NCBI GenBank assembly: GCA_023300375.1 | Contig: JALZWO010000185.1 | Span: forward strand, 1-46,433 | Direction: 5' to 3' | Source of the DNA: Granulosicoccus sp. | GTDB taxonomy: Bacteria; Pseudomonadota; Gammaproteobacteria; Granulosicoccales; Granulosicoccaceae | Length of the DNA stretch: 46,433 bases | Shown: one piece after another, positions 1 to 46,433 of the stretch | How the letters are laid out: every line of letters begins with the position of its first letter | How positions within the stretch are numbered: the first letter of the stretch is position 1 | Position numbers and translations under genes: made by a program | Notes under the pieces: model-generated | Told to the model about the DNA's origin: nothing | Database searches by the model: none | The model's input: only the letters and a program-made list of their open reading frames with translations

Positions 1-197
1 GAACCTGCAGCAGGTATTTACTCCCATAACCCGACTGGTATTAACAGGCGGTTTGCAGGTTTTAAGCGAGCTGCATTCCTAACAACGGCTGAGACTCCGG
101 GACTGTCATAGGATAGTGGAGCTTTTCTGTGTATGTAAAAATGCTAGTTTCTTGTGGTTGTCCTAAGCTCATAAATTAGATGAATTTATGTGATAGA

Positions 198-212
198 TGA
201 GAATCATTCTCG
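198..212. promoter_or_regulatory. Fur-box-like palindrome
   Basis: TGAGAATCATTCTCG reads as two 7-mers (TGAGAAT and ATTCTCG) around a central C. The inner GAGAAT/ATTCTC is a perfect inverted repeat, which fits the 7-1-7 Fur pattern TGATAATnATTATCA with few mismatches. It lies about 100 bases before the TTG start of the HEPN gene, and no iron-related gene is visible nearby. The assignment rests on pattern resemblance only. Confidence 0.4.
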
Positions 213-218
213 AGATAC

Positions 219-265
219 ATAACAGGAAAAACGAATGTATTTTTATCACTAGTTTTTCCGGTTAT
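219..265. repeat. Hairpin, possible short attC-like element
   Basis: ATAACAGGAAAAAC (219-232) and GTTTTTCCGGTTAT (252-265) are inverted repeats with 13 of 14 positions complementary and a 19-base loop. The outer ends (ATAAC and GTTAT) resemble the R'' and R' core ends of an integron attC site. It could equally be a factor-independent terminator read in either direction, since A and T runs lie inside the stem rather than after it. Nothing else supportable was seen in 1-310 apart from this and the Fur-like site. Confidence 0.35.
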
Positions 266-310
266 TAATGCTGTTACGTGTCAAATCTACAATTCGGAAT
301 GGTATAGGTT

Positions 311-852
311 TTGAAAAAAAGGCAAAAGGAATTTGAGCAACATCTTTTCCATGATGTTGAGGACGAAGATAAGGCAGAGCAATATATTGACGAAGCACTG
401 CCTTTTATTGGTTGCATAGTTTTATATTTCAATTCACTTGAACCTTATTGGATTCCGTGCTTTGCGAGAACTTTACCGATCGTACAGATTCGCCAGGGCT
501 TATTGTGTTGAATAAACTTGGTTATTCCATGAAGGTTGATCTTCTAAAAAGGTTCTGCAATGATTTTCAGGCTGGGACTGCTAAAAAACTTGAAGGTTAT
601 GAGCAAATAATTACGAATCTGAACGAGTGCAGCAGGTTGAGAAATATGGTGGTGCATGCAAATTGGGAAGCCACGGACGAAGAAGGTTATACATTCATCA
701 AATTGAAAATATCAAAGTTAAGCCTGCATCAAGAATATACCCAGTTCACTACGGAATCTCTCGAGAAGATAATTAAGTTACTAATTAAGACACGGTTTGA
801 TTTGCACGAGTTTTGGGAGCATCGGAATGACGTTGTATATGATCGCGTGTAG
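311..852 (+). pseudogene. Frameshifted HEPN-domain protein gene
   Basis: Two overlapping frames together make one protein of about 180 residues. The first frame (TTG start at 311) ends its sensible sequence at FNSLE; the second continues as LLDSVLCENFTDR from about 445. The break is at about 443-444, where one base appears missing. The second part carries RLRNMVVHANWE, which matches the Rx4H motif (R-N-M-V-V-H) of HEPN RNase-like domains. Such domains occur in toxin-antitoxin, Abi and other defence proteins; that function is inferred for this gene. The stop codon runs straight into an attC-like hairpin, as in integron cassettes. No antitoxin partner is obvious. The break could be a true mutation or a sequencing error; no slippery heptamer is visible, so programmed frameshifting is unlikely. 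Confidence 0.6.
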
Positions 853-854
853 AC

Positions 855-950
855 ACTTAACAATACGCTGCAAGCGAAACGTGACAGTTCTCTTCCTGCG
901 CTGCCGCTTCGGTCGGTCGCCGTCAAGTTCGCGTGAGCTTTGCGTTGTGT
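855..950. repeat. Candidate integron attC site
   Basis: The element starts 3 bases after the HEPN stop codon. It begins with ACTTAAC, which fits R'' (RYYYAAC), and ends with GTTGTGT, close to R' (GTTRRRY). The arms are imperfectly complementary: CAAGCGAAACGTGACAG on the left against the complement of CCGTCAAGTTCGCGTG on the right, around a GC-rich centre. The next gene starts 10 bases later. Position, length (about 96 bases) and core ends fit an attC, but no integrase gene or long array is in the window. It may be a decayed or solitary site. Confidence 0.45.
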
Positions 951-960
951 GCAATAAATA

Positions 961-1431
961 ATGAAGATTTCGTATTTATCTAAAAATGCTGAAGAGTTAC
1001 AGCTAATAGCCACATGGTATTTTGAAGAATGGGGTCATCTCAACTCTTCGATTACTCGGGATAAGATATTCGATAGCCTCTCATCAAAAATAGATAAAGA
1101 TGATGATTTTTTATGCCTTCTTATCATGCGAGAAGGTGCCAAATTAATAGCTGTCGCTGATTTAAAATACAGAGAGCATAAGGATTACCCAGAGTATGAA
1201 CACTGGTTAGGCGGTGTATTCGTAAAGCCCGATTATAGAGGTAAGGGATATGCATCAGCTCTGATCGAGAAAGCGAAGGACCATACTGCAGAACTTGGAA
1301 TTATGAATCTATATTTACAGTGCGAAGAGCACAACGAAAGCCTCTATTTAAAGCACGGTTTTAAGCCGTTACATTCTGCGATGCATTCTGGTGTTAGCAC
1401 CAGAGTGTTTAAGTCATATACGGACACATAA
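961..1431 (+). CDS. GNAT-family N-acetyltransferase
   Basis: The 156-residue product has the acetyl-CoA binding signature of GNAT enzymes, YRGKGYASALIEKA at about residues 92-105, preceded by the strand GGVFVKPD. It ends with a typical ESLYLKHGFKP segment. GNAT enzymes transfer an acetyl group from acetyl-CoA to an amine; the substrate here cannot be told. The ATG follows the candidate attC by 10 bases with no good ribosome binding site, which is common for cassette genes. The stop codon overlaps ACATAAC, again like an R'' core end, but no matching R' follows. Base composition is AT-rich like its neighbours on the left and unlike the core genes further right, which suggests acquisition by transfer. 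Confidence 0.85.
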   Translation: MKISYLSKNAEELQLIATWYFEEWGHLNSSITRDKIFDSLSSKIDKDDDFLCLLIMREGAKLIAVADLKYREHKDYPEYEHWLGGVFVKPDYRGKGYASALIEKAKDHTAELGIMNLYLQCEEHNESLYLKHGFKPLHSAMHSGVSTRVFKSYTDT

Positions 1432-1493
1432 CAAATACTTGCAGACCGACAAACAAACAATACCAAAAAAATCTCCATACCAGCTGCGGCTGA

Positions 1494-1649
1494 AGCCGAC
1501 GTTCCGATGAGGAAATTGAAGGGTCTCTTCCAAATAGAGCATCGAAATTAGTGAAAGATTGGCTAGAGATCCATGAAGAAGAGCTGAGAGATAATTGGCG
1601 TAGAGCTAGAGCCGGTGAGCCTTTGTTACCAATTGAACCATTGGAGTGA
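1494..1649 (+). pseudogene. C-terminal remnant of a DUF4160 protein
   Basis: Frame reading from just after an in-frame stop at 1491 gives about 51 residues ending LVKDWLEIHEEEL...NWRRARAGEPLLPIEPLE and TGA at 1647. This matches what I recall of the C-terminal end of DUF4160 proteins. There is no start codon, and the N-terminal histidine-containing part of the family is missing, so the gene is truncated. The break lies in the region where an attC would be expected after the GNAT gene. The DUF2442 gene begins 6 bases after its stop, the usual order for this pair. Confidence 0.5.
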
Positions 1650-1655
1650 GCTGCA

Positions 1656-1916
1656 ATGCTGCATGTGACTGAAGCAAGATACACTTCTGGTAAAACCATT
1701 TGGGTTTCGTTTGATGACAGCGCATCGGGTGAAATTGATCTAACAGGTCATCTTCAAGGGCCTGTGTTTGAGATATTAAAAGATGACGCTGAATTAGCGA
1801 AACTAAAATTTGACGAAGAGTTGGAAACAGTTGTTTGGCCGAACGGTGCGGATTTCGCACCGGAATTTCTACGTAGTCTTCTATCTGAAATACCAGCTAA
1901 ACAACGCAGTGCTTAA
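1656..1916 (+). CDS. DUF2442 domain protein
   Basis: The 86-residue product matches the DUF2442 pattern: an N-terminal strand-rich part, ILKDDAELAKLKFDEELETVVWPNGADFAPEFL near the middle and end, with the conserved WPNGADFAPE motif at about residues 61-70. The family is small, cytoplasmic and of unknown biochemical function; it is often next to DUF4160, and the pair has been suggested to be toxin-antitoxin-like. Here the partner is truncated, so the gene may be an orphan. The ATG is 6 bases after the DUF4160 stop. Confidence 0.7.
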   Translation: MLHVTEARYTSGKTIWVSFDDSASGEIDLTGHLQGPVFEILKDDAELAKLKFDEELETVVWPNGADFAPEFLRSLLSEIPAKQRSA

Positions 1917-2027
1917 TAAATTGATTTAGTTATACGATGGATTTTGTTAAGCAGAATTTCAAGTAGCATAGAATAATTTCTCGCAGCTTAGGTGCTCACC
2001 TAACAAAAACTAGCAGTGGACCAATTC

Positions 2028-2189
2028 ATGAATTTGTGCAAGAAATTATTATCACAGAATTGGGTTAGCAAGGTAAGCCTGCAGGCCTACTTCCAGTGTA
2101 AAACAGGTTGGAAAAACTGTATCGTCATCTGGCAATATGATGGTAACAGCGTCAGTTTTTTCGATGGCATTGTTGATTCTACCCAGTAG
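2028..2189 (+). CDS. Small hypothetical ORF in accessory gap
   Basis: An ATG at 2028 opens 53 codons to TAG at 2187. The product has two Cys residues in QCKTGWKNC and a hydrophobic/aromatic stretch IVIWQYDGNSVSFFDG. I do not recognise it. ACCTAAC at about 2006-2012, preceded by the small hairpin AGGTG-CT-CACCT, could be an attC R'' end, but no good R' follows. Coding status is uncertain; the rest of the 1917-2241 gap shows nothing else I can support. Confidence 0.2.
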   Translation: MNLCKKLLSQNWVSKVSLQAYFQCKTGWKNCIVIWQYDGNSVSFFDGIVDSTQ

Positions 2190-2283
2190 GGCAATATTCG
2201 ATAAAGTTTAGGCTCTAGGTGTACATTACGTACCACTGCGTATGATCAATTACATTATTACGAATAACCAATCAAATAATCAC

Positions 2284-2790
2284 ATGCTCAAAAACTATCC
2301 CAAATTAACAGTCGTTGTCGGAGCTCTATTCATTTTACTGTCGTCTGCAAAGCTGATGGCATCCGAAAATATTGAACTAACAGCGCAAGGTATTGAAACG
2401 AATCTGGATGCTTTCCGTAAGGATGGAAAGTTTACACTCGCGTTTATTCGTTATGAGGGATGCAAACCTTGTGATGAGGGTGAGATACAGCTGCAGCAGT
2501 GGTACGACAGCGCAGACCAACAAAAAATATCAGCCTTGATCATTCACATTGATAACCCTGACCGGCAGGATGCTGTGAATGCTCGTAAGTCGGAAGCTGG
2601 CATAGATATAACAAGTCTTTTTGTGAAAAGCATGCCAGAATTTCGAAGTGCCATAGTGGAAATCACTGGTAAACAGTTTAGGTCGGTCCCTTGGGTTTTC
2701 GTCTTCGATTCTGAAGGCAAATTCATTGGTGACAGTCCGAGTCTTACGGTGGACTGGGAGGTAATAAATGATGCTGTAGCGGGCAGATAG
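2284..2790 (+). CDS. Exported thioredoxin-fold protein with CxxC
   Basis: I place the start at the ATG at 2284 (MLKNYPK), because the residues after it form a signal peptide: a basic start, the hydrophobic core LTVVVGALFILLSSAKL, and a likely cleavage near LMASEN. A longer form could start at 2242. The mature protein has GCKPCDEG at about residues 60-67, a CxxC where thioredoxin-like proteins have it, then VPWVFVFDSEGKFIG, which fits the cis-Pro region and strand of the fold. It is probably a periplasmic redox or thiol protein. No dsb or cytochrome maturation gene adjoins it, so the partner is unknown. Confidence 0.55.
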   Translation: MLKNYPKLTVVVGALFILLSSAKLMASENIELTAQGIETNLDAFRKDGKFTLAFIRYEGCKPCDEGEIQLQQWYDSADQQKISALIIHIDNPDRQDAVNARKSEAGIDITSLFVKSMPEFRSAIVEITGKQFRSVPWVFVFDSEGKFIGDSPSLTVDWEVINDAVAGR

Positions 2791-2830
2791 TCGTTCATCA
2801 GAGTGTCCTTGAAAAAAGGCAGTTCATTCC

Positions 2831-4477
2831 TCAACTTCCCTTAGCCACATCCCGCAAAGCAAATTTCTGAATCTTCCCTGTAGATGTTTTAGGTAGTGGT
2901 CCAAATACCACATGCTTTGGCACTTTGAATCGTGCCATGTGCTCACGGCAGTAATCAATAATCTCTTGTTCGGTGGCACCGCCTGCTTTGTGTAACGTCA
3001 CAAACGCGCAGGGAGTCTCACCCCACTTAGCATCTGGCTTTGCCACAACCGCAGCCTCCAGCACAGCAGGGTGCCGATACAATACTTCTTCTACTTCTAA
3101 AGTAGATACGTTTTCGCCACCACTGATAATGATATCTTTAGCGCGATCTTTGATTTCTATATACCCGTCAGGGTGCTGAACACCGAGATCGCCAGTATGA
3201 AACCAACCATCAGAGAAGGCCTCATTGGTGGCATCAGGATTCTTCAAGTAACCTTTCATCACTGTGTTGCCACGAATCATTAACTCGCCAATGGTTTGCC
3301 CATCAGTGGGTGTTCTCTCCATGGTATCTGAGTTAAAGATCGCTGCCCCTTCTAAAGTAAGATAGTGCACGCCTTGTCTTGCCATGCGGGTAGAGCGCTG
3401 TTGGAGTTCAAGCTGTGGCCAGTCATCCTGCGGTATGCAAGCAGTGGCGGGGCCATAGGTCTCGGTGAGGCCATAAAGGTGTGTCACATTGAAGCCTAGT
3501 GCTTCCATTGATTCGATAACCGAGGAGGGAGGCGCAGCACCTCCGGTGGCAATTTCGACATTCTTGGTAGCACGTTTGTGTTGTTCAGTGGGCGCGTTCG
3601 CTAGCATGTTGAGCACAATAGGCGCACCACACATGTGTGTGACATCTTCGCGTTCAATGAGCTGAAAAATCAGCTCAGGATCAACTTGGCGCAAGCACAC
3701 GTGCGTACCCATGGCAGCAGTCACCCCCCAGGTAAATGTCCAGCCATCACAGTGGAACATAGGCAGCGTCCACAAGTAGCGCGACTGATGCGTCACACCC
3801 ATTGTTGTCATATTGCCAATAGCGTTGAGGTAGGCGCCACGGTGGTGGTACACACAGCCTTTGGGATTACCTGTTGTGCCTGAGGTATAAAGAAGTGAGA
3901 TGGATTGCCATTCGTCTTCAATGGCATTGGGAGCATCATCTGCATTGGCACTGGCGATAAACGTTTCGTAGTCGCTTTGTCCGAGTAGCTCACCTCCTTT
4001 GCCTAGTTCATCATCTATATCGATGACCAATAAAGAGCGTTCGATTTTTGCCAGTGCCTGTTTGATCACTGGGGAAAATTCTCGATCGGTGATGAGGACT
4101 TTTGCTTCACCGTGTTCAAGAATGAACGCAAGTGTGGTGGCGTCCAAGCGAATGTTTAGCGAGTTCAGAACGGCGCCAATGAGCGGTACGCCGTTATGTG
4201 CTTCGAGCATCTCTGGCGTATTAGTAGCCATGATGGCAACGCAGTCGCCACGGCCAATGCCGTTTGCCCACAGGGCTGCGCCGAGTTGGCGGCTGCGATT
4301 CCAGAATTCCCGGTAGGTGTATCGCCGGCTTCCGTGAACAATTGCACATTGCTCCGGTCTGACGGTTGCCGCTCTTTGCAAGAAGCTCACGGGCGACAAT
4401 GGCTCGTGGTTAGCCTTCACTGGGTTCAAGTTTTGTTCAAAAATTGACGGCGTTGATGACACTGGCGACGGTACCAA
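2831..4477 (-). CDS. Acyl-CoA synthetase (AMP-forming)
   Basis: The 548-residue product belongs to the ANL superfamily of adenylating enzymes, which join a carboxylic acid to CoA using ATP. Motifs appear in the right order: LLYTSGTTGNPKGC (P-loop, about residues 195-208), GLTETYGP (A5, about 335), GWFHTGDLG (A7, about 423), and PKTSTGKIQKF with the A10 catalytic lysine near the C-terminus. Length and overall sequence fit the short/medium-chain acyl-CoA synthetase group that includes DmdB-type 3-methylmercaptopropionyl-CoA ligases. The exact substrate is not readable. It stands alone on the minus strand; no beta-oxidation or dmd genes adjoin it. Confidence 0.88.
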   Translation of the reverse strand: MVPSPVSSTPSIFEQNLNPVKANHEPLSPVSFLQRAATVRPEQCAIVHGSRRYTYREFWNRSRQLGAALWANGIGRGDCVAIMATNTPEMLEAHNGVPLIGAVLNSLNIRLDATTLAFILEHGEAKVLITDREFSPVIKQALAKIERSLLVIDIDDELGKGGELLGQSDYETFIASANADDAPNAIEDEWQSISLLYTSGTTGNPKGCVYHHRGAYLNAIGNMTTMGVTHQSRYLWTLPMFHCDGWTFTWGVTAAMGTHVCLRQVDPELIFQLIEREDVTHMCGAPIVLNMLANAPTEQHKRATKNVEIATGGAAPPSSVIESMEALGFNVTHLYGLTETYGPATACIPQDDWPQLELQQRSTRMARQGVHYLTLEGAAIFNSDTMERTPTDGQTIGELMIRGNTVMKGYLKNPDATNEAFSDGWFHTGDLGVQHPDGYIEIKDRAKDIIISGGENVSTLEVEEVLYRHPAVLEAAVVAKPDAKWGETPCAFVTLHKAGGATEQEIIDYCREHMARFKVPKHVVFGPLPKTSTGKIQKFALRDVAKGS

Positions 4478-4547
4478 AAGTTAGATAGGTAGCGCGTGAT
4501 GTTACACGTGTGTCAGGTCATGAGGCTGTAGTTTGTTGCGCTAGCGA

Positions 4548-4868
4548 CTACCGATCAACGCTGAAGCTTATTTTTGGTCGTGGGCCAACACGCGGAGTTT
4601 GGTTCAGAAGGGTAAAAGAGTGCAGGTTCACTTGTCGATCCGCTTCCAGATCAGCAAGCACGGATTTTGCAAAGTGATCAGCCCAGTCTGGCGCTTTACC
4701 GAACATCATCAGTTGGGAAAACACGTTAATGATTTCTTGTTCTCTTGGCTGATCACCGAACCAGGTTAGCCATGCTTCGTTGAGCAGATTGAACTCGCTG
4801 GTTTTGAGCAACTGTGCTGCTTTGGATACCGAATTTATCAAGTGTTTGTCTCGTGGCCTTTGCGGCAC
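4548..4868 (-). CDS. Hypothetical protein, 106 aa
   Basis: I do not recognise this protein. It has a GTG start, no signal peptide or membrane segment, and a mostly helical look with several Trp residues (LNEAWLTWFGDQP, KAPDWADHFAKSV). The C-terminal third is basic and Pro-containing. It is 70 bases upstream of, and on the same strand as, the acyl-CoA synthetase, so the two could be co-transcribed. Conservation is needed to confirm it is a gene. Confidence 0.4.
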   Translation of the reverse strand: MPQRPRDKHLINSVSKAAQLLKTSEFNLLNEAWLTWFGDQPREQEIINVFSQLMMFGKAPDWADHFAKSVLADLEADRQVNLHSFTLLNQTPRVGPRPKISFSVDR

Positions 4869-5141
4869 TTGTAATTAGAATTATCGAAACACCTACATTT
4901 TTTCTTGTCCAGCATCGACATTTTTTGTATTAAATTTGTCAGCTACTGGAGACATTATTGTTAACGGTTTGCGTGATACTGAGCCTAGCGGCGGTTGGCG
5001 GGTTCACCTTATAGTGAGCTAGCTTGATTAGTTAAAGAATTTTATCAATTGTGTCGTATTTGGTGTATTACCTATGATCTGGCACACGAAAAATTCATGT
5101 TTTCCCGCAGAATCCGTGTGATTTTTTTTTTTGGAGGCACT

Positions 5142-5774
5142 GTGTTTTTAACACTTAGAAAAAATTCTGTATTCGCACCTGCGCTATTGGCGTGTATAGC
5201 TGCGCTGACAGGTTGTGCTAGTGCACAGCCTGATTTATCACCGTCAGGACAACTCATCACAAGCGTTGCCATCCCCGATGCGCAGGCGAATGAAAGTCTG
5301 GACGTGCTGAAAATAGATGAGCAGTTACCGGTTGATAACCCGGATAGTGCCAAGGCTGTGAGGTGGGGAGGAACGATAGCTCGGGTAGAGAATCTTGCTA
5401 ATCAAAGCACACTATTGGAAATCGTCTCTAGGCCACTTGGTCGCGGTGGGCGGCCTGTGCACAACGATCAGAGTGAGGGACGCTTTTTTGCCTATATTGA
5501 TCAATTTCTAGATCCTGAGATCGTAGAACCTGGCCGAGACATCACAGTGGTGGGTACCTTGGTGGCTCGTCAATCAGGACTGATCGGGCAAGCGTCGTAT
5601 GTTTTTCCGGTCATCTCTGCTCAGAACATCAACTATTGGGAAGAGCAGTCGGCAACGTTACGGCGCTCTAGCTCACACAGAGGCCCATTCTTTGGGGGTT
5701 ATTCGAGGCGCAGGTCAGATATATTTTATGACCCTTGGATTTTTGATCGTCGATCAGTTTTTCGACGCCCATAG
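5142..5774 (+). CDS. Slp-family outer membrane lipoprotein
   Basis: I choose the GTG at 5142 because GGAGG lies 4 bases before it and the product then starts with a lipoprotein signal peptide, MFLTLRKNSVFAPALLACIAALTGC, with the lipobox L-T-G-C. A longer frame open from 5049 lacks these features. The mature part has the Slp family pattern: VRWGGTIARVEN, then LLEIVSRPLG, then GRFFAYIDQFLDPEIVEPGRDITVVGTL. Slp/YeaY proteins are anchored in the outer membrane and linked to starvation or acid stress in enterobacteria. The C-terminal tail, rich in Arg and Ser (SHRGPFFGGYSRRRSD), is not typical. The gene stands alone. Confidence 0.8.
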   Translation: MFLTLRKNSVFAPALLACIAALTGCASAQPDLSPSGQLITSVAIPDAQANESLDVLKIDEQLPVDNPDSAKAVRWGGTIARVENLANQSTLLEIVSRPLGRGGRPVHNDQSEGRFFAYIDQFLDPEIVEPGRDITVVGTLVARQSGLIGQASYVFPVISAQNINYWEEQSATLRRSSSHRGPFFGGYSRRRSDIFYDPWIFDRRSVFRRP

Positions 5775-5848
5775 ATTCTTTGTCTCAACTGTACTATCGC
5801 TTGCAACTTTACTAGACTAGAGGGCACGAGTAGACGCGTAGAGCGACG

Positions 5849-6544
5849 ATGTATTGCACGAGATTAGCGGCTAGAGCAAAGAGTGGTTTTTTGTCCTGTC
5901 TGTTTGCATGCCTGCTCGCTGCACCCGTTGCTGCATCTAATGAGGGTGAGGCCTTGGGCCAGCTGTTAGGCCAGCCGCTATTGTCATCAACTTGTGAGCG
6001 CCCTGATCGGGCAACAATTTCCGCAATCTTACCGGTGCGCACTGATCACGGAAGCTTTGCTAGCGGTGTTGTCGTAAAACGTAACCGTGTGTTAACCGCG
6101 GCGCATGCTATCCAAGGTGGGGGGCATTTTTTTGTGCGTATTGGTGGCACTTATCGCTCAGCCGATCTAGTCATGGTTGATCACGTAGACGACTTAGCCG
6201 TGTTATCGGTCAATACCTTAAACCTTGTGCCGCTGCGTATCAATCAAAATAGCCTGCCACTATCTGAACCTGTATGGGCTGTGGGGTATCCACTTAATAA
6301 GGCGAAAACTGCGTCACCGGGCACCTTCCAACGATTTGTTGGTAATGTGCTCCACACCAGCGCAACCATTGATCCGGGACAGTCAGGCGGGGGGTTATTG
6401 AGTTGCTCGCAGGGACGTTGGTCTCTTGCAGGTATGCTTCGAGGGTACGGTGCGTACTGGCAGGGAGATCAATACGTCAAGCTGCAGAATCATTCGGTCT
6501 CGGTTGCTGGTACTACCATTAGCAACTTTCTTCAACGATTTTAG
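5849..6544 (+). CDS. Secreted trypsin-like serine protease
   Basis: The 231-residue product begins with a signal peptide (core GFLSCLFACLLAAPVAAS, cleavage near residue 30). The mature part has the S1 catalytic triad in order: His86 in VLTAAHA, Asp115 in DDLAVLS, and Ser178 in DPGQSGGG. This layout matches compact trypsin-like peptidases without PDZ domains. It probably acts in the periplasm or outside the cell. Cys49 and Cys185 could form a disulphide. It sits between the slp gene and the CopD-like gene with no obvious operon partner. Substrate unknown. Confidence 0.82.
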   Translation: MYCTRLAARAKSGFLSCLFACLLAAPVAASNEGEALGQLLGQPLLSSTCERPDRATISAILPVRTDHGSFASGVVVKRNRVLTAAHAIQGGGHFFVRIGGTYRSADLVMVDHVDDLAVLSVNTLNLVPLRINQNSLPLSEPVWAVGYPLNKAKTASPGTFQRFVGNVLHTSATIDPGQSGGGLLSCSQGRWSLAGMLRGYGAYWQGDQYVKLQNHSVSVAGTTISNFLQRF

Positions 6545-6563
6545 TTTGTGAAAAATAATTTTA

Positions 6564-7028
6564 ATGAATGCTCTCGCGATTAGTTTGCACGGAATCCTGG
6601 CAACCATCTGGATAGGCGGCATGTTCTTCGCCTTGGTGGCTCTTCGTCCCAGCGTTGCGATACTGGAACCGAACGAGCGCTTAATGGTATTTACGGGTGT
6701 GTTCAAACGCTTCTTCCCCTGGGTATGGATGGCATCTCTAGTGCTGCCCGCTACCGGGTATTGGTTGGTGTTCAATGCGTTCAGTGGTTTTGCCACAAGC
6801 CCTGTGTATGTTCACATCATGCATTTATTGGGTCTTATCATGATTGTGATGTTTGTTTACCTGTACTACGGCCCCTTTCGCTCTCTCAAGCAAAAAGTAG
6901 AGCAGCAGGCATGGCCAGAAGCTGGGCAATCGCTCAATCGAATACGTCAAATCGTGCAAATCAACCTAATTTTCGGAATAGTAATCCTGGTAGTGGTCTA
7001 TTCAGGTCGCTACGGACTCTTTAATTAG
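6564..7028 (+). CDS. CopD-like integral membrane protein
   Basis: The 154-residue product has about four membrane segments (residues 5-28, 50-74, 80-104 and 130-150). The start, LAISLHGILATIWIGGMFFALVAL, has the His and the WIGGMFF motif common to CopD-domain proteins and related small haem or copper membrane proteins; MHLLGLIMI in the third segment supplies another His. CopD proteins are linked to copper uptake or resistance, but stand-alone short members are poorly characterised. The gene follows the protease by 19 bases and may be co-transcribed. Confidence 0.65.
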   Translation: MNALAISLHGILATIWIGGMFFALVALRPSVAILEPNERLMVFTGVFKRFFPWVWMASLVLPATGYWLVFNAFSGFATSPVYVHIMHLLGLIMIVMFVYLYYGPFRSLKQKVEQQAWPEAGQSLNRIRQIVQINLIFGIVILVVVYSGRYGLFN

Positions 7029-7218
7029 CGCCAATAAATTGTCGAAACAGTGTTTTATTTCCATATTAGCCACGCAAAACCCGCAATTTTCGCTCTGTTA
7101 GCAGTCAATACTCCGACTTTCAGTTTCGTTTAAGCCTAGTCAGCTAATGTTCAACTTGACAAAGGCCCAGCTTATGCTTGGTCTTCAATACTTGGATAGT
7201 GTTTGCTGAGGCGGTATT

Positions 7219-7872
7219 GTGTTCGGAATCGGTAAAAAAACGGAATTACCCAGTGCGGCAGAGGCGCTTCCCGGTCGGCCGGAAGCCATGCAGGTATCTG
7301 CGTCTAACATTGTTACAGGCAATCCAATGCAAGGGCCTTTCCCCGCACACCTTAGCCAAGTTGTGTTCGGTATGGGCTGTTTCTGGGGCGTAGAGCGGTT
7401 GTTTTACAGTCAGGCTGGGGTGTATACCACTGCCACTGGATACATCGCAGGCTTAACACCCAATCCGGGTTATGAAGAGGTTTGTTCCGGCAAAACTGGG
7501 CACAACGAGGTGGTACTCGTTGTCTATGATCCAGCCATCATCAGTTTTGAAAAACTACTGACTTTGTTTTGGGAGAATCACGACCCCACACAAGGTATGA
7601 GACAAGGACCCGACAAAGGCACTCAGTATCGGTCGGGGATCTATGTAAGTTCTGAGGAGCAGAAAGAGAAGGCCAGACTAAGCAAAACCGTCTTTCAGCA
7701 AGCGTTAGTGGACAAAGATTTCTCTGAAATCACGACGGAAATTCTAGATGCGTCGCCGTTTTATTTTGCTGAGGATTACCATCAGCAATACCTGCAGAAA
7801 AATCCGGGTGGTTATTGCAGCATGCGTGGTACTGGTGCTGGTTGTATTTTGCCAGAGGTTTCACCTGCGTGA
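7219..7872 (+). CDS. msrA: Peptide methionine sulfoxide reductase MsrA
   Basis: MsrA reduces S-methionine sulfoxide in proteins back to methionine. The catalytic Cys54 is in [10 protein letters not shown], and resolving cysteines Cys200 and Cys209 are in [13 protein letters not shown], as in the E. coli long-form enzyme. The body contains [15 protein letters not shown] and [11 protein letters not shown], both typical. The GTG start at 7219 has GAGG about 6 bases upstream and gives the usual N-terminal extension ([10 protein letters not shown]). It overlaps ppk2 by 4 bases, so the two are probably translationally coupled. A TTGACA at about 7156-7161 could be a -35 box, but I see no good -10. 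Confidence 0.95.
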
Positions 7873-8771
7873 ATGCGTCAGGCTCACAATTCGTGGTGCC
7901 ATTCGATGGTAGCTTCGCAATTGCTGACGCTAGCAGTCAGCCGCCAGAGGATGTTTCTGGGAAAAAAACACTGGAAAAAGAGCTGGCCCAGTGCGTAGCG
8001 TCAATCAGTGAGTTGCAAAGAAAACTCTATGCCGATAACCGCTACTCGTTGCTGCTTGTTTTCCAGGCCATGGATGCGGCAGGGAAGGATGGCACCATTA
8101 GAGCAGTGATGAGTGGCGTAAACCCTGCAGGTTGTCAGGTGTCCTCATTTAAGTCACCGTCGGCTGGAGAGCTTGAACACGACTGGCTTTGGCGCACGTC
8201 TAAAGCATTACCAGAACGCGGTCGCATTGGCATTTTCAATCGTAGCTACTACGAAGAGGTATTAGCAGTGCGAGTGCACCCTGAATATCTTGAAGGCCAG
8301 CGTTTGCCTGATGTCAATCAAAACGAGATTTGGCAAGAGCGCTTTGAGTCTATTCGCGATCACGAGAATCATTTGCATAGAAACGGCACAATAGTGCTGA
8401 AGTTTTGGCTCAATGTGTCGAAAGAAGAACAACGGAATCGTTTTCTTAAACGTTTGACGACGCCTGAGAAGTATTGGAAATTTTCCAGTAGCGACCTAAG
8501 TTCTCGCAGCCGCTGGGATGACTACATGAGTGCTTATGAAGCACTGTTAAATCAGACATCGAGAGAGCATGCCCCGTGGTACGCCGTTCCCGCTGATAAC
8601 AAACGGTACATGCGCTTGTCTGTTGCAAAAATAATAAGGAACACGTTACAGGCTTTACCACTGCGCTATCCAGAGAAAAGCCCACAGCAAATTGCCTTAT
8701 TCGACGATTACATATCGCAGCTACAGGGTGAGGGTGCGATCTTGAACGCTAAGGAAGGAGAAATTAAATGA
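7869..8771 (+). CDS. Polyphosphate kinase 2 family (class III-like)
   Basis: PPK2 enzymes move phosphate between polyphosphate and nucleotides. The Walker A is [12 protein letters not shown] (about residues 66-77), followed by [27 protein letters not shown] and the lid region [14 protein letters not shown]. The wording of these blocks matches PPK2 class III enzymes, which phosphorylate AMP and ADP from polyphosphate. I place the start at GTG 7869, which overlaps the msrA stop (GTGA), giving 300 residues; an upstream frame from 7815 would run through msrA. Co-transcription with msrA suggests a joint stress role, energy supply and protein repair, which is inference. Confidence 0.9.
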
Positions 8772-9010
8772 AGCATTGTAATCTAGTGGTACTCGATGCC
8801 TTGAGTCCTCTTCCAGAGTCAGTGACGCTGTGCGCCACCGTTGACGAGTCTGGTGATGAACACGTCATTACCGATCTGATGATTAGTCAAGCGTGTGATC
8901 AGATTGAGCACGATCAAATTTGGCCAATGGTAAGTTCTAATATGCTAATCGGAATCAAGCAGGCAACTGCCCAGTCTGCAAAGATACTTCCCTTCAGGCG
9001 TCACGGTTAG
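8768..9010 (+). CDS. Hypothetical protein coupled to ppk2
   Basis: The 80-residue product starts at an ATG overlapping the ppk2 stop by 4 bases (ATGA), with AAGGAG about 9 bases upstream, so translation is likely coupled. I do not recognise the family. No signal peptide or membrane segment is seen. It is acidic in the first half ([11 protein letters not shown]) and ends basic (ILPFRRHG). Tight coupling makes it more credible than its length alone would. Confidence 0.55.
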
Positions 9011-9017
9011 ACGCCTG
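8995..9017. terminator. Hairpin between converging genes
   Basis: CAGGCGTC (8995-9002) and GACGCCTG (9010-9017) form a perfect 8-base-pair stem with a 7-base loop, overlapping the end of the small gene. Only a short T-rich stretch follows (TCTGGTTTTG), so termination on the plus strand is plausible but weak. It separates this transcript from the converging gspF. Confidence 0.5.
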
Positions 9018-9037
9018 TCTGGTTTTGTAGCTAATCG

Positions 9038-10279
9038 TTAAACCAGCTGATTCATTTCGAATATCGGTAGCAAAATACCGAGCACGATAGTCAGCACGAC
9101 CCCACCCATTATCAAGATAACAACCGGCTCAAACAGCCCAAGAAAGATAGCCATAAGACCGTTCAATTCGCGCTCTTGATGGGTCGCTGCTTTTTCAAGC
9201 ATGGTATCCAACTGGCCAGAAGACTCTCCACTGGCAATAAGATGTAGCAGCATGGGCGGAAAATAACCTGTGCGTTCCAGAGCGCTACTCAACGTAGAAC
9301 CCTCACGAACTTGCGCTGAGGCGGTGTCTACGGCTTTGCGCATCGGACGGTTAGTAACAACTTGTGAACTAATATCCAGAGCCTCAAGCACCGGTACGCC
9401 ACTAGCGGCAAGAATGCTTAAGGTTCTAGCAAACTGCGCTGAGTTAAAACTCCTTATAAGGCGCTTGAACAGCGGTAGTCTGAGCATGATGGAATGTACC
9501 TTTGTCTTGAAGGCTTCCCCTTTCATGGCTCGTTTAAAAACAAAGATTGAAATGACCACCAGAATGGCAATCAGGAATCCCCATTGCCTAACGAAGGCAG
9601 ATGTTGCCAACATGGCTTGCGTCAGCCCTGGGAGTTCTTGGTTCATCCCTTCAAATACCTGCACGACCTGAGGTACTACGTAGGCAAGCAGGAAGCTGAC
9701 GATCAAAATAGAGGCAGCGACTAAGACCGTGGGATAAATCAGTGCTTTTTTTACAACAGCATTGGATGCTTGCCTTTCTTCGGTGTAGTCGGCCAATCGT
9801 TCAAGTACGCCGTCCAAATGCCCTGATTGCTCTCCTGCTGATACTGTTGCCTGATAGATTTCAGGGAAAACTTTCGGATAATCTGACAGGGCTGAAGCAA
9901 AGGTATGGCCTTCCATAACTTTGGCGCGAACTGATAACAACAACGATTTGATACGCGGCTTTTCAGTTTGCCGGCTTACCGCAGACAAGGATTCTTCAAG
10001 GGGCGTTCCTGCGCCGCTCAGTGTAGCTATCTGCCGAGTTAACAGGGCAAGGTCATTGGTTTTGATACTGCCACGAAAAGTGGGTGCTGAGTTAGAGCTT
10101 GTGTTGCCGCTTTTGCGTCCCTTTTTTGAACGATCACGTCCAGAGGTTTCTGTTACTTCAAGTGGCGTCAGATTTTGTTGCCGCAACAATGAGCGTGCAA
10201 GGCGTGCTGTGTCAGCCTCGAGTACGCCTTTTTTCTCTCGCCCATTGGCATCGAGTACAAGGTATTCAAACGCGGCCAT
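9038..10279 (-). CDS. gspF: Type II secretion inner membrane protein GspF
   Basis: The 413-residue product is the polytopic inner membrane platform protein of the type II secretion system. It opens with the typical AAFEYLVLDANGREKKGVLEA, then two T2SS-F repeats (about residues 80-200 and 285-405), each followed by membrane segments (VLVAASILIVSFLLAYVVPQVV; FLIAILVVISIFVF; and the last, VVILIMGGVVLTIVLGILLPIFE). Within repeat 1, SAGEQSGHLDGVLERLADYTEER is classical, and SGESSGQLDTMLEKAA matches it in repeat 2. The start ATG follows the gspE stop directly. Downstream genes for the pseudopilins (gspG-K) are not here; the next gene converges. Confidence 0.93.
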   Translation of the reverse strand: MAAFEYLVLDANGREKKGVLEADTARLARSLLRQQNLTPLEVTETSGRDRSKKGRKSGNTSSNSAPTFRGSIKTNDLALLTRQIATLSGAGTPLEESLSAVSRQTEKPRIKSLLLSVRAKVMEGHTFASALSDYPKVFPEIYQATVSAGEQSGHLDGVLERLADYTEERQASNAVVKKALIYPTVLVAASILIVSFLLAYVVPQVVQVFEGMNQELPGLTQAMLATSAFVRQWGFLIAILVVISIFVFKRAMKGEAFKTKVHSIMLRLPLFKRLIRSFNSAQFARTLSILAASGVPVLEALDISSQVVTNRPMRKAVDTASAQVREGSTLSSALERTGYFPPMLLHLIASGESSGQLDTMLEKAATHQERELNGLMAIFLGLFEPVVILIMGGVVLTIVLGILLPIFEMNQLV

Positions 10280-11875
10280 CTAACCCTCTCGCGTAACGCG
10301 CATGACTTCTTCAATGGAGGTTTTGCCTTCGAGTACTAAACGCATACCATCATCGGCGATACCATCGCCCTGCGTTCGTGCATAGCGTTCCATGTCTTGC
10401 TCTGAGCCACCATCGTGGATCATCGTACGCATCGTTTCATCAACTTTAATGACTTCGTAAATGCCTTGTCGTCCCACATACCCTGTGTGTGAGCAGTGAT
10501 CACAGCCGTGTGCTACGCACATCCCTGTGGCCTCAGAGGCTGTGGCTCTTAGTGCACGTAATTCACCATCGCTAGGCGTATGTGGTTTTTTGCAATTCAT
10601 GCAAAGTACCCGAACCAATCGTTGTGCCACGAGGCCAACCAGGCTCGATGACAGTAAGAAGGGTTCTATACCCATGTCGCGTAATCGCGTCACAGCACCC
10701 ACGGCGGTGTTGGTATGCAAAGTAGACAGAACAAGGTGACCGGTTAGTGAAGCTTGTACAGCGATCTCTGCTGTTTCCAAATCACGTATTTCACCTACCA
10801 TGACAATATCTGGATCTTGTCGCAGAATGGCACGTAGGCCTCTGGCAAAATCAAGATCTACCTTATTGTTCACCTGTGTCTGACCGATTCCATCGATGTA
10901 GTACTCGATGGGATCTTCAACGGTCAGAATGGAGAATTTTGATGTATTGAGCTTCGCTAACGATGCGTATAGCGTAGTGGTTTTACCTGAACCTGTAGGC
11001 CCAGTGACAAGTATGATGCCGTGCGACATGGTCAGCGTGTGTAGCAGACCTTTCAGTGACTCTGGTGGCATGCCCAAATGTTCAAGGTCAAGCCTGCCTG
11101 CTTGCTTGTCCAGTAAGCGTAAAACCACCCGTTCGCCGTGTCCAGACGGTAGCGTAGAGACTCGAACATCCACGGGTCTACCGGCTACACGCAAGCTGAT
11201 ACGACCATCTTGTGGCAATCGTCGTTCTGCAATGTCCAGTTTGGCCATAACCTTGAGTCGCGAAATAATCAGCGGCGCAATGGCTCGTGGTGGTTCTAGT
11301 AGTTTCTGCATGACCCCATCGACACGGTAGCGTATCGAGAGTCGCTGTTCGAATGGCTCAACGTGTATGTCAGATGCACCGTTACGTACAGCTGCGGTGA
11401 GCATGGCGTTGATTAGACGAATAACAGGTGCATCGTCTGTAGACTCAAGCAAGTCCTCGGGCTCGGGCAGGGCGTCAGCCAGTTTGGCAAGATCGAGCTC
11501 GTCGCCAAAATCATCCATGAGATCCGTAGCTTGCCCAGTATCACCCTCGTAAAATCGAGTCAGCCGTGCATCAAAATCGTCTGCAGATACGGGCTCAAGC
11601 TTTATTGCCTGTCCTGCCTTACGCCGTGCTTCGGACAAAGCCTGCAGCTTTACCCCGGGCTTGTGTACCAATAGCAAACCACCAGCTGGGTTGTTATCAA
11701 GCAATACACCATGCCGTTTTGCGAACGTGTAAGGGATGCCCTGAGAACGCGGAGCTGCGATTTCTGGAGTTGGAGTGTCAGCACCAAACAACTCGGAATC
11801 GCCGTCGAGATGGTTACTAGCAGCCTGTCGTTCAGATGGGCTGCCAATGTCTATAAAGTCTGTAGGTAGTGCCAC
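10280..11875 (-). CDS. gspE: Type II secretion ATPase GspE
   Basis: The 531-residue cytoplasmic ATPase powers pseudopilus assembly. The N1E domain (GIPYTFAKRHGVLL at about residue 46) leads into the ATPase core: Walker A GPTGSGKTTTLYASL (about 295-309), Asp box VEDPIEYY, Walker B DPDIVMVGEIRDLETA, and His box LSTLHTNTA. A four-cysteine zinc region follows (CMNCKKP and CVAHGCDHC), which marks GspE and PilB as opposed to PilT. The start is GTG, 3 bases after the gspD stop. The gene touches gspF with no gap, so this is clearly one operon. Confidence 0.95.
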   Translation of the reverse strand: MALPTDFIDIGSPSERQAASNHLDGDSELFGADTPTPEIAAPRSQGIPYTFAKRHGVLLDNNPAGGLLLVHKPGVKLQALSEARRKAGQAIKLEPVSADDFDARLTRFYEGDTGQATDLMDDFGDELDLAKLADALPEPEDLLESTDDAPVIRLINAMLTAAVRNGASDIHVEPFEQRLSIRYRVDGVMQKLLEPPRAIAPLIISRLKVMAKLDIAERRLPQDGRISLRVAGRPVDVRVSTLPSGHGERVVLRLLDKQAGRLDLEHLGMPPESLKGLLHTLTMSHGIILVTGPTGSGKTTTLYASLAKLNTSKFSILTVEDPIEYYIDGIGQTQVNNKVDLDFARGLRAILRQDPDIVMVGEIRDLETAEIAVQASLTGHLVLSTLHTNTAVGAVTRLRDMGIEPFLLSSSLVGLVAQRLVRVLCMNCKKPHTPSDGELRALRATASEATGMCVAHGCDHCSHTGYVGRQGIYEVIKVDETMRTMIHDGGSEQDMERYARTQGDGIADDGMRLVLEGKTSIEEVMRVTREG

Positions 11876-11878
11876 CGG

Positions 11879-14272
11879 CTATCTCAAACTCGCTAAATAG
11901 TTATTTGTATGCAGCGTTGCAACGGGTATTCCGTTAATTTCTCTGATGCTGTAAACGTCGTCATCACCCACTTCCAGTAAAGGTCCGGGCGTTAGCACTT
12001 CAGGCAGTCGATCGAATTTAAAGGTAGGTCTTGCGTTAATCACTGTATTCACGGTGGGAGCTGGTGTAAACGCAGATGTTGCGGTAGGTCTGGTGGCCAC
12101 TCCCGGTGTTGGCAGTAAAACAGGCGCATCATTCGAGGGCACTAGAGTTTCCAGAGCGCTTTTACCCGAGTTGAATATCCGCTTACCTTCAAAGTACATG
12201 TGCAGATCCGGTAGGGCGGGACGGGTTTCTTCAATCAATGGATTTTCAACATCAAAAGAACCTAGCTGAATTGCCCGCAGGTCGTTGTACTTGCTTCGAC
12301 TGTAGTAGTCCGCAGTTTCCGAGTCGCGCAAAATGGTGGGGTGTAAAAAGACCATCAAGTTACGTTTGCTTTTACTGGTTGTTCTAAATCGGAACAAGCT
12401 GCCCAGTAGTGGAATGTCACCAAGAAATGGGACTTTGTCGCGAGTGTCGTTAATTTGATCATCGATAAGCCCGCCAAGGACTAGTGTCTGGCCATCTTCT
12501 ACCAACACGGTGGTTTTGATAGAACGCAGATTGGTGGTGATATCGGTTGCACCTGTGACGGACGTATTGCTGACATCAGATACTTCCTGCTCGATTTCCA
12601 GTCTGATGTTATCGCCTTCGTTGATCTGTGGCTTAACCTTGAGAGAGACGCCGACGTCTTGGCGTTCTATGGTCTGAAAAGGGTTATCGTTAGCCGTTGA
12701 AAGCTGCGATCCGGTTACGAAGGGCACATTTTGACCCACAATAATCTCTGCTTCTTGGTTATCCAAGGTGACAAGCGAGGGCGTGGATAGAACGTTGTTG
12801 TTGCTGTCGGATGCGATGGCCGAGAGCAATACGCCGAAATCCACTCCATCACCGCCAAATCGTCCCAGCGCGAGTGACAGACCATTGCTCAGAGCGGCAC
12901 CACCACTTGCCACAGTGCCTACCAATGCCTGAGTAGCTCCACCAAGGTTGGTGAAAGCGGCAGGTCGGTTTGAGTCTGAACCGTCTACAGCAAAGTTGAC
13001 GCCTAGTTGCGAGCTATTGGCTGTAGAGAGTTCTGCAATGATCGCTTCGACAAGCACTTGAGCTCGGCGTATATCAAGCTGATCGATAACAGAAAGAATA
13101 CTGCGCATCTCATCGGGTGGCGCTGTGATGATCAACGCGTTGGTGTTTTCATCAGCCTGAATGTCGACTCTGGGGCCGTCACTCTCTTGAGTCTGTGATC
13201 CCCGCGGAATCAGTGCGGCGGTGGGTACATTAGCTTGCTGTGGTATTTGCACGCCGTTGGCATCAACAATAGGTTGCTGTGCGGGCGCTGCATTAGCCGC
13301 GTTGTTATCTGTCTGTGCAGCTCCACCTGTGCCAATCTGCGATTGCCCTGCTGAAACACCATTAAGAACGCCAATCAAATCTTCGGCGTTGGCGTACTTC
13401 AAATAGATAACACGGGTATTGCCACTGTCACCAGGGTCAATTGGCGTATCCAAATTCAAGATGAGGCCTTGCATTCGCGTTCGTGCAGCTGGGTCGCCAC
13501 TTAGCAAAATGCTGTTGGTGCGTTCGTCAGCTGCAAACCGCACGGCGCCCGGGGTGCCGTCGATCTGACCACCTCGGCTTTGCAGAGATTGCAAAATTTG
13601 GATGATTTCGCTGGCAGCGGCGTATTTGAGTTGAACAATTTGGACTTCATCGTTATCAGGCGTATCAATGCCTTTGATGATGGAAATGAGTCTGCCAATA
13701 TTTGCGCCGCGGTCGGTTACGATAAGCGTGTTGGTGGCAGCGTAAGCGGCAAGATGTCCTTGTTGAGGCACTAGCGGACGCAAGATAGGTACTAGCTGCG
13801 CTGCCGGTACGTTTTCGACTTTGATGACCTGGGTGACAAGTTGATCAGAGTTGGAATCGTCTGTTGTGTATTCAGGAACGGGTCCTTGTTTAGCATTGAC
13901 GTCAGGAACGATCTTAACCAGGTCTCCACTGGGTACGGCTGCATAGCCGTGAACCTGCAAAACCGATAGAAAAGTCTCGTACAGCTCTTCGGCATTCAAT
14001 GGGGTCGACGATATGACGGTAACGCGCGCTTTCACGCGTGGATCTACAACAAAATTAACGCCTGATTGACGAGACACCGTTTGAATCAGTGACTGGATGT
14101 CAGCATTTTTCAGGTTGAGTGTAAATGTGCCTTCCTGCGCGTAGACAGGTGTGGGTAGAACTGTGGTTCCCCCAAGAGCTACGAGAAGAGCTACCGAAAG
14201 CGCTGTTGCTGCAGTGGACTTGTTTATTGATTTAGAAAATATGTGCATATTCATGATGTATTTCGAGGGCAT
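11879..14272 (-). CDS. gspD: Type II secretion secretin GspD
   Basis: The 797-residue outer membrane secretin has a signal peptide (core AATALSVALLVALGG, cleavage near VYAQEG), then N0 (FTLNLKNADIQSLIQTVSRQSG), three N-domain repeats (IVQLKYAAASEIIQIL; RVIYLKYANAEDLIGVL; and the long Ala/Gln insert between residues about 300 and 340), and the secretin domain with VLVEDGQTLVLGGLI and VPFLGDIPLLGSLFRF. After the barrel comes a further region of about 130 residues (from about 665), including a Pro/Thr-rich stretch, that is longer than a usual S domain. A start at residue 7 (ATG) is possible. The product forms the outer membrane exit channel. Confidence 0.95.
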   Translation of the reverse strand: MPSKYIMNMHIFSKSINKSTAATALSVALLVALGGTTVLPTPVYAQEGTFTLNLKNADIQSLIQTVSRQSGVNFVVDPRVKARVTVISSTPLNAEELYETFLSVLQVHGYAAVPSGDLVKIVPDVNAKQGPVPEYTTDDSNSDQLVTQVIKVENVPAAQLVPILRPLVPQQGHLAAYAATNTLIVTDRGANIGRLISIIKGIDTPDNDEVQIVQLKYAAASEIIQILQSLQSRGGQIDGTPGAVRFAADERTNSILLSGDPAARTRMQGLILNLDTPIDPGDSGNTRVIYLKYANAEDLIGVLNGVSAGQSQIGTGGAAQTDNNAANAAPAQQPIVDANGVQIPQQANVPTAALIPRGSQTQESDGPRVDIQADENTNALIITAPPDEMRSILSVIDQLDIRRAQVLVEAIIAELSTANSSQLGVNFAVDGSDSNRPAAFTNLGGATQALVGTVASGGAALSNGLSLALGRFGGDGVDFGVLLSAIASDSNNNVLSTPSLVTLDNQEAEIIVGQNVPFVTGSQLSTANDNPFQTIERQDVGVSLKVKPQINEGDNIRLEIEQEVSDVSNTSVTGATDITTNLRSIKTTVLVEDGQTLVLGGLIDDQINDTRDKVPFLGDIPLLGSLFRFRTTSKSKRNLMVFLHPTILRDSETADYYSRSKYNDLRAIQLGSFDVENPLIEETRPALPDLHMYFEGKRIFNSGKSALETLVPSNDAPVLLPTPGVATRPTATSAFTPAPTVNTVINARPTFKFDRLPEVLTPGPLLEVGDDDVYSIREINGIPVATLHTNNYLASLR

Positions 14273-14399
14273 TCATACCGTGAATGTAGTGCGGAGCCAA
14301 ACTGCCAGCGATAACTGATTGCTCGTGTTCCACTGACTTCGGTTTGAAAGCAAAATGTACGAACTTGCCAAGCCTAACGTCGTGTGCGGATTGTTAGGC

Positions 14400-15311
14400 T
14401 TACTGGGCTAGTGAGATAGATAGTGGAACTTCTATGCCATCTCGAAGAATTGTTACTTCTAAATTCTCTGCTTTGATGGCATTTCTAAGTGCTCGAATTC
14501 CTTGTTTTTGACTGTTCAGTTGAATGTTATTCACTCGCGTGATGATATCGCCAGCAACAATGCCTTGCGCTTCAAGAATTTCGGGGTTTTGTTTTGGCGT
14601 TATTCGGTAGCCCACTAGTTTGCCATTTTCTTGGTATGGCTCTGCAGCTACGACGCGACCTAAGAGAGCGGGATTACGCGCCAATGTGTCTCGCAGCTGT
14701 CCAGGGTTACTGGGTAACTCGACAGGCTGACTGGAATTTTGTGCTTGTGAAGTAGGTGCTGTGGGTTGGACCGGTGCAAATGCAATGGGTTGCACGTTGT
14801 CCGGGAGAGAGAGTTTCTCTAGTTTGCCGCGATTATTCAAAATCACATGATCAGAATAAACAGCTTGTAAAGAAATATCGCCGCTAATTTTGTCGTCAAT
14901 ACCGTATGCGCTTTGCTCTGCTGAGCCTGAGCTAATGATGGCTATGGCATTTTCTGCGGGGTCGAATGCGAATACGCCAGCGAGTATGAGGTTCAAGCGG
15001 GTGTCTTCGATGGGCTCGGCAGGCCTGACCTCTTTTTCGACAACGCGGCTTGATGCATCGCCGAACAGATGAAGAGAAGCGATGTTCTGGGCAAGTTCCG
15101 TGTTAGTGGGCGCCGGAGTACCTGCAGACGAATTGCCTGTCAGGACTTGGCTTGATGAGGTGCTGTTTCCGCCCGCGTCGCTAGCGCTGAAGCCAGAAAA
15201 GACTTTGAGGCTCAGTATCGCTAGCATCACGGCCACAACCACCACTAGTATGGTGTTGACTAGCCGTGGAATTTTTGGCGATTCTGACTTCGATGTAGCG
15301 CTAGCACTCAT
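14400..15311 (-). CDS. gspC: Type II secretion protein GspC
   Basis: The 303-residue inner membrane protein links the platform to the secretin. It has a short cytoplasmic start, one membrane helix (TILVVVVAVMLAILSLKVF, about residues 20-38), a Ser/Thr-rich linker, the homology region (LNLILAGVFAFDPAENAIAIISS, with YGIDDKISGDISLQAVYSDHVILNN), and a C-terminal PDZ-like domain (YRITPKQNP...GIVAGDIITRVNNIQL, about 225-300). It is the first gene of gspC-D-E-F, with a 127-base gap to gspD. The gap suggests either an internal promoter or a leader. Confidence 0.9.
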   Translation of the reverse strand: MSASATSKSESPKIPRLVNTILVVVVAVMLAILSLKVFSGFSASDAGGNSTSSSQVLTGNSSAGTPAPTNTELAQNIASLHLFGDASSRVVEKEVRPAEPIEDTRLNLILAGVFAFDPAENAIAIISSGSAEQSAYGIDDKISGDISLQAVYSDHVILNNRGKLEKLSLPDNVQPIAFAPVQPTAPTSQAQNSSQPVELPSNPGQLRDTLARNPALLGRVVAAEPYQENGKLVGYRITPKQNPEILEAQGIVAGDIITRVNNIQLNSQKQGIRALRNAIKAENLEVTILRDGIEVPLSISLAQ

Positions 15312-15614
15312 TAAAAAGTATTCCCTTAGACTGTTCTGTCCGAATTTGAGGAAAAACCGTGAAAAACGTTCGGTCTTGTTTACCTCGACAGCACAATATA
15401 TCTTGTTTCTTCCATAAAGCCGGATTTGAGTGCGTCATAAACATGACGATTCGGGAAGAGTGACGGATGACGATGTGGTGTGCTCATTCGGCGGTAACCA
15501 ATATTGCCTGAAGCACATTATATGCCTGTCGCCCCCGATCGGCTTGTGGTGTTTACACAACAAACCGATCAGAGGCCCACAGTAACTACACTGCAGTGAG
15601 TGCGGTAAGCCGGT
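15312..15614. other. Non-coding gap between gspC and HU-like gene
   Basis: No gene is seen in this 303-base gap. It must hold the gspC promoter on the minus strand and the 3' end of the HU-like transcript. Two palindromes stand out: an imperfect 34-base dyad at 15537-15570 (described separately) and CACTGCAGTG at about 15590-15599. Confidence 0.5.
15537..15570. repeat. 34-base imperfect palindrome
   Basis: GATCGG-C-TTGT-G-GTGT on the left mirrors ACAC-A-ACAA-A-CCGATC on the right: 14 base pairs with two single mismatches and almost no loop. It lies 45 bases after the HU-like stop (minus strand). No T-run follows on either strand, so it is not a classical terminator; a protein-binding dyad or an RNA 3'-end stem are both possible. 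Confidence 0.55.
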
Positions 15615-16073
15615 TTACACCATATCTTTGAGGTTTTTCAAAGGCAAAACCTTAACAACCTTGCGAGCTGGCTTGGCTTTGAACATGATTTCTTCGCCGG
15701 TGAAAGGGCTGATGCCTTTTCTTGCTTTTGTAGCAGGCTTTTTGTTGACGCGTATTTTCATCAGGCCAGGAATGCTGAAAGTACCAGGACCACGTGGCTT
15801 GAGATTGTCTTGAATCAGATTGTTGAGCGCTTCGAAAACTGCCACTACTTCTTTACGGCTCAGTTCAGTGGTCTCGGCGATCGATGACATGATTTCTGAT
15901 TTGGTCGGCGGCTTCTTTCCCGCAGCTGATTTTGGTGCAGCTGCTTTTTTAGCTGTTGCTTTTTTACCAGCTGACTTCTTAGCTGCTGTTTTCTTAGCTG
16001 CTGCTTTCTTTGCTACTGGTGCCTTCTTTGCTACTGCCTTTTTTTTTGCTGAAGCTTTTTTCTTAGCCGCCAT
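15615..16073 (-). CDS. HU/IHF-fold protein with Lys/Ala-rich tail
   Basis: I place the start at ATG 16073 (MAAKKK), which has GAGG about 9 bases upstream, giving 152 residues. Residues 1 to about 62 are a histone H1-like tail of repeated KKA/AKK units; residues about 65-150 have the HU/IHF fold: TKSEIMSSIAETTELSRKEV helices, then the beta-arm region GTFSIPGLMKIRVNKKPATKARKG and the family motif FTGEEIMFKAKPARKVV. It is likely a nucleoid DNA-binding protein. A Lys/Ala tail joined to an HU domain is known from some proteobacteria and Deinococcus, so the fusion itself is not new. The tail's repeat DNA may vary in length between strains. Confidence 0.85.
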   Translation of the reverse strand: MAAKKKASAKKKAVAKKAPVAKKAAAKKTAAKKSAGKKATAKKAAAPKSAAGKKPPTKSEIMSSIAETTELSRKEVVAVFEALNNLIQDNLKPRGPGTFSIPGLMKIRVNKKPATKARKGISPFTGEEIMFKAKPARKVVKVLPLKNLKDMV

Positions 16074-16300
16074 TCGTTCATTCCTCTGCTGAGTGTTTCT
16101 ACAAAGATGCTGGGGATGCATCGTTTTTCAAACGCTTCGCACTTTGCGCGAAGCGCGCGAAAGTTAACACATAACCTATGATTCGTCTGCTTTTGACGTG
16201 TAAAAGACATAAAAACCACTGTTTTTTCAGTAATTTCTGCATTTGGTGTTAAAAAAAGCTGTATTTGAGGGGTTTTTTCCAATTTTATTTTTGTGTGTTG

Positions 16301-16903
16301 CTACAAACCAAATAGCTGCCGAAGTGTTCCTATCAGAAAAATACGCACTGCAAAAAGACTGATAATCGTAAAAAAGACAGTCAGGTCAAACCCGCCTAAA
16401 GGTGGAATCAATTTGCGAAGTGGACGCAACACTGGTTCACCAATTGAAGAGACAAGTCCTTGTACTGGGTTACCTGCAGCACCTGGAATCCAGCTAAGAA
16501 TTGCGCCAATAATCAGTGCAAAGATGAAAACATTAAAAAACTGATGAATCACATCAAGCAGAGCGAGAAGAACAAGCTTGAGCACTGGAAGCTGTTCAAC
16601 TAAAACAGGGAAGCCAATAGCTGGAACAGGGCCAAGACTTAATAACTTGAATACCAGCAATTTTAGAAAAAGGACAGCAAAGACGAGTACCAATGAAGCC
16701 GTGTCATATTTCTTAATGCTGGGGATGAATCGTCTGAGTGGTATCAACAATGGGTCAGTCAATTTGACGACTGCTTGTGCCAACGGGTTGTAATAATCGG
16801 CACGTACCATTTGCATAACAAAGCGAACAGCGACAATAGTTGCGTAAAAATTGAACAAAATACCGAAAATAAATCCGATTGCATGAAGTGCAGAACTACC
16901 CAT
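16301..16903 (-). CDS. yggT: YggT family membrane protein
   Basis: The 200-residue product has two YggT repeats, each with a membrane hairpin: FIFGILFNFYATIVAVRFVMQMVRADYYNPLAQAVVKLTDPLLIPLRRFIP, and the second copy FNVFIFALIIGAILSWIPG...VQGLVSSIGEPVLRPLRKLIPP. The conserved NP..Q and P.R.IP words are seen in both. The family is linked to osmotic stress tolerance and, in other bacteria, to cell shape or division, but its role is unsettled. It is 44 bases after proC and belongs to the yggS-tal-proC-yggT operon. Confidence 0.9.
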   Translation of the reverse strand: MGSSALHAIGFIFGILFNFYATIVAVRFVMQMVRADYYNPLAQAVVKLTDPLLIPLRRFIPSIKKYDTASLVLVFAVLFLKLLVFKLLSLGPVPAIGFPVLVEQLPVLKLVLLALLDVIHQFFNVFIFALIIGAILSWIPGAAGNPVQGLVSSIGEPVLRPLRKLIPPLGGFDLTVFFTIISLFAVRIFLIGTLRQLFGL

Positions 16904-16947
16904 GAATACTCTCCGTTGTTGTTTGTTTGTCTGAGTGAGGGTTAAGA

Positions 16948-17814
16948 TCAGGCTAGATCATCGCCAATCTGAACAGCGCGATCTCGTGACGCCTTAAGTG
17001 CCTCTGTAATAATCGCAGGTGTAGCCCTATTGTTGAACACTTGCAGCGCAGCAGCAGTCGTGCCACCTTTTGAGGTGACGTTCTCACGCAACTGAGCTGC
17101 ACTGTGTTGACCTTGTCGAGCCATACTTGCAGCACCGTATGCTGTTTCAACGGCGAGTTTTTCAGCGGTAGCGTGAGGCAGGCCAAGCTCGACTCCTGCC
17201 TGCGTCATGTGTTCTATCAGATAAAAGAAATAGGCAGGACCACTCCCCGACACAGCAGTCACGGCATCTAGCAACGGCTCTTCATCGACCCAGATACTCG
17301 TGCCAACAGCTCCCAGTAACGACTCTGCCCTTTGTATGTCCGCCTCGTTGCATTGCTCGTTAGCATAAAGAGCCGTCACACCTAACCCTAATAAAGCGGG
17401 TGTATTGGGCATGCACCTTACTAATGCAGCGCCTTCAGGCAACCAGCTGCACATGCTGCTCGCACGAACACCTGCCGCTACAGACAAGTACAAAGGCCGT
17501 GAGACGGCTGTATTATCAGGGCGATCATTATGCAGTTGGGTGGTTATTGATTCACAAACACCTTGCACGATATCCGGCTTGACTGCGAAAACGATGCCTA
17601 ACTGCTGGGTGGTATCCGTAGGTGTGGCTAAATTCGATGAAAGCGCAGCTTCGATGGTTGCCTCACTGCGTATCCCGAAAGACTGTTCAGCTCGTTGACG
17701 AGATGGCAAGTTGGGGTCAACTACAACGATCTGATCAGCCGTTACGTCACTAGCCAATAAGCCGCCTATTAAGCTGCTTGCCATGTTGCCAGCACCTACG
17801 AATAACCAGCGCAT
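16948..17814 (-). CDS. proC: Pyrroline-5-carboxylate reductase
   Basis: ProC makes proline by NAD(P)H-dependent reduction of pyrroline-5-carboxylate. The 288-residue product has the Rossmann start FVGAGNMASSLIGGLL, FAVKPDIV, and the family signature region VRCMPNTPALLGLGVTALYAN and DAVTAVSGSGPAYFFYLIEHMTQAGVELGL, followed by LRENVTSKGGTTAAAL. All catalytic-region words are intact. Its ATG overlaps the transaldolase stop by 1 base (TAATG), so the two are translationally coupled. Confidence 0.95.
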   Translation of the reverse strand: MRWLFVGAGNMASSLIGGLLASDVTADQIVVVDPNLPSRQRAEQSFGIRSEATIEAALSSNLATPTDTTQQLGIVFAVKPDIVQGVCESITTQLHNDRPDNTAVSRPLYLSVAAGVRASSMCSWLPEGAALVRCMPNTPALLGLGVTALYANEQCNEADIQRAESLLGAVGTSIWVDEEPLLDAVTAVSGSGPAYFFYLIEHMTQAGVELGLPHATAEKLAVETAYGAASMARQGQHSAAQLRENVTSKGGTTAAALQVFNNRATPAIITEALKASRDRAVQIGDDLA

Positions 17815-18938
17815 TAGCTAGCAACCGATTTGCGTTTATCTGCCAACACAGCCAGTAGTCGATCAAAAGACTCTGCAAACGACTGAATGCCATCAGCCTC
17901 CAGTTTGTCTGTGATGGTATTGAGCGATACGCCAAATTCGGTGAGTCCAGATATATCTTTATGGGCTTGAGCTAGATTCTTCATAAGTCTCGACTCAGCA
18001 ACTCCGTGATCTTTAAATGCTTCCATTGTTTTGGGTGGGACTGTGTTGACTGTATCTGGTCCGATGAGCTCTTCGATATACATAACATCGGAATAGTCGG
18101 GGTTTTTAACACCCGTGCTTGCCCACAGAAGCCGCTGAGGGCGGGCACCTTGGTCGCGCAGATTGGCAAATTGCTCACTGCCAAACAGATTGACAAAATG
18201 CCCGTAGGCAACCTTTGCATTGGCGATAGCGATTTTTCCCTTGAGAGCTTTGGCAGCATCACTACCATTGTCTTCCAGTTCCTTGTCAACGCTGACGTCC
18301 ACTCGGCTGACGAAAAAGCTGGCTACAGAAGCAATTTTATCAACAGGATGCCCATCAGCATGTCGACGTTCCAAACCGCGAATGTAAGCTTGAGCGATCT
18401 CCTTGTAACGTGAAACGCTGAACAACAACGTAACGTTAACGTTAACGCCCATTGCAGTGAGTGCTTCGAAGGCTTTGACACCAGCACTTGTGCCAGGCAC
18501 CTTGATCATCAAATTTGGGCGATTGACGCGGCCATGTAGTTCCATACCCATTGCAATGGTGCCGGCGGCGTCATGTGCAAGCTCTGGAGTGACTTCTAGG
18601 CTAACCATACCGTCCACACCATTAGTGGCTTCATAGGTCGCGGCGAAGGCATCAGCTGCAGCCTGTATATCTGGAATGGCAAGCTGGTTGAATAACTCTA
18701 ATTCACTAACATCCTTCTGCTTTCCAACTATGGCCGTAATTTCACTGTCGTATTCTGACGTTTTGGCAATTGCTTGTTCAAAAATGGCTGGGTTGGATGT
18801 CAGTCCCATCAAACGATCGTCTTTGATCATCGCTTGTAAGTCACCGTCCATCAGGCTCTTCTGTATGTAGTCAAGCCATAGGCTTTGGCCAATGTCGTAT
18901 GCCATAGCCATGGGGTTAGTTGCGTTATTTGAGCTCAT
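17814..18938 (-). CDS. tal: Transaldolase
   Basis: Transaldolase moves a dihydroxyacetone unit in the non-oxidative pentose phosphate pathway. The 374-residue product matches the longer subfamily found in actinobacteria and cyanobacteria, with DRLMGLTSNPAIFEQAI near the start, LMIKVPGT carrying the Schiff-base Lys (about residue 144), GVNVNVTLLFSVSRYKEIAQAYIRGLERR, ASFFVSRVDVSVDKEL and RLLWASTGVKNPDYSD. It sits between yggS and proC, which are usually direct neighbours, and overlaps proC by one base. That placement is unusual and hints at linked control of proline synthesis and NADPH or sugar-phosphate supply. Confidence 0.93.
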   Translation of the reverse strand: MSSNNATNPMAMAYDIGQSLWLDYIQKSLMDGDLQAMIKDDRLMGLTSNPAIFEQAIAKTSEYDSEITAIVGKQKDVSELELFNQLAIPDIQAAADAFAATYEATNGVDGMVSLEVTPELAHDAAGTIAMGMELHGRVNRPNLMIKVPGTSAGVKAFEALTAMGVNVNVTLLFSVSRYKEIAQAYIRGLERRHADGHPVDKIASVASFFVSRVDVSVDKELEDNGSDAAKALKGKIAIANAKVAYGHFVNLFGSEQFANLRDQGARPQRLLWASTGVKNPDYSDVMYIEELIGPDTVNTVPPKTMEAFKDHGVAESRLMKNLAQAHKDISGLTEFGVSLNTITDKLEADGIQSFAESFDRLLAVLADKRKSVAS

Positions 18939-18996
18939 TGTTCTTATGTTTTCTGGATTAGATGGGTGGGAAGTTTATCAATGAATGAGGTTAAGA

Positions 18997-19695
18997 CTAG
19001 CGTTCTCTCGCACCAAATATCGCGGTGCCTATGCGAACCATGGTGGAGCCCTCTGCAATAGCAGCCTCCATGTCTGCGCTCATACCCATAGAAAGTGTGT
19101 CCAGCTCCGGGTAGGTTGTCTGGAGGCTCTCAAGCGCGAGTCTTAACTGCGCAAATGCTATTCTTTGCTCGCTCATAGCATCATGTGGTGTCGGGATTGC
19201 CATGAGCCCACGTAATTTCAGTCCCTTGAGTGACGAACAGTGGGCGGCTAGCTCAGGTAATTCATTAATTGAAATGCCAGCTTTTGAGGCTTCATTGTCC
19301 ACATTGATCTGCAGGCAGATATTCAATGGTGGAAGATGTTCGGGACGTTGTTCGGAGAGCCGCTTGGCAACCTTGAGACGGTCAACGCCATGTGCCCATT
19401 GAAAATGTTCAGCAATTAGCGCTGTTTTTCGCGATTGAATAGCACCAATGAAGTGCCAGCTAAGCGACGTGTCATTGATTTGCAAAATTTTCTCGACTGC
19501 TTCATCGACATAGTTTTCACCGAATGCTCGCTGACCAGCCGCTACAGCTTGAAGAATATCGCCAACCGGCTTTTTCTTACTAACAGCCAGTAGCTGCACA
19601 TTTTCAGATGTTTTTCTGTACTGAGCTTCGTGCTTCAGTACGTGTGCCTTGACAGACTTAAGAGCTGTTGCAATGTCCAATGAGATTTGGTTCAC
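18997..19695 (-). CDS. yggS: PLP homeostasis protein YggS (PLPBP)
   Basis: The 232-residue product is a single-domain PLP-binding protein with an alanine-racemase-like TIM barrel. The PLP lysine lies in LLAVSKKKPVGDI (about residues 29-41), followed by FGENYVDEAVEKI, SWHFIGAIQSRK, LQINVDNEASKAGI and LSMGMSADMEAAIAEGSTMVRIGTAIFG, all family landmarks. PLPBP buffers vitamin B6 and affects amino acid metabolism. It is the first gene of the operon and is divergent from pilT across about 170 bases. Confidence 0.94.
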   Translation of the reverse strand: MNQISLDIATALKSVKAHVLKHEAQYRKTSENVQLLAVSKKKPVGDILQAVAAGQRAFGENYVDEAVEKILQINDTSLSWHFIGAIQSRKTALIAEHFQWAHGVDRLKVAKRLSEQRPEHLPPLNICLQINVDNEASKAGISINELPELAAHCSSLKGLKLRGLMAIPTPHDAMSEQRIAFAQLRLALESLQTTYPELDTLSMGMSADMEAAIAEGSTMVRIGTAIFGARER

Positions 19696-19864
19696 GTAAT
19701 TGTCGCTAAAGCCGTGATTATGGTCTGTTTAGCCTGCTACAGGCAATGATAGCTAAGAAATTTCTGTAAACGGCCGACAAGGTCTCCATTGGTCAGAAGT
19801 GGTGCGTGCTATCAGAAGTACGTCGACCTTCGAATTTTAAAGACACTAACAAAGGCAACGATTA

Positions 19865-20902
19865 ATGGATATTGCTCAGCTATTGACGTTTGGCGTCAAA
19901 AACGGCGCATCGGACATGCATCTCTCTGCAGGGCTTCCTCCGATGATCCGTGTGGACGGCGATATGCGCCGCGTCAATGTGCCTGCCTTGGACCATGCTG
20001 CTGTGCAGGCGATGGTTTACGACATCATGAACGATAAGCAGCGTAAGGACTATGAAGAGAGAATGGAGACTGACTTTTCCTTCGAAATTCCTGACACGGC
20101 TCGATTTCGTGTCAATGCCTTTAACCAGAACCGTGGTTGTGGTGCCGTGTTCAGAACCATCCCAACAGAAATCTTAACGTTGGAACAGCTAGGTGCGCCC
20201 AAAATATTCCAAGAAATTTCAGCGATGCCTCGTGGCATAGTTCTGGTAACGGGGCCAACCGGTTCGGGTAAGTCGACAACACTTGCCGCGATGATGGATT
20301 ACAAGAACGAATCTGAATTGGGACATATCCTCACTATCGAAGATCCCATAGAATTTGTTCACGAAAGCAAAAAATGTTTGATTAATCAGCGCGAAGTTCA
20401 TCGCGATACGTTTGGTTTTGGGCCTGCCCTACGATCGGCTTTGCGTGAAGACCCAGACGTTATTCTGGTGGGTGAGATGCGTGATATGGAAACTATCTCA
20501 CTGGCACTGACCGCTGCGGAAACGGGCCATTTGGTTTTCGGTACCTTGCACACCAGTTCTGCGGCCAAGACGGTCGATCGTATTGTTGATGTGTTTCCTG
20601 GTGGGGAAAAGGCGATGGTGCGCTCGATGTTGTCTGAATCCTTGCGTGCGGTAATTTCGCAAACTCTACTTAAAAAGAAAGGCGGTGGTCGTGTTGCCGC
20701 GCATGAAATCATGCTGGGAACACCAGCGATTCGAAACCTTATTCGTGAAGATAAGGTAGCCCAAATGTATTCAGCTATCCAGACTGGACAAGGTCACGGT
20801 ATGCAAACCCTTGATCAGAACCTTAAAGAGCTCGTTAAACGAGGGACTGTTGATCTAGCAGAAGCACGCAAGAAAGCACAAAACCCTGACAGCCTGATGT
20901 AG
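19865..20902 (+). CDS. pilT: Type IV pilus retraction ATPase PilT
   Basis: The 345-residue hexameric ATPase depolymerises pili and so drives twitching motility. Landmarks: GASDMHLSAGLPPMIRVDGD at the start, Walker A GPTGSGKSTTLAAM (about residues 131-144), Asp box IEDPIEF, Walker B DPDVILVGEMRDMET, His box GTLHTSSAAKTVDRI, and the PilT-specific AIRNLIRED (about 284-292). There is no zinc Cys cluster, which sets it apart from GspE. AAGG lies upstream of the ATG. pilU follows 47 bases later. Confidence 0.96.
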   Translation: MDIAQLLTFGVKNGASDMHLSAGLPPMIRVDGDMRRVNVPALDHAAVQAMVYDIMNDKQRKDYEERMETDFSFEIPDTARFRVNAFNQNRGCGAVFRTIPTEILTLEQLGAPKIFQEISAMPRGIVLVTGPTGSGKSTTLAAMMDYKNESELGHILTIEDPIEFVHESKKCLINQREVHRDTFGFGPALRSALREDPDVILVGEMRDMETISLALTAAETGHLVFGTLHTSSAAKTVDRIVDVFPGGEKAMVRSMLSESLRAVISQTLLKKKGGGRVAAHEIMLGTPAIRNLIREDKVAQMYSAIQTGQGHGMQTLDQNLKELVKRGTVDLAEARKKAQNPDSLM

Positions 20903-20949
20903 GCAGTTGAGTTTATTTTTCAACACAACTCAATTTAGAGGAATTTATA

Positions 20950-22128
20950 ATGGATCTTGAAGTTGCAAAGCGCTTCATGGATGAACTTTTGGTCAGCCTA
21001 TATAAAAAAGGCGGATCAGATCTGTTCATCATAGCTGGTGCTGCACCTTCCATGCGTGTGCATGGAAAGGTGAAGCCGGTTATGGAAAAAAAGCTGTCTG
21101 CGGAACATACGCTGGCACTTGCCCAATGCTTGATGACAGAAAAAGAGCGGGCTGATTTTTCCAAAAGCCGTGAATGCAATTTCGCTATTGCATTGCCTAA
21201 GATTTCAAGATTCCGTGTTAATGCTCTGGTTCAGAGAGGTAGTGCTGGGCTTGTGGTTCGGATAATACCTAATGAAATTCCTTCGTTTGCTGATTTGCAC
21301 ATGCCTGATATTCTCTCTCAGGTTGCGATGACTAAACGAGGTCTGGTGATTTTTGTAGGCGGTACAGGTTCTGGTAAGTCAACGAGCCTAGCTTCAATGG
21401 TTGATTATCGAAATGAGAACTCCAATGGGCATATCATCACCATTGAAGATCCTGTGGAATTTGTGCACCACCATAAGGGCTGTATAGTTACGCAGCGAGA
21501 AGTAGGCACAGATACGGCATCGTTTGAAATCGCTTTGAAAAATACTCTGAGACAAGCACCAGATGTAATACTGATCGGTGAGATACGTGACCAGAGGACC
21601 ATGGAGCACGCCATCGCGTTTGCTGAGACTGGACATCTATGTCTGGCAACACTGCATGCTAACAACACCAATCAGGCGATGGATCGAATTATCAACTTCT
21701 TCCCGGAGTCTCGTCATAAGCAACTACTGCTTGATTTGTCATTAAACGTGAAAGCATTTATTTCGCAACGATTGTTACCCACACCCAGTGGAAAGGGCCG
21801 GCGAGCTGCAGTTGAAGTTCTTCTCAATACGCCACTGATGGCCGACTTGATTCAAAAGGGAGAGATACACGAGATCAAAGCTCTGATGAAGAAAAGTGTT
21901 AATCAAGGTATGCAAACATTTGATCATGCTCTTTTTGATTTGCTAGGACAGAACGCAATCACCATCGAAGAAGCTATGCGAAATGCAGATTCTGTTAACG
22001 ATCTAAGGCTTCGCATCAAGCTAGAAGCTGGTAGCTCTTCAGCGGTTAATGATATTCTTTCTGAGTCAATGAGCCTGGAAGATGAGGACGATGATGAGAA
22101 CCAAAGTCATGGTCGAATGCATGGGTAG
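20950..22128 (+). CDS. pilU: PilT-dependent retraction ATPase PilU
   Basis: The 392-residue PilT paralogue helps retraction under load. Landmarks: GSDLFIIAGAAPSMRVHGKV, Walker A VGGTGSGKSTSLASM (about residues 136-150), IEDPVEFVHHHKGCIVTQREVG, DVILIGEIRDQRTMEHAI, and LATLHANNTNQAMDRIINFFPE, a PilU-typical wording. The acidic C-terminal tail (SLEDEDDDENQSHGRMHG) is longer than in PilT and typical of PilU. GAGGA is well placed before the ATG. The gene ends 40 bases before a strong terminator. Confidence 0.95.
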   Translation: MDLEVAKRFMDELLVSLYKKGGSDLFIIAGAAPSMRVHGKVKPVMEKKLSAEHTLALAQCLMTEKERADFSKSRECNFAIALPKISRFRVNALVQRGSAGLVVRIIPNEIPSFADLHMPDILSQVAMTKRGLVIFVGGTGSGKSTSLASMVDYRNENSNGHIITIEDPVEFVHHHKGCIVTQREVGTDTASFEIALKNTLRQAPDVILIGEIRDQRTMEHAIAFAETGHLCLATLHANNTNQAMDRIINFFPESRHKQLLLDLSLNVKAFISQRLLPTPSGKGRRAAVEVLLNTPLMADLIQKGEIHEIKALMKKSVNQGMQTFDHALFDLLGQNAITIEEAMRNADSVNDLRLRIKLEAGSSSAVNDILSESMSLEDEDDDENQSHGRMHG

Positions 22129-22163
22129 TGCATTCTACGGTATGGCGTTGTAGTCATAGAAAG

Positions 22164-22192
22164 AAAAAAACGCGCTATGAGCGCGTTTTTTT
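22164..22192. terminator. Bidirectional factor-independent terminator
   Basis: ACGCGC (22170-22175) and GCGCGT (22181-22186) form a stem with a 5-base loop, flanked by A-run 22164-22170 and T-run 22186-22192. It therefore works on both strands and separates the converging pilU and exostosin-like genes. Confidence 0.9.
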
Positions 22193-22213
22193 CCTTACAG
22201 AAAATCCTTTGTA

Positions 22214-23167
22214 CTAACGTTGACCACGAATACGTTGAACAGCTGTTCTGGTCATTAAGCCGCTAGATGCGATCCACTTGTTCCAAGGCAAAGTGGTATT
22301 CCGAGATTCTATTTGTCCAGTATTTAACAATAAACTCTCAATGGAATTTCCCAGTGTATTGAATAGCTTGTCGGGTGCATAGTTGCTTAGCCATGCTGCA
22401 CGAGCTGCATCGCCGCGTTCGATTGCTTCGTCAGCGTGTGATTTTAATATTGCCGGAATCGCTTTAATTCTATTTTCCCTAATTTGAATAGCGAAGCTCC
22501 AATCTGTTTCTTCGGGAGGCACCCATTGATCAGCGATTATGATAGGTGCTCGACCCGCCTCTAGTGTTTCGTACAAGCGAATAGACGAGGTCCCTATACC
22601 TCTTGGGCATAGCACGAACTTACTACTACCTAGTACGTTCGCGTAATCTTTGGCGCGTTGGTCTAGCTCTTCCGAACTGGTATTCCAAACGTTGAAATCA
22701 GAAGTGTCTTTTAAAAATGCACCTTCAGTGGGAAGGCGCATAACCTGCTGGCGCGAAGCATGACTCATTGCACCCATAAAGGAATATAACCATTTACGTT
22801 CCGCATTGGTATCGTAGATTGATGGTATGTGTTTGTTAGGCGTTGACAAGTACGCAAACGCGCGTTGACTACCCTTGTTCATTTGCTTTTGTGTCATGCA
22901 AGTATACAAACCGGGCAAGACATCCCAGGGGCGGTCCATTTCGTTATACATGAACACTTTTTCAGCAAACTGTTTAACAAATTCGTGATCCCTTAAGCGT
23001 CTGAACATGACATCGTCAAACTGCGTATTCTCGATGAATACAATAGCATCAGCTTGTTCAGGGTCGTTGCATAAGATATGAGTATGAGCACTGTCGTTTG
23101 GTGACAAACTTAACAGGGTGTCTAGGCCTGGATGTACTTCATACGCGGATGTAAGATATAGTTTCAT
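22214..23167 (-). CDS. Exostosin-like (GT47-type) glycosyltransferase
   Basis: The 317-residue product matches the exostosin family pattern. The start has no signal peptide (MKLYLTSAY). The middle holds WLYSFMGAMSHASRQQVMRL, and the C-terminal half has SKFVLCPRGIGTSSIRLYETLEAGRAPIIIADQWVPPEETDW, which is the nucleotide-sugar binding region of this family (CPRG...R.YE.L.AG..PVI..D). Bacterial exostosin-like proteins usually make surface polysaccharide. No polysaccharide locus is adjacent apart from the DUF5060 protein, which diverges from it. Confidence 0.75.
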   Translation of the reverse strand: MKLYLTSAYEVHPGLDTLLSLSPNDSAHTHILCNDPEQADAIVFIENTQFDDVMFRRLRDHEFVKQFAEKVFMYNEMDRPWDVLPGLYTCMTQKQMNKGSQRAFAYLSTPNKHIPSIYDTNAERKWLYSFMGAMSHASRQQVMRLPTEGAFLKDTSDFNVWNTSSEELDQRAKDYANVLGSSKFVLCPRGIGTSSIRLYETLEAGRAPIIIADQWVPPEETDWSFAIQIRENRIKAIPAILKSHADEAIERGDAARAAWLSNYAPDKLFNTLGNSIESLLLNTGQIESRNTTLPWNKWIASSGLMTRTAVQRIRGQR

Positions 23168-23442
23168 TGCATTTTAAAGACGGATGGCGGCTTTCGTCTG
23201 TGTTATCGGCCTGCAATGATGAAGATTGAAACTGAAATTGCACTGACATCGTTTAAAGTGAAAAATGTGATGAATATCGCGTTGAATTCAGTGCAGGATC
23301 ACAGATTTTGTCTGAGCCAATTCACAAAAATACAAAAATAAATTTAATATTGTGTCCAAAGGTAAAATCACCCTTTTCTAACTGCATACTGCTGACCCAG
23401 AGCAAAACACGCTTGAGTTATTTTAGTCTGCAGGTGTTTTTT

Positions 23443-26286
23443 ATGCGAAGTTCCCCCGTCCTATGTCGAGTCGTTACGTGCCTCTGCCTTTCGATGTTTT
23501 CATCTTTAGCAGTTTCCGCCACCGTGAGTGGTCAACTGAATAAGTGGCAGCCACTGAATATTGATTTTCAAGGCCCTTTATTTGATGAATCCTCTGAGTC
23601 GCCTAATCCATTTCTAGATTATCGTTTGTCGGTTATATTCACGAGCCCGTCAGGTCGCTCGACTCAAGTTCCCGGTTTTTTTGCGGGTGATGGAAACGGT
23701 GGTGGTCGGGGTCAAATATGGCGAGCGCGTTTTGCTGCAGATGAAGTAGGTCGATGGTCGTACCGCGCGCAACTGCGCTCAGGTTCACAGGTAGCGATCA
23801 GCCTTGATGACAACGCTGGAAACCAGGCGGGCCTAGAAGGTAGCAGCGGCCAGTTTGATATCCAGAATATTTCAGGTAATGCTGAAGGTTTTCTTAGACT
23901 AGGGCGATTGGAGTATGTAGGCAAACACTACATGAAGTTTCGTGATGGGCCTTATTGGATAAAAGGTGGGACCGATAGCCCCGAAAATCTCCTAGGCTTT
24001 GCAGGTATCGACGGCACAGTGGATCAAGGTGGCAACGAATCAGGCTTTCTACACAATTTCAACGAGCACCGTGCAGATTGGAACACGGGTGATCCTTTGT
24101 TCAGCAATTCATCGAGTGGAGTTGACAGTCGTGGACTTATCGGTGCGCTGAATTATTTGGGAGAGCAGGGAGTTAATTCTGTGTATTTCCTACCCATGAA
24201 TCTGGGTGGTGACGGCCAAGAGACCTTTCCATTCACAGGCGCCTCGCGTAGCCGTTTTGATAACACGCATTACGATATGTCCAAACTTTATCAGTGGAAT
24301 GAAGTTCTTGCACATGCGCAAAAGCAAGGAGTTGCTTTGAATATCGTACTCAGCGAAACCGAGCCTGCTAACGAGCAATGGCTAGACAATGGAGCACTTG
24401 GTGTTGAGCGAAAGTTATTTTTCCGTGAGCTAATTGCGCGCTTTGGCTATTTGCTAGCAGTTAAATGGAATCTTGGTGAAGAGAACGATTACCCGTTGGT
24501 CGAACTGCAAAAACATGCGAGCTATATTCGAGCGCTGGATTGGAGCGATAAGCCCATTGCTGTGCACACGCATATCAACCAGTTTTTTCGTTACGGAGAA
24601 TTAGTGGGTGATAGTCGTTTCAGTGCTAGTTCTATTCAATACGACCCCCAGTTTGCGGGGCAGTTTGTTGAGCAGTGGCGTGCAAATTCGGCCAATGCGG
24701 GCCACCCTTGGGTGCTGGACATGGACGAAAATACCAACGGACTTGGATCAGAGGGTGAGAACGAGAGGCGTAAGGAAATTCTCTATGATGTGTTTTTTAG
24801 TGGTGGCAACATCGAGTGGTATTTCGGTTCTCAGCCGTTGCCATTAGGCGGGGATACCACTGCCGGCAATTTCAGATTGCGTGAGGCTATGTGGCGACAG
24901 ATGCGAATTGCACGTGAAATGATGGAACGAGAGTTACCGTTCTGGGAGATGGAGCCTGCCGATTCGTTAGTGAGCGGTGATAGTTCTGCGTTCGGTGGCG
25001 CCGAAGTGTTTGCGTTACAGGGTGAGACGTATGCGGTGTATTTACCGCAAACAAACGGTGGTGAATCAATAAACCTCAGTGGCACAAATGCCTTGTTCAG
25101 ACAACGATGGTTTGATCCCCGAACTGGCGAAATGTTTAATGGCGCCTCTAACCTAGCAAGCTCTGGCAACCTGCGCCTAGGTTCACCGCCGTCGCGAATG
25201 GGTGATGACTGGGTTATGTTGTTAACACGCACGGGTTCTCTAACAAACGATACGCCTAATAGCCCAGAGGGTGACGACTCAACAGTCGGCTTTGATAATA
25301 ATGAAACACCACAGTTTGTGTCGGTACCTTCACCCACTATTGCGGTTGGCTCGCCATACAGCATCACATTAATCGCCACTGATAACGACGGTACTTTTCC
25401 AGTTGTGACGGTAGGTAGTGTGCCAGGAGGCATGCGTGTGGAGGGTCTTGGAAATGGTCAGCTTCGGCTCGATTGGATTCCATCGCGCTCTGGTGTTTTT
25501 GAAGTAGAACTGATTACCAGAGATGCGCGGGATAATTCCAGAATGAGCGAGCAGACTATGGTCATTACCGTTGGCGCGAGTGATATAAATGACAACAATA
25601 ATGATTCGCCGAACGATAATGACAACACGGGTACAGATGATGTTCTCAGTGGCTCACTGGGGTTTATCAATCTGCCATCACCTCAGGTACAACGAGGAGA
25701 GTCGTTTCGATTAAGTGTGCAGGCAGTGGATGGCAGTGGTCTTGCGCCTAGTGTCACGGTGGGCAATGTGCCTGGAGGCATGCGCGTGAATGGGCCAGGA
25801 AACGGAATTCTTGAACTGGAATGGTCGGTCCCTAACAATGCCAATCAGAGCTCCATTGTTGAACTGATTGCAATAGACCCACTCAATGGTGCCAATCGCG
25901 TTACTCAGCGCTTAGTCATTCATGTTGTTGATTCTATTAATGATGATAACAATTCAGATAATGACTCGGGCGAGAGCAACACGCCAACTGGGTCAACGGC
26001 CAATCCACCAGTCATTCGTCGTGTTGACCCGCAAAGGGTAAGGATTGGACAAACCTTGTCTATTCGTATCAAGGCGGATGATGAAGATGGCGTCCCCCCT
26101 GCATTGTTGGTTCTTGATCGGCCGAGCGGTGCCAGTTTTTCTGACAGTGGTGATGGTAGTAGAACCTTCATTTGGACTCCCACTGATACCGATGTTGGGC
26201 GGCTGGTGCTCACGTTTGTGGCTCAGGACCATGAACAACCCTCGCTAACTGACACCATTAATGTAGAAGTGCAGGTCGAACGTTAA
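23443..26286 (+). CDS. Secreted DUF5060/TIM-barrel protein with Ig-like repeats
   Basis: I place the start at ATG 23443, where a signal peptide begins (MRSSPVLCRVVTCLCLSMFSSLAVSA), giving 947 residues. Domains in order: a DUF5060-type beta domain (about residues 28-115, with LDYRLSVIFTSPSGRS and ADEVGRWSYRAQLRSG); a glycosidase-like TIM barrel (about 145-530, with HYDMSKLYQWNEVL, AVKWNLGEENDYP and DMDENTNGLGSEG); a collagen-binding-type beta domain (about 540-620, with YAVYLPQTNGG and QRWFDPRTGEMFNG); then three cadherin/He_PIG-like repeats (about 640-730, 760-850 and 865-947). The linkers are Asn/Asp-rich. The Glu residues in NLGEEND are candidate catalytic acids. It may act on an extracellular polysaccharide; substrate unknown. 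Confidence 0.75.
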   Translation: MRSSPVLCRVVTCLCLSMFSSLAVSATVSGQLNKWQPLNIDFQGPLFDESSESPNPFLDYRLSVIFTSPSGRSTQVPGFFAGDGNGGGRGQIWRARFAADEVGRWSYRAQLRSGSQVAISLDDNAGNQAGLEGSSGQFDIQNISGNAEGFLRLGRLEYVGKHYMKFRDGPYWIKGGTDSPENLLGFAGIDGTVDQGGNESGFLHNFNEHRADWNTGDPLFSNSSSGVDSRGLIGALNYLGEQGVNSVYFLPMNLGGDGQETFPFTGASRSRFDNTHYDMSKLYQWNEVLAHAQKQGVALNIVLSETEPANEQWLDNGALGVERKLFFRELIARFGYLLAVKWNLGEENDYPLVELQKHASYIRALDWSDKPIAVHTHINQFFRYGELVGDSRFSASSIQYDPQFAGQFVEQWRANSANAGHPWVLDMDENTNGLGSEGENERRKEILYDVFFSGGNIEWYFGSQPLPLGGDTTAGNFRLREAMWRQMRIAREMMERELPFWEMEPADSLVSGDSSAFGGAEVFALQGETYAVYLPQTNGGESINLSGTNALFRQRWFDPRTGEMFNGASNLASSGNLRLGSPPSRMGDDWVMLLTRTGSLTNDTPNSPEGDDSTVGFDNNETPQFVSVPSPTIAVGSPYSITLIATDNDGTFPVVTVGSVPGGMRVEGLGNGQLRLDWIPSRSGVFEVELITRDARDNSRMSEQTMVITVGASDINDNNNDSPNDNDNTGTDDVLSGSLGFINLPSPQVQRGESFRLSVQAVDGSGLAPSVTVGNVPGGMRVNGPGNGILELEWSVPNNANQSSIVELIAIDPLNGANRVTQRLVIHVVDSINDDNNSDNDSGESNTPTGSTANPPVIRRVDPQRVRIGQTLSIRIKADDEDGVPPALLVLDRPSGASFSDSGDGSRTFIWTPTDTDVGRLVLTFVAQDHEQPSLTDTINVEVQVER

Positions 26287-26306
26287 TGTCATAAAATGGA
26301 CTGACG

Positions 26307-26350
26307 GTGATAGGGTATTGTGTAGCAAGAGCTATTTAACTCCCTATCAC
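26307..26350. promoter_or_regulatory. 9-bp inverted repeat before tdk
   Basis: GTGATAGGG (26307-26315) and CCCTATCAC (26342-26350) are perfect inverted repeats with 26 bases between. They lie between the DUF5060 gene stop and the tdk GTG (26365), ending 14 bases before it. The stem could pair in the mRNA and affect tdk translation, or serve as a split operator. There is no T-run for a terminator. Confidence 0.5.
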
Positions 26351-26364
26351 GTGAGACATTTGTT

Positions 26365-26952
26365 GTGGCGCAACTTTATTTTTATTATTCGGCGATGAAC
26401 GCTGGGAAATCAACTTCGCTCTTGCAGTCTGCCCACAATTACAGGGAGCAAGGGATGAATGTCCTGCTGTATACCGCTGCGCTTGACGATCGATTTGGTG
26501 TAGGCGTTATTCGCTCGCGCATTGGGCTGCAAGAGGAGGCGCAGCTCTATGATGAGGAAGTGGAGTTTATCGAGCCAATTCGATCTAAGCATGGGGTGGA
26601 GCCACTGGCGTGTGTACTGGTTGATGAGGCGCAGTTTCTGTCTGCAACCCAAGTTGATGAACTTGCTAAGGTTGTTGATGAGTTGAACGTTCCTGTTTTG
26701 TGTTACGGAATTCGAACAGACTTTCAAGGTCATCTTTTTCCCGGATCAGCTCGCCTTCTAGCTATTGCAGACAAACTTGCTGAACTAAAAACCGTTTGCG
26801 AATGTGGTAGAAAAGCCACCATGACAGTTCGAATGGATGCAGCGGGCAATGTGGTTGCAGCAGGTGAGCAGATCGATATCGGAGGCAATGAACGTTACGA
26901 GTCCAAATGCCGGCGACATCATCGGGAATTGATGTGTAAGGCAGGCAATTGA
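26365..26952 (+). CDS. tdk: Thymidine kinase
   Basis: Type II thymidine kinase phosphorylates thymidine from salvage. The 195-residue product has Walker A FYYSAMNAGKSTSLLQ (about residues 6-21), Walker B CVLVDEAQFLS, CYGIRTDFQGHLFPGS (lasso region start), and a zinc site made of CECGRK and CRRHH. The ESKCRRHH tail is typical. The start is GTG with no clear ribosome binding site, and a strong inverted repeat lies just upstream, so translation may be weak or regulated. Confidence 0.94.
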   Translation: MAQLYFYYSAMNAGKSTSLLQSAHNYREQGMNVLLYTAALDDRFGVGVIRSRIGLQEEAQLYDEEVEFIEPIRSKHGVEPLACVLVDEAQFLSATQVDELAKVVDELNVPVLCYGIRTDFQGHLFPGSARLLAIADKLAELKTVCECGRKATMTVRMDAAGNVVAAGEQIDIGGNERYESKCRRHHRELMCKAGN

Positions 26953-26987
26953 TTGAGGCACGGTTTCACCGTTTACAGCAAACTGCA

Positions 26988-27071
26988 CCTCTACCTCTAC
27001 CTCTACCTCTACCTCTACCTCTACCTCTACCTCTACTTCTACCGCTTCCTCTACCTCTACCGCTTCCTCAA
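26988..27071 (+). repeat. CCTCTA hexanucleotide tandem repeat
   Basis: Eight perfect CCTCTA units run from 26988 to 27035. They are followed by six more or less degenerate units: CTTCTA, CCGCTT, CCTCTA, CCTCTA, CCGCTT, CCTCAA. Within the degenerate part an 18-base unit (CCGCTT CCTCTA CCTCTA) begins to repeat. The array sits 35 bases after tdk and 29 bases before the 3' end of cobQ, which converges. The plus-strand reading would encode alternating Leu-Tyr, but no credible gene covers it. The perfect core suggests recent slippage. Confidence 0.95.
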
Positions 27072-27099
27072 CAATAAAGCTAATTTTTTGCCGTGCTGG

Positions 27100-28596
27100 C
27101 TATGGCTCGCTGATGATAGCGGGCGTTTTTGCGTCGTCGAACAGGGCATCTATATCCAAGCTATTTTGTAGCCCATTAGCTAAGCGATTCAATTCAGTTT
27201 CAATCGTTTGTTCAAAATTCAAACCACTGGCTGCACTTTGCGAAATAGTGTTCAGCCACCAGCCTCTAAATGCGTCATTGCTGAATAAACCGTGTAAGTA
27301 GGTGCCCTCCACGTTTCCAGTTGCGTTGATGGCTCCTTCTGGGTTTCCATCTAGTAGGACCATCGGGCGTTGGGTATCGGGTCCCTTTGTTGTACCCGCA
27401 TGAATTTCATATGCACTAATAGCGTGGTTGCTACGGGAACATTTGCCTTGTGTTAGCCGAGTTTGCTTATCTGGGAACATCTCGGTGGTGATCTCTAAAA
27501 GACCCAGAGCAGCAGCACTACCTGGATGCCCATCAACACCGCTCGGATCATGGATTGTTTGCCCTAACAATTGGTATCCACCACACAGACCAAGGACTCT
27601 ACCGCCATTACGAGCAAAGGCCACGATATCGTGGTCCCAGCCTTGCTCGCGCATAAATGCAAGATCAGCCATGACCGATTTACTGCCTGGAATAATGATG
27701 ACATCAACGTCTTGAGGTATGACCTGCCCGGGTGGCACGAACCCGAGTTCTACATTGGGCTCAAGGCGAAGCGGATCCATATCATCAAAATTTGCGATCC
27801 TCGATAGCATGGGGACGGCAATGCGTATCTTGCCGCTAGAGTCAGTAGTGACTTCTTCATCTATTTTTAATAATACTGAATCTTCCTGAGGGAGTTTCAG
27901 TGCGGAAGGAAGCCATGGGACAACACCTCGACATGGCCACCCACTCAGCTGTTCAATAGCTGATACCCCATCGTCGAATAGGCGCGGATCGCCACGAAAA
28001 CGATTGATAATAAAGCTGCTAATCAAGGACGCATCATTTGGTGTGATAACTGTTTTGGTGCCTACAACAGAGGCAATGACTCCACCGCGATCAATATCGC
28101 CAATCAGACACACGGGGGCATTTACCTTTTGAGCAAATCCCATATTGGCAATATCACGTTCACGTAAATTAATCTCTGATGCGCTGCCTGCTCCTTCGAC
28201 CAGAACAAGATCATAATTTTCACAAAGATACTGGAAGCTTTCGATTACGGAACCCATCAAGCTTGCACGTCTATCGTTCATGTACTCACTGGCTGAGAGT
28301 GTGCTCAGTACTTTTCCGTGCACCACAACCTGAGCAGTTCTATCGCTCTGCGGTTTGAGAAGTACAGGGTTGAAGTGGACGCAGGGTTCAAGGTTTGCTG
28401 CGCGTGCCTGCAGTGCCTGAGCTCGTCCAATTTCTCCGCCATTGAGGCAAGCAGCTGCGTTGTTCGACATATTTTGCGGTTTAAATGGAGCTACCTTCAA
28501 ACCGCGTTGAGTCGCTATCCTGCACAGGCCTGCAACAAGCGTCGACTTACCAACATCAGAGCCAGTACCCTGAAACATCAATACTTTGGCTACCAT
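27100..28596 (-). CDS. cobQ: Cobyric acid synthase CobQ
   Basis: CobQ amidates four side chains of adenosylcobyrinic a,c-diamide using glutamine and ATP. The 498-residue product has the N-terminal P-loop FQGTGSDVGKST (about residues 8-19), PFKPQNMSNN, EGAGSASEINLRERDIANMG, and a C-terminal class I amidotransferase part with IIPGSKSVMADL, the nucleophile Cys in LGLCGGYQLLG (about 342) and GTYLHGLF (His about 442). No other cobalamin gene is in the window, so it is isolated. It may act in salvage of cobyrinate-level intermediates, or the rest of the pathway lies elsewhere. Confidence 0.95.
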   Translation of the reverse strand: MVAKVLMFQGTGSDVGKSTLVAGLCRIATQRGLKVAPFKPQNMSNNAAACLNGGEIGRAQALQARAANLEPCVHFNPVLLKPQSDRTAQVVVHGKVLSTLSASEYMNDRRASLMGSVIESFQYLCENYDLVLVEGAGSASEINLRERDIANMGFAQKVNAPVCLIGDIDRGGVIASVVGTKTVITPNDASLISSFIINRFRGDPRLFDDGVSAIEQLSGWPCRGVVPWLPSALKLPQEDSVLLKIDEEVTTDSSGKIRIAVPMLSRIANFDDMDPLRLEPNVELGFVPPGQVIPQDVDVIIIPGSKSVMADLAFMREQGWDHDIVAFARNGGRVLGLCGGYQLLGQTIHDPSGVDGHPGSAAALGLLEITTEMFPDKQTRLTQGKCSRSNHAISAYEIHAGTTKGPDTQRPMVLLDGNPEGAINATGNVEGTYLHGLFSNDAFRGWWLNTISQSAASGLNFEQTIETELNRLANGLQNSLDIDALFDDAKTPAIISEP

Positions 28597-28621
28597 GAGT
28601 CCAGTTTTACGATTCGTGAAG

Positions 28622-29572
28622 CTATCCCCACAAAGACCTTTCCACTATTGCACCCGGGAATCCGATAACTTTCATAGCACAAGCGTGACCATCGGCAATA
28701 CATTGTGCGACAGGTTTGTTTAACGCTAGGCTTGCGAGAAATGCACCGTTGTAGCTATCACCTGCGGCGGTGCTGTCGACGACCAATTTCGCTTCTTCAA
28801 GCTGGTATTGTGTGCTTGTATCAGCAAGATCGACAGGGCCTAGTGCACCACATTTGAGCACACCTCGGTTAACGCCATAGGTGCTTAAACGTTCAATGAC
28901 CGCTTCTCGATTGGCATCGCCGAAAAGAGCCATTTCGTCATCCATGGAAGGCAGTGCGATATCACAATGTTTGAAAGCAGCCTTGGTGAATTCTTGAGCA
29001 TGGGCTACCGAGTTCCAGAGGCGAGGACGGTAGTTTGAGTCGAATGCTACTTGTTTACCTTCCTGCTTACGGTACTTTTCCAGAAAATCTAACCACTGTT
29101 GCTTGATACTGTCAGGCAATATTGCCAGGGAAATAGCCGAATAATAGATTAGGTCGAAGTCCAATAATTGGTTTAATTCTGGACCAGTCTCGGCACTAAA
29201 AAGTGTTTTGGCGGCGGATTGATCACGCCAATAGCTGAAGGAGCGTTCTCCAGCCGCATCAGTATTAATCGCATAGAGGCCAGGTGTTCTATCGTTACTA
29301 CGCTGCACCAAGCTCGTGTCAATGTTCTCATTGGCAATGAGAGACATAATTTGATCTGAAAAGCTGTCGAGACCTACGGCCGTTATGTAGCTCACAGAAT
29401 GTGTATTCTGTGCTTGCATTGTTTCAATTGAGCGTTGAAGGTAGATTGCCGTATTCAGACTGTCGCCAGCGTAGCCAACCTGCGCACTCTGTTGGTAGTG
29501 AGTGCTGGCGTTGCCTGATCCACTGGTCATGGAAAGCTCGATCATGGCCTCTCCGACACAGGCAATTTTCAT
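28622..29572 (-). CDS. PfkB-family sugar kinase, KdgK-like
   Basis: The 316-residue product is a PfkB carbohydrate kinase. It has an N-terminal GEAMIELS, YAGDSLNTAIYLQR, and the PfkB signature near the C-terminus, VVDSTAAGDSYNGAFLASL, with the catalytic Asp in AAGD (about residue 267). AGERSFSYWRDQSAAKTLF (about 110-128) is the wording seen in 2-keto-3-deoxygluconate kinases. KdgK feeds pectin, alginate or glucuronate breakdown into the Entner-Doudoroff route. It is on the same strand as cobQ, 25 bases upstream; no aldolase is adjacent. Confidence 0.85.
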   Translation of the reverse strand: MKIACVGEAMIELSMTSGSGNASTHYQQSAQVGYAGDSLNTAIYLQRSIETMQAQNTHSVSYITAVGLDSFSDQIMSLIANENIDTSLVQRSNDRTPGLYAINTDAAGERSFSYWRDQSAAKTLFSAETGPELNQLLDFDLIYYSAISLAILPDSIKQQWLDFLEKYRKQEGKQVAFDSNYRPRLWNSVAHAQEFTKAAFKHCDIALPSMDDEMALFGDANREAVIERLSTYGVNRGVLKCGALGPVDLADTSTQYQLEEAKLVVDSTAAGDSYNGAFLASLALNKPVAQCIADGHACAMKVIGFPGAIVERSLWG

Positions 29573-29659
29573 ATTGGCAACCAGTTACTGACTAGGGAAG
29601 CACTATCATAGCAGGCCAAAGGCTTGTCGCTGCAGACTTGTTTGTTTGACCTAAGGGTT

Positions 29660-30994
29660 TTAGGTGTATGTGCTCGCCCAGCCATTATGGAAACAGGCGC
29701 CTACTTTGCCATGCAAACGCTCGAGACCCAGATCTTGAGCTGCGTGGTGTTTCAAGGGATTGTTTTTCCCTGAACTCAATGGCTGAAATGTGTCGATGTT
29801 AGCGGCATCGCAACAGGCATGAACGTCCAGTAAAAAGAAGCTTGCTGGGGCGTCAGGTGTTAAAAAATGCGTTGGTGAATTACCTAAGATCTTGTGTGGC
29901 GCATGGTGCAATTTGCCGACCACGTCATTAAGGTCGAGGCCTGTTATCTGCGGAATTTGCAACATCAATGGGATGAACCAATCGTACGCTGACAATCCAG
30001 GTTCAGTAGCTGGAAATGGTGCCAGACTTGCATCAATATCATGAGGGGCATGATCACTACAGATACAATCGATGACTCCGCTGGCGAGTCCCACTCGAAG
30101 CTGGTCGCGATCTTTAAGACTGCGAAAGGGCACGCGTGAATGAAAGCTTGAATCGTAGCCTGCTAGCAATTCTTCGGTATAAAATAGATGATGGATACCA
30201 ACATCACACGTTACAGGCAAGCCTGCCTGTTTGGCATCATTTATTTGTTCTACAGCACGGGCCGAGCTAATGCGCGAAATGTGTAGATGACAGCCTGTCT
30301 CTCTGCACAATTCAATAAGCCTAGATAATTCTACGGTTTCAGCAGCAACGGGTATTGCTGGTAGGCCAAGCCTTGTAGCCACTTCACCCGAGTGAGCACA
30401 TCCTTCAATGCCTAGTTGAGCGTCTCGTGCCGTCATCAGTAATGGCATGTTGAACGAGCTCGCATATTCCATTGCACTGTACAACACGTTGGCACTGTCT
30501 ATGGGTTTATCAGCTTGGGAGGCAATGGGGCAGCCAGCACTTTGTAATGTGGCGAGTTCACTTAGCTGTTCGCCGTGCAGGCCAAGAGTCAATGCCGCCA
30601 TGGGGATGATATTTGCACCTGCCTCTACCTGCTTGGATCTACGGGTAATGAGTTCTACCGTTGCAATGTTGTCAACCACGGGTGATGTATCAGGCGAGCA
30701 CAGTACGTGTGTGAAGCCTGAAGACAGGGCTGCCATCGCTTCGCTAGCAATAGTGCCCTTGCGAGTTTGCCCAGGTTCACGACATCGGCTGTAAAGATCT
30801 ACAAAACCGGGTAGCAAAAGCTGGCCACTGGCGTCGACAGTAATAATATCTGAGTCTTGTGTGTTGCTTGGGATGCTCGATACGACAAGCCCATCATTGA
30901 TAATAACGTCTGACGTCTCAATCGAGCCAGAGGTCATTGCGCCTTTAATAATGTATGTCTTGTTCTTTGTAGAATTTGTGGTTTGGTGATTCAT
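29660..30994 (-). CDS. pyrC: Inactive dihydroorotase homologue PyrC'
   Basis: The 444-residue product has the dihydroorotase/amidohydrolase fold but lacks the first metal motif: where active enzymes have DxHxHxREPG, it has [10 protein letters not shown], with Tyr68 and Arg70 in place of both histidines. Other parts are kept ([29 protein letters not shown]). This is the pattern of Pseudomonas PyrC', which is catalytically dead and needed for assembly of PyrB. The ATG overlaps pyrB by 4 bases. An active dihydroorotase should therefore be encoded elsewhere. Confidence 0.88.
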
Positions 30995-32007
30995 GACGTC
31001 ACCTCTATTGATGTGTTGTCTTGGTTGCGTGCAATAGCTGATTGCATAGCTTGTGAATTACCCATAACGATTGACATTACCGCCATGCGAATTGCAATTC
31101 CGTAAGTTACCTGCTCAAGAATGACCGATTGCTTGCCATCAGCAACACTACCCGCTATCTCTACACCGCGATTTGTGGGACCAGGATGCATGACCAGCGC
31201 ATCTGGTTTTGCAAGCTTGAGCCGTTCAGGGCTCAGACCATAGGTACGATAAAATTCGCCGGCGCTGGGCACAGTTGCTGATTTCATACGCTCTTTCTGA
31301 AGGCGCAGCCCCATGATCACATCAGCATCCTTAAGTGCGCTTTCCACCGTGGGGTATATGACGACACCTAGCGATTCGATATCGGCCGGCATTAGTGTTC
31401 GCGGGCCCACCACTCGTATTTCACCAGCGCCTAGCGTAACCAGGGCTGCAATGTCAGAACGGGCCACTCTGCTATGTTTAATGTCGCCAATGATCACGAC
31501 ACAGAGTTTCGAAAAATCACCTTTGTGACGACGAATGGTGAACATGTCGAGCATGCCCTGTGTAGGGTGGGAATGTTGGCCGTCGCCACCGTTGATAATA
31601 TTGATCTCGGGAGACACGTGGCGCGCAATGAAATGGGCAGCGCCCGAGTCGCTATGGCGCACAATAAACATGTCGCATTGCAGGGCTTCTAACACGTTCA
31701 AGGTATCGAGTAATGACTCGCCTTTGCTAGTTGATGAGGTGACCAGATCAACATTGAGAATATCAGCGCTGAGTCGTTTGGTGGCAAGTTCAAATGCTGT
31801 GCGAGTGCGAGTACTATTCTCAAAAAATAGGTTGGCTACTGTTTTGCCGCGCATCAGCGGCACTTGTCTTATTTTTCGGTCGTTAACCCCGGTAAAGCCT
31901 TCTGCTGTGTCGAGAATTTGCGTCAGGATGGTCGCGTCTAGTCCCTGCAAATCAATGAAATGTTGCAGTGTGCCCATCGTGTTGAACTGTGGGTCAGGTA
32001 ATGTCAT
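30991..32007 (-). CDS. pyrB: Aspartate carbamoyltransferase catalytic chain
   Basis: PyrB joins carbamoyl phosphate and aspartate in pyrimidine synthesis. The 338-residue product has the carbamoyl phosphate site [19 protein letters not shown] (about residues 56-74), [35 protein letters not shown], and [14 protein letters not shown]. It overlaps pyrR at its start and pyrC' at its end by 4 bases each. With no pyrI here, the Pseudomonas-type PyrB-PyrC' complex is the likely form. Confidence 0.96.
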
Positions 32008-32537
32008 GACTTAACACCTATTCGTATGCTCATGTCCGCAGTGTCGAGATCAATGTATTCGTCACTAGAGACATCGAGTTCATGACCAACCACATCTGCT
32101 CTGATAGGTAGTTCGTGAAAGACCCGTTGCACCAGTACGGCCAGGGTGATCCTAGCTGGTCGGCCATAGTCAAAGATTTCATTCATGGCTGCGCGAACAG
32201 TGCGACCGGTTCCCAATACGTCGTCCACCAGTATTATGTGACGTTTGTCGATGTCGAATGGCACTTGCGATGGTCCTACAATTGGGTGCAGACCAACCGA
32301 GCTAAAGTCATCTCGATAGAATGCTATGTTGAGTTCACCCATGGGGGCGTCTAGTCTGATGCCGCGTTTGACCAGTTCTTGGTAGAGGTGTTGACAGATA
32401 TCAACGCCTCCTCGGCGAATGCCAATCAGGGCCACTGGGCAGTCGTCTTGTACCAAAGGCTCTAATTTATCAGCCATGTGATTGATCCATTGAAGGACTT
32501 GTGGCTTGCTAAATACAAGAGTATCCGATGTGTTCAT
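32004..32537 (-). CDS. pyrR: PyrR uracil phosphoribosyltransferase/regulator
   Basis: The 177-residue product has the PRPP-binding motif [19 protein letters not shown] (about residues 95-113), [17 protein letters not shown] near the start and [11 protein letters not shown] in the middle, as in PyrR. In Firmicutes PyrR binds pyr mRNA; in proteobacteria its regulatory role is less clear and it may act mainly as an enzyme or a DNA/RNA regulator. No attenuator was seen upstream in this operon. It overlaps ruvX and pyrB by 4 bases each. Confidence 0.94.
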
Positions 32538-33055
32538 TGTGTATTGAGCTCTCTGGCGAACCAGCTTTCGAGAATGATTGCAGCAGCAACGCTATCAATG
32601 TCGCCTTTTTGTGTGCGCTTGCGACGTTGTCCGGAGCTGCGCATCTGGCGTATTTGATCTTGAGCAGCTATGGAGCTGAAGCGCTCGTCTGTAAAATGAA
32701 CCTCTACACTGAACCGGCTACGTAGGCGTTTTGCAAAACCCTTAATCTGTGTGCAAATAGCTTGCTCGTTGCCATCCAGTGTTAGTGGCCAGCCAAGTAC
32801 AAGATAGGCTGGCTGCCACGTCGAAACCAGCTTATCGATAGCCGCCCAATCGGGTGTGCCGTTGTTATTGGTCACTACAGCCAACGGGCGAGCGGTGTGC
32901 AAGGATTCGTTTCCGACTGCTACACCAATTCTACGCAAACCGTAGTCAAAACTTATACAGCTCAAGTATTTGTCAGGCCGAGCAGGATCTGTTGATGGTG
33001 TTACAGACATTACCGGCGTGTCCAGTCTAGCTAGTGGGCAAAAGGGATGTTGCAA
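32534..33055 (-). CDS. ruvX: Holliday junction resolvase-like RuvX (YqgF)
   Basis: The product has the RNase H-like fold of YqgF: SFDYGLRRIGVAVGN with the first catalytic Asp, AYLVLGWPLTLDGNE, and FTDERFSSIAAQ with its acidic pair, then KGDIDSVAAAIILESWF with the last Asp. YqgF proteins take part in 16S rRNA end processing and were proposed as resolvases. The annotated frame begins at 33055; the ATG at 33010 (MSVTPS), close to the conserved part, is also plausible. It overlaps pyrR by 4 bases. The algH (yqgE) gene usually placed just upstream is absent. Confidence 0.9.
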   Translation of the reverse strand: MQHPFCPLARLDTPVMSVTPSTDPARPDKYLSCISFDYGLRRIGVAVGNESLHTARPLAVVTNNNGTPDWAAIDKLVSTWQPAYLVLGWPLTLDGNEQAICTQIKGFAKRLRSRFSVEVHFTDERFSSIAAQDQIRQMRSSGQRRKRTQKGDIDSVAAAIILESWFARELNTQ

Positions 33056-33107
33056 GATTTGGCGTAGACACCAGCGGATGTTATGCCGCGTGTTAACAAG
33101 TGATGGC

Positions 33108-33983
33108 TTATCTGCTACTAACTGAGTTAAGCGCGGTAAATTCCCAAGTCCTGACTATGTAGAGAATGTCCGTCTCCTCGGCCAGCCTTCCGGTCATAGG
33201 TGCAAAGGGTGCTGCCATTTCAACAATACGAATTGCGGCATCATCAAGTAATTTGTGCCCAGACGATTCATCAACCGTGACGCTTTCAAGATCGCCGTTC
33301 TTGTAGATGCCTACAATGAGAATTAATTCGCCGAACAACTCATTACGGCGGGCCTCGTCAGGGTAATTCAGATTACCCATTCGCTCTACGGATTCCACCC
33401 AGCCATACATATATTCTGCCGAGGCGGTTTCACGGGTTCGGGCGTTGAGGTATTTTTTCTTCGGGCGCTTTGCAAATTCTTCCTGCTGTCGATCTATCTC
33501 AGCTGCTAGCTTTGCAATGCTAGCGTTTTGGTCAACGACAACAGGTGATTCTTGCTCCTTAATTTCTTGTTGTTCTTCTCGTTGATTGTCGTCAGTGCTA
33601 ATGCTGGTTTCTGAAAAGAGCGTGGTAATAACATTATCAGCAGCCAAATCTGTGGGCTTTGGCGCACTAGCAGTTACTGGAGTGGCAGCAACGCCATCGG
33701 CGTCAACGTCTAGAGCGCTTGTAAACGGTGAGGATGGTCTGGTGTTATCGTCGGTTTCACCGCCGCCGTCTTGGTTAGATTGAGCCAGATAGGCTGCATC
33801 ATCTATTTCATCCAAGTCTGAGTTTTGAACCAGCACGACCTCCAATGCGGGAGGCGTTCTCATGTTTTCTAGGGCAGGAGTGAAGCTGATGCCCAATAAA
33901 ACAACCGCATGCGCCGCTGCCGCCACGAATAAGGCAATGGTGAGTACGGCACTCTGGTTATTTGACTTTGATGTGATGTTCAT
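33108..33983 (-). CDS. TonB-like energy transducer
   Basis: The 291-residue product has one N-terminal membrane helix (SAVLTIALFVAAAAHAVVLLGISF), a long acidic and Gln/Glu-rich periplasmic linker (residues about 55-195), and a C-terminal TonB domain: NYPDEARRNELFGELILIVGIYKNGDLESVTVDESSGHKLLDDAAIRIV. This is the arrangement seen upstream of gshB in Pseudomonas (PA0406-type), which has been linked to twitching motility. The linker lacks the usual Pro-Lys repeats. No exbB/exbD genes are adjacent. The 132 bases before gshB contain nothing else noted. Confidence 0.85.
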   Translation of the reverse strand: MNITSKSNNQSAVLTIALFVAAAAHAVVLLGISFTPALENMRTPPALEVVLVQNSDLDEIDDAAYLAQSNQDGGGETDDNTRPSSPFTSALDVDADGVAATPVTASAPKPTDLAADNVITTLFSETSISTDDNQREEQQEIKEQESPVVVDQNASIAKLAAEIDRQQEEFAKRPKKKYLNARTRETASAEYMYGWVESVERMGNLNYPDEARRNELFGELILIVGIYKNGDLESVTVDESSGHKLLDDAAIRIVEMAAPFAPMTGRLAEETDILYIVRTWEFTALNSVSSR

Positions 33984-34115
33984 TGCCTGTAGTGCTTCGC
34001 GCTTATGCCCGAATCCTGAAATGTTTTAGAAATTCCACCGGATTCATTTGGATTTATTGGAGTTACTATAGTCTACCTTGACTCAGTCAGTTGCTGCCAG
34101 ATCATAGGTGTACCG

Positions 34116-35105
34116 TTACGTGATCTGTTGCACAAGAGCGTCCAAATAAATGTCAGATATGCCACGGCGGTAGCCTGATGCGTCTGGCGAAGGGGCGTCA
34201 GGCAAACTATGAGCATGTGCATCCAGTTCTCGGACACAGGTGGGTGATGTGACATTAATTTCTGTCAAAAAACTGCCAATAACATCCATGCCGACAAATA
34301 GAAGACCTTTTTCAAGGAGGCGAGGTGCTATTGCGTCAACTATACGGCGCTCTTTGTCGGTGACAGGAACGGCGACTCCGCGTCCTCCTGCTGCAAGGTT
34401 GCCTCGCGTTTCCCCTTGAGCCGGTATGCGCGCTAGAGCAAAGGGCATGGCTTGTCCGTTGACTACCAGTACTCGCTTATCTCCCTCGCTGATTTCTGGC
34501 ACGAATTTCTGCGCCATGATTTGACGTGTGCTTTCCTCGGTTGATTGTTCGAGGATGATGTTCAGGTTTGGATCATTTGGATTCAACTTGAAAATACCAG
34601 CGCCTCCCATGCCATCCAATGGTTTGATGATGACATCGCCATGTTCTTGCACAAAGGCTTTCAGTCGCTCTTCTTGGGTCGTAACGATAGTTGTTGGGCA
34701 GAATTCATTGAACCACGCGGTGTAGAGTTTTTCGTTCACATCACGTAGTGAGCTGGGTTTGTTGCCGACGTACGCGCCCTCTGATTCCGCTCTCTCTAGG
34801 ATATGTGTTGTGTAGATATAGTCCATATCAAATGGAGGATCTTTTCGCATCAATATGATGTCGTTGCTAGCCAACGGCTTGTCGATGGCTTCATCTAGTT
34901 CGTACCAGTGGTCGTTATTATCGAACACACTCACTTTACGCTGAGTAGCAAAGGCTCGACCTTTATCTAGGTAAAGATCTGTTTGCTGCATGTAATTGAT
35001 TGTCCAACCGCGAGCACTTGCTGCCAGCATCATGGCAAGGGTGGTATCTTTGTAGGGTGTAATAGACTCTATGGGGTCCATAACAATACCAATGGATAAA
35101 CTCAT
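34116..35105 (-). CDS. gshB: Glutathione synthetase
   Basis: GshB adds glycine to gamma-glutamylcysteine. I choose ATG 35105 (MSLSIGIVMDPIESI), with GAGAAG just upstream, giving 329 residues; a longer frame begins at 35120. Landmarks: PIESITPYKDTT, MRKDPPFDMDYIYTTHILE, an ATP-grasp core with VIIKPLDGMGGAGIF and FVPEISEGDKRVLVVNG, and FVGMDVIGSFLTEINVTSPT with metal ligands. It is divergent from pilG across about 70 bases, as in Pseudomonas. Confidence 0.95.
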   Translation of the reverse strand: MSLSIGIVMDPIESITPYKDTTLAMMLAASARGWTINYMQQTDLYLDKGRAFATQRKVSVFDNNDHWYELDEAIDKPLASNDIILMRKDPPFDMDYIYTTHILERAESEGAYVGNKPSSLRDVNEKLYTAWFNEFCPTTIVTTQEERLKAFVQEHGDVIIKPLDGMGGAGIFKLNPNDPNLNIILEQSTEESTRQIMAQKFVPEISEGDKRVLVVNGQAMPFALARIPAQGETRGNLAAGGRGVAVPVTDKERRIVDAIAPRLLEKGLLFVGMDVIGSFLTEINVTSPTCVRELDAHAHSLPDAPSPDASGYRRGISDIYLDALVQQIT

Positions 35106-35176
35106 TGCGGCGCTTCTCAATATAATGTTGATGTTTCGACATATTATCTCACGTACAAACCTAGACTGAATACGGT

Positions 35177-35590
35177 ATGAAAGATTCGGCTGAAATCAAT
35201 TCTGTAGAGAAACGAGCGGTGCGTGTTCTGGTCGCTGATGGAAATGCGTCACGTAGACAAACGGCTCAAGCATGGATGGGTGAGGCAGGCTATGAGGTGT
35301 CTGTAGCGGGGGATGGTTTTGACGCGCTGTCCAAAGTGATAGAGGAAGTTCCGGATATTGTATTTGCTAATACGTCAATGACTCGACTCGACGGCTATCA
35401 ATTGTGTTCTTTAATCAAAAGCAATAGCGATTTCAAACTTCTTCCGGTTATCATGTTGGTTAACGATGACATTTTCGCAGGATCTGAGCGCGCAAGTCTC
35501 TCTGGTTGCGATTCTCTGTTGTGTAAGCCTGCTAACGCCCAAGCGTTTGTATCAATAGTCGATCAATTTGTCAGTGTATCCATGTCATAA
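35177..35590 (+). CDS. pilG: PilG-like pseudo-receiver protein
   Basis: The 137-residue product is a CheY-like receiver with clear likeness to PilG (GFDALSKVIEEVPDIVF and TRLDGYQLCSLIKSNSDFKLLPVIML). The phospho-acceptor Asp is replaced by Asn65 (VFANT where PilG has VFVDI). One of the two metal-binding acidic residues is also lost (VADGN where PilG has VIDDS), and the conserved Thr/Ser after strand 4 is changed (IMLVND). The Lys in LCKPA is kept. Normal phosphorylation is therefore unlikely. It is the first gene of the chemosensory cluster; in Pseudomonas PilG stimulates pilus extension and cAMP. Confidence 0.85.
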   Translation: MKDSAEINSVEKRAVRVLVADGNASRRQTAQAWMGEAGYEVSVAGDGFDALSKVIEEVPDIVFANTSMTRLDGYQLCSLIKSNSDFKLLPVIMLVNDDIFAGSERASLSGCDSLLCKPANAQAFVSIVDQFVSVSMS

Positions 35591-35647
35591 ATCTGGCGCT
35601 AGTGTCAGTGCAGAGAAACTCAGTCTGCAAATTTTAGAGTGCGGTTC

Positions 35648-36133
35648 ATGAATAAACATCTATTTTTTGCTATCGCGGGTCACCGTTATGCCTTGCCGCA
35701 CGAGTACGTAAAAGCTGTACATTCTCAACTATCACTGAGCCCTGTAGTGGGCACACGCCATTGGTTTCTAGGCTTAGCAACATTCGAAGGTAGGTTAATA
35801 CCGGTGACTAATCTAGGGTCTTTTTGCGGATTGACGCCAAGTGAAGGCTGTACTGTCGAGTTAGATCCATTGACCGCTTTGGCCGCTTTAAAAGTTGATA
35901 ACGTTTTCGTGTCTAGTTCTAAAGCTCAAACCCATGTCGCAAATGACGCTGAACACGGTACGTCAAAAAAATTGCCTACATTACCCGGTAATTCAGGAGG
36001 TACTTCTAACGTATTGCGTGAATTTGTAACCGGCGAGCTCGTTAGTGACAAGGGTCAGAATTATCACGTGTTGGATGTCTCATCACTCGTACAATCGGAT
36101 CGTTTCATCAATATAAAGGAAAGTTTTGACTAA
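35648..36133 (+). CDS. pilI: PilI-like CheW adaptor protein
   Basis: The product is a single CheW domain that would couple the receptor PilJ to the kinase ChpA. Typical words are FFAIAGHRYALPHEYVKAV, WFLGLATFEGRLIPVTNLGSF and, near the end, YHVLDVSSLVQSDRFINI. A middle stretch (residues about 95-125, SSSKAQTHVANDAEHGTSKKLPTLPGNSGGTS) is a low-complexity insertion not expected in CheW. The ATG at 35648 (MNKHLFF) is the better start; an alternative upstream at 35639 would add three residues. Its stop shares one base with the pilJ start (TAATG). Confidence 0.8.
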   Translation: MNKHLFFAIAGHRYALPHEYVKAVHSQLSLSPVVGTRHWFLGLATFEGRLIPVTNLGSFCGLTPSEGCTVELDPLTALAALKVDNVFVSSSKAQTHVANDAEHGTSKKLPTLPGNSGGTSNVLREFVTGELVSDKGQNYHVLDVSSLVQSDRFINIKESFD

Positions 36134-37581
36134 TGTCAGATAAGAGAACTGCAGAGAACCAGTCTCGGCTTTTGCTGCCGTTCACACTGCTGGTGCTGTG
36201 TGTACTAGCGCTATTAGTTACATTGTTTGGTTTGTATCGCACAAGTTCCATTGCAGGTGAGCGAGTCGCTGAACTGACGTCAGCTTGGCAGAGCTTCATG
36301 CAAAATGGTGTGCAAGGCTCGGATCTACTGGCAACTGACAGACTTGTGCAAAGTGCAGCGTTGCCGTTTCCAGCTGTCGAATCCGCTGCGCTATGGAGTC
36401 TTGGTATGGCACTTTTAAGCGTTGTGATTCTGGCTTGGTTCGTCTGGGCGTCGCGAGCTGACAAAATTGCGAACTCCGCAATTATTCGGCAGGATTCCGA
36501 TCACGATGCTGCAGCTACTGCCAGCTTGCTTGATGAAATTGCGCCTTTGTTAAGTGGTGATCTCGATGTTAGAGCAACTGCGCGCGAGGGAAGTGCTGGT
36601 GCCTTGGCAGATACGATCAATTTTGTCGTCGATGAGCTGAAGCATCTGGTCTCTTCACAGCTCGCCGCATCCCGAATGTTGAATTCGGTCGTTGATGAAT
36701 CGCAAGTCATTCTTACGGGAATGGAATCGCTAAGCAAAACGCAGTCAGAACAGCTCGCGCAATCATCAAATACCGTTTCAGGCACCAGTCAATCAACAGC
36801 TGCGCTTTCAGCCAGTGCTCTGGACGTGGAATCTGGATCTTCGAAAATCGAATTGTCGCTGAATCAGCTGATAGCCAATGCGTCTCATGGACGGCAGTCT
36901 ATGGATTCAGTGAGAGTTGATGCAGATAACGCTATAGGGCTCGTTCAATCAGTAAACGATCATGCACGCTCGGCGTTGCACGCCGTAATTCGGATTGACG
37001 AATTTGTTGAACACACAGAGCACATGGCAATTAATGCCACACTTCAGTCTTCCTCAGAAAATGCACGCGCAGATTCCTCCGCGTCACGACTTGCAACTCT
37101 TGCCAATGAGGTCAGCACTTTGGCAGAGGAGTTTGGTCGTTCAGTGGAAGATATCAATGTGCTGATGCATGCGGTTTATACGGATACCGCAAACGCGATG
37201 AATTGTCTGCGACGGATGTCCAAGTCAGTTTCTTTACAGATTGAGGAATCAGAAAAGCAATCTCCGCTACTGAATGCGGTTACTGCTCAATCTAGGCTCA
37301 TCAAGTCGAACGTTGCGCTGATTGCTGAGTACGGTGCTTCGCAGAATCGTGAAGTCAACACCATTAGCAAGAGCCTTGACGGAGTTTGTCAGACTGGTCA
37401 TGATAATTCTCGTGCCATGAACGAGGCGCGGCACACACTTGATAAAATGAAAATACTGGCGGCTCAGCTTCGGCAAGACACATCAGAGTTCAAATTGCCA
37501 CAACGCGAGTCTCAGTTGACACATAAGCCTGTTAAAAGTGTTGCGCGAAAGGCTGCAGAACGAGCTGTAATTGATGGCTGA
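36133..37581 (+). CDS. pilJ: PilJ-like receptor with minimal periplasmic part
   Basis: The 482-residue product has two membrane helices (about residues 14-36 and 88-108) with only about 50 periplasmic residues between. Pseudomonas PilJ, about 680 residues, has a large periplasmic sensor there. A HAMP-like region (LSGDLDVRATAREGSAGALADTINFVVDEL, about 138-168) and a helical signalling domain follow. The tip, normally rich in QTN..ALNA and GRGFAVVA, reads HTEHMAINATLQ and ASRLATLANEVSTLAEEF, so it is degenerate but recognisable. It overlaps chpA by 11 bases. No pilK methyltransferase gene follows. Confidence 0.75.
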   Translation: MSDKRTAENQSRLLLPFTLLVLCVLALLVTLFGLYRTSSIAGERVAELTSAWQSFMQNGVQGSDLLATDRLVQSAALPFPAVESAALWSLGMALLSVVILAWFVWASRADKIANSAIIRQDSDHDAAATASLLDEIAPLLSGDLDVRATAREGSAGALADTINFVVDELKHLVSSQLAASRMLNSVVDESQVILTGMESLSKTQSEQLAQSSNTVSGTSQSTAALSASALDVESGSSKIELSLNQLIANASHGRQSMDSVRVDADNAIGLVQSVNDHARSALHAVIRIDEFVEHTEHMAINATLQSSSENARADSSASRLATLANEVSTLAEEFGRSVEDINVLMHAVYTDTANAMNCLRRMSKSVSLQIEESEKQSPLLNAVTAQSRLIKSNVALIAEYGASQNREVNTISKSLDGVCQTGHDNSRAMNEARHTLDKMKILAAQLRQDTSEFKLPQRESQLTHKPVKSVARKAAERAVIDG

Positions 37582-40500
37582 TTTTGAGAATCCACAATTT
37601 GGGCGTTTAAGCGAACAGCCGCCGATGGATGGAGATACGCTAGCGCGTATGCAAATTTCTTGCGTCCGAATCACCGAATGTGTGGCGATGCTCAGGTCAG
37701 GCTCTACAAGCAAGGTTGCTGCTGCTAGTTATCAATCGCTGATTGAAGAGTTGCAACGCTTGCGAAATATGCTCGTGCTGGTAGACAGTGTGGCCATAAT
37801 TCTATTGATTGAGGAACTGCTGCTCGTGCTAAACGCCGATGCGGCATTGATGCCCGCACAAGAACAACAGCAAGTAGAATTATTACAAAGAGCTGCGTCA
37901 AAAATAAGTCAAAAAATAGACTTAATGCAGGACGCATCCAGTCACAATAGTGGATTTTTGTTGCTACCTCTTATCAACGATTGCCGTGCAATCAGAGATG
38001 AGGCTTTATTGTCCGATAAGGTCATGCTGGTCCTAGGTTTGGAACCTTCAGCATTCGTTGTCCAGTCGCCTGATAATCCTCAATGGAGACAGCAGTATGC
38101 ATTGTGGGTCGACTATGCTGCCGAACAGCACACGAGCTTGATGCAAAGGTTGCTGCATTGGTGGCGCAGTCAACAAGGAGAAGGAAGTTCAAAGCCTTTG
38201 ATCAGGCAGCTAAACCGATTTTGCGATATGACCGCTCAACACACGTCGCTTCAACCGCTGACCTCTGTTTTTCGAGCTTGTTCGGTCATAGTGGACGCTG
38301 TTGATAAAGATCTGCTCGAGCATGGGCCGGCCATTCATAGTCTGTTTTCGCAACTTGAACGTCGGATACACAGCTGTGCACGTGGTGAAATCTACGAGGA
38401 TCTCGTACCTGCTGATTTGTTGCGCAATTGTTTATATTACGTGTCTCAAGTGAGCTTGGAAACACCATCCACAACGCAGTTGAGGCGTAGTTTTCGGCTC
38501 GATTGTCTTCGTCAGGTTGGCCGACACTTAAACAATAAAAAGACCCCAGTTATCGATGTTGATTACCATCTGCTAAATGCCGTGCGTGTGTTCATGACTC
38601 GTGAGTCTGCTGTGCTTCGAGCAGATCAGTCTGAACAGGACAGGCCCGCATACGAATTGACTGAACAAAATGTAAAACTATCTGCTGGCAGTCTGGCGCG
38701 GATGCGTATTCGTTTTGCTTCATTAGCACCGTTATTCTCTTTGGTGGCAGGCGCAAATGCCTTGCAAAGCCTTAAAGAGATCAATAATGTGCTGAATACA
38801 TTAGAAGTGTCTGACATAACGTCTAACTCATCAAACGTTAAATCGCTTTTCATCTCTTTGTTCGAGTTGGACAATTATCTTGAAAACCTAGCCCGTAGTA
38901 CCGTTGTTAGCGGATCGAATTCAAAGTCGGTGCAGCTTGGTACTGCCAGAGAAATTTACCTTGATATTGCCTCAGACGCCTGCCTTGTTGAGGCTCGCAC
39001 AGAGATACAAAATACGTTGTATGCGGTACAGGTGCACTTGCAAAGCGAGAGGCTAGATACACAGCTGGGTACTGTATGGGCCGCCAATTTATTGCAGGCC
39101 AATAATGCGCTTCAAATATTGCCATTGCCTGAAGTGAGCCCGCTACTCCATTCACTGTCTGGCATTGTTGAATTAATTTGTAACGACTCCTACGATTTTA
39201 ATGTAGACCCAGCAAGTGACCGAGAAGCTGAATCGCAATTGAGTCTTATTACATCTGTCGTAGGGATGATCGGTGCAGTCAGTGATTCTTTACATGATTA
39301 CCTGACTTGGGTATTTCAACCTCAGCCGACCGCCAGCCAGTACCTTAATGATGTGGAGGAGCATCTAGACAGATTGTCTCACTCAGTAGCTATTGGTTTA
39401 GGTGACAATTCAGACGAAATGTTTGCTGATGCCCTACAGAATGATTTGTCTTTACCTGATACAGCTAGTTTGACGCTTAATGTTGAAGATCATTTGTTGC
39501 TTGATGATTATCCTCAAGAAGATCAACCTGAACTTGATCGTACCTTGCGAATTGTTTTGAGAGATGAATGCCTTAAACATGTTATGAATCTTGAGCAAAC
39601 AGTGCATCAAACATTGAGCTCAAGCGAGAAAAACTCACAACTACCGGATGAAGCCATGCTTCGTTCATTGCATAATTTAACAAATAGCGCACAAACATTG
39701 AAGGTGTTGGAGATAAATCAAATTGTGCAGCCGCTACAACGGGTGTCGCTATTGCTACATAGACAAGGCAAAGTTTTTGATAGCAAGGATACTCAGTTTA
39801 TAGGGGTGTTGGTTGATGTCTTGCGCAAAGGATTGATGTCTGTAGAAGTCAATGAAAATCAGATGATTATTCCAATATCAGATGTCGAAGATCGTCTAAG
39901 TGAATTTGTGGTTAGACTAATTCCTGGTGAGCAAGGTAAAAGTAAACCGTTGCATGCAGGCCCCCATCACATCGTCAGTGAAAGTGCTAACGAATCTGGT
40001 GCTAGTTATGGGTCTCCACTAGAAGAGCGGTTTGATAGTGAAGCTTCAGAATTGCTAAATTCCTTACGAGTCATTATTGGCAACCCAGAATTCAATACGC
40101 AATCTGTTCAATCTGCTCTCTTTGTTCTACACACGTTAAAAGGTAGTGCCAGGATGTTGGGAGTAGTGCCCATAAGCGACTGTACACATAAGCTCGAATC
40201 GCAGGTTATGAAACTGAGCAGTGTTGATGAACAGTTGCTTGCGTTAAGGGTGGGGCACCAAACGATGCATAGTTATCTGTTGCAAGTAAATTCACGACGA
40301 GCAACTAGCGTCGAATCACCTCCATTCGATATGAGTACCCACAAGTTCGACGACAGTCAGACGATTGCGGGCGTTCGTCGTGCAGATGATCTGCTAGATG
40401 TGGTCACCGAGCTAAACGTGGTGCAAGCCCGATTGAGCGACGAGCTCACACGACTCAGTTCAGCTATTCGCGACTTTGAGAACACCACCACGCGCTGGCA

Positions 40501-42040
40501 GCAGATACAGACTTCGAAGGCAGCAAGTGTTTATTCGGAAGCGATTGAGATAAATGCCGATATTGATGCAACACGTACAGGTTTGCGCAATTCGATACAA
40601 AGAGCGGTAAGACAGCAACAAAGTGCAAGCAGAGTGAGTGCAGATTTACAGCAGGCGATTGTGCATTCCCGCCTCATTCGTTTTGGTGAAATTCGCAATC
40701 GACTTGAAGAAACCATCGAGGAGCTTGCGCGAACGTGTGGGGTCTCTGTGCGGTTAGAAATTGAAGGGGGCGAACTCATGATAGATAAAACGCTCTTTAA
40801 GCAACTACACGCTCCACTTGAGCATTTAACGCGCAACGCTGTGGTGCATGGTATTGAGCGAGCAGAGGAACGTCTAAGTAAATCGAAGTCTGGTATCGGC
40901 TGTATCCGACTGTCCGCACTGGTAGATAGGGACTCTTTAGTCGTGAAATTTGCTGACGATGGACGAGGACTCGACAAAGAAAACTTTAACAAAATGTTGT
41001 CTGAACGTGGACAAGACGCTCCAGACAGTCATCAAGCTCTGCAAGACTTACTGTTAAGCCCGGGTTTTTCAACCGTTCCAAAATCTGATTCGCTCTCGGG
41101 CCACGGGCTCGGTCTGTCTGCGGTAGCTGCAGCAGTGATTCGATTGGAAGGATTGCTTAGTTTGGATGTTGATGTGAGCGATGGCTTCTCTATCACGATG
41201 CAGATTCCACAAAAAATCGTTGTGACTCCTGTGCTCATTGTCGAGTGCGAATCGAGTTTGTATGGCTTACCTCTAGACAGAGTGCAGTCAGTGATGTTGG
41301 ATAAATCTGGGACTGTTGCGATGAGTCCGAATGAAAAGGCAACTCCTGTTAGCCTTGCGCGGCTTTTGGGGGCACAAAGCGATGTGAGCTGGCACTCTAA
41401 CGCGGGCTTGAAGCGGCCAACAGTGACAGTACAGGCAGCCGGCCATAGCAGAATCATTGCTGTCGATAAAATCATTGGCTATCGTGAGCTAGTTGTTCAG
41501 CCGTTAGGATCGCAATTGTCAATGCTCAGACATTTCAGTGCTGGCAGTGTGCTTCCTACGGGGCAGCAAGTTCTGATTCTGCATCCAGACTCACTTGACT
41601 TTGATCAAAGCCAGCGACCAGCTTGGGTATCGCATTCTGTTCACGGGTTCAAGAATCCGATTGCATTGGTGGTGGACGATTCTCCCACTACACGCTCTCT
41701 GGTACAAAATATGTTGGAAGAGCGAGGGATTGAAGCCCATGTCTGTAAAGACGGTTTGGAGGCTCTCAAGCAACTTCCTGACACGAGGCCTGACATCATG
41801 ATCGTGGATTTAGAAATGCCCAGGTTGGATGGCTTTGCGCTGATGCGACGTATCTATGAGGATTTTCCTGATGCTGGCATCAGAATTGTTGCGATTAGCA
41901 GTGGAAGTGATGATTCTCGCAAGATGCTAGCGAAAAAATTAGGTGCTGTTGCCTATTTAAAAAAACCCTATACAAGTCAACAATTTGATTCCGCAATAGA
42001 AGCGGCAGGAATCAGCCTTCCGGATCTTACAATTGCTTGA
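37571..42040 (+). CDS. chpA: ChpA-like hybrid chemotaxis histidine kinase
   Basis: The 1489-residue product has a long N-terminal helical region with PilL/ChpA-like Hpt modules, a degenerate Hpt around His701 (LHNLTNSAQTL, no Lys-Gly), and a canonical Hpt at His854 (LHTLKGSARMLG). A coiled-coil dimerisation region follows, then a HATPase domain with N-box TRNAVVHGIE (Asn about 1089), G1 FADDGRGLD and G2 GHGLGLSAVAA. Next come a CheW domain (about 1220-1350) and a C-terminal receiver (about 1365-1485) with VVDDS, phospho-acceptor Asp1413 in MIVDLEMPRLDG and the Lys in LKKPY. Pseudomonas ChpA is about 2470 residues with many Hpt domains, so this form is much reduced. It probably controls pilus retraction or extension. 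Confidence 0.9.
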   Translation: MMADFENPQFGRLSEQPPMDGDTLARMQISCVRITECVAMLRSGSTSKVAAASYQSLIEELQRLRNMLVLVDSVAIILLIEELLLVLNADAALMPAQEQQQVELLQRAASKISQKIDLMQDASSHNSGFLLLPLINDCRAIRDEALLSDKVMLVLGLEPSAFVVQSPDNPQWRQQYALWVDYAAEQHTSLMQRLLHWWRSQQGEGSSKPLIRQLNRFCDMTAQHTSLQPLTSVFRACSVIVDAVDKDLLEHGPAIHSLFSQLERRIHSCARGEIYEDLVPADLLRNCLYYVSQVSLETPSTTQLRRSFRLDCLRQVGRHLNNKKTPVIDVDYHLLNAVRVFMTRESAVLRADQSEQDRPAYELTEQNVKLSAGSLARMRIRFASLAPLFSLVAGANALQSLKEINNVLNTLEVSDITSNSSNVKSLFISLFELDNYLENLARSTVVSGSNSKSVQLGTAREIYLDIASDACLVEARTEIQNTLYAVQVHLQSERLDTQLGTVWAANLLQANNALQILPLPEVSPLLHSLSGIVELICNDSYDFNVDPASDREAESQLSLITSVVGMIGAVSDSLHDYLTWVFQPQPTASQYLNDVEEHLDRLSHSVAIGLGDNSDEMFADALQNDLSLPDTASLTLNVEDHLLLDDYPQEDQPELDRTLRIVLRDECLKHVMNLEQTVHQTLSSSEKNSQLPDEAMLRSLHNLTNSAQTLKVLEINQIVQPLQRVSLLLHRQGKVFDSKDTQFIGVLVDVLRKGLMSVEVNENQMIIPISDVEDRLSEFVVRLIPGEQGKSKPLHAGPHHIVSESANESGASYGSPLEERFDSEASELLNSLRVIIGNPEFNTQSVQSALFVLHTLKGSARMLGVVPISDCTHKLESQVMKLSSVDEQLLALRVGHQTMHSYLLQVNSRRATSVESPPFDMSTHKFDDSQTIAGVRRADDLLDVVTELNVVQARLSDELTRLSSAIRDFENTTTRWQQIQTSKAASVYSEAIEINADIDATRTGLRNSIQRAVRQQQSASRVSADLQQAIVHSRLIRFGEIRNRLEETIEELARTCGVSVRLEIEGGELMIDKTLFKQLHAPLEHLTRNAVVHGIERAEERLSKSKSGIGCIRLSALVDRDSLVVKFADDGRGLDKENFNKMLSERGQDAPDSHQALQDLLLSPGFSTVPKSDSLSGHGLGLSAVAAAVIRLEGLLSLDVDVSDGFSITMQIPQKIVVTPVLIVECESSLYGLPLDRVQSVMLDKSGTVAMSPNEKATPVSLARLLGAQSDVSWHSNAGLKRPTVTVQAAGHSRIIAVDKIIGYRELVVQPLGSQLSMLRHFSAGSVLPTGQQVLILHPDSLDFDQSQRPAWVSHSVHGFKNPIALVVDDSPTTRSLVQNMLEERGIEAHVCKDGLEALKQLPDTRPDIMIVDLEMPRLDGFALMRRIYEDFPDAGIRIVAISSGSDDSRKMLAKKLGAVAYLKKPYTSQQFDSAIEAAGISLPDLTIA

Positions 42041-42123
42041 ATGAGTGGCTCGTTATTTATTTCGAATAGTTATGCGACGCTAGGGTATAAAGAACGCTAC
42101 TTTAATTTTAAGGCGAACACTTA

Positions 42124-43149
42124 ATGCGTATCGGTATTATCGGCGGCTCTGGTTACACAGGAGTCGAATTGCTTCGATTACTTTGTGTCAGAAGTGACAT
42201 TGAAATTGTCTTCATTAGTTCTCGAGCGCAAGCTGGTACGCCAGTGAGCGATCTGTTTCCGAGTTTGCGTGGGCATGTCGATCTGGCATTTTCTCACCCT
42301 GATCAGATTGCTAGCTCGAAGTGCGATCTGGTGTTCTTCGCGACTCCGAATGGCACAGCTATGCATCAGGCCAGAGCTTTACTTGATCAAGGGACAAAGC
42401 TGATCGATCTGTCTGCCGACTTTCGTCTCAAGGATGTAGCAGTGTGGGAAAAGTGGTACGGGATGACCCACGCTAGCCCTGAATTGATAGATGAGTCAGT
42501 GTATGGGCTGCCCGAAGTACATCGCGAAAGCATTCGGTCGGCGCATCTCGTTGCAAATCCTGGGTGCTATCCCACTGCGGTGCAGCTTGGCTTTATGCCT
42601 TTGCTTGAGGCAGGTGTTGTTGATTCACAATCGCTCATTGCTGATGTTAAATCAGGAATAACAGGCGCGGGTAGAAGCGCATCCGTAGCTAACTTGTTAG
42701 CTGAGGCCGCAGATAGTTTCAAAGCGTATGCGGTGCAAGGGCATCGTCATCTTCCCGAGATTGAGCAGGGCCTTCAATCGATGACAACAGGCTCGATACA
42801 ACTCACTTTTACGCCTCATCTGCTACCCATTATTCGTGGCATTCATGCCACCTTATATGCTCCACTGAATACCGAAGTTGACTTGCAAGCACTGTTTGAT
42901 CGTCGCTATGAGAACGAGCCCTTTGTCGATGTGCTGCCGAGTGGCTCACATCCTGAAACACGTTCCGTGAGAAGTACCAATGTGTGCCGACTAGCCGTTC
43001 ATCAGCCACAAGGCCGGGGGATGGCAGTTGTGCTTGCGGTTGAAGACAACTTGGTAAAGGGTGCTGCAGGTCAGGCAATTCAGAATATGAACTTGATGCT
43101 CGGTTTGCCGGAAACCTCTGGACTCATTCTGCCGGCTATCATGCCCTGA
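42124..43149 (+). CDS. argC: N-acetyl-gamma-glutamyl-phosphate reductase
   Basis: ArgC performs the third step of arginine synthesis. The 341-residue product has the Rossmann start [17 protein letters not shown], the active-site Cys in [16 protein letters not shown] (about residue 152), [12 protein letters not shown], and the His in [16 protein letters not shown]. All are intact and the length is normal. AAGGCG upstream of the ATG may serve as the ribosome binding site. It stands between chpA and erpA without tight coupling. Confidence 0.96.
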
Positions 43150-43351
43150 GATGTGAAGGAGTTCTAACGTATCCGTCTCTGGAATGAAGAATTACGGCCC
43201 ACTTGTCGGATTGATGTGGATCTGGAGCTTAGCCACGGCTCAAAGAATGGGCTGTAAGCGCTCTGATAGCAGTGCTCAAAAGTGTCTTTCATTTAAAAAT
43301 ATGGCTTGAAATTGGTCGACCAGTGCATAGCATTATCCACGCGAGAAATAG

Positions 43352-43400
43352 TTGACTAATTTGCTTGGTCAAGTACACTGGCATTAATGCGAATGAGAGG
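43352..43400 (+). promoter_or_regulatory. erpA promoter with IscR-like dyad
   Basis: TTGACT (43352-43357) and TACACT (43374-43379) are spaced 16 bases and fit sigma-70 -35 and -10 boxes. GAGAGG (43395-43400) is a ribosome binding site 9 bases before the erpA ATG. ATAGTTGACT and TGGTCAAGTAC flank the spacer as inverted half sites similar to IscR type 1 halves. The spacing is about 4 bases longer than the E. coli type 1 site, so IscR binding is only a possibility. Confidence 0.45.
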
Positions 43401-43409
43401 AATTCCCAA

Positions 43410-43775
43410 ATGAGTGCTGAGATCAATATTGACGATTTCGAAATGCCTGATCTTCTGGTGTTTACAGAAGCCGCGGCTCTGAAAGTCAAAGAGTTGATCG
43501 TCGAGGAAGGTAATCCAGACCTGAAATTACGAGTGTTCGTTTCGGGCGGTGGCTGCAGTGGGTTTCAATACGGTTTTACGTTTGACGAAGTTATTAACGA
43601 AGGCGACACTGAGGTGGACAAGGAAGGGGTGAAACTACTCATCGATCCTATGAGTTTTCAATACCTTACAGGCGCTGAAATCGACTATTCAGAGGGTCTC
43701 GAAGGGTCTCAGTTTGTAATTCGGAATCCCAACGCGACTACTACCTGCGGATGTGGTTCATCGTTCAGCGTTTAA
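43410..43775 (+). CDS. erpA: Iron-sulfur cluster insertion protein ErpA
   Basis: ErpA is an A-type carrier that delivers Fe-S clusters to target enzymes, including those of isoprenoid synthesis. I choose ATG 43410 (MSAEIN), with GAGAGG upstream, giving 121 residues; the longer frame upstream lies in the promoter. The three cluster-binding cysteines are in [12 protein letters not shown] and [51 protein letters not shown] is typical of the family. Confidence 0.95.
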
Positions 43776-43866
43776 TCGGTTTTTAGAGCTAGTGTTTGCA
43801 ACTGCGGCATGCAATAGGCTCGTAGGTAGGCATCAGCAGCAAGGAGTTTCTACCAGACATCGCTTC

Positions 43867-43905
43867 GCTCTCCTTTGCATCATCTTTGACGCAAAGGATG
43901 AGAGC
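43867..43905. terminator. Bulged hairpin between erpA and M23 gene
   Basis: GCTCTCCTTTGC (43867-43878) pairs with GCAAAGGATGAGAGC (43891-43905): 12 base pairs with a 3-base bulge and a 12-base loop. GGGGTTTTT follows at 43922-43930, which could add a weak terminator signal for erpA. The gap 43776-44010 holds no gene. The anmK gene often found here in related bacteria is absent. Confidence 0.45.
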
Positions 43906-44010
43906 CGTAAGCCCTAGCTTTGGGGTTTTTCGATGTACTCGGTGACAGTATTCAATGTTCACCCTGCACGACTGTGTGCAGCCTGAATCATGCCATACGC
44001 AGAGTATTTG

Positions 44011-45855
44011 CTATTTGAGCACTGGTTGAGTGGGTGCGATCGCTAATTCAGAGTGGGCTGTATCACTAGCTTTTTCGGCTGTTGCCGGCTGTTCATCTTT
44101 CAGCGAGGCAAGCGAGGCCTCCATTAGGTGAACATACTGACTTGTTAGGTCAGCCAATTGTGAGCGATATTGTTCTTCCAGAGGTGAGGATTTAGGAAGA
44201 TCAACTTTTAATGGATCGATCTGCTCCCCATTAACTCTGAACTCATAATGAAGATGCGTGCCGGTAACCCGTCCAGTTTTACCCACGTAGCCAATGACAT
44301 CTCCCTGTTTAACGCGTTTTCCGGGGATGCTCTTCTTTGCAATTTTGGACATGTGAGCATACAAAGTGCTGAATTTTTGGCCGTGTTTGAGTACGACGGT
44401 ATTCCCATATCCGCCTTGTGGGCCAGATTGTGCCACCGTGCCGTCCGCGGTAGCGTAGATTGGAGAGCCGTGTGGTGAGCCGTAGTCCACACCACGATGA
44501 GCGCGGGTTTGAAGTAGAACTGGATGCATGCGATTGGGGTTGAATTTTGATGTGATTCGAACCACGTCCACTGGGTGGCGCATGAATGTTCGTTTTTTGG
44601 ATTCGCCCTCTGGTGAGTAGTACTCGCTAACCCCGTCTTCGTTTGTTAAGCGGACAGCCGTGTAGGATTTGTCACCACGTACAAACTCAGCAGCGAGAAT
44701 GTCTCCATCGCGAATGTATTCTCCTTCTCTGTAAAGTTTGTCGTATACCAAGCTAAATTTGTCACCTTTTCGAATTTCACGAGCAAAATCCAGTTCCCAT
44801 TGAAAAATGTTTGCTAGCTTCATGATGGTCGACTGTTTTAGGTCGGCCTGTTCAGCGGTGAGATACAGGGATTGTTCTATTTCACCTGAAACAACTTGTT
44901 GCTGACGTTCTATAGGAAGATCGATGGCTGACACTTCAAAGCCGAAAATCGTGTTGCTCACGTTTACGCGCACGTTGTCGTTAGCTCGAGTTGTAAGGCC
45001 TGCGAATTGACCGGCTGCATCCTTTTCGATATCGATGACTTGCCCTACAACAATGTTTGACAGGTGTTCTTTGACCTGTTCGTCGGTAAGCAGTGTGTTC
45101 ATTTCTTGTGCGTCTAAACCGTTTCGGTTCAAAATCGCCGATAGAGTATCGCCAGAGGCAACTGTCACAGAATGCTTTCTTGTATCTTGTTCGTTTTTTG
45201 TGTTTAGGTGCGCCTCGGACTCGCTTGCAATGGACTCATTTGAGGCAGGTTCTGCGACAAATTCACTCTCTGAGTTCGGTCCGGTTATCGTGTTTTCGAT
45301 GGGCGGGTTGGGGAGTGCAGTTAGATCGTTGAACGTTGATGGCGTCGAAACCATCGCCACAAGTGCGTTGGATGTTTTAATTGTGGCTTCAGTTGAAGTT
45401 GCTGGGACAGAATTTGTCGCATTGTTGAATGTAGCGTCATTCGCTTTCGACTCTACTTCAAGATATGAACGCTTCAATGCGTCTGTACTGTCGTCGAAAA
45501 AAAACGCAGGAGCTTTTGTTGCAGCAGCTAAAATAACCGTTGAGGGCTCAGGTTGCACGGCGATTGAAGAGGCGACCTTTATATCTGCTGCCATGCTGTC
45601 TGGCACGGTAGTTTCCGACGAACTTGTCGTCCATACAATAATGCCACCAACCAACGCCGCAACTGCGGTTAACTTACCAATGTATGGCTGTTGCTTGGAT
45701 TGATGTGCCACGTTTGTGCGACGAACAGCACCGGAGGCCGTCTCGGAGAAGTTTTGCGAGCCGGCAATGGGTCTAGCGAGTAGGGAAGAACGTGGTGTTG
45801 CTTTGTCATTGGATTGCGGGCGCACTGACCAGTCGGTTTGTGTATCGATGTCCAT
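44011..45855 (-). CDS. M23 murein DD-endopeptidase (MepM-like)
   Basis: The product cuts peptidoglycan cross-links. I choose ATG 45855 (MDIDTQTDW), giving 614 residues; the frame is open to 46008, but that extra part looks non-coding and neither start has a clear ribosome binding site. There is one membrane helix (LTAVAALVGGIIVWTT), a Thr/Ser-rich linker of about 170 residues, a LysM/OapA-like module (SVTVASGDTLSAILNRNGL), then a second module and the M23 domain with metal ligands in HRGVDYGSP and HLHYEFRVN. LysM-like and M23 order matches MepM/YebA and NlpD relatives. Placement next to erpA is common in gammaproteobacteria. Confidence 0.88.
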   Translation of the reverse strand: MDIDTQTDWSVRPQSNDKATPRSSLLARPIAGSQNFSETASGAVRRTNVAHQSKQQPYIGKLTAVAALVGGIIVWTTSSSETTVPDSMAADIKVASSIAVQPEPSTVILAAATKAPAFFFDDSTDALKRSYLEVESKANDATFNNATNSVPATSTEATIKTSNALVAMVSTPSTFNDLTALPNPPIENTITGPNSESEFVAEPASNESIASESEAHLNTKNEQDTRKHSVTVASGDTLSAILNRNGLDAQEMNTLLTDEQVKEHLSNIVVGQVIDIEKDAAGQFAGLTTRANDNVRVNVSNTIFGFEVSAIDLPIERQQQVVSGEIEQSLYLTAEQADLKQSTIMKLANIFQWELDFAREIRKGDKFSLVYDKLYREGEYIRDGDILAAEFVRGDKSYTAVRLTNEDGVSEYYSPEGESKKRTFMRHPVDVVRITSKFNPNRMHPVLLQTRAHRGVDYGSPHGSPIYATADGTVAQSGPQGGYGNTVVLKHGQKFSTLYAHMSKIAKKSIPGKRVKQGDVIGYVGKTGRVTGTHLHYEFRVNGEQIDPLKVDLPKSSPLEEQYRSQLADLTSQYVHLMEASLASLKDEQPATAEKASDTAHSELAIAPTQPVLK

Positions 45856-46008
45856 GCAATGCGAACCAGGCTGCGTGCTTCTATTATTCAACGCGGATAT
45901 CCGTATTAATTTGAAGATGAAAGGTAAGCAGATGCTTGCGCTAGAGCCTGCGCAACGATGCAGATTCGCATCCGATTGTAGTGCATTAGCACCGGATTTG
46001 CATTCCAT

Positions 46009-46433
46009 TAGTTAGGTTACAAAGAGTTTATATATAGAGAGTGGGCGACTTCTAAAGCAGAGTAGGGCCAATAGCTAAAACGTATGTCTATAAACAGCGC
46101 TTGAAACTACGTGGTGTAGCAACTAGAGGTGCTAAAACGCAACTAAATTATAAAGAAGTCGAAGAAACTATCGCCAGATGCAGGCGTGATCTTGTCTGGA
46201 TACGCACAAGGCACACTAAGTTCTATCTTCAGTGAAGGGCCCACGTGACGATACTTGATATTGAGCAACGTTCAGTGACTGAGCAATGTGGTGTATCCAT
46301 TATTGGAGGGTGAACGGCATTCAGGTGTAATAGATTGACCATTGCTTGCAATAGTTATGGCAGCTGAGAAGGCTTAACACGATCTGTGCCATTTGGTCGG
46401 CAAGCCTGTCCGGAGTTGATTGCAACTAATTGT
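46009..46433. other. Non-coding right end
   Basis: I see no gene, tRNA or clear repeat here. All six frames are broken by stops. It would contain the promoter of the M23 gene (minus strand). Confidence 0.5.

Follow-up and report, generated by a model that had tools for sequence, protein, structure and literature searches.

A PilG orthologue lacking its phospho-acceptor aspartate is maintained at the head of a Chp operon in Granulosicoccus

PilG, a small signalling protein, normally acts as a phosphorylation-operated switch of bacterial type IV pili in the Chp chemosensory system. The first gene of the Chp operon in the analysed DNA, a stretch of 46,433 nucleotides from Granulosicoccus sp. (the window), encodes a pseudo-receiver derived from PilG, and its status as a pseudo-receiver is firm. 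A sequence-only reading of the same DNA had already proposed such a protein. We can extend this claim, since the pseudo-receiver is maintained by selection and is common to the closest relative, the sister species G008. By analogy with known systems, we favour with a probability of roughly 0.5 a folded PilG adaptor that would work independently of phosphorylation through a kept face, with the phosphoryl groups ending in the receiver of ChpA; this mode of output is one that we infer.

A PilG receiver with a broken active site

The pilG reading frame starts with an ATG at 35177 and its stop codon ends at 35590, giving 137 codons on the (+) strand. The gene and the codons discussed below are:

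35177-35590, (+) strand: PilG orthologue, an Asp-less stand-alone receiver (pseudo-receiver) of 137 aa (Pfam, alignment, AlphaFold2 model)
35240-35242, (+) strand: codon 22, GGA = Gly, acidic position DD2, where the sister species G008 has Glu (alignment, codon comparison)
35369-35371, (+) strand: codon 65, AAT = Asn, phospho-acceptor position, AAC = Asn in G008 (alignment, codon comparison)
35384-35425, (+) strand: codons 70-83, RLDGYQLCSLIKSN, loop and helix alpha3, a PilG-typical segment with all strictly conserved positions kept (conservation, AlphaFold2 model)
35459-35461, (+) strand: codon 95, GTT = Val, Ser/Thr switch position, Val also in G008 (alignment, codon comparison)
35525-35527, (+) strand: codon 117, AAG = Lys, conserved active-site Lys, retained (alignment, codon comparison)

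The protein matches the Pfam family Response_reg (PF00072) at residues 17-128 with 50 bits (cut-off 30.2) and is predicted to fold like CheY. The AlphaFold2 model was computed from an input of eight sequences, and its alignment came from a related-locus search of genome contigs that returned distant receivers only; it has a pLDDT of 87 and a pTM of 0.82 and consists of five strands and five helices in alternation. Foldseek matched the model to CheY, RpaA, PleD and FrzS (2i6f). In the model, residue 65 lies at the end of strand 3. Of the Asp residues nearby, Asp60 precedes strand 3 and Asp72 follows the loop, so that neither is at the acceptor site.

Synteny and similarity identify the 137-aa receiver as the PilG orthologue by descent. 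The gene takes the operon-head place adjoining gshB, the nearest kin of the protein are PilGs, and each genome has one copy. The best matches in the genomes of the genus are the PilGs at the syntenic place, with 36-44% identity. No second PilG was found elsewhere in the genome of the window, a fragmented assembly of 247 contigs; the search gave a paralogue of 30% identity at best, and a canonical PilG copy at another place was therefore rejected. A promoter scan at the locus returned fewer sites than the shuffled sequences did.

In an alignment with 40 relatives, the active site is composed of Asp21 (DD1), Gly22 (DD2), Asn65 (acceptor), Val95 (Ser/Thr switch) and Lys117. Asp21 and Lys117-Pro118 are retained. 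The sequence-only reading had correctly assigned Asn65 to the acceptor and Gly22 to the acidic pair, and the change that it saw at the switch position is Val95. Because the PF00072 match and the predicted CheY-like fold are combined with a quintet broken at D, DD2 and T, the protein belongs to the pseudo-receivers. Together with the operon order, this supports the earlier view that the first gene of a Chp-type operon encodes a pseudo-receiver derived from PilG. The set of a phosphorylatable Asp, an acidic pair, Ser/Thr and Lys is incomplete; judged from its residues, the protein is an orthologue of PilG that no longer qualifies as a PilG-type phospho-receiver. Further changes affect S23, I66, P69, S96, F101, D102, A104, R107 and F119, all of them positions with a conservation of 92% or more among canonical PilGs.

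The nearest relative, the PilG of G008, is 82% identical and has Asn65 and Val95, with Glu22 where the window has Gly22. Asn65 is encoded by AAT in the window and by AAC in G008, so that Asn was kept across a synonymous change. An Asp occupies the acceptor column in 39 of the 41 aligned PilGs, including that of the related genome G026, and 23 of these 39 are from the same genus. The survey of relatives for Asn, which had been proposed earlier, thus gave a divided answer: the sister species has it, whereas the more distant PilGs (~36-44% identity) have Asp. The whole class was scanned at the DNA level for the motif (D or N)-I-M-M-P-R-L-D-G-Y-Q in a draw of 369 genomes. The PilG motif was present in 151 of them, and all matches listed had GAY (Asp) and none AAY, which is a lower bound on the variation since only PilGs in which the remaining motif is intact can be picked up by the scan.

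The trait is known from two genomes only, both fragmented assemblies (247 and ~150 contigs), and the fragmentation of the source assembly would agree with a sequencing or assembly error or with a mutation of a single strain. We rejected this explanation as hardly conceivable, because G008 is a separate genome with a protein identity of 82% and has Asn at the same column by the other codon, in addition to Val95. A different reading takes Asn65 as a slow timer that is deamidated to Asp after synthesis, so that the aged protein becomes phosphorylatable. The reversion of Asn to Asp has been reported in a receiver and discussed for Asn pseudo-receivers (PMC4395418). However, an Asp at position 65 would still be without its partners, since both species have Val at the switch position and the window has Gly at DD2. 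In addition, Asn65 precedes Thr and not Gly, which is a slow context for deamidation. The timer is thus very improbable.

Selection on pilG and the order of the changes

Purifying selection maintains the pseudo-receiver gene. Between the window and G008, pilG has a dN of 0.092, a dS of 0.586 and an omega of 0.158 (bootstrap 95% 0.09-0.26). The two proteins differ at 24 amino acids, where ~93 differences are expected without selection. In neutral simulations of pilG a stop codon was acquired in 99%, whereas no stop was observed. Since omega is 0.158 and the frame is intact in two species, we conclude that pilG is maintained as a functional gene and is not a decaying copy.

The clade was placed with the trees of GshB and ChpA, the latter a quick one, since the long branches of the PilG tree make it an unreliable guide when used alone. 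In both trees the genome of the window (G000) and G008 are sisters and G026 comes next. The stem leading to the two sisters measures 3.98 for PilG, 1.32 for ChpA and 0.28 for GshB, and the PilG tips are short. These branch lengths indicate that PilG changed rapidly at first and was constrained thereafter. A long stem with short tips argues against a simple decay.

The changes were counted over 41 columns whose conservation among 38 canonical PilGs is 90% or more. With a grouping of residues that was chosen after the data were seen, 13 of 13 strict columns are kept in both species in residues 70-90 (RLDGYQ-C-LIK-N-P) and 1 of 7 in residues 95-107 (SS-D-FD-A-R). The other strict columns lost in both species are DD2, S23, D65, I66, P69 and F119. 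Helix 4 differs from PilG, yet 86% of it is kept between G000 and G008. The PilG of G026 has S23N and S96N in common with the pair, but retains D, DD, Ser and Lys. Since these two substitutions occur there together with a full active site, the comparison suggests that surface changes preceded the loss of the acceptor.

The reduced Chp operon

The order of the genes is as in the relatives, with gshB divergent, followed by the genes for the receiver, a CheW-like protein, a short MCP-like protein and a ChpA-like hybrid kinase:

35648-36133, (+) strand: CheW-like adaptor (PilI position), 161-164 aa depending on the start (PF01584 42.5 bits, operon position)
36133-37581, (+) strand: short MCP-like receptor (PilJ position), 482 aa, with the hairpin tip EHTEHMAINATLQSS diverged (PF00015 27.4 bits, cut-off 34.6; alignment)
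37571-42040, (+) strand: ChpA-like hybrid kinase, 1489 aa, with Hpt domains (the last HTLKGSAR), HATPase, a CheW-like domain and a C-terminal receiver (Pfam, alignment)
41666-42004, (+) strand: complete C-terminal receiver of ChpA (VVDDS, MIVDLEMPRLDG, SS, KKPY; PF00072 81.8 bits, alignment)

ChpA has retained the HTLKGSAR of the last Hpt, the N-box, DDGRG, GHGLGLS and the full C-terminal receiver. The latter is the sole complete receiver left in this operon and could take over the phosphoryl group. At residue 700 of ChpA the penultimate Hpt motif HTLTGSA is changed to HNLTNSA in G000 and G008, with the His kept and the Gly lost. In the alignment of the receptors, the hairpin tip is EHTEHMAINATLQSS in G000 and G008 versus KRTDLLALNATIKAS in G023, and the MCPsignal match is below the Pfam cut-off in G000 and G008. 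With the altered tip (window 36133-37581 and L055:9811-11259), the coupling to CheW/ChpA may differ too.

The pilH gene is absent from the operon throughout a subclade of 12 genomes that contains the window (L055-L059, L063, L064, L069, L071, L074, L083 and the window). In six subclade genomes no PilH orthologue was found genome-wide. A PilH located elsewhere was rejected because the best matches reached only 32-37% and were to other regulators; in PilH-bearing species the identity is 68-99%. The receptors of the subclade are short, with 482-503 aa versus 590-960 in most other aligned genomes. Taken as a whole, the Chp operon is atypical: PilH is missing, the receptor is short and its tip altered, and ChpA contains a second receiver that is complete. 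In most genomes of the PilH-less subclade, a gene for 725-822 aa lies between chpA and argC, with a Beta_propel domain (PF09826) in L064 (L064:8920-11388); this gene is absent from the window (42040-42124), G008 and G026.

The G026 operon (L071, reverse strand) has a weakened ChpA receiver (VDN, the loop MPxLDG lost, DD2 lost) and a complete PilG active site. By its motifs, the G026 lineage is a partial opposite of the G000/G008 lineage. Each of the two lineages retains one receiver with a fully canonical sequence, two lineages being too few for a rule.

PilB, PilT and PilU (above the curated cut-offs) and FimV are present in the genome, so that a pilus on which PilG could act probably exists. 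Loss of the pilus as the cause of the PilG change was rejected since the three motor proteins are there. A pilT gene and a second gene of the pilT family (in the pilU position) are located at 19871-21999 of the window, ~13 kb upstream of the Chp operon. Other CheW-domain clusters in the same genome encode a CheA-like protein and CheW (contig C226) and a 922-aa double-CheW protein and CheW (C59). A triple-CheW protein of 564 aa is encoded on C76, and a CheW-domain protein of 325 aa, perhaps a CheV, on C130.

The features of the operon have to be weighed against a decay of the whole Chp module in this lineage, in which the PilG acceptor would have been lost as the pathway no longer matters and pilG itself would be disappearing. 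The diverged hairpin tip with the MCPsignal match below the cut-off, the HNLTNSA of the penultimate Hpt, and the missing PilH and short receptor of the subclade are in line with decay, as is the DD2 position that differs between the two species (Gly versus Glu). The Chp pathway as a whole also evolves faster than its neighbours: in the two species omega is 0.09-0.12 for the remaining operon genes and 0.03-0.05 for gshB, tonB and argC, and the omega of pilG is 3-5 times above these neighbouring housekeeping genes. The raised omega, the altered receptor tip and the changed Hpt would fit a weaker selection on the whole module. However, at a dS of 0.6-1.3 neither species has a stop in any of the four reading frames, which are all intact, and omega is 0.09-0.16 for each operon gene. 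The catalytic motifs and the receiver of ChpA are complete, the pilus motors are present, and Asn65 stayed Asn through the synonymous change. We consider decay of the module unlikely.

Possible mode of action and known systems

The pseudo-PilG probably serves as a binding partner rather than as a phosphate switch. In the adaptor mechanism that we propose, ChpA would continue to autophosphorylate in the reduced operon, and the phosphoryl group would be passed from the canonical last Hpt (HTLKGSAR) to ChpA's own C-terminal receiver, a putative route. The pseudo-PilG would not take up phosphate in vivo, given Asn65 and Val95 in both species and the loss of DD2 in the window. It may instead bind a pilus or polarity partner via a candidate face formed by the loop and helix alpha3 (RLDGYQ-C-LIK-N). 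Under this model, how active it is would depend on its abundance, its position or the state of the partner, as for the pseudo-receiver of FrzS. A constitutive or protein-binding output, as suggested by the sequence-only reading, would agree with the retained loop and helix 3 and with FrzS as a precedent. The adaptor is favoured because FrzS has lost the same set of residues and because the loop and helix 3 face is kept. Against it stands that helix alpha4, a part of the face used by FrzS, is not kept as in PilG. More tentatively, it is possible that a dedicated regulator gave up phosphorylation and was recast as a fixed adaptor, leaving the kinase-fused receiver as the only phosphate terminal.

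In Pseudomonas aeruginosa, the PilG mutants D58A and D58E behave as a pilG deletion, although ChpA and FimL continue to bring the mutant proteins to the poles (PMC10519157). Recruitment there works without the acceptor and output needs it, and a non-phosphorylatable PilG can simply be inactive, a point against the adaptor. The Hpts 5 and 6 of P. aeruginosa ChpA phosphorylate the ChpA receiver and, more slowly, PilG and PilH (PMC5812489, review). The ChpA receiver can hand the phosphate on to Hpts 2-6 (PMC5812489).

The polar recruitment of the D58 mutants also fits a pseudo-PilG that works inside the complex, where it would bind an Hpt or the receiver of ChpA as a competitor or allosteric tuner, with the output via the ChpA receiver. 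The intact receiver of ChpA agrees with this, and pseudo-receivers have been proposed as binding competitors or heterodimer partners (PMC12632262). Helix alpha1 of the pseudo-PilG has drifted, however: its agreement with the consensus is 14%, where typical PilGs reach 61%, and its contact with ChpA may therefore be weaker or of another kind. Helix alpha1 is the usual contact of a receiver with Hpt domains. A role inside the ChpA complex is conceivable, if rather doubtful.

Pseudo-receivers make up ~6% of bacterial receiver domains, and ~4% of the receivers across life are aspartate-less; although they are common, their modes of action in bacteria are largely unknown (PMC12632262). A search of the open-access literature found no earlier report of a PilG pseudo-receiver. 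The present one arose recently from a well-studied regulator in its own operon, and its canonical close relatives permit a comparison of before and after. It raises the question of whether Chp output has to pass through phosphorylated PilG, as it must in P. aeruginosa.

The window PilG resembles the PilG of the Pil-Chp systems of P. aeruginosa and other Gammaproteobacteria in its place at the operon head by gshB, followed by the genes for a CheW-like protein, an MCP and ChpA. Like canonical PilG it is a stand-alone receiver with the signature DGF-AL and RLDGYQ-C-LIK-N. In contrast to canonical PilG it is without the acceptor Asp, DD2 and Ser/Thr, the helix 4 segment SSKDGLFD-AR-R is replaced, and no PilH is beside it. 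Among Asp-less receivers, RitR of Streptococcus also has an Asn at the acceptor position, the second commonest replacement with 16% of the aspartate-less receivers (PMC4395418). RitR differs in that it regulates by binding DNA and has an output domain, whereas the window PilG consists of a lone receiver encoded in a chemosensory operon.

FrzS of Myxococcus xanthus, which the Foldseek search matched (2i6f), likewise takes part in type IV pilus control and has lost D, DD2 and T and kept K. Its acceptor position is Ala53, DD2 is Ser10, a Gly stands at the Thr position and the Lys is kept, and it functions without Asp phosphorylation (PMC1974792). FrzS binds neither Mg nor BeF3, yet it directs pilus-driven motility (PMC1974792). 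Its alpha3-beta4-alpha4 face binds SgmX, whereby type IV pili are activated (PMC12632262). At the corresponding face of the window PilG, the loop and helix 3 are kept (all strict columns of residues 70-90) and helix 4 is changed. The two proteins share ~21% identity, and FrzS is not orthologous to PilG. It also differs by its long coiled-coil and by a switch Tyr that it retains, where the window PilG has a Leu.
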